NCBI RefSeq assembly: GCF_000003605.2
Contig: NW_003111473.1
Location: 93,287 to 135,229 of the forward strand
Length of the DNA: 41,943 nucleotides
Reading direction: 5' to 3'
Origin: Saccoglossus kowalevskii
Taxonomy: Eukaryota > Hemichordata > Enteropneusta > Harrimaniidae
The position numbers were made by a program, and so were the translations under genes. Below the pieces are notes generated by a model, which was not told the DNA's origin, ran no database searches, and worked only from the letters and a program-made list of their open reading frames with translations. Positions 1 through 41,943 of the stretch are shown here, piece after piece. Numbering within the stretch: position 1 is the stretch's first letter; each line of letters opens with the position of its first letter.

Positions 1-1621
1 TAAATAGAAGGCACATCAACCTCAAGGTACAAATCATTCAAAGTACCTTAATGGCAATTCGGTGACCACTTTAATGATGAAATTCGTCCGATAGCTTGGG
101 CCCCGGTGACGCTGCTTGCGGCTTTAATTTTCTGTTATTTTTGTCTGTGATTGGATAAAAAAAAAAAACGAACTACGAATACTCCAAGACTTCATTAAAA
201 AATAAAATCGTTTTTGTAGGATGCAAACTTTTTTAGGTCAAACCCTCCCCCACCCCCAAACTAAAGCAAATAAGTTTTTTATCTGACATCGATCTTTTGA
301 TGTCGTCCCTAATGTGTCTCATGAAATGTCAACACTACAGCTTGTGTTATTAGTAAATAACTGGTTTTCTGAAATAAGATTACAATAGTACTCATTGATT
401 CACTCAAAAGTCTGTGAATTTAAAATATAATGTATTTGCTGAAATATCAAAATAATGAAATTAAATACTAGTAAAATTAAATGTTTTATAGTAAATACAC
501 TTTGTCATGTTAATTGCTCAGGTTTTCATATACAATGTAGTTATACCCCATGTAGGTTACCACAGTAGGTTACCACAAGATTTTGCTATTTCACTGCAAA
601 CATGTGCATTTACTTGCTGTTAACAACTCGTATGATTTAAACAAGATACCATTAAAAAGGGCGTCTAATAAGGGACTTCAATATTCAAACTTTGGTTTTT
701 GTATTGTTATTACAAACCTTAGCTCTTTAATGTGTTCTCCACATTGCTACAAAGTAACAATTCATTATGTGGTGTGATTTAAATAAAATAGTGAAGGTGT
801 CCAGAAATGATCCAGTCACTTGTCAGGTTTGATCAGTTTGTGTTGTGCTAATCAAAAGCAGAAATCCACATAATTTAACAAACTAACACACAATATAAAA
901 TGGTATCCCATAATGCATATGTATTGCAAAGTTGTAGCAATTATTTTTACCTTGCACTAGATATTTTCGCTACACATTAGCATATCACCATCAATGGAGT
1001 AGGATTTGGATCTGTGGATGATTGTGTGTCAAAATAATGATAAATAAGTGGAAAACAATTTGAATCTAAGATAAAGCACAATTTCTTGTGATGACTACAG
1101 CCATGCACTCACGTGACACCTTGCACTGCTATGCATTCCAGATTTCTGATTTGGTTATAGAGATAAGCTTCCAGTCTAATCATTTATATACTAATTAATA
1201 TTCACATTAAGATGCTCAATTCTTCAGTAATTGTCTTGTCTGACTTTGTGTGTGCTGTGTTTTATGTACACTATCTCTGGACTCTTCATTTTAATACTAT
1301 TCATCTATAACTACCTTGTAAATATCAAGGAATATGCAGAGACTAATCTGTGTAATCTGTTTTCACCATCTAATAAGTTTTTAATTTTATAATATATGTA
1401 CGAATGGCTTAAATTTAAAAATGTCTACTAAAAGTTACAGTTGTCCTGTCTTAAAATTCACAGATATATGTTTGGCAATTAAAACATTTTCATATAAAAT
1501 GAAGAATATCACATGTTGTACACACATGTTCTAATCTGTTTAAAATATTATGTCAGCCTCTGAGATAGTGTACATGTGTTTATGTGTGTCTAACATGTTG
1601 TGTTCCTGTTCTTGTTTTCAG
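1..1621. other. Intronic/non-coding DNA upstream of tetraspanin terminal exon
   Basis: AT-rich sequence with no reading frame that looks like an exon. By position it should be the last intron of the tetraspanin gene whose terminal exons follow, since both of those begin in phase 0 directly after an AG. The last shared exon was not found and presumably lies left of the window. Confidence 0.4.
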
Positions 1622-1669
1622 TTGATTGGAATTACATTTGCTATCGTCCTGTTCTGTTACATAGATTGA
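1622..1669 (+). CDS. Tetraspanin, alternative terminal exon A (partial gene)
   Basis: After a pyrimidine-rich acceptor (cttgttttcag) the frame reads LIGITFAIVLFCYID and then a TGA stop. This matches the second half of the fourth transmembrane segment of CD9/CD81-type tetraspanins, membrane organisers that end with a hydrophobic helix, a juxtamembrane cysteine (palmitoylation in the family) and a short cytosolic tail. The tail here is only YID. An AATAAA lies 84 bases after the stop (1753-1758), so the exon can serve as a true 3' end. The rest of the gene is outside the window, so the family call rests on 15 residues plus the sister exon at 2025-2090, which shares the pattern L-G-F-LFC. A chance open frame is possible but unlikely given the paired arrangement. 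Confidence 0.5.
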   Translation: MIGITFAIVLFCYID

Positions 1670-1752
1670 AACTAAGTAATGTTACAACTAGCTTCCTAGA
1701 GTGACAGGCAAAGATCAAGGTCGTTTAATTTCCTTCATATAGTTGTGTTTAA

Positions 1753-1758
1753 AATAAA
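1753..1758 (+). other. Polyadenylation signal AATAAA
   Basis: Canonical hexamer 84 bases after the stop of tetraspanin terminal exon A. The distance suits a terminal-exon 3'UTR. Confidence 0.4.
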
Positions 1759-1865
1759 AGCAATGTAGATGTGATGAAGCCAGCCCAGGATGGACAGTTG
1801 CTTATCATTTTTAACATAACCATATGTTAGGAAATTAAGCAACCTTAGAACTTGAAGGGTGTATG

Positions 1866-1964
1866 CTGTATTTGCTCTAATAGAAGTGTATTGTATATTG
1901 GATAATTATAATACATCACACACGTATTTTATTTACACATGTGATACAAACAGAGCAAATACAG
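1866..1964. repeat. Small inverted-repeat (MITE-like) element
   Basis: A 99-bp unit begins CTGTATTTGCTCT and ends with its exact reverse complement AGAGCAAATACAG. It lies between the two tetraspanin terminal exons. The adjoining TAATAGAAG resembles a motif repeated in the element at 17659-17843, so both may belong to one TA-targeting family, although a clean TA duplication is not seen here. Confidence 0.5.
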
Positions 1965-2024
1965 TATATTAATTTATTGAAAGAATATTAACTTGATGTG
2001 CTTCTTGTTTTTATTTTTCTACAG

Positions 2025-2090
2025 TTATTGGGATTGATCTTTTCTCTGGCTCTCTTCTGTGAAGTCAGGAAAGAAGGAAAATATGTTTAA
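2025..2090 (+). CDS. Tetraspanin, alternative terminal exon B (partial gene)
   Basis: After the acceptor tttttctacag the frame reads LLGLIFSLALFC, followed by the tail EVRKEGKYV and TAA. From memory this aligns well with the C-terminal end of CD9-like tetraspanins: half of TM4, a cysteine at the membrane border, then a basic tail. It starts in the same phase (0) as exon A at 1622-1669 and encodes the equivalent part of the protein, so the two are alternatives rather than consecutive exons. Exon A stops after three tail residues, whereas this exon gives a longer charged tail, which in tetraspanins commonly governs trafficking and partner binding. Upstream exons with the large extracellular loop (CCG motif) are not in the window, so no orthologue can be named. 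Confidence 0.6.
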   Translation, partial: LLGLIFSLALFCEVRKEGKYV

Positions 2091-5000
2091 ATATCAAGGA
2101 ATGATGGATCAAATCATAACATGCATTTGTAATCAGTTTTTTTAAAGTACTGTTTTCTTTAATGTTCTTCTCTTTATTTCCCCATAAACAGAATATTTGT
2201 TAAAATGCATATAATTTGGTGTTTAATATTTTCTGTAAGTCATACATGTATATCAATGCAAGACTGAGAAATTTGATTTTTAAGTTTGTTTCAAATAAGA
2301 AGCTAAGCACAATTGATTCGCAGGTAACTGAACATGAACGCTGCTAGAAAGAAATTGAAGTATTCTTGTATTTAAGCTAAGTTGACAGGTTGCTTCTGCA
2401 TTGATATATTGTTTGAAAAACATAGTGGAACCCAAATTAAAAGTAGGTAATTATTAATTACTGAAAATTTATTGAGTTTTAGAATGAAATGGATATTTTT
2501 GTATTAGCTTTTCTCAGATTGTATTTGTTTGTACTGATGATAGTGTTTAGTTTCTTCATACATGTGTATTTGTGAAGAAAACAGAGGATTTTATTTGTAA
2601 ATGAGTCTATTGCTTTAGATAGGTAATCATGAATAGTCATTGTTTGGACCAGTAGTTGAATATTCTGGTCCACAATATTGATTTCACAATTGTTTTTTTC
2701 TAATGCTGAAGTTGTGCATCGCATTTTCTGTACTGGAAGCAATAATATTATCCCTGATATATTCTTGTTTGATGTGTTTTTATTTGGTAAAAATTTGTGA
2801 CGAGTTGGCCCACAAATGGCTGATTTGATATCAATCTTGTTTCAAAAAATTCAAATTAAGTTTAATAAGTTCAGTTAAAGTATAGGAAGAAGTTTGAAAT
2901 GCTTTCCAAGAACAAAATTAAGCAGTGACATGATTATGCCTTTCGATTTACCTCATTATCACACTACCGGTACATTCTTTATCAAAATTCACCAATTTTT
3001 AATTTGTATATCCATTCAAATATTCAAAAAAACATTCATATTGAGAAATCTTCAATGACTAATTGATTTACCTGCAATGTTTTTCCGTTATTTCATGACC
3101 TTTTACATGAATACCTAATTATGAATATAAATATGGTAATCATTCAGGTTTTGTGAGGCTGAAAACATATCTCTGACTTGTATCATCCATTTGAACTTTT
3201 CTAGATATTGTGATGTGTAATACTCTTTTTACATCTGACATTATTTTAATGTTCTTGCTATTTTGGTTTTTTTTTCTTTTTTTATATTGAAAATACTAAG
3301 TTATATTTTTTATTCATTTTTCTATAGCAACAAAATGGTGTATTAATACGGTATGTGTATGAATGTGTATGTGTATGAATGTTTAATTCGGAATCACAAA
3401 TGAGCTGCTCCAAATGTATCATTAATTTGTTGCATCTAGAGAAGTATTATGTTTCTCAATCAGCTATTGTTTGTTTGTTTACGTGCACATTGTTTTACCA
3501 CTTCTTGGAAAATATTTAAAATTTATCACCGAGTATAAAATCTTTTCTAATCTATTTTAATGGTTCTTTACTGTATATTACCAATTCTGTACTTTTATCA
3601 CCTTTAGTTGTATAATAAAATGGTTGTTGAATGTAAACTCTCCTTTGATTTGCTTATATATGTAAATGACATGTACAAATGTTATTATTTGTTTGGCCCA
3701 TTCATGATAACAAACTATGTATGTCATTGTAATATAACACTTCATTACGTACTAATTGGCAAATGGTACAAAACAATATTTGCAGACAGGGGGGGTAGTC
3801 TCTAAAGGCAATCTTGCGCATAATAAGCGCAAACAGATCTTAAGTGGATACATTGGGAAATGTTATGCTCTTGTGATTTAAAAGTCTCTTTTGAGTGAGT
3901 GTTTCTTAATTATGCCACGAAAATAACAATGAAATTGAAAGATTCAAATCAACAACCCGTTGCATTGCTAATGCACACGCAGGGTGTGTGGTAATTTACA
4001 CAAGTACAAAAGATGTATTGTTCACTTTGTCATTTGTCATGAATAATCCAATTCATTCCACTTGACATTGAAATGATACCTTTAATTCCTTTTATTTTCC
4101 CAGAACCTCCATAAGCAATAGCAATACATGTAGCTCAGTCATTAGTTGATGCTGTGAGTTTGCACTCCTATCTTGGAAAATATATTTTTGAGTCCATAGT
4201 TTAGGAAGAACGTAAGTAGCACCGCTCAGCTAAGCAGGTGATCAATGAGGGATGGAGTGGCCTGTCATTCTGTCTGTCATTACACATACATTGTTATTTG
4301 TATCAATGATCAGAACAAAGGGTCACATAGTCAGCATTTTGTAAATTTCACAAGTCAAGTATGTAAATTACAATACATGTCAGGACAGTACTAGTATTTA
4401 AGTGGTCGGGGATCATAGTACATTAAGCTATATACAAACACATGAATGCTTGAGGCTACTGAGTAACACCAACATGACCTCACAGGGTTGCATGTCAGTA
4501 TGATACAAAACGATAAGTTCATTTATCATTTCAGTGTCACAACTTTATGTCAAACTGTTTATATTTGATTTAATGTTAAAGGGGAAGTGCAGACTAATAG
4601 TATGATATTCTAATATGAAAGATATCCACAGATGCAGAGGAATACAGTTTACATCTTGTCTGTTTAACTTTTGTTCTATAAATATTCAGTCTACTTTATA
4701 ATAAATTAGTATATGGCATACTATCATGTGGTGGGTCTTTCTAACACAAAACTGACAATGAATCAGAGGGTGGTCGTGGAAAAGTTGAACATTCCTCATA
4801 TAAGTACTGCATATTTATAAGTTTGCATTTAAAAAAAAAAAACAGGACAAAACTGGTACATCGTGGCCGAATGTTGCCGAGATCGTCATGTCTCAGCAAT
4901 GTCCAGCAGATTACACAATTTTAGTATATAACATGTTGTATACATAGTATACTCACATAGTTGAAGTATATGGATATACGCTGCTGTTTTGACCCTCATT

Positions 5001-5651
5001 TTCACGGTCAAGCCAATCTTTTTTATCCCAATTGTAAAGTTTTCGGCCGTTTTAGGAAATTTTTAGGCAAAACCGCCAATTTTTGAGCAAAAAGCGCCCC
5101 TAACCTCGATCCTTTTGGGTCCAGTTTTTAACTGGCTTCGGAGTATCCCACCCGAAACCCAAATGAGTAATCCCCAACATAACTTATTCTGAAATTTCAC
5201 GTGATGCTAATTGTGCAAACATGCGACAATGTTGTGACCTATAACGTGTGTCGCATGTTTAAAATGCACATTCAATTTGTTATAAACACGTTGTCATGGT
5301 TTTAATCCAACTAATCCTTGTGTCCAGGGTTTATTCATTTATTCTATATTTGGAACCTATTTTTTAACTAACGTTTTACTATTATCTTTTTCTCAGATAA
5401 GGTGTGTTTTGATTTTTATAATACTAATGTTGTCCTTCATTCTATTTTGTAAATATTTTATACTTTGGAAGTAAAATCTATATTATCCCCATATTTATAC
5501 ACGAACTATATTCATGAATTTAATTTTCAATTTGGTCATAACACAAAGTTAACAACGATTCCAACAGGCTGTGGCGCGACTAGTGACGTCATACTGCCAT
5601 ATGCTGACTGCAGTTTTATTAGAGAGTACTATTTGTGCCATAATTGACACA
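2091..5651. other. Tetraspanin 3'UTR and intergenic DNA
   Basis: No credible exon seen. An AATAAA at 3614-3619 could end the exon-B transcript. Around 4860-5170 the base composition rises in GC, with text such as ttttcggccgttttagg, and looks like an old repeat fragment. The open frames here are short and lack family resemblance. Confidence 0.4.
5584..5591. promoter_or_regulatory. Perfect CRE palindrome (TGACGTCA)
   Basis: Full cAMP-response element 61 bases upstream of the start codon of the first aspartic protease. A second perfect copy lies just inside intron 1 (5728-5735). The spacing fits a proximal promoter, but no transcription start is known. Confidence 0.35.
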
Positions 5652-10332
<4,681 letters not shown>

Positions 10333-12499
10333 TATTCTACAGTATACCAGTTAAATGGCGTCATTTTACATACTCTACGATTTTAATATATGCAATGCAG
10401 TTTGCACTACTCACTGTGGATTTATGAATATATATAAATATATATCAGTTTTATTTTTAAAAATGGTCCAATTTAACTGCATACTGCCCTCTGTGGACTC
10501 TCTCCGTTTATACTGTTCTTTCGTTTTTAACCAACATATCTTGTCATCTGAATTGCAATTTCCCAGGCGATTAACTCAAAGCAAGTGCGAAGTAAAATGA
10601 CGTCATCTGATATTTAATTGCTGAACTTCATACATTATAGTGATTGGGAATATTTAGGCGGAGACTTAATTGCAATTCAATTCAACTCAACTGAACAGAA
10701 AGCTTTCATCTGACTATATTTTATCATTGTTATGGGACATTCAAAATAGTGTGCATGGCCAGTAATTAAGTTGTTTCGTTTTTTAGATGAGAATCCAGTT
10801 TCTATGATGCAAGGTAATATCCCAGGAGAGTTGATGTATTTTATGACCATGTAAATGCTGTGCTGTCATGAGAAATTGTTAAGCAATTTTTAGAATTTAA
10901 TATAGTATCAGAAAGAAAATTGTGTATGTATATTGTACATTAAAGAAATTCTCTTGCATTTGAACTTTACTTAGTAAACAAAGTGCTAGATATACATCAG
11001 TTCTAAAGTAAAATATCAATTTTGTGCCTATACCATGTATATCAAACGTGGCGGGGTCAAAGCCTTTACATTGAAATTTGGGAGAGTGTCAAATAAACTG
11101 GCAATAGCAGCTGATAATACGCAAACTTTGTGATCAATAAAAAACATCCTAATATAATGCATTTTTTTTAATGGTACCATCTTGTAATTGAATGCCCCAA
11201 AACCATCTCACTTGTAGAAATAATGCCCACCCGAGAGATTTCGTATTGAGTTTCCTACCGTCCGAATTATTCGACTATTTTCCATGGAGTAAAAAAAAAT
11301 GAAATCTTGCATTTTAATCAATGCGATAAATTTACATCAGACTCAACCAAGAAAACCATTGTATTCAAGTGGATAGTGGCCATTTTGTTAGTATTATAAC
11401 TCTTACCGTATGTTCCCATGGCAGATGTGCCTCATGTCAAATTGCAAAAAAAATCATAAATTGAGAATGATGTAACAGTAGTACTTTTTGTTCTGAATTA
11501 TTTCATAAATCAAGATTTTAAAGCATTAAAAAATGAAATCCCATGGAATTTTTTTAATAATTATTTTTGCAAAAAATATTGGGACAAGCTTTTCAAAACA
11601 AGTCCGACGCACATAAAATAGCTCCATGATTTACACAATACATAAACCAATTATCACGACAAACTCTCAAAAATGTAGTAGTTTAAAGTCCTATTTAAAT
11701 TTACTGACAATGACTTAAAGGACAGACTCTGAAATAGGACAACGTGACCCTATGTGCTGGCACAGGTTTATTATTGGAAACTCCCGCTTGAAGGCATTTA
11801 TCGAATACAACAGCCTGTAAATCACACAAGCACGATTTAAAAGTGTGATTATTAGTTCTACCTTGAAAAACTGACAAAATTGAACATTTCGGCTGAAATG
11901 CACCATGAAAGTGCATTAATTTATGCAAATGTTGAACGCATCATTTTCTTAGGAATAATTCAATGCATACCACACGACACTGCACGACATTAAACTACAT
12001 GGTGGTTCAGAGATATTTCTTCTCCTTAAAACAATTACATCCAATACAACAAAAATTGCATAGCTTTAAAGTATCCATATCTTTATCCCATTTATATAAA
12101 CAATGAAAGCAAATCATTATTCACCAGCATAGGTAATATTATAAATCATATCTTTCAATTATTTTAAAATGTATACACTTCACCATTTATCAAAATCATT
12201 GTAATTTTTTAGGACAATATTATAGTTGTCATAATACAAACTAAACAGATTCTTTTATACGACTCAGATACTGAAAGCATGATTACCGGGTATATGATAC
12301 AACAACACAGTTAAGAATTTGCAATAATTATTTTTTTAATAAATGACTTGCATGAAGAAAAAAAAAATTATTAGGAGTTGTTCAAGGAAGTGAAAATGTC
12401 CTTGCTCCAATATTTATTGGTAAATAGACTTTAAAGAAACTTAACAATTGGGTTTTGAGACGGTAAACTGAATATGAAAAGACAATGATTAAGCAGAGT
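10333..12499. other. Tail-to-tail intergenic region with both protease 3'UTRs
   Basis: This is AT-rich DNA between two convergent genes. Candidate + strand polyadenylation hexamers are ATTAAA 10939-10944, AATAAA 11092-11097 and AATAAA 11136-11141. A perfect CRE (TGACGTCA) lies at 10598-10605. No coding exon seen. Confidence 0.45.
12413..12418 (-). other. Polyadenylation signal of cathepsin D
   Basis: TTTATT on the given strand reads AATAAA on the gene strand, 82 bases past the stop codon, a normal 3'UTR distance. Confidence 0.4.
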
Positions 12500-20818
<8,319 letters not shown>

Positions 20819-20906
20819 TTCTTGGGTAAAACAGACGCACCAAAACAGAACCAACTCCCTGGACACAAACAAGACTTAATTGATCACAAGGCAAAGTGGC
20901 TCACAA

Positions 20907-20932
20907 TCACGTGTTAGAAATTGTCATGTGAT
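20907..20932 (-). promoter_or_regulatory. CLEAR/M-box-like E-boxes upstream of cathepsin D
   Basis: CACGTG at 20908-20913 (within TCACGTG) and TCATGTGAT at 20924-20932 lie about 90 to 115 bases upstream of the start codon. TFEB/MITF-family factors bind GTCACGTGAC (CLEAR) and TCATGTG (M-box) and drive lysosomal genes in animals. Binding here is an inference from motif and position. Confidence 0.45.
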
Positions 20933-22052
20933 ACGGTAATGGAACTCCGCCAATGGCTGTATCCCCTCTGGTGACATACAATGTCATCTCATCACATTGA
21001 GCAAACGGCAGAATGGGGAGATTGAAGCGCATAGTACTCAATAATTTACACGGATAATCTCAAAGTATCAAGCAATATGTCTCAGAATTAAATGCTTTCA
21101 ATTTCTTGTTTTCATAAGCAAAGAAAATATTATTCAGGGGTGGTTGATCAATATGTTCAACAGCCACTACTGTATGATTGTTATAACTTTGTGTGAATTC
21201 TATATGTTTTCATTAGAGATGGAATAGCATATTGAGATTTTATTTTTCCTTTTCAAATTATCACAGACGTAACCAGAGCCACAACAGACCATAAAGACTA
21301 TGCTGCAATGCTCCAATCATTGTGTCACCGCAGATGGCGCTCTCCGGGTTAAGTGAGGTCATAGTTCGGATTATTGGTACCTATCTCTAAGATACTTTAC
21401 ACGAATATATATATATATAGTTTATTTACAAAATACAAAATAATATTATGCAAAATAGATAATTGTATGAGTTTTCAGGCTTATTTATCTAAATATGTAT
21501 TTAATTGAAGATTATTCTGCACAACTGCGAACGAGGTGCATCTGGCTGTAGTTGCAAAATGGCGACCTGCGAGTCTCCTATTGTTATGTTCTAGTCAATA
21601 GTTGGTAATATAGCCTGGTCGATGTTGCATCCCATTGTTTCTGCTGACAGGTGTATCAAGTAAGAGGTCAGTAAACATGAAATTCTGGTTGGATAACTTC
21701 GTTACGGCTAATACCGAAAGTTACCCAAGTTTAAACCAAGCTCCGTTCACAGTCCTAAGTTGTTGGACTGCGCTCCTTTTTTTGTGAATCTGCCGGTAAC
21801 AAATGATTACTCTAATTACGATCATTTAATCGTAATTTTACGTGTCGCTATGTGACAAATTGCAACAGTTTATTGTTATGTGTATATATGCGTCGTTTTC
21901 TTCGACAGAATTTTTGATCCGCGGCGTACGTAGGGCTCCACGTAATATCACGATCGTCAAAATAGTCGTGTTCAGCCATAGCTGCAGAACTGCAGCTAGT
22001 TCAGCCACAGTCACTTGGGGGCTGAAAATGTGTTCAGCCATGGTTCAGGCTA
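20933..22052. other. Intergenic region between cathepsin D and SETDB1; candidate divergent promoter
   Basis: Holds CAGATGGCGCTC at 21331-21342 (insect-type CTCF-like core), a short AT run at about 21408-21419, and AAAATGGCGAC at 21556-21566 (YY1-like). A usable + strand donor (CAA then GTAAGA) lies at 21660, so a non-coding first exon of SETDB1 could sit at roughly 21540-21659. An 18-bp palindrome AGCTGCAGAACTGCAGCT is at 21980-21997. None of this is proven. Confidence 0.3.
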
Positions 22053-23245
22053 CGAGGTATGTACGGGTACCTCAAAAGCGTATCTGAGGGCGAGTTATGC
22101 ATGTAATATCGATTCTTTTGTTTTATTACTAGTTCTATAAATAAAATCCATTAACTTAACAGTAAACCTGGTTTTTATTGGGGAATATTTGGAGATGTCG
22201 ATAGAACGAATTAAGTGAGAAGCTAGGTTCAGGTTCAGAGTTGTCAGGGCCAATATTCAATCTGTTGTTCAGTCATCTTCGCCAGCCAAGGACCATTTAT
22301 AAGGCTGAAGCCTCTACATTTGTTCTTGGGCCGGTTATGAATGGCTGGGTTCAGCGAAACCACCTGATTCGGACGATGTCGTTCAGTATACTTACTATAG
22401 TTTCAACATTGTGATCTAACGTACACACTTTGTGATACCAGGAGATGGAGAACAAGTTTGATTGTGGTCGGTATCATTTCATTTCTTGGTGCCATTCAGG
22501 TGTTCATTATTAATCATTGTCGTTGAAAGAACGCAATCTTGAGTTGGACTGTACTATTTCTGATTGACTGTGGATTATTTAAAAGGTATAAAATGTTACA
22601 AATTTGCTAAAACTTATTAACAACAAATGGATATATAAAATTCGTTAAAAATCTTACAACAATTCAGAACTACTCTTTTTTTTATTTATTTGTTGTGTCG
22701 CTTCAAGTAAAATACAACTCTGATACTGCTCAAAATACATGACCAATATTCAGTGTGAGTGATGTCATCATTCTTTGTGGTTCTCGTACTGCTCAAAATA
22801 CATGATTAATATTCATCAAAGCTATACATTTACATAGAAATTTCAAAAACTTTGAAGTAGTCAGGTCAGTGCAACACTTTAAATAACTTTTCTCATTTTT
22901 TGATGTGTTTCCCAAGCTTTCCAGTTTTATTCACAATATAAAATTCAGTATTCTGAATGCCCTGAACAAAGTCCTGAAATCCCTCAAAACATGGTATTTT
23001 TTGTTGACATTGTGCTATGTAAATAAACTTCTTGGCAACCAAAATTAAAAAATTCAATAGTTGCGACATTAAATTATCTCCCAATAAACAGAATTACTCT
23101 GTAATAATACGACGTGGTGATGATGACTGAACGTGAACGGTATTTCCTTTGGAGGTGGTGCTGAATTCGATAAAAGGATAAAATAAACAGTCAGAACAGC
23201 AGTGAAGTATAAAAATGACAAGTGAACTGCTGGCGTAGCAGATTT
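22053..23245 (+). repeat. Long dispersed repeat, copy 1
   Basis: Shares many ordered blocks with 39066-39820: GAGGTATGT, AATAAAATCCATTAAC, GGGCCAATATT, TACCAGGAGATGG, TCATTGTCGTTGAAAGA, GATTGAC, AAATTTGC, and GAATTCGATAAAA near the end. It is non-coding. This copy is longer and contains the nested element at 22274-22380, which is missing from the other copy. Confidence 0.75.
22274..22380 (+). mobile_element. Short non-autonomous element, copy 2, with 7-bp target duplication
   Basis: A 107-bp block CATCTTCGCCAGCCAAGG through GATTCGGACGATGTC, flanked by GTTCAGT on both sides (22267-22273 and 22381-22387). It is clearly homologous to 9978-10086 but sits in different flanking DNA with its own duplication, inside the long dispersed repeat. 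Confidence 0.75.
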
Positions 23246-23985
23246 TTTCAGCGGGCGCAAAAAAGTTGCATACACCAAACCTCCACCCCTGGTATACAGT
23301 TACGAAAGGGCTACCAACATCCCCCGACACTTTCCCCCACTTGTTTAACCGATTATCAAAACATCAGACTCGGTATGCCTTTGATGTATATGTGACTGTA
23401 TTCAGACTATTCCATTGCCTTTGTAGGTAATTATCACACAACACAAATAACTACACAACATGAAGGCCCACATCTTCAATGGAATGTAACATTTACAACT
23501 TGTAGACATAATCTGTGATGAGGGATCATCGCTTAATTAAACATTGTCAGGGGAAATTGATTTTAGCTCGACAGTTCAAAATAAGCAGCTTACAACTTAT
23601 TGTTTTGTTTTATTTTGATGCATTCAAAAATACAAACTATGTCAGTTTTCGAAATTGCTTTTTTTTGGGTTCTTGGCTTACTTCATAATAATAACATACA
23701 AAAGAATTGACAGTACACGCAGACTTGATTTGTGTGGCATCTGCGTACGTACATGCAGATTAACAGCAGACATCAGTGTTATGGCTTGCGTGCCCGCACA
23801 ACTCGTCCTCAGATATGTTTTTGAGGCACCTGTAAATAAATGAGGCTACACCAAGTTTGAGCTAAGATTAGAGCTAATCCCATATGTTTGCATGGGAGAG
23901 AAGTTAGTGCGGGCTATGGAACACCCAAACTTGTCCAAATGTCATTTTAGCCATGATTACTCGGTACAGTAACCAGGAAGGTATA
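23246..23985. other. Intergenic/intronic DNA without recognised features
   Basis: AT-rich DNA between the dispersed repeat and the left end of the transposon. No exon, inverted repeat or motif convinced me. Confidence 0.4.
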
Positions 23986-25803
23986 CCGTATTTATCCGGA
24001 TAAGAGCCCAGGGTCATGAACATGGAAAATTGCCAAAAAATGGAAATTCATGAAAATGGACAACAGAAATAAATGAACATTATGCAACATTGGAAGTAAA
24101 TAATAATTCATTGCTTATAATGTGACAAATGAACCAGAAATAATAAAAATCGACAGTGAGGAATCATTTGAATTAGGATTTTCTCGCCCACAAACACGGC
24201 AAATATGCTTGAACTCAGAATGAACCATAATGTTAGGGGTCAAACTGCATGAAATTATTTCTAGTTTTGACAAATACCAGATAACAGTCATACCAGATCA
24301 ATAATATTTACAAATTTACACAGTAAAAATTACGAAAGTTCATAGTTGTTTGAGAACATTTCAGGCACAAAATATTGGCTGTATATTTTTTTTTTTAAAT
24401 TACAATTTCAAGGCGAACAAGATATGCGATGGAATCCAAAACATATTAAAATTGTAATTGTAATTGTCGAAATTACTGTTTCTTATCATGCAGAGATACT
24501 TGGTCGGTTGAGTGTGAAAAAAAAATGAAGGGGTGTAACGCAAAGTAGTATTTATTAAGTAATTATTGATTATTTTTTATTCAAAATAACAAAATTCTGG
24601 GGCAGTAGATTATGAGTGAAAAGGGAGTCTGGATTGGGCACATGATCTGACAACACCGGACACATCCCATTCCATTAAACACTGTCCTTTGTTCAAATAT
24701 GACAAACATAAAATCTCATGGAGCATTGTTTCAGGTCGCTTGGGTTATGTCATAAGCAGTTTTTTTTAAAAAGCCCCATCTACACAACATTTAATTTCAT
24801 ACTTAGGTAGCACACGATCTAGTTATCATGTCTTCCAAAACTATGCGACGCAGTTACACCGTTGAACAAAAGCTAACAGCTATCGATTTTATAAGATCAG
24901 AAAATCTTAGTTTGCGTGCTGCCTCTATCAAGCTACATATTGACAGAAAGCGACTTCGTGAATGGGACAGAAAATACAACGAGCTGCTTCAGAACTCCGG
25001 TGGAAGTGACAAGAAACGGCGCAAGTTACACTGTGGTGGTATTCCTGCTAGTAAAGAGGTTGACAATGACGTCTTTGTGTTTCTTTGCAATGAACTGGCA
25101 GAGGGTCGCATTGTCACCAACTCCATGCTTCAGTCCTATGCTAGAGAAAGGGCACACCAACTGATGGTGGAGAATTTTAAAGGGTCAAATGGTTGGCTTA
25201 GAAGATGGAAGAAACGATTCAGTGTTGGTATACGAAAGGGTAAGTTTAGATTTTTATTATATGTTATAAAAAACCATGTCGTTAATTTTTTATGGCGTAA
25301 ATTTTAAGACTAAATTGTTTATTAATTGCCTATGTTAAATTTTATTACAGAAACAAATGACTCACAGGAACTCCCAGAAGATTACAAAAATGTGTTACAG
25401 GCATTTAGAACATCAGTTAATCATCTTCGCCGGGAAAATGATCACACTCTATACAACATCGGTAACATGGATGAAACTATGGTATGTTTCGATTCAGCAC
25501 CCACATCAACCAATAATATATGTGATGAAAAGAGTATACGCATAGCGTCAACTGGGGCAAAGAAAAAGGGGTTTACTTACTTACATATTATAAGCAATAA
25601 ATTATTTTTGTTATACTTCTAATGTTGCATGTTGTTCATTTATTTCTGTTGCATGTCTATTCCCCGGCACAGTTCGATCTGCGTGTTGTCAATTTTTGCG
25701 AATTTTCATTTTTTTTCTAGGGGATGTCTGGGCATAGGCCCACCCCTATTTTTTGGCAATTTTCCATGTTCAAGACCCTGGGCTCTTACCCAGATAAATA
25801 CGG
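23986..25803 (+). mobile_element. Pogo/Tigger/JRK-type DNA transposon with 56-bp inverted repeats
   Basis: The left end 23986-24041 (starting CCGTATTTATCCGGATAAG) and right end 25748-25803, read in reverse, agree at 53 of 56 positions. TA flanks both ends (23984-23985 and 25804-25805), the target duplication of Tc1/mariner-pogo elements. Between them lies a CENP-B/pogo-like transposase with one intron, cut off after the first catalytic Asp region. The element is 1818 bp and probably non-autonomous. Its right end is only 82 bases before the SETDB1 start codon, so it lies in the presumed first intron or promoter of that gene. Confidence 0.85.
24828..25622 (+). pseudogene. Truncated CENP-B/pogo-like transposase
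   Basis: Exon 24828-25239 joins in frame to 25351 onward (intron GT-AG, 111 bases). The protein starts MSSKTMRRSYTVEQKLTAID, a Psq-type helix-turn-helix. A second, CENP-B/Tc5-type DNA-binding helix region follows (SYARERAHQLMVENFKGS, then NGWLRRWKKRFSV). After the intron comes the start of the DDE superfamily endonuclease domain, with NMDETMVCFD carrying the first catalytic Asp and STGAKKKGFT. The frame then runs into non-homologous YLHIISNK and a stop at 25622, so the second and third acidic catalytic residues are missing. This indicates an internally deleted transposase that might still bind DNA. No frameshift is needed upstream of the truncation. Confidence 0.8.
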
Positions 25804-25885
25804 TAGTTACATCAGTTCATAAACTGCCTCCTACTGGATTGATTTCAACATTATTCTGCAACATTTGTGCTTTGTTTAGATCAAA

Positions 25886-28800
25886 ATGGAGACTGAATAT
25901 GAATTCAAACTCTTTGACTCGGATACCCAACTTTCAAAGTTCATTGATGATGTTATGTGGGACCGGGGAAGACGTGAATTCTGTGAAGACGTTGGCAAGA
26001 TCAAGTCAGACCTCACAGATATTGAAGGTGAAATATTTGCATATTTTTCATTTTACCTGGTATTTCACTATCACAATGAATTACCGCTAGTGTACAACGC
26101 CAAAGGATCATACATCAACTTCAATAATACATCCTGGATACATCCTCTGTGATTGTCCATGCTCAGAAGATGTTGGTATCATGCTGTATTCTGATTGGTT
26201 AAAGACATTCTTGACCTATCAGGTCAAAAAACACCAAATTTGTATATACTTCCAGAGTCAGATAGTCATCAGTGTGATAAACACATAACAATCTAGATCT
26301 AGATTCTCTACAGGCAAGGTTGTAATAGTTATTCTGTGGTTTCAGATAAACAGCATGAAATTAATGGTATATTTGATGAAATAGATGGATTATTGGACCA
26401 GTACCGATGCAGTTTGGATAAACAGAAAAAAGAGTTAGAAGAAGTGTAAGTTGTGTGTAATTAATTACTCCAATTATTTCCAACTAAATAGTGTAACAAG
26501 TTATAATTTACCTTCAGCAATCATCCACAAATAACCATTCAGTTGTTTTTGTTCAAAGGAAAACTGTTGATGATGAGTCAGTTTATACATACAACTATGT
26601 AAGCAGTAGTCATGGCAACAGCATTGATACAAAAATGGGAGGTGCTGCTGAGGAAAAGAAAGAAGAGGATATTTACAAATATCACAGCTTTGATAACCAT
26701 GGCATTAAAAAACAGACAGTTGATGATAAATCTGTTGTATCCCTGGAAACAAACAAAGATTCTGAAATGGAGGTGATTGATTTGTCTATTGGTGATGATC
26801 ATAGTGACCCAGAAAAGCCACAAACTCCTGGAAGGCAGGAACAGAGTCGGTAAGTAATCCATATCCCTATTCTTGATCCAATATTATTTCTTTAATAGCT
26901 GGTCCTGAACTCTGCTGAACATTCTTCCTTTAGAAATTACCAGTACATGTATTTTAGATGTATCCTCATATGCATTTTTATGTATTTTGTACTTTTCATT
27001 ATTCAGTGGTAAGCCACCTCTAGCTGGAGGAATGAAATTACTTGGAAGGAGACGTAGTGATGAAGTGTGGTATGAAGGAACATTTCTTGAAGTTATCAAG
27101 GACCAAAAAGGCCAGGTAATAAATCTCATATATTTGGGTACAATAGTGTGTTTATATGTGTTCATGTTCTACTGTAACAACATCAATTACAAACATCTTG
27201 GTAAATGCTTGAATTTCAACTATTTCTATCTCAGCAAACAGACTAAATGATTGTTATTATATATGATGTAACATCAACTTTGTCTCTTGCAGGAGAAATA
27301 TAAAATAAAATATGATAAAAATGGTGGCAAATCTCTCCTGTCTGGTAAACACATTGCCTATGCTACTCATCCAAGGGCTGCAGACATCCGGGTGGGCAGT
27401 AGAATTGTTGGTAAGCAGACACTTTCATATTCATTCTTTGTTCCAGTGCATTTTCCAAGATGCAATTGAAGTAATCATGTTTGGCATCAACCGTAATTCT
27501 TGTTGTCTGCTGTTTTATGTGATATAGTAACTCTGTTGTGTTTTTATAGGTATATACTTAAATGAAGCTGACACCCATGATGAATGTCTGTATGCTGGCA
27601 TTGTAGCTGAGGTACCATTACCTGCCAATAATTACAGGTATATTTGTACAGAGGGATTGTGATGTAATGTTTTGACAAATCATGGCTTTGTAGGGTGCAT
27701 TACTGTAAATTTATTAATTATTCACAATATTTCTCTTTTTATTGATAAGTAAAATCATCTAAATTAAATCCACATGAACATGTAAAATAACAATATAATT
27801 TGTTGTTCCCTGTCAAATTTGTGAACCCAGTTATTATGCTTTAAAAGACCAAAATAGTGAAATTAAATGCCAGTGAATATTGGTGGTTTTACAGTATTGA
27901 CATTTGGTTTTATATTATCTATATGTCATCTGACTAATTTTAAGACCTTGTTTTAAGAATATTATTTGAATATTGTTCGTTTTAATATGAAAAGATTATC
28001 ACATGACAGATAGATTTGGCATGTCAGTTTAATTTACCAACTGGATTTTTGTGTATTCTTTGTTTAGATATCTCATCTTTTTTGACGATGGTTTCGCACA
28101 ATATATGGGGTTGAACAAACTTTATTCTGTATATCAACAAAGTAAGTAACATATTGTGTTTGTACTAAAATGTAGGTCGAATAGACAAGTTTGCAGTCTC
28201 TAGTTACTATGTTACTGAACACATCATCATCATCATGTTTGATGACATCAAGATACTTACAATCAATCATGATCATTGCATGCTTTTCTTCTCATACGAG
28301 ATGGCCCATTCTTCTATTTGTTGGATAAACATCGTCCAAGTTTCATTGATTTACAATTATGCAACTTTGTTGTTCACACATTTATTGAGATGCAAATTTA
28401 TTCTTATATCCCAACTTTTGTGTTTTTGAAAGAAAACTCTGAATATAAACATTAGCCTTGACGAACTGGGCCAAATATTCAACGCATGTGTCCACAATCC
28501 CTGGAATTGCACCATTGTATCATGGAAAATTTGAATGTCTTGCTCATTGTTCACTATATATATAAAAATTACCAGAACTTAAATAGTCCATCGTAATGTT
28601 TTCATAGATTGTTATTTTTGCTAGACAATTTTGCCTCAACATGTATGTAACTCAATGCACTATGCTTTCCAGGTAACAATGTATGGGAAGACATCCATCC
28701 AGATTCCAGAGAGTTTATCAAGGAGTACATGGAGCTATACCCGGAAAGGCCAATGGTGAAAGTCAAACCAGGACAGTGGATAAGAACAGAATGGAATGGA

Positions 28801-31800
28801 GAATGGTAAGAAATACACAGTAGGGTTCAGAAGTTTTTCTAGAAAAAAAAGGCAAGAGGGAGCACTGCAGTTCAGCGGCACCACCAAGTGGGGGAGATAG
28901 GGTTTTCCCTACCAGGGTGTGGAGTTTTTGAGAATTCTAAGTTAAAATGGAGCATTCTATGGCTTCCTTTGGGCCAAAATTACTATCAGACAGGTCACAG
29001 TTGAAGACTGTGGCTACATGTGATCCCTGGTCAATCAGAATTTTATGGTTGCCAGAGGATCTGCTCCCCAGGGTAAGGGGGCGCATGGCCATGGCATGAG
29101 GGCTTTGCGCCCCTGTTTCCTTGTTTAAAAAAATCTCTGGGGTTATCTGTCAATACTACATGTAACTCTGCTGCTTTGTTGCTCTCAATTGGTACAGCAT
29201 TGTGTTCTTTTTCCTGCAGGTGGAGAGCTAAAGTACTTGAAGTAGATGGTAGTTTGGTAAATATGCTCTTTGAGGTAGATCAGAGATCAGAATGGGTTTA
29301 TAGAGGATCTCCCAGATTAGAGACATTGTTCACTGAGTTGGTAAGTAGTTCTTAGTAGGTGTACGTATTATAGTACTTGACCACTCTATTTAGGTGGCCA
29401 TTTTGAATTGGCGTAGGAAATGTGAATCTGTGTATATTCACAAGATGGGATCTTAAGTATCAAATGCCGTAATGCCAGTAATCACCTCAATAGAGTCAGG
29501 GTTTGAATTTAAAAGTGCCTGTCCATTATACTGCTTGGAGAATAAAAGTACCTGTCCGATTTGATGATTAATTAAGACATACATGTTTTATTTAAAATTC
29601 AATTTTAATTATTGGCTCATTATCATTTCAAAATTCTGAAAGCAATATTCTTGATATTAACAACTTTGAATTACCACATTTGGTCACTTAGTGAAACTTG
29701 ATATCTTTATTCGTCTGTCCACAGGGACAAACAATTTTTACATTTACGTTACCTGCCCCAGCTAAAATCCGCCTGTCTGAAACAGGTGGACCACAGAGTT
29801 ATTGAGAAACGAACAAATCATAAACTTAAATTCCATCTGAAAGGTGTTCCAAAATGTCAATAATGTAGAAATCATTAATTAATGCTCACATACTGATTCT
29901 AGATTTATACTGATTCTCTGATGCATGCTGATTATTAGATCCATAGTGATCATCAGATGCNNNNNNNNNNNNNNNNNNNNNNNNNNNNNNNNNNNNNNNN
30001 NNNNNNNNNNGTCAGATCCATACTGATTCTCAGATCCATACTGATTCTCCGATGCATGCTGATTATTAGATCCATAGTGATTCTCAGATTTGTACTGATT
30101 CTTCATTATTGTTCATTTCAGCAACAAGCAGAAAAAGCCCGGTCATCTGATAAAGGTATTGCTCATGTACGTAGTCGTTCACATGCTGTTAAAAGTAAAG
30201 GTCCTTATGTAGAGTACACAAGAGTTACTGATTTGACAATTGGTAAGTTATACATAAATAATGCATGCACAGTATCACAAAATAATCACTCAATCATAAA
30301 CATTTCAATGCAATAAAAAGTATTCAAGCAAGATTTGGCTAAAAAAGCTTGCCATCATTGCAATTTTAGACATCAAATGTAAACAGAAAGATTTCTGTTA
30401 AGAATAATTGCAGGTGTGACATTTGAAAATATGTAATGTATGGATGCATTGCTGGACAATGAAAAGAAATCTGTAAGCTAATGATGTAATATATACCAAA
30501 TGAAAATACTGTGAATGTATTTGTGAAATGAAGTAACACAATCTCATGACCCTTAGATTTGTCAGCCACACCTCCACCTCCACAAACTCAATCAACAAAA
30601 GATAAGAAGTTAAAACAGACTGCTAGGAAATCAACGTCATTTGCAGCACCCAAACAGGTAACATTACTTGATTAATTATTCTACATACATGTGCTTATTC
30701 CAGGCTTACATGGTTCAATGCTATGCACTCTTAGAATCAGTCAAAATAAACACGTAACACATCAATGTTATTCATAATAACAATATATAATCCCCCAAAG
30801 TGCCTTATTAGATTTCAGTGTCAATTCTACTACTAGTAGTATACTACCTTGTGACTCTCAGCACTGGCTGGCATATAATCAACTCCTCATCTAATATGGC
30901 TCTGTGGGTCATTCATTAGAAAATATAACCTTATCATATTGGCATGATATTACTAATGACTGGTGTCAATTATGATATTATGGCATTATTGGTTCACTCA
31001 AGTCACCACATAATCACCAGCATATTGAAAACCTAGAGTTATCACATCTGTCATTCACTCATAGAAAGCTCAGTTCTTGTTGACTCACAGAATTTTAACA
31101 TTAGCTACAGAATTCATTTCTAAATGTATGAAGCCTCATTTCATCTGAAGGTTGCAAGAAAGAGTACAACCAGCTATAAGCCTTTGAATTATGATGAAAA
31201 AGATCCACTAGGTGGCAATACTCAATGGAAAGCTCCTTGGCTGACCCCCAAGATCGTGCCAAGAAGTAATACAACTAAAGGTAGGAATCTCAACATTAGT
31301 TTACTGTAAAACGAGCCTTAACCAAACACTGAAACCTGTCTTAACCCAAAACATGATATGTTGTAGACGGGTTACTGTAATACCTAAAATGCAATAACCA
31401 AGTTTACATTAATACACATAAATATTAGAACATTCCATTACTGTATTACAGGTGTGGTTCAGCAGACGCAGCAAAAGATGGACATAGCAAGTGTTCTTCA
31501 GTCTCGATTACAGTTGCAGCAAGATAACAATGATTCCTCTCAGCACACTCCTCAAGTATCTGATTTTAGTTATCTCTATGCCCAGCAGCAGTATAAAAAA
31601 GTGGAAATGAGAAAACGGTTCAGTAAGTGGAGTTTTCATCAATTCTCCTGGAAATCAAATCAAGGGAAATGTATATATAGCACAAAATACATGTCTGTTA
31701 CACTATCAACATTATCATTGTTGTCATGCGAATTTTAAATACCGTATTTGTTCTATTAGTAGCACATGCACTTATGTGAATTAATATATTAATGATTATG

Positions 31801-34800
31801 TACATCAAATGATTTTCTGGATTAATATGAACTTTTATGTATGATAGAAAATAAAGTTGAAAAATGAATGATCAGGTATAAACTAAGGTACATGTCATAA
31901 ATTTTATAAATTCCTCAAATGTTATTGTTTCACTGTTTATTTTTAGTAGTCAAATTGGCTGTAGTTGGGCTTTTCACCACCATTGTCAACTCTTGTCACC
32001 TTCCACAAAATATTAGTCCTATTTTAGTTCTGCTGTAATCATCACAGATATTAATAACAATTGTTAATTTTCGTTGAAAATCATATTTAAGCAAAAATTT
32101 ACACATTTAACCATGCATTAAAGTATGAGCAGTAACTAATCTGTCTATGTAAGGACAACCAATTCTGACTAATGAGTAATGTTTAATTTTGTTGCTTTAG
32201 TACCACATAGCTGTGCTCCTCAGTGTGTTGCAAGCAGTACACCTGATCCTGCCAGGTTGCATGGTCAGAACCCATACTTGAAGCCAGAGTTGTGTGGCTG
32301 GAGAAAAGAACTGGGAAAACAACGAGGAAGTGGAAAGAGGAGTGTATTCTATCGCACTCCTTGTGGGCGTAGTTTGCGTGACATAAAAGAAGTTGATCGT
32401 TATCTTCTGGAAACTGAGATACAGTATCTTACAATTGATATGTTCACGTTTGACCAGTTTGTGCATACGCATACACATATTCGTAACCCGAAACCTGTTG
32501 TGATGATTAATGACATCTCAGAGGGACAGGAACCAATCCCTGTATCTGTAAGTACAGTATAAAAACAATTTCAGTATATTTTTACTGTACACTAATCATC
32601 TCATCACACATATTTTTTTCGTTGTATGTATTGAATATAACTACCTGGTGCTTGAATCTCTGTGCAAAACAATCTGAAATCTCATTGTTTTCAGGAAACA
32701 AATTTGAATATATTTGAGTGTACATTGTAGTTTTTACAGTTTCTGTATTACACTCTTTAAAGTTGATGCATGTGCACTTAGAAATAGAAATAGTACTGCA
32801 CATGTATGAGAGTAGAGCAAAGTATTAAAAAATGAATACTATTTTAAATTGACCAGTTACCCATATTGTTGTTGTTCTCTAAAACCTCATCATATTATCC
32901 TATGTTTTAAAAAACAGTGACAATGTTTTTAATATTTGAAAATTTTTTCTCATAGAGCTTTTGTACTATAAACGTAAAGTTTTATCAAAAATGTGCCTGG
33001 TAACCTTTGTTTTTTATTATTGCTAATAGCTTATTATGGAATAATCTCAGAGTGTATTGAAAATCTATTAAAATTTTGGGGGAAAAAACTTCATCACGTA
33101 CTTATCAATTACAGTCTCACCATAATATCAGAAACTATTTTTTTTATCCTTCATTGTGTTGTTAATCTAAACAAGTATAAATCTAAATTGATACTATCTG
33201 TATTTCTCTATTAGTGTGTTAATGAAATTGACACCCAATATCCACGATTTGCCAAATACTCCTCGGAAAGAATTTGTGCAAGAGGAGTATCTATTAACAC
33301 AGATGAAGATTTTTTTATTACTTGTGACTGCACTGATGGCTGTCGTGTAAGTACTTTTTATTACATCGCCCATAGTGAAATGTATATAATATAAAATATC
33401 TGTCTTCATTGGTGTTTCCTGTGATTACTTGTATCCAGTTAGATATAAATATCAATTAGTGGTATTTAACAGTATAAAGCTAGTTTTATCGAAAGCAGTG
33501 TACAACAGTTGCAATGTGTTTCCATACATTTACTGAAATTCATGACTATTTACTGTACTTTAATATAGAGGTTATTCTACTGTGAACTATACATTGAACT
33601 TACTCACTTGAATCCAACAAAATACCATATTTGCCCTTAAAAGTACATCTCCAATAGAAGTACATATATTATTACAGTATGACTTATTGTCTTCTTTAGA
33701 AACACACCAGTAATGTACGTAAACAAGTGTGCTTTTAACCTTTTTCATCACAAAATCTCCCTGTTTATAGTCTGCACTTTTCTTCAGAAGATTGGAACAA
33801 AAAATTTTGTCTGTTGGCTCTAAAAGTAGCATTCATTTCCTGAAATATTGAAGAATATGAGAGAAAAGTACATAAAAATTTGGGCAAGAAGATCTGCGAG
33901 TGAAAAGGTTAAAGTCTCTACAAAATGGTCTAATTTGGATTAGCTGACAGGGGTCTTGATTTGTGTGATGTGCATGTTAAGTGATAATGCTCAGTTGACT
34001 TACCCTAGTATTGATACATTGTGTCTGTTGAGCACAAACACCTACATGTATCATAGTAGGGTGTATTCATCAATTATCGCATGCTATGTGACTTATGAAC
34101 CATTTGATTAAATTTGCTTTTTTCCATGTTGCTGAATAAAATAATAACAATTTATATTGTTTATAATTTATGAAATCAGGACAAGAGTAAATGCGCATGT
34201 CAGCAGCTTACAATCCAGGCAACCTTATCAACCAATAAAGCAGGAATAATAGACCCTGAAGCTGGATACGAGTACAGGAGTGTATATGACCAGATACCAT
34301 CTGGGTGAGACATATTTCTAGTTCTAGTGCAAGGCATAGCTTACTGTTGACCTTATGTGGAAATCAGTTTTAGAAACTAATGTGTAAGAGGCTATTTTCC
34401 AAGGTGTTTTAATTTGTGGAAACTGGTTTGTTTTGACTACAGTATTTATGAATGCAATCCACGGTGTAAATGCAATCACACCTGCTTCAACCGAGTAGCA
34501 CAGCACAAATTACAGTGTAGATTACAGGTTTTCAAAACTGAAAAAAGGTGAGTATAATATTACATCTGCTATTTCTACTTCACCTATTTGTGGATGTATG
34601 TAAAAGTGTTAGATTCATTTACTGAGTTGTGTGGTCAGGATTTGTGACAGTTTTTTAATTCAAAACAATGTCATTAGTCTGCAGTTACCTCATGCTATGT
34701 TTGCTGTTGTTGAACATGTTGTGTGCAGCAATGTTCCCTATCTAGTACATACATGTAATATAGGTCTTGAGACAATTATGTGACGTATTTCATGTATGAT

Positions 34801-37800
34801 ATGCAGGAGTATTCACATCTGTATGAATCAAGACTTATCATCACTATTCAAAGGTTTTAACAAACAGGCAATCAGATGAGAAGAGAAAATGATCAGAAAC
34901 ATTTGGATTGCTAAATGTAATTGGAAATTTAATGTTCAGTACATATTGTTTTTCACAAATTCAGACCATTGGTTATTAAGAGTTTGCATACAATTTTGAT
35001 TCACACCTGGTTTTATGTAAAAGTTTACTAATTACCGGTATTTGTGATTGAGAGATTGCTAGTAAATTTGTAGAAGATATTGATGTTCCCTCACTGACTT
35101 GAGTCCCAATATGTTACTTTCATGTCATGTGGTATGTTGTTCATATAAAGTAGCTACTAACCTAATATTGATTTATTCACTAACATGACAAATACTTTGT
35201 CTAGGGGTTGGGGTTTACGTTGTTTAGATGACATACCATTTGGTGCATTTGTGTGTACATATGCTGGGGAAGTACTCACAGAGGAGTTGGCAAATGAAGA
35301 TGGTAAGCGATATGGGGATGAGTATCTTGCTGAATTAGATCTCATAGGTAAGTGCTAACATTATTAATGAGAGATAAAGCTATGATATTATCATGAATTT
35401 ACACAACTTTGAAAAAAAAATGTTGAAAGTGTGAAGAAAATTCCCTTGCTTACAGTCATTATTTTACTTACCTACAGAGGTAGCTGAAAACAATAAGGAA
35501 GGTTATGAGAGTGATGTCAAAGACCCTGATGATATTACCTCATCTGATTCATCAGATTCTAGGTAAATATATTTATTCTTCTCGCTTTTATGAGTTAATC
35601 TCTTTCAAGTATTCACATAGAGAACTGTCGCTTAGAAGGGCAATAACAAATTTTGTTTATGAGATTCTCAGCGGTAATTGTCTGTGTAGCGTCAGGATTC
35701 AAGTATACTAAACCAGTTTGTGATAGCAATGGTTGTCTTATTTCTAACCTCTATATGTGACTGTGTACCCATGGTACTCGTCTTTTTTCTCAGCAGTGGA
35801 GATGACCCTCCACCTCCTTCTTCCAGTATATCATCTGACAGTGAAAGTGTTTCAGTGGTAACCTCATCTGCAGTGACTGTTGCAAGTACGGATGATGAGA
35901 TAGAGGAGTTGTCAAGGTATGTCATTGTTATGTCTGTGGTTGTTCTCTACTTTCTTTCCATTCTCTATTCTTGGTAAGGAATTTAACCGCTATATCTCAT
36001 GTATGATGCATGGAGTGCACCCTAATGTTGGAATGAACATTTTTTAATTGTCTCTGTCTCAAAACACAGCTGTTCTTGCAGCTTTCATGTACTCATATTT
36101 CAATCCTTAGAAAAGAATGCCCTCTAATAACATGCACGTGGTGAAGGACACAAAGTACTATACACTTACACAACATAAATGTCAATCTCCGTCTTCCACA
36201 GTCTTCACCCACATTTTCTTTTGTATGCTAGTTCTGGTAAAAAAGTTGGCAAGTTGCTTTTAAGAAGACAGTCGTCTGAGAAAACTGAGCAGTGGTAGGT
36301 ACACACTCACAGTCCTGATACACCAATGTTTCTAAAGTAAAACATGCACAGTGCAGTATTCACTAAAAAAAAATATAAACTGGTGACCTGTTTGCGTAGT
36401 TTTGTAGAATTGTCAAGTTGAGGATACTAGGAATGCTTACATACTTGATTTAGTACTATCCCATAGTTGTTGGTTTGTTGGTCTGTCTGTTTGTCTTAGT
36501 GTGCCTGTCGGAATGTATATTATCATATTCTATTTTCACCTTGCCTGTATCGTTGTCAATAAAACAAAAGGTTGTCGTCGTCTATCTTGTCCTAAAACAT
36601 TTTTTTTTTCTGTTACAACACCTCAAATTGTTTTATCCAAACTTTTATTAACCAGTTTGGGTTTCCAGGCAAGTTTGATTTTGATCATTTTTCAAAATTT
36701 CACTTAAAATTGTCGTCTTTTTTTTATATAACAATTTTTATCTGATATCTTCAAATTTTGAAATCTTTTTTGATCACTATAAAGTGTCGAAACCAAGCTC
36801 AATTTTGTTGTGCATAGCAAGTATAATTTTTTAAGATGTGGTTTAAAATTTGGCTGAAAATAAAACTTTTGTTAGATAGTTTTGTTGAGTAAAGAAAACA
36901 TGCCTTGTAAGTTTGTATCTATCCTGAATTCATATTTGTTATTCAATCTAAATTCTCGATGGAAAAGATTGTTGCACTTGTGTTATGGTATATCAAGAAC
37001 TTAAATTTAACATGCCTATGATACTATTAATATCAGTTCTACCTACTGGTAGATGTCTTTTTTAGAATGTTTAAATTTTTCCTAATTTGAGTCTCATATT
37101 CATGAAAACTGTTTATTTCGGTGACCTCACAATATATAATGTTTAGGTCCCTTTGAATATTAACCTATTAACTCAACAAACTAATATCATACTGCATGAA
37201 GCTTGGTCAATCTCTATAATATTTTATGCATATTAATTAAATAATTCAACAGTCCTTCAAATGTTAATAATAGTCTAAATATGTGCCTACACTATTGTTT
37301 TCACAATATCTTTTAATCCAAACTACTGCAAACTACTTTTTCTTGACAATAATAAATATCATATGTACCTTGGGCCTTTGCACTATCTGATTTATTCCTG
37401 TTTCTTCATTTTGAACAGGGCTATTGAAAGACCTAACAAAAAAAGCATCAACAATCATGACAAAAAACATCTTAGTGCTGAAAAAGACAAATTGGAAAAC
37501 ATAGAAGTCAAAGAAGATGTTTACATATTTCCCAAACCAAATGAAAATACTCTGCCATCTTCTGTTGATCGAAAAGATGGAAGCTGTCAATCAAAAGTCA
37601 ACATACAAATAAAGAAGGATAGTATTGAAACAGATTCTGCCAGTGACTCTGATATTAAACCACCAACTGGTGAGGTTCCTGATGGACTAGACATCAAAGA
37701 TAAAAAATATCTTGAAAATTCACTCACAGCATTCTTTGAGGGTAATTCTGGCCCATCAGATGTTGAAAAAACCCCTGATGCTAAAAAAGTTAATTTCAAA

Positions 37801-38038
37801 ACAAATATGCCATGCAAGAAATCTTCCTCAGGTGGTAGTAATGCAGCTGAAGAAGCCATGGACACCACAGAAACTTCAGTGATTGAACCAATGGACACCA
37901 CATCACAGAAATCAACGATACCAGTCAAATTGAGTGATTCACTTGAAGTTGTCACCAAGGAGAAATCAACGACCATGAAAGGTGAAAGTAATTCTGAGTG
38001 TATAGATTTAACCATAAATGATGATGATAAAGGTGCGA
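25886..38038 (+). CDS. setdb1: SETDB1 histone-lysine N-methyltransferase (3' partial)
   Basis: Coding exons: 25886-26027, 26346-26445, 26559-26849, 27007-27115, 27293-27410, 27550-27637, 28068-28141, 28673-28805, 29220-29340, 30122-30242, 30557-30657, 31151-31280, 31452-31622, 32201-32547, 33215-33346, 34180-34304, 34443-34547, 35205-35347, 35478-35562, 35794-35916, 36232-36294 and 37419-38038. All join in frame, giving 1147 codons with no stop. Order: coiled-coil N-terminus, tudor domains (about 178-392), H3-like tandem motif (452-477), MBD (about 597-655), nine-Cys pre-SET (683-802), N-terminal SET half ([16 protein letters not shown]), then a Ser/acidic insertion. The enzyme trimethylates H3K9 in heterochromatin. 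ATG 25886 follows an in-frame TAG that overlaps a splice acceptor (tttgtttag), implying a non-coding exon upstream. The final donor (GCGA then GTAAGT) is open, and the NHSC and post-SET exons lie beyond the window or were missed. Confidence 0.93.
27007..28141 (+). other. SETDB1 first tudor domain region (exons 4-7)
   Basis: Exons 4-7 encode [20 protein letters not shown], then [22 protein letters not shown], and [12 protein letters not shown]. These match the SETDB1 tudor block, including the aromatic/acidic FFDDG strand. In the human protein the tudor domains read H3 tails carrying K9 methyl plus K14 acetyl; that function is carried over from the family. Confidence 0.85.
28673..29340 (+). 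other. SETDB1 second tudor domain region (exons 8-9)
   Basis: Encodes [40 protein letters not shown] and [12 protein letters not shown], which match the distal tudor module of SETDB1 (family knowledge). The exon junction falls inside the double tryptophan. Confidence 0.85.
28830..29110. repeat. GC-richer repeat-like segment in SETDB1 intron 8
   Basis: Composition shifts abruptly (ggcaagagggagcac, ccaagtgggggagat) and the block ends with a GGGGCGC ... GCGCCCC stem around 29068-29104. No coding frame. Probably a transposon remnant; the family is not recognised. Confidence 0.35.
29898..30106. repeat. 18-bp minisatellite interrupted by assembly gap
   Basis: Units of the form GATCCATACTGATTCTCA repeat with an 18-base period on both sides of a 50-N gap (29961-30010), ending 15 bases before SETDB1 exon 10. 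The period is a multiple of three, so it creates spurious open frames. The real copy number is hidden by the gap. Confidence 0.85.
30613..31183 (+). other. Histone H3 tail-like tandem motif in SETDB1 (exons 11/12)
   Basis: Residues 452-464 read [13 protein letters not shown] (30613-30651) and residues 465-477 read [13 protein letters not shown] (30652-30657 joined to 31151-31183). The units are 13 residues each and directly adjacent across the exon 11/12 junction. KQTARKST is identical to histone H3 residues 4-11, placing Lys457 at the H3K9 position; Lys470 is the equivalent in unit 2. Human SETDB1, from memory, has a single KQVAKKSTSF-like stretch here. The function is inferred, not shown. 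Confidence 0.8.
32201..32547 (+). other. SETDB1 methyl-CpG-binding-type (MBD) domain exon
   Basis: Single exon coding residues 567-682. [20 protein letters not shown] and [20 protein letters not shown] match the MBD fold of SETDB1. A CAPQC motif upstream corresponds to the HVCSYTC-type stretch of the vertebrate protein. Whether it binds methylated DNA cannot be judged from sequence. Confidence 0.85.
33215..34547 (+). other. SETDB1 pre-SET zinc cluster (exons 15-17)
   Basis: [12 protein letters not shown] leads into the nine zinc-cluster cysteines: CDC, DGC, KCAC, then YEC, RCKC and HTC. These are the ligands of the three-zinc pre-SET cluster. All nine are present, so the fold should be intact. 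Confidence 0.9.
35205..35562 (+). other. SETDB1 N-terminal half of bifurcated SET domain (exons 18-19)
   Basis: [20 protein letters not shown] provides the GWG cofactor-binding motif, followed by AGEVLTEE and [10 protein letters not shown]. The domain is then interrupted after NNKEGYESD by a Ser/Asp-rich insertion, as in vertebrate SETDB1. The catalytic NHSC half is not visible in the window. Confidence 0.9.
35794..38038 (+). other. SETDB1 SET-domain insertion (exons 20-22)
   Basis: Low-complexity Ser/acidic and Lys-rich sequence, including [18 protein letters not shown] and a 206-residue exon 22 (37419-38038). It ends with [10 protein letters not shown] (37999-38028), a SUMO-interaction-type motif. 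Exon 20 begins at a tandem CAGCAG acceptor, so 35794 or 35797 may be used. Confidence 0.8.
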
Positions 38039-39065
38039 GTAAGTCTCTTTCCTGTAATTTCCTAGCATGCCCATTGATGATCATTCCTGTATTGCACCTG
38101 CAAGCTGCCCATCCTTAATGCTAGTTGCTTGTACTGCATGTTTACTTGTCTGCCCTATTTATAATCAGCATACATTCACATCCATTGCACCATTGCGAGT
38201 CGAGCTGGGCCTACCAACCAACCTCAATTTCACGTTCAACATCGCTCGATAGGAGAGTGTGAGCCACTCATCTTTTGTAAGTTGTTTGTAAGAACTGTTG
38301 CCTCAAATTATGTTTGTTATATACTCTCTTTGTGAGATTGAAAACTACAGCTCGACAGCTCAACATGAACAGCTTTAAACATTTTGTTTTGTCTGGTAAA
38401 TTCCTGAAAATTATTATTCGAGTGCTTCCAGCTAGTAATATTGTATTAATAAGGATCTATCATCAAACTGGTGGCACATGTTTATCAACAGTGGGCAACA
38501 ACTACGGTAGTGTGACTTCTAGAATTTAGATTTACCATCGATCGGCTACATTGTTTCTGACTTTCTTTGAGTCAGTGTGTGTGATTAATTTAATTACAAA
38601 TACATGTACAATCAGTGTACAATCTATTCATTTGTTAAATTGCACTGATTTTCGCTATATATAATATACCCTCGTATGTACCAATATTCCAATTTGTAAT
38701 ATCAAAATTCTGACAACTTTAACATAAGCATGTTATGCTAATACATAAAACATAGTTGTTGATTGACTGTTGAAATTGATGGTTGGAATAATTATTGATG
38801 TGTTTCACCTGGACTTTCATCACCACAATATCCTGAAGCCAGCAAAATAATTAAACTTCTCAAAAAAACAAATGAGACATGACTAAATGCTACCAGTGAT
38901 ACATTTTGAGACAAAATCAAAATAAATACCGTATAATCAATGGCACTGACCATGTGCATTGAAAATACATAAAACACATCACAGCTTAGGGTCATACATA
39001 CATAAACAATAATTATAATTGTGCTACTGCTATGGGTTATTTTGTTATTTTCTTTATGCAACCGC
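38039..39065. other. Intron DNA downstream of SETDB1 exon 22
   Basis: Open intron if the gene continues to the right. I searched by eye for the NHSCSPN and post-SET CxCxxxxC coding text and did not find it. Confidence 0.4.
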
Positions 39066-39820
39066 GGAGGTATGTGTGGGTAACTCAAAAGTGTATCCGA
39101 GAATCAGTTCTGCCAAAACTCTGATGTGTGCGTGTTGATCTACAAATCTGCATGTACTACAAATTCTTTTGTTTTAGTACAATAAATAAAATCCATTAAC
39201 CGAGCAGTAAAACTAGTTTCCCCTGGGGGAATATATTGAAATGTTGATAGAAAGAACTTAAGGGCCAATATTTAATCGTTGTTTAATTACGCATGGTATA
39301 CCAACTATTGTTTAAACGTCAGGGTTGATGGTACCAGGAGATGGTAGGATGGGAAATGACTCAATATTTAGTTGTCTTAAATGATAAGGATTGAATTCTA
39401 AATGAGTTGCGATTCGGTATTTTACCATTTCTTGGTGCAATTCAGGTGTTAATCATTGTCGTTGAAAGACCACATCTTGGGTGTGATGGACTGTGCTATT
39501 TTTGATTGACAGGCAGGAGTGTCAACAACACATTGACACATTCATTCAGCAACTACGCCATGTTTCACTATTAATATGTTTCAGTTTCAGCAGATTATTA
39601 AGAAGGTCTAAAATGACACAAATTTGCCTATGAAAAGTGTATTTATAAATGACAAATGAATGAAAATAAATTTTTTTGGTATGCCCTGATGACAGAGTCG
39701 TGAACGGTACATGCTACTTCAATATATATATACTTTGATAGTGGCACCGAATTCGATAAAAAGATAAAATAACAGCAGCAAAGCATAAAAATGTCAAGTG
39801 AGCTGCAGGCATAGCTAATC
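39066..39820 (+). repeat. Long dispersed repeat, copy 2
   Basis: Homologous in order and orientation to 22053-23245 (blocks listed there), but shorter and without the nested 107-bp element. Both copies end near AATTCGATAAAA, then AAAATG and AAGTGA. Lies in the presumed last large SETDB1 intron. Confidence 0.75.
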
Positions 39821-39939
39821 TTCAAAGAACATTGCTTCACACATTCTCCTACATGTAGCATTGTCTCACATCAATACCTAATGCTTAATGATCTGTGTTG
39901 AAAAGTACTGGTAATCCTTTGTTGTTGCGCCATATGCGC

Positions 39940-40215
39940 CATGCTTTTTGACTCCTGTGTGCGAAGCCCAAAAAGGGAGTCTTTGCAGTTAGTGTGTCTG
40001 TCTCTGTGTCTGTCTGTGTGTGTGTGTGTGTCTGTCTGTTCCATCGATATCTCAAGAACCAATGTTCGGATTTCAATGAAACTTGGTATATAGCTTGTCT
40101 GGGGGCAATGCGCAGATTTGATTAGTTTTTGGTTGACATCCATGCATATTAATGAGCTCATCTGCATAATAATGTGTGAATTTTAAGCTATTTCAGTTGT
40201 ATCTCAAGAAGCATT
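39940..40215. repeat. Interspersed repeat with GTCTGT microsatellite
   Basis: A (GTGTCTGT)-type run at about 39990-40039 leads into CGATATCTCAAGAACCAATG, then TTTCAATGAAACTTGGTATA. Such text is familiar from short interspersed repeats of marine invertebrates. Non-coding. Confidence 0.5.
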
Positions 40216-41127
40216 AAAACGATTTTTATGTTTATCCAATCTACCTATTTCAATGGTAGCATTGCAACTATGATTACATGTGCTTTGTAGTTATATTACG
40301 GGAATATAATTAATCTATTAGATCAGCATCATGTTCTCATGTTCTCACTAAATTGTAATACCATTAGGGTATTAGGCCAGTGTTCTGATGTCCCGATTTA
40401 TATAACAAATAAATAATCCATAGTAGATCAGTTTATGCATAGTCATTGCAATAGAGACTATTTACAGGTTTCATGCTCACATCAATATTATCATTATTTG
40501 TTTGAACATTACCAAATATTCTTTCAGTTTTAGACAATGGTTGTTACATCAACAGTTTTTGAGTTAATTCAGATTTAAGTATCTTTAAGCTGTTTTAAGC
40601 TAGTTTTTATTTATCCGGATCATCACTTGGCAATGGAAATGTCCATATCATGTCATGCCACATTTGTGGTCACTTAAATTTATAATTCAAAAGGAAGTGT
40701 GATATAGTATTACATTCTACTATGACAGTTAATTTCTAATATGGAAACTATTCACTACATTACATAGACTCATAAAATTCAGTAAAACACACTTTTCTAA
40801 CTTTTCTTTTCTTTTAATTTATTATTTTCACTGCACTGTCATGCATGTTGTAGTTCTCTGTTATATTGTTAATTGTAAAACATTCTGTACCATCCAAGCA
40901 TGTTTACTGCATAAACAATTGATTTCTACCCCAAGGTAATATATGGTGGTCTTCGATTCCAGTACCACCAGTCACATGACCCAAAACAAGGCCCTCTGGC
41001 TTGTCTGTTGAAGATAACCACTTTAATGTTGTGTTATGTTCTTGAAGTCACTAATTCTTTCCTAATGAAGTCACTAGTTCTTTCCATGTAAGGTTTACCG
41101 GTATTCAACGGTTACATATGTTAATTT
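40216..41127. other. No recognised feature
   Basis: AT-rich sequence without a convincing exon, inverted repeat or motif. Confidence 0.4.
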
Positions 41128-41943
41128 AGGCCTTACTGCCTGGCTCTATTACACATACTTGAGCCCAACTGCCATTCAGACAGGTTCTATTTCACATACT
41201 TAGCCTTGCTGCCATGCAGAGAGGCTCTATTTCACATACTTGAGCCCAACTGCCATGCAGACAGACTCTATTTCACATACTTGAGCCCAACTGCCATGCA
41301 GACAGGCTCTATTTCACATACTTGGCCTTACTGCCTTTCAGACAGGCTCTATTTCACATACTTAGCTTACTGCCATGCAGACAGGTTCTATTTCACATAC
41401 TTAGCCTGACTGCCATGCAGACAAACTCTATTTCACATACTTGGCCTTACTGCCTTTCAGACAGGCTCTATTTCACATACTTAGCCTTACTGCCATGCAG
41501 ACAGGTTCTATTTCACATACTTAGCCTTGCTGCTATGCAGACAGGCTCTATTTCACATACTTGAGCCCAACTGCTATGCAGACAAACTCTATTTCACATA
41601 CTTGAGCCCAACTGCCATGCAGACAGACTCTATTTCACATACTTAGCCAAACTGCCATGCAGACAGACTCTATTTCACATACTTGAGCCTAACTGCCATG
41701 CAGACAGACTCTATTTCACATACTTAGCCAAACTGCCATGCAGACAGACTCTATTTCACATACTTGAGCCTAACTGCCATGCAGACAGGCTCTATTTCAC
41801 ATACTTGAGCCAAACTGCCATGCAGACAGACTCTATTTCACATACTTAGCCAAACTGCCATGTAGACAAGCTCTATTCCACATACTTGAGCCCAACTGCC
41901 ATGCAGACACACTCTATTTCACATACTTAGCCTTAATGTCACG
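41128..41943. repeat. ~41-bp minisatellite running off the window
   Basis: About 20 copies of a 39-42 bp unit built on CTGCCATGCAGACAG, CTCTATTTCACATACTT and GAGCCCAA or AGCCAAA. Two junction variants (TTGAGCCCAA and TTAGCC plus TTA or AAA) alternate, which suggests higher-order structure. The array continues past the right edge. Open frames in it are artefacts. Confidence 0.95.

Follow-up and report, generated by a model that had tools for sequence, protein, structure and literature searches.

Two tandem histone H3-like units in the linker between the Tudor domains and the MBD of a SETDB1-like gene

Automethylation is on record for several histone methyltransferases, namely SUV39H2, Clr4, G9a, and GLP, according to PMC9768651. 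Human SETDB1 is described in a review as automethylating K490 and K1162, two lysines whose surroundings fit the motif A(R/K)K(S/T) (PMC13108219, citing the bioRxiv preprint of Tang et al. 2025). As reported there, automethylation of K490 and K1162 leaves the catalytic activity of human SETDB1 unchanged, and it is required for HP1 binding and for the maintenance and spreading of H3K9me3 (PMC13108219). Two further sites of human SETDB1 have been studied as chromodomain ligands: the MPP8 chromodomain is reported to bind K1170me3 at 1.55 uM and K1178me3 only weakly (>50 uM; PMC7618375), so that not every such motif docks, and both sites are reported to bind CBX7 in vitro (PMC13108219). For the K16 site of ATF7IP, conservation has been reported among vertebrates, but not in flies.

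The window analysed here, a stretch of 41,943 nucleotides from Saccoglossus kowalevskii, carries a SETDB1-like gene on its + strand, whose 20 modelled exons (26559-38038) give a partial protein of 1065 aa, with GT..AG at all junctions (Table 1). The initial annotation numbered the two lysines of interest Lys457 and Lys470, which implies 81 further N-terminal residues compared to our partial model, where they are aa 376 and 389. Its assignment of the gene to SETDB1 is borne out by the order of the Pfam domains and by the match to the human triple Tudor domain. Over the first 782 residues, Pfam finds, in order, DUF5604, Tudor_5, Tudor_4, MBD, Pre-SET, and the N-terminal part of SET, and the closest PDB relative of the protein is the human SETDB1 triple Tudor structure (E 8e-61), with Drosophila eggless next. 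The triple Tudor domain is present and shares 104 of 197 aligned residues with human SETDB1, and the MBD (Pfam MBD E 6e-12, aa 508-571) lies between the Tudor and Pre-SET domains. Pre-SET and the N-terminal part of SET are followed by an insertion, and the C-terminal half of SET would fall where the contig, C557, reads N; this stretch (contig positions 135230-147734) starts one base past the end of the window. Motif scans of C557 43287-235229, the N stretch included, gave nothing convincing for the C-terminal half of SET or for the region of human K1162-K1178. In a protein search of the whole genome (572 Mb assembly), 15 of the 17 matches lie in this gene and the remaining two belong to different SET genes (C1729 and C2187), so that the assembly yielded no second SETDB1.

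The rest of the window holds other features. Just upstream of the SETDB1 exons, at 24807-25307 (+), there is a frame of 166 aa that contains Tc5-transposase and Brinker-type DNA-binding domains, which we take to be pogo/Tigger-like. Exon-like frames resembling cathepsin D-type aspartyl proteases are found in convergent orientation at 6898-10332 (+) and 12500-15287 (-), and the sole part of them that was tested, 9217-9432, matched Pfam Asp. Three tandem arrays were also found: a 40/81/122-bp unit array at the very end of the window (41142-41933), the short unit of which is present in ~20 copies; a perfect 12-bp array of 11.8 copies (17239-17380) directly after a 50-base N gap (17189-17238); and an 18-bp array (30012-30102) that adjoins a 50-base N gap (29961-30010) and ends ~20 bases before SETDB1 exon 8. 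Within the gene itself, VIDLS in exon 1 (26559-26849) and CIDLT in exon 20 (37419-38038), at both ends of the modelled protein, are each trailed by acidic residues and so resemble SUMO-interacting motifs.

In the linker between the triple Tudor domain and the MBD, the translated model contains two adjacent 13-residue H3-like units, as the initial annotation had claimed. Unit 1 starts with KQTARKST, an 8/8 match to residues 4-11 of H3 as encoded elsewhere in the genome, and unit 2 starts with KQVARKST, which differs from H3 by T6V. The core A(R/K)K(S/T), with Ala at -2 and Ser/Thr at +1, is present in both units, and the lysine that it surrounds occupies the position of H3K9 in each, again in agreement with the earlier claim (codons in Table 1). 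The linker carrying the units scores as disordered by charge-hydropathy. Exon 8 holds a third motif beginning A-x, at aa 333 of the partial model and upstream of both units, which is otherwise not H3-like, and no A-x-K-(S/T) motif is found in the sequenced part of the SET insertion (exon 20).

Table 1. Features of the SETDB1-like gene and its H3-like units, in positions of the window.
Feature	Position	Strand	Basis or remark
Exons 2-7, triple Tudor domain	27007..29340	+	TD3 H3K9me/K14ac site mostly conserved
Exon 8	30122-30242	+	
Exon 9, 101 nt	30557..30657	+	model
Unit 1, 13 residues	30613..30651	+	first 8 residues (30613-30636) identical to H3 4-11
Codon of the H3K9-like lysine of unit 1	30628..30630	+	aa 376 of partial model
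Unit 2 part a, KQ, final two codons of exon 9	30652..30657	+	translation of model
Phase-0 GT..AG intron splitting unit 2 between KQ and VARKST	30658..31150	+	sequence and model
Exon 10, 130 nt	31151..31280	+	model
Unit 2 part b, 11 residues opening exon 10	31151..31183	+	translation of model
Codon of the H3K9-like lysine of unit 2	31160..31162	+	aa 389 of partial model
Exon 12, MBD	32201..32547	+	model and Pfam
Exons 13-15, most of Pre-SET (start = end of exon 12)	33215..34547	+	model and Pfam
Exon 16, N-terminal part of bifurcated SET domain	35205..35347	+	model and Pfam
Exon 20, part of SET insertion	37419..38038	+	model

The likeness to H3 and the repetition were both compared with shuffled sequences. 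When the protein was compared with H3 1-40, the best 8-mer matched at 8/8, while none of 300 residue shuffles reached 8/8 and one reached 7/8; the analytic expectation is 3e-7 for the KQTARKST 8-mer and 7e-6 for any 8-mer of H3 1-40. An internal 8-mer repeat at 7/8 within 40 residues occurred in none of 200 shuffles, the best of which reached 6. A chance match to H3 is rejected on these counts, and the tandem H3 mimic is confirmed as a real observation beyond chance. A splicing artefact was rejected as well. Alternative acceptors just upstream of 31151, judged by eye, run into stops, and skipping either exon 9 or exon 10 alone shifts the frame, while skipping both together (231 nt) keeps it. 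Across the whole genome, in a search that misses intron-split copies, DNA encoding KQTARKST was found at 14 places, 11 of which are H3 reading frames, some of them truncated or degenerate. The other three are this gene, one KQTASKST, which was caught because a Ser codon also fits the DNA pattern, and a short unassigned frame; the last, on L007 near position 1501, is non-H3 DNA reading KQTARKST and then VIQRIENRF, either a chance match or a possible exon.

The codons of the units bear on the age of the pair. The two 13-residue units have eight residues in common (K, Q, A, R, K, S, T, and P), and in six of these eight pairs the codons differ; the serine pair, TCA versus AGT, is unconnected by any single silent change. 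The duplication is therefore not recent, with the amino acids held while silent sites changed. A repeat scan (seed 9, minimum 12) listed no DNA repeat of the units, and with six of the eight codon pairs differing, we reject a recent tandem duplication of the DNA. Judging from the codons, the peptide of both units looks selected, in a small sample of eight. Recent capture from an H3 gene is also rejected, the DNA of unit 1 being 4-7 of 23 bases off each of the six distinct H3 versions of the genome, and the units may have converged on H3 independently. The initial annotation had proposed that this lineage doubled the motif and brought it nearer to H3; as a recent event, such a doubling is disfavoured by the codons, and the difference from human SETDB1 may reflect either a gain here or a loss in vertebrates. 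A search for SETDB1 orthologues, made with 353 aa taken from behind the units, gave 37 pattern matches and 0 relatives in genome contigs, and 0 pattern matches in viral contigs.

We propose, with moderate confidence, that the tandem units act as H3K9-mimic substrate sites in a flexible SETDB1 linker, where they would be methylated and would dock chromodomains, a reading that draws on sequence and on analogy with human SETDB1. The precedent for automethylation and chromodomain docking, to which the initial annotation appealed, holds up in the review of human K490 and K1162 (PMC13108219). SETDB1 itself, if catalytically competent as we assume, or another H3K9 methyltransferase would methylate each ARK-S/T core at its lysine, and chromodomains of the HP1 or MPP8/CDY type would dock on the units so modified. 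Docking would tether the writer to chromatin that is already marked and so help the mark to spread. Since the two sites are 13 residues apart and each chromodomain buries ~six residues, there should be room for two chromodomains side by side, and doubling would therefore most plausibly add avidity, for example for an HP1 dimer. A bolder version, which we consider unlikely, is that the doubling makes SETDB1 a scaffold with two H3-tail-like sites, on which a single polypeptide could capture an HP1 dimer. Once automethylated, the enzyme itself would then stand in for two H3K9me3 nucleosomes, and it could seed heterochromatin, or bridge it, where the chromatin carries no prior mark.

The fit of the units to chromodomain readers is consistent with the proposed docking. 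The groove of Cbx3 is reported to hold Q-T-A-R-K-S of H3, with Ala at -2 strictly needed (PMC3325965). Unit 1 has all six of these residues (QTARKS) and unit 2 has V for T, and with Ala at -2, Arg at -1, and Ser at +1 both units fit the Cbx3 rule as far as the residues go. Candidate readers were found in a chromodomain scan of the genome, which gave 30 matches, three of which were compared with solved structures. One is closest to CBX3/CBX5/CBX1 and has an in-frame stop, perhaps a splice site, right after the compared part, and the other two are closest to CDY-like proteins, with MPP8 next. A fourth match is in frame with Pre-SET sequence and is also matched by SETDB1, as a SET relative; from this architecture, we take it to be SUV39H-like. 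Ten of the 30 matches are chromodomain fragments nearly identical to one another, with the sequence YVVEKVL.KRKRKG..EYF.KW or one much like it (L040, L042-L046, L052, L053, L055, and L057), and are perhaps transposon-borne. For the chromoshadow domain, the other half of HP1, PF01393 gave no match in the genome, with a silent control, and a typed query gave one match (E 0.4) that was unconvincing on translation, in searches that both miss exon-split genes. With no chromoshadow domain found in these searches, HP1 itself is a putative reader here. A search of the genome for the ATF7IP family found no member, and here too the control was silent.

Other functions of the units can be weighed against automethylation and docking. 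The 13-residue stretch is basic and the linker is scored as disordered, features that would also suit a patch serving mainly in nuclear localisation or nucleic-acid contact, or a kinase site, with the likeness to H3 inherited or incidental. Such a role seems unlikely to be the main one, because charge fails to explain either the 8/8 match to H3 or the 7/8 repetition, and the human counterpart is reported to be methylated (PMC13108219). It is also conceivable that one unit is vestigial, in that function is confined to the copy matching human K490 and its neighbour persists as a neutral remnant of an old duplication. For the corresponding part of human SETDB1, the review names K490 as the single automethylated site (PMC13108219), as a working single copy would predict, but both copies have kept their residues while their codons changed, which points to selection on each of them (n=8 residues, a small sample), and we hold a vestigial unit to be rather unlikely. 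Pseudosubstrate autoinhibition, in which the unmethylated units would occupy the SET pocket until methylated in the style of the Clr4 loop, is doubtful in our judgement and quite unlikely. Unit 1 reproduces the substrate core perfectly, and automethylation of K455/K472 in Clr4 provides a reported precedent (PMC9768651); however, the units lie in a distant linker outside the SET region, and human SETDB1 is reported to keep its catalytic activity when K490 and K1162 are automethylated (PMC13108219).

The initial annotation had also raised the possibility that the units bind the enzyme's own Tudor domains in cis. The human triple Tudor domain is reported to need K14ac and H3 G12-G13, where alanines disrupt binding (PMC5727127), and the Drosophila triple Tudor domain is reported to behave differently from the human one (PMC13108219). 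Neither Gly-Gly at +3/+4 nor an acetylatable Lys at +5 is found in the units, which have S-F-A and T-S-Y there. At the TD3/K14ac site, 10 of 11 human residues are identical (F296, G300, A302, F332, W358, D382, R384, E386, Y389, and R394), and I388 is replaced by V. TD2, which prefers K9me3, keeps Y268, Y277, and F297 and carries W275 -> C and Y301 -> F. In our view, the Tudor domains here probably retain their recognition of H3, but they would handle the mimic differently. That the methylated units bind in cis, a possibility favoured by the largely conserved TD3 and K14ac site, is very improbable, because both units lack the G12-G13-K14 needed by the human reader (PMC5727127), a rule of the human domain that is applied here by inference, and because TD2 is changed.

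Automethylation and chromodomain docking, the reading that we prefer, can be set beside the known systems, beginning with human SETDB1. Human numbering was taken from the Tudor alignment, in which 19 of 19 landmark residues fall at one offset and the aligned region ends near residue 401. Past this end, human K490 lies ~89 residues away and the lysines of the two units 66 and 79 residues away, so that K490 and the units of this gene share an A(R/K)K(S/T) core and a comparable spacing from the Tudor domains that precede them. The human core at K490 is, we assume, AKKST, with ARKST in the units of this gene, and we take the human sequence in the K490 region to be RKQVAKKSTSFRPG. Human K1170 and K1178 are H3K9-like too, but they lie far C-terminal of the linker, and the matching part of this gene would lie in the N stretch past the window. 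The letters at these two human sites are presumably ALKST and AIKST.

Among other proteins, G9a K185 and GLP K205 are reported as sites at which H3K9 methyltransferases methylate their own H3-like motif for chromodomain docking (PMC9768651, PMC3325965). The G9a peptide, KVHRARKTMSKP (PMC3325965), belongs to a different protein and is less H3-like outside ARK than unit 1. ATF7IP K16 is likewise an H3K9-like site reported to be read by MPP8, but it lies in a partner of SETDB1 and is methylated by G9a/GLP. The autoregulatory loop of Clr4 is another reported case of automethylation in an H3K9 methyltransferase (PMC9768651), but there the loop blocks the substrate pocket of the catalytic domain.

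If both units are methylated, this gene would provide a natural test of how many histone-mimic sites the read-write loop of a heterochromatin writer needs and of whether bivalent docking matters. It would also suggest an old evolutionary footing for the human K490 site, because an H3-like site is kept in another animal, similarly placed between the Tudor domains and the MBD. Among the literature matches listed, no title or abstract opening names a tandem pair in SETDB1. The linker of human SETDB1 has one reported motif, K490, whereas this gene has two, the first of which equals H3 4-11. Altogether, the mimic itself is already reported, at K490 and K1162 of human SETDB1, and its tandem, H3-perfect form is the new part.
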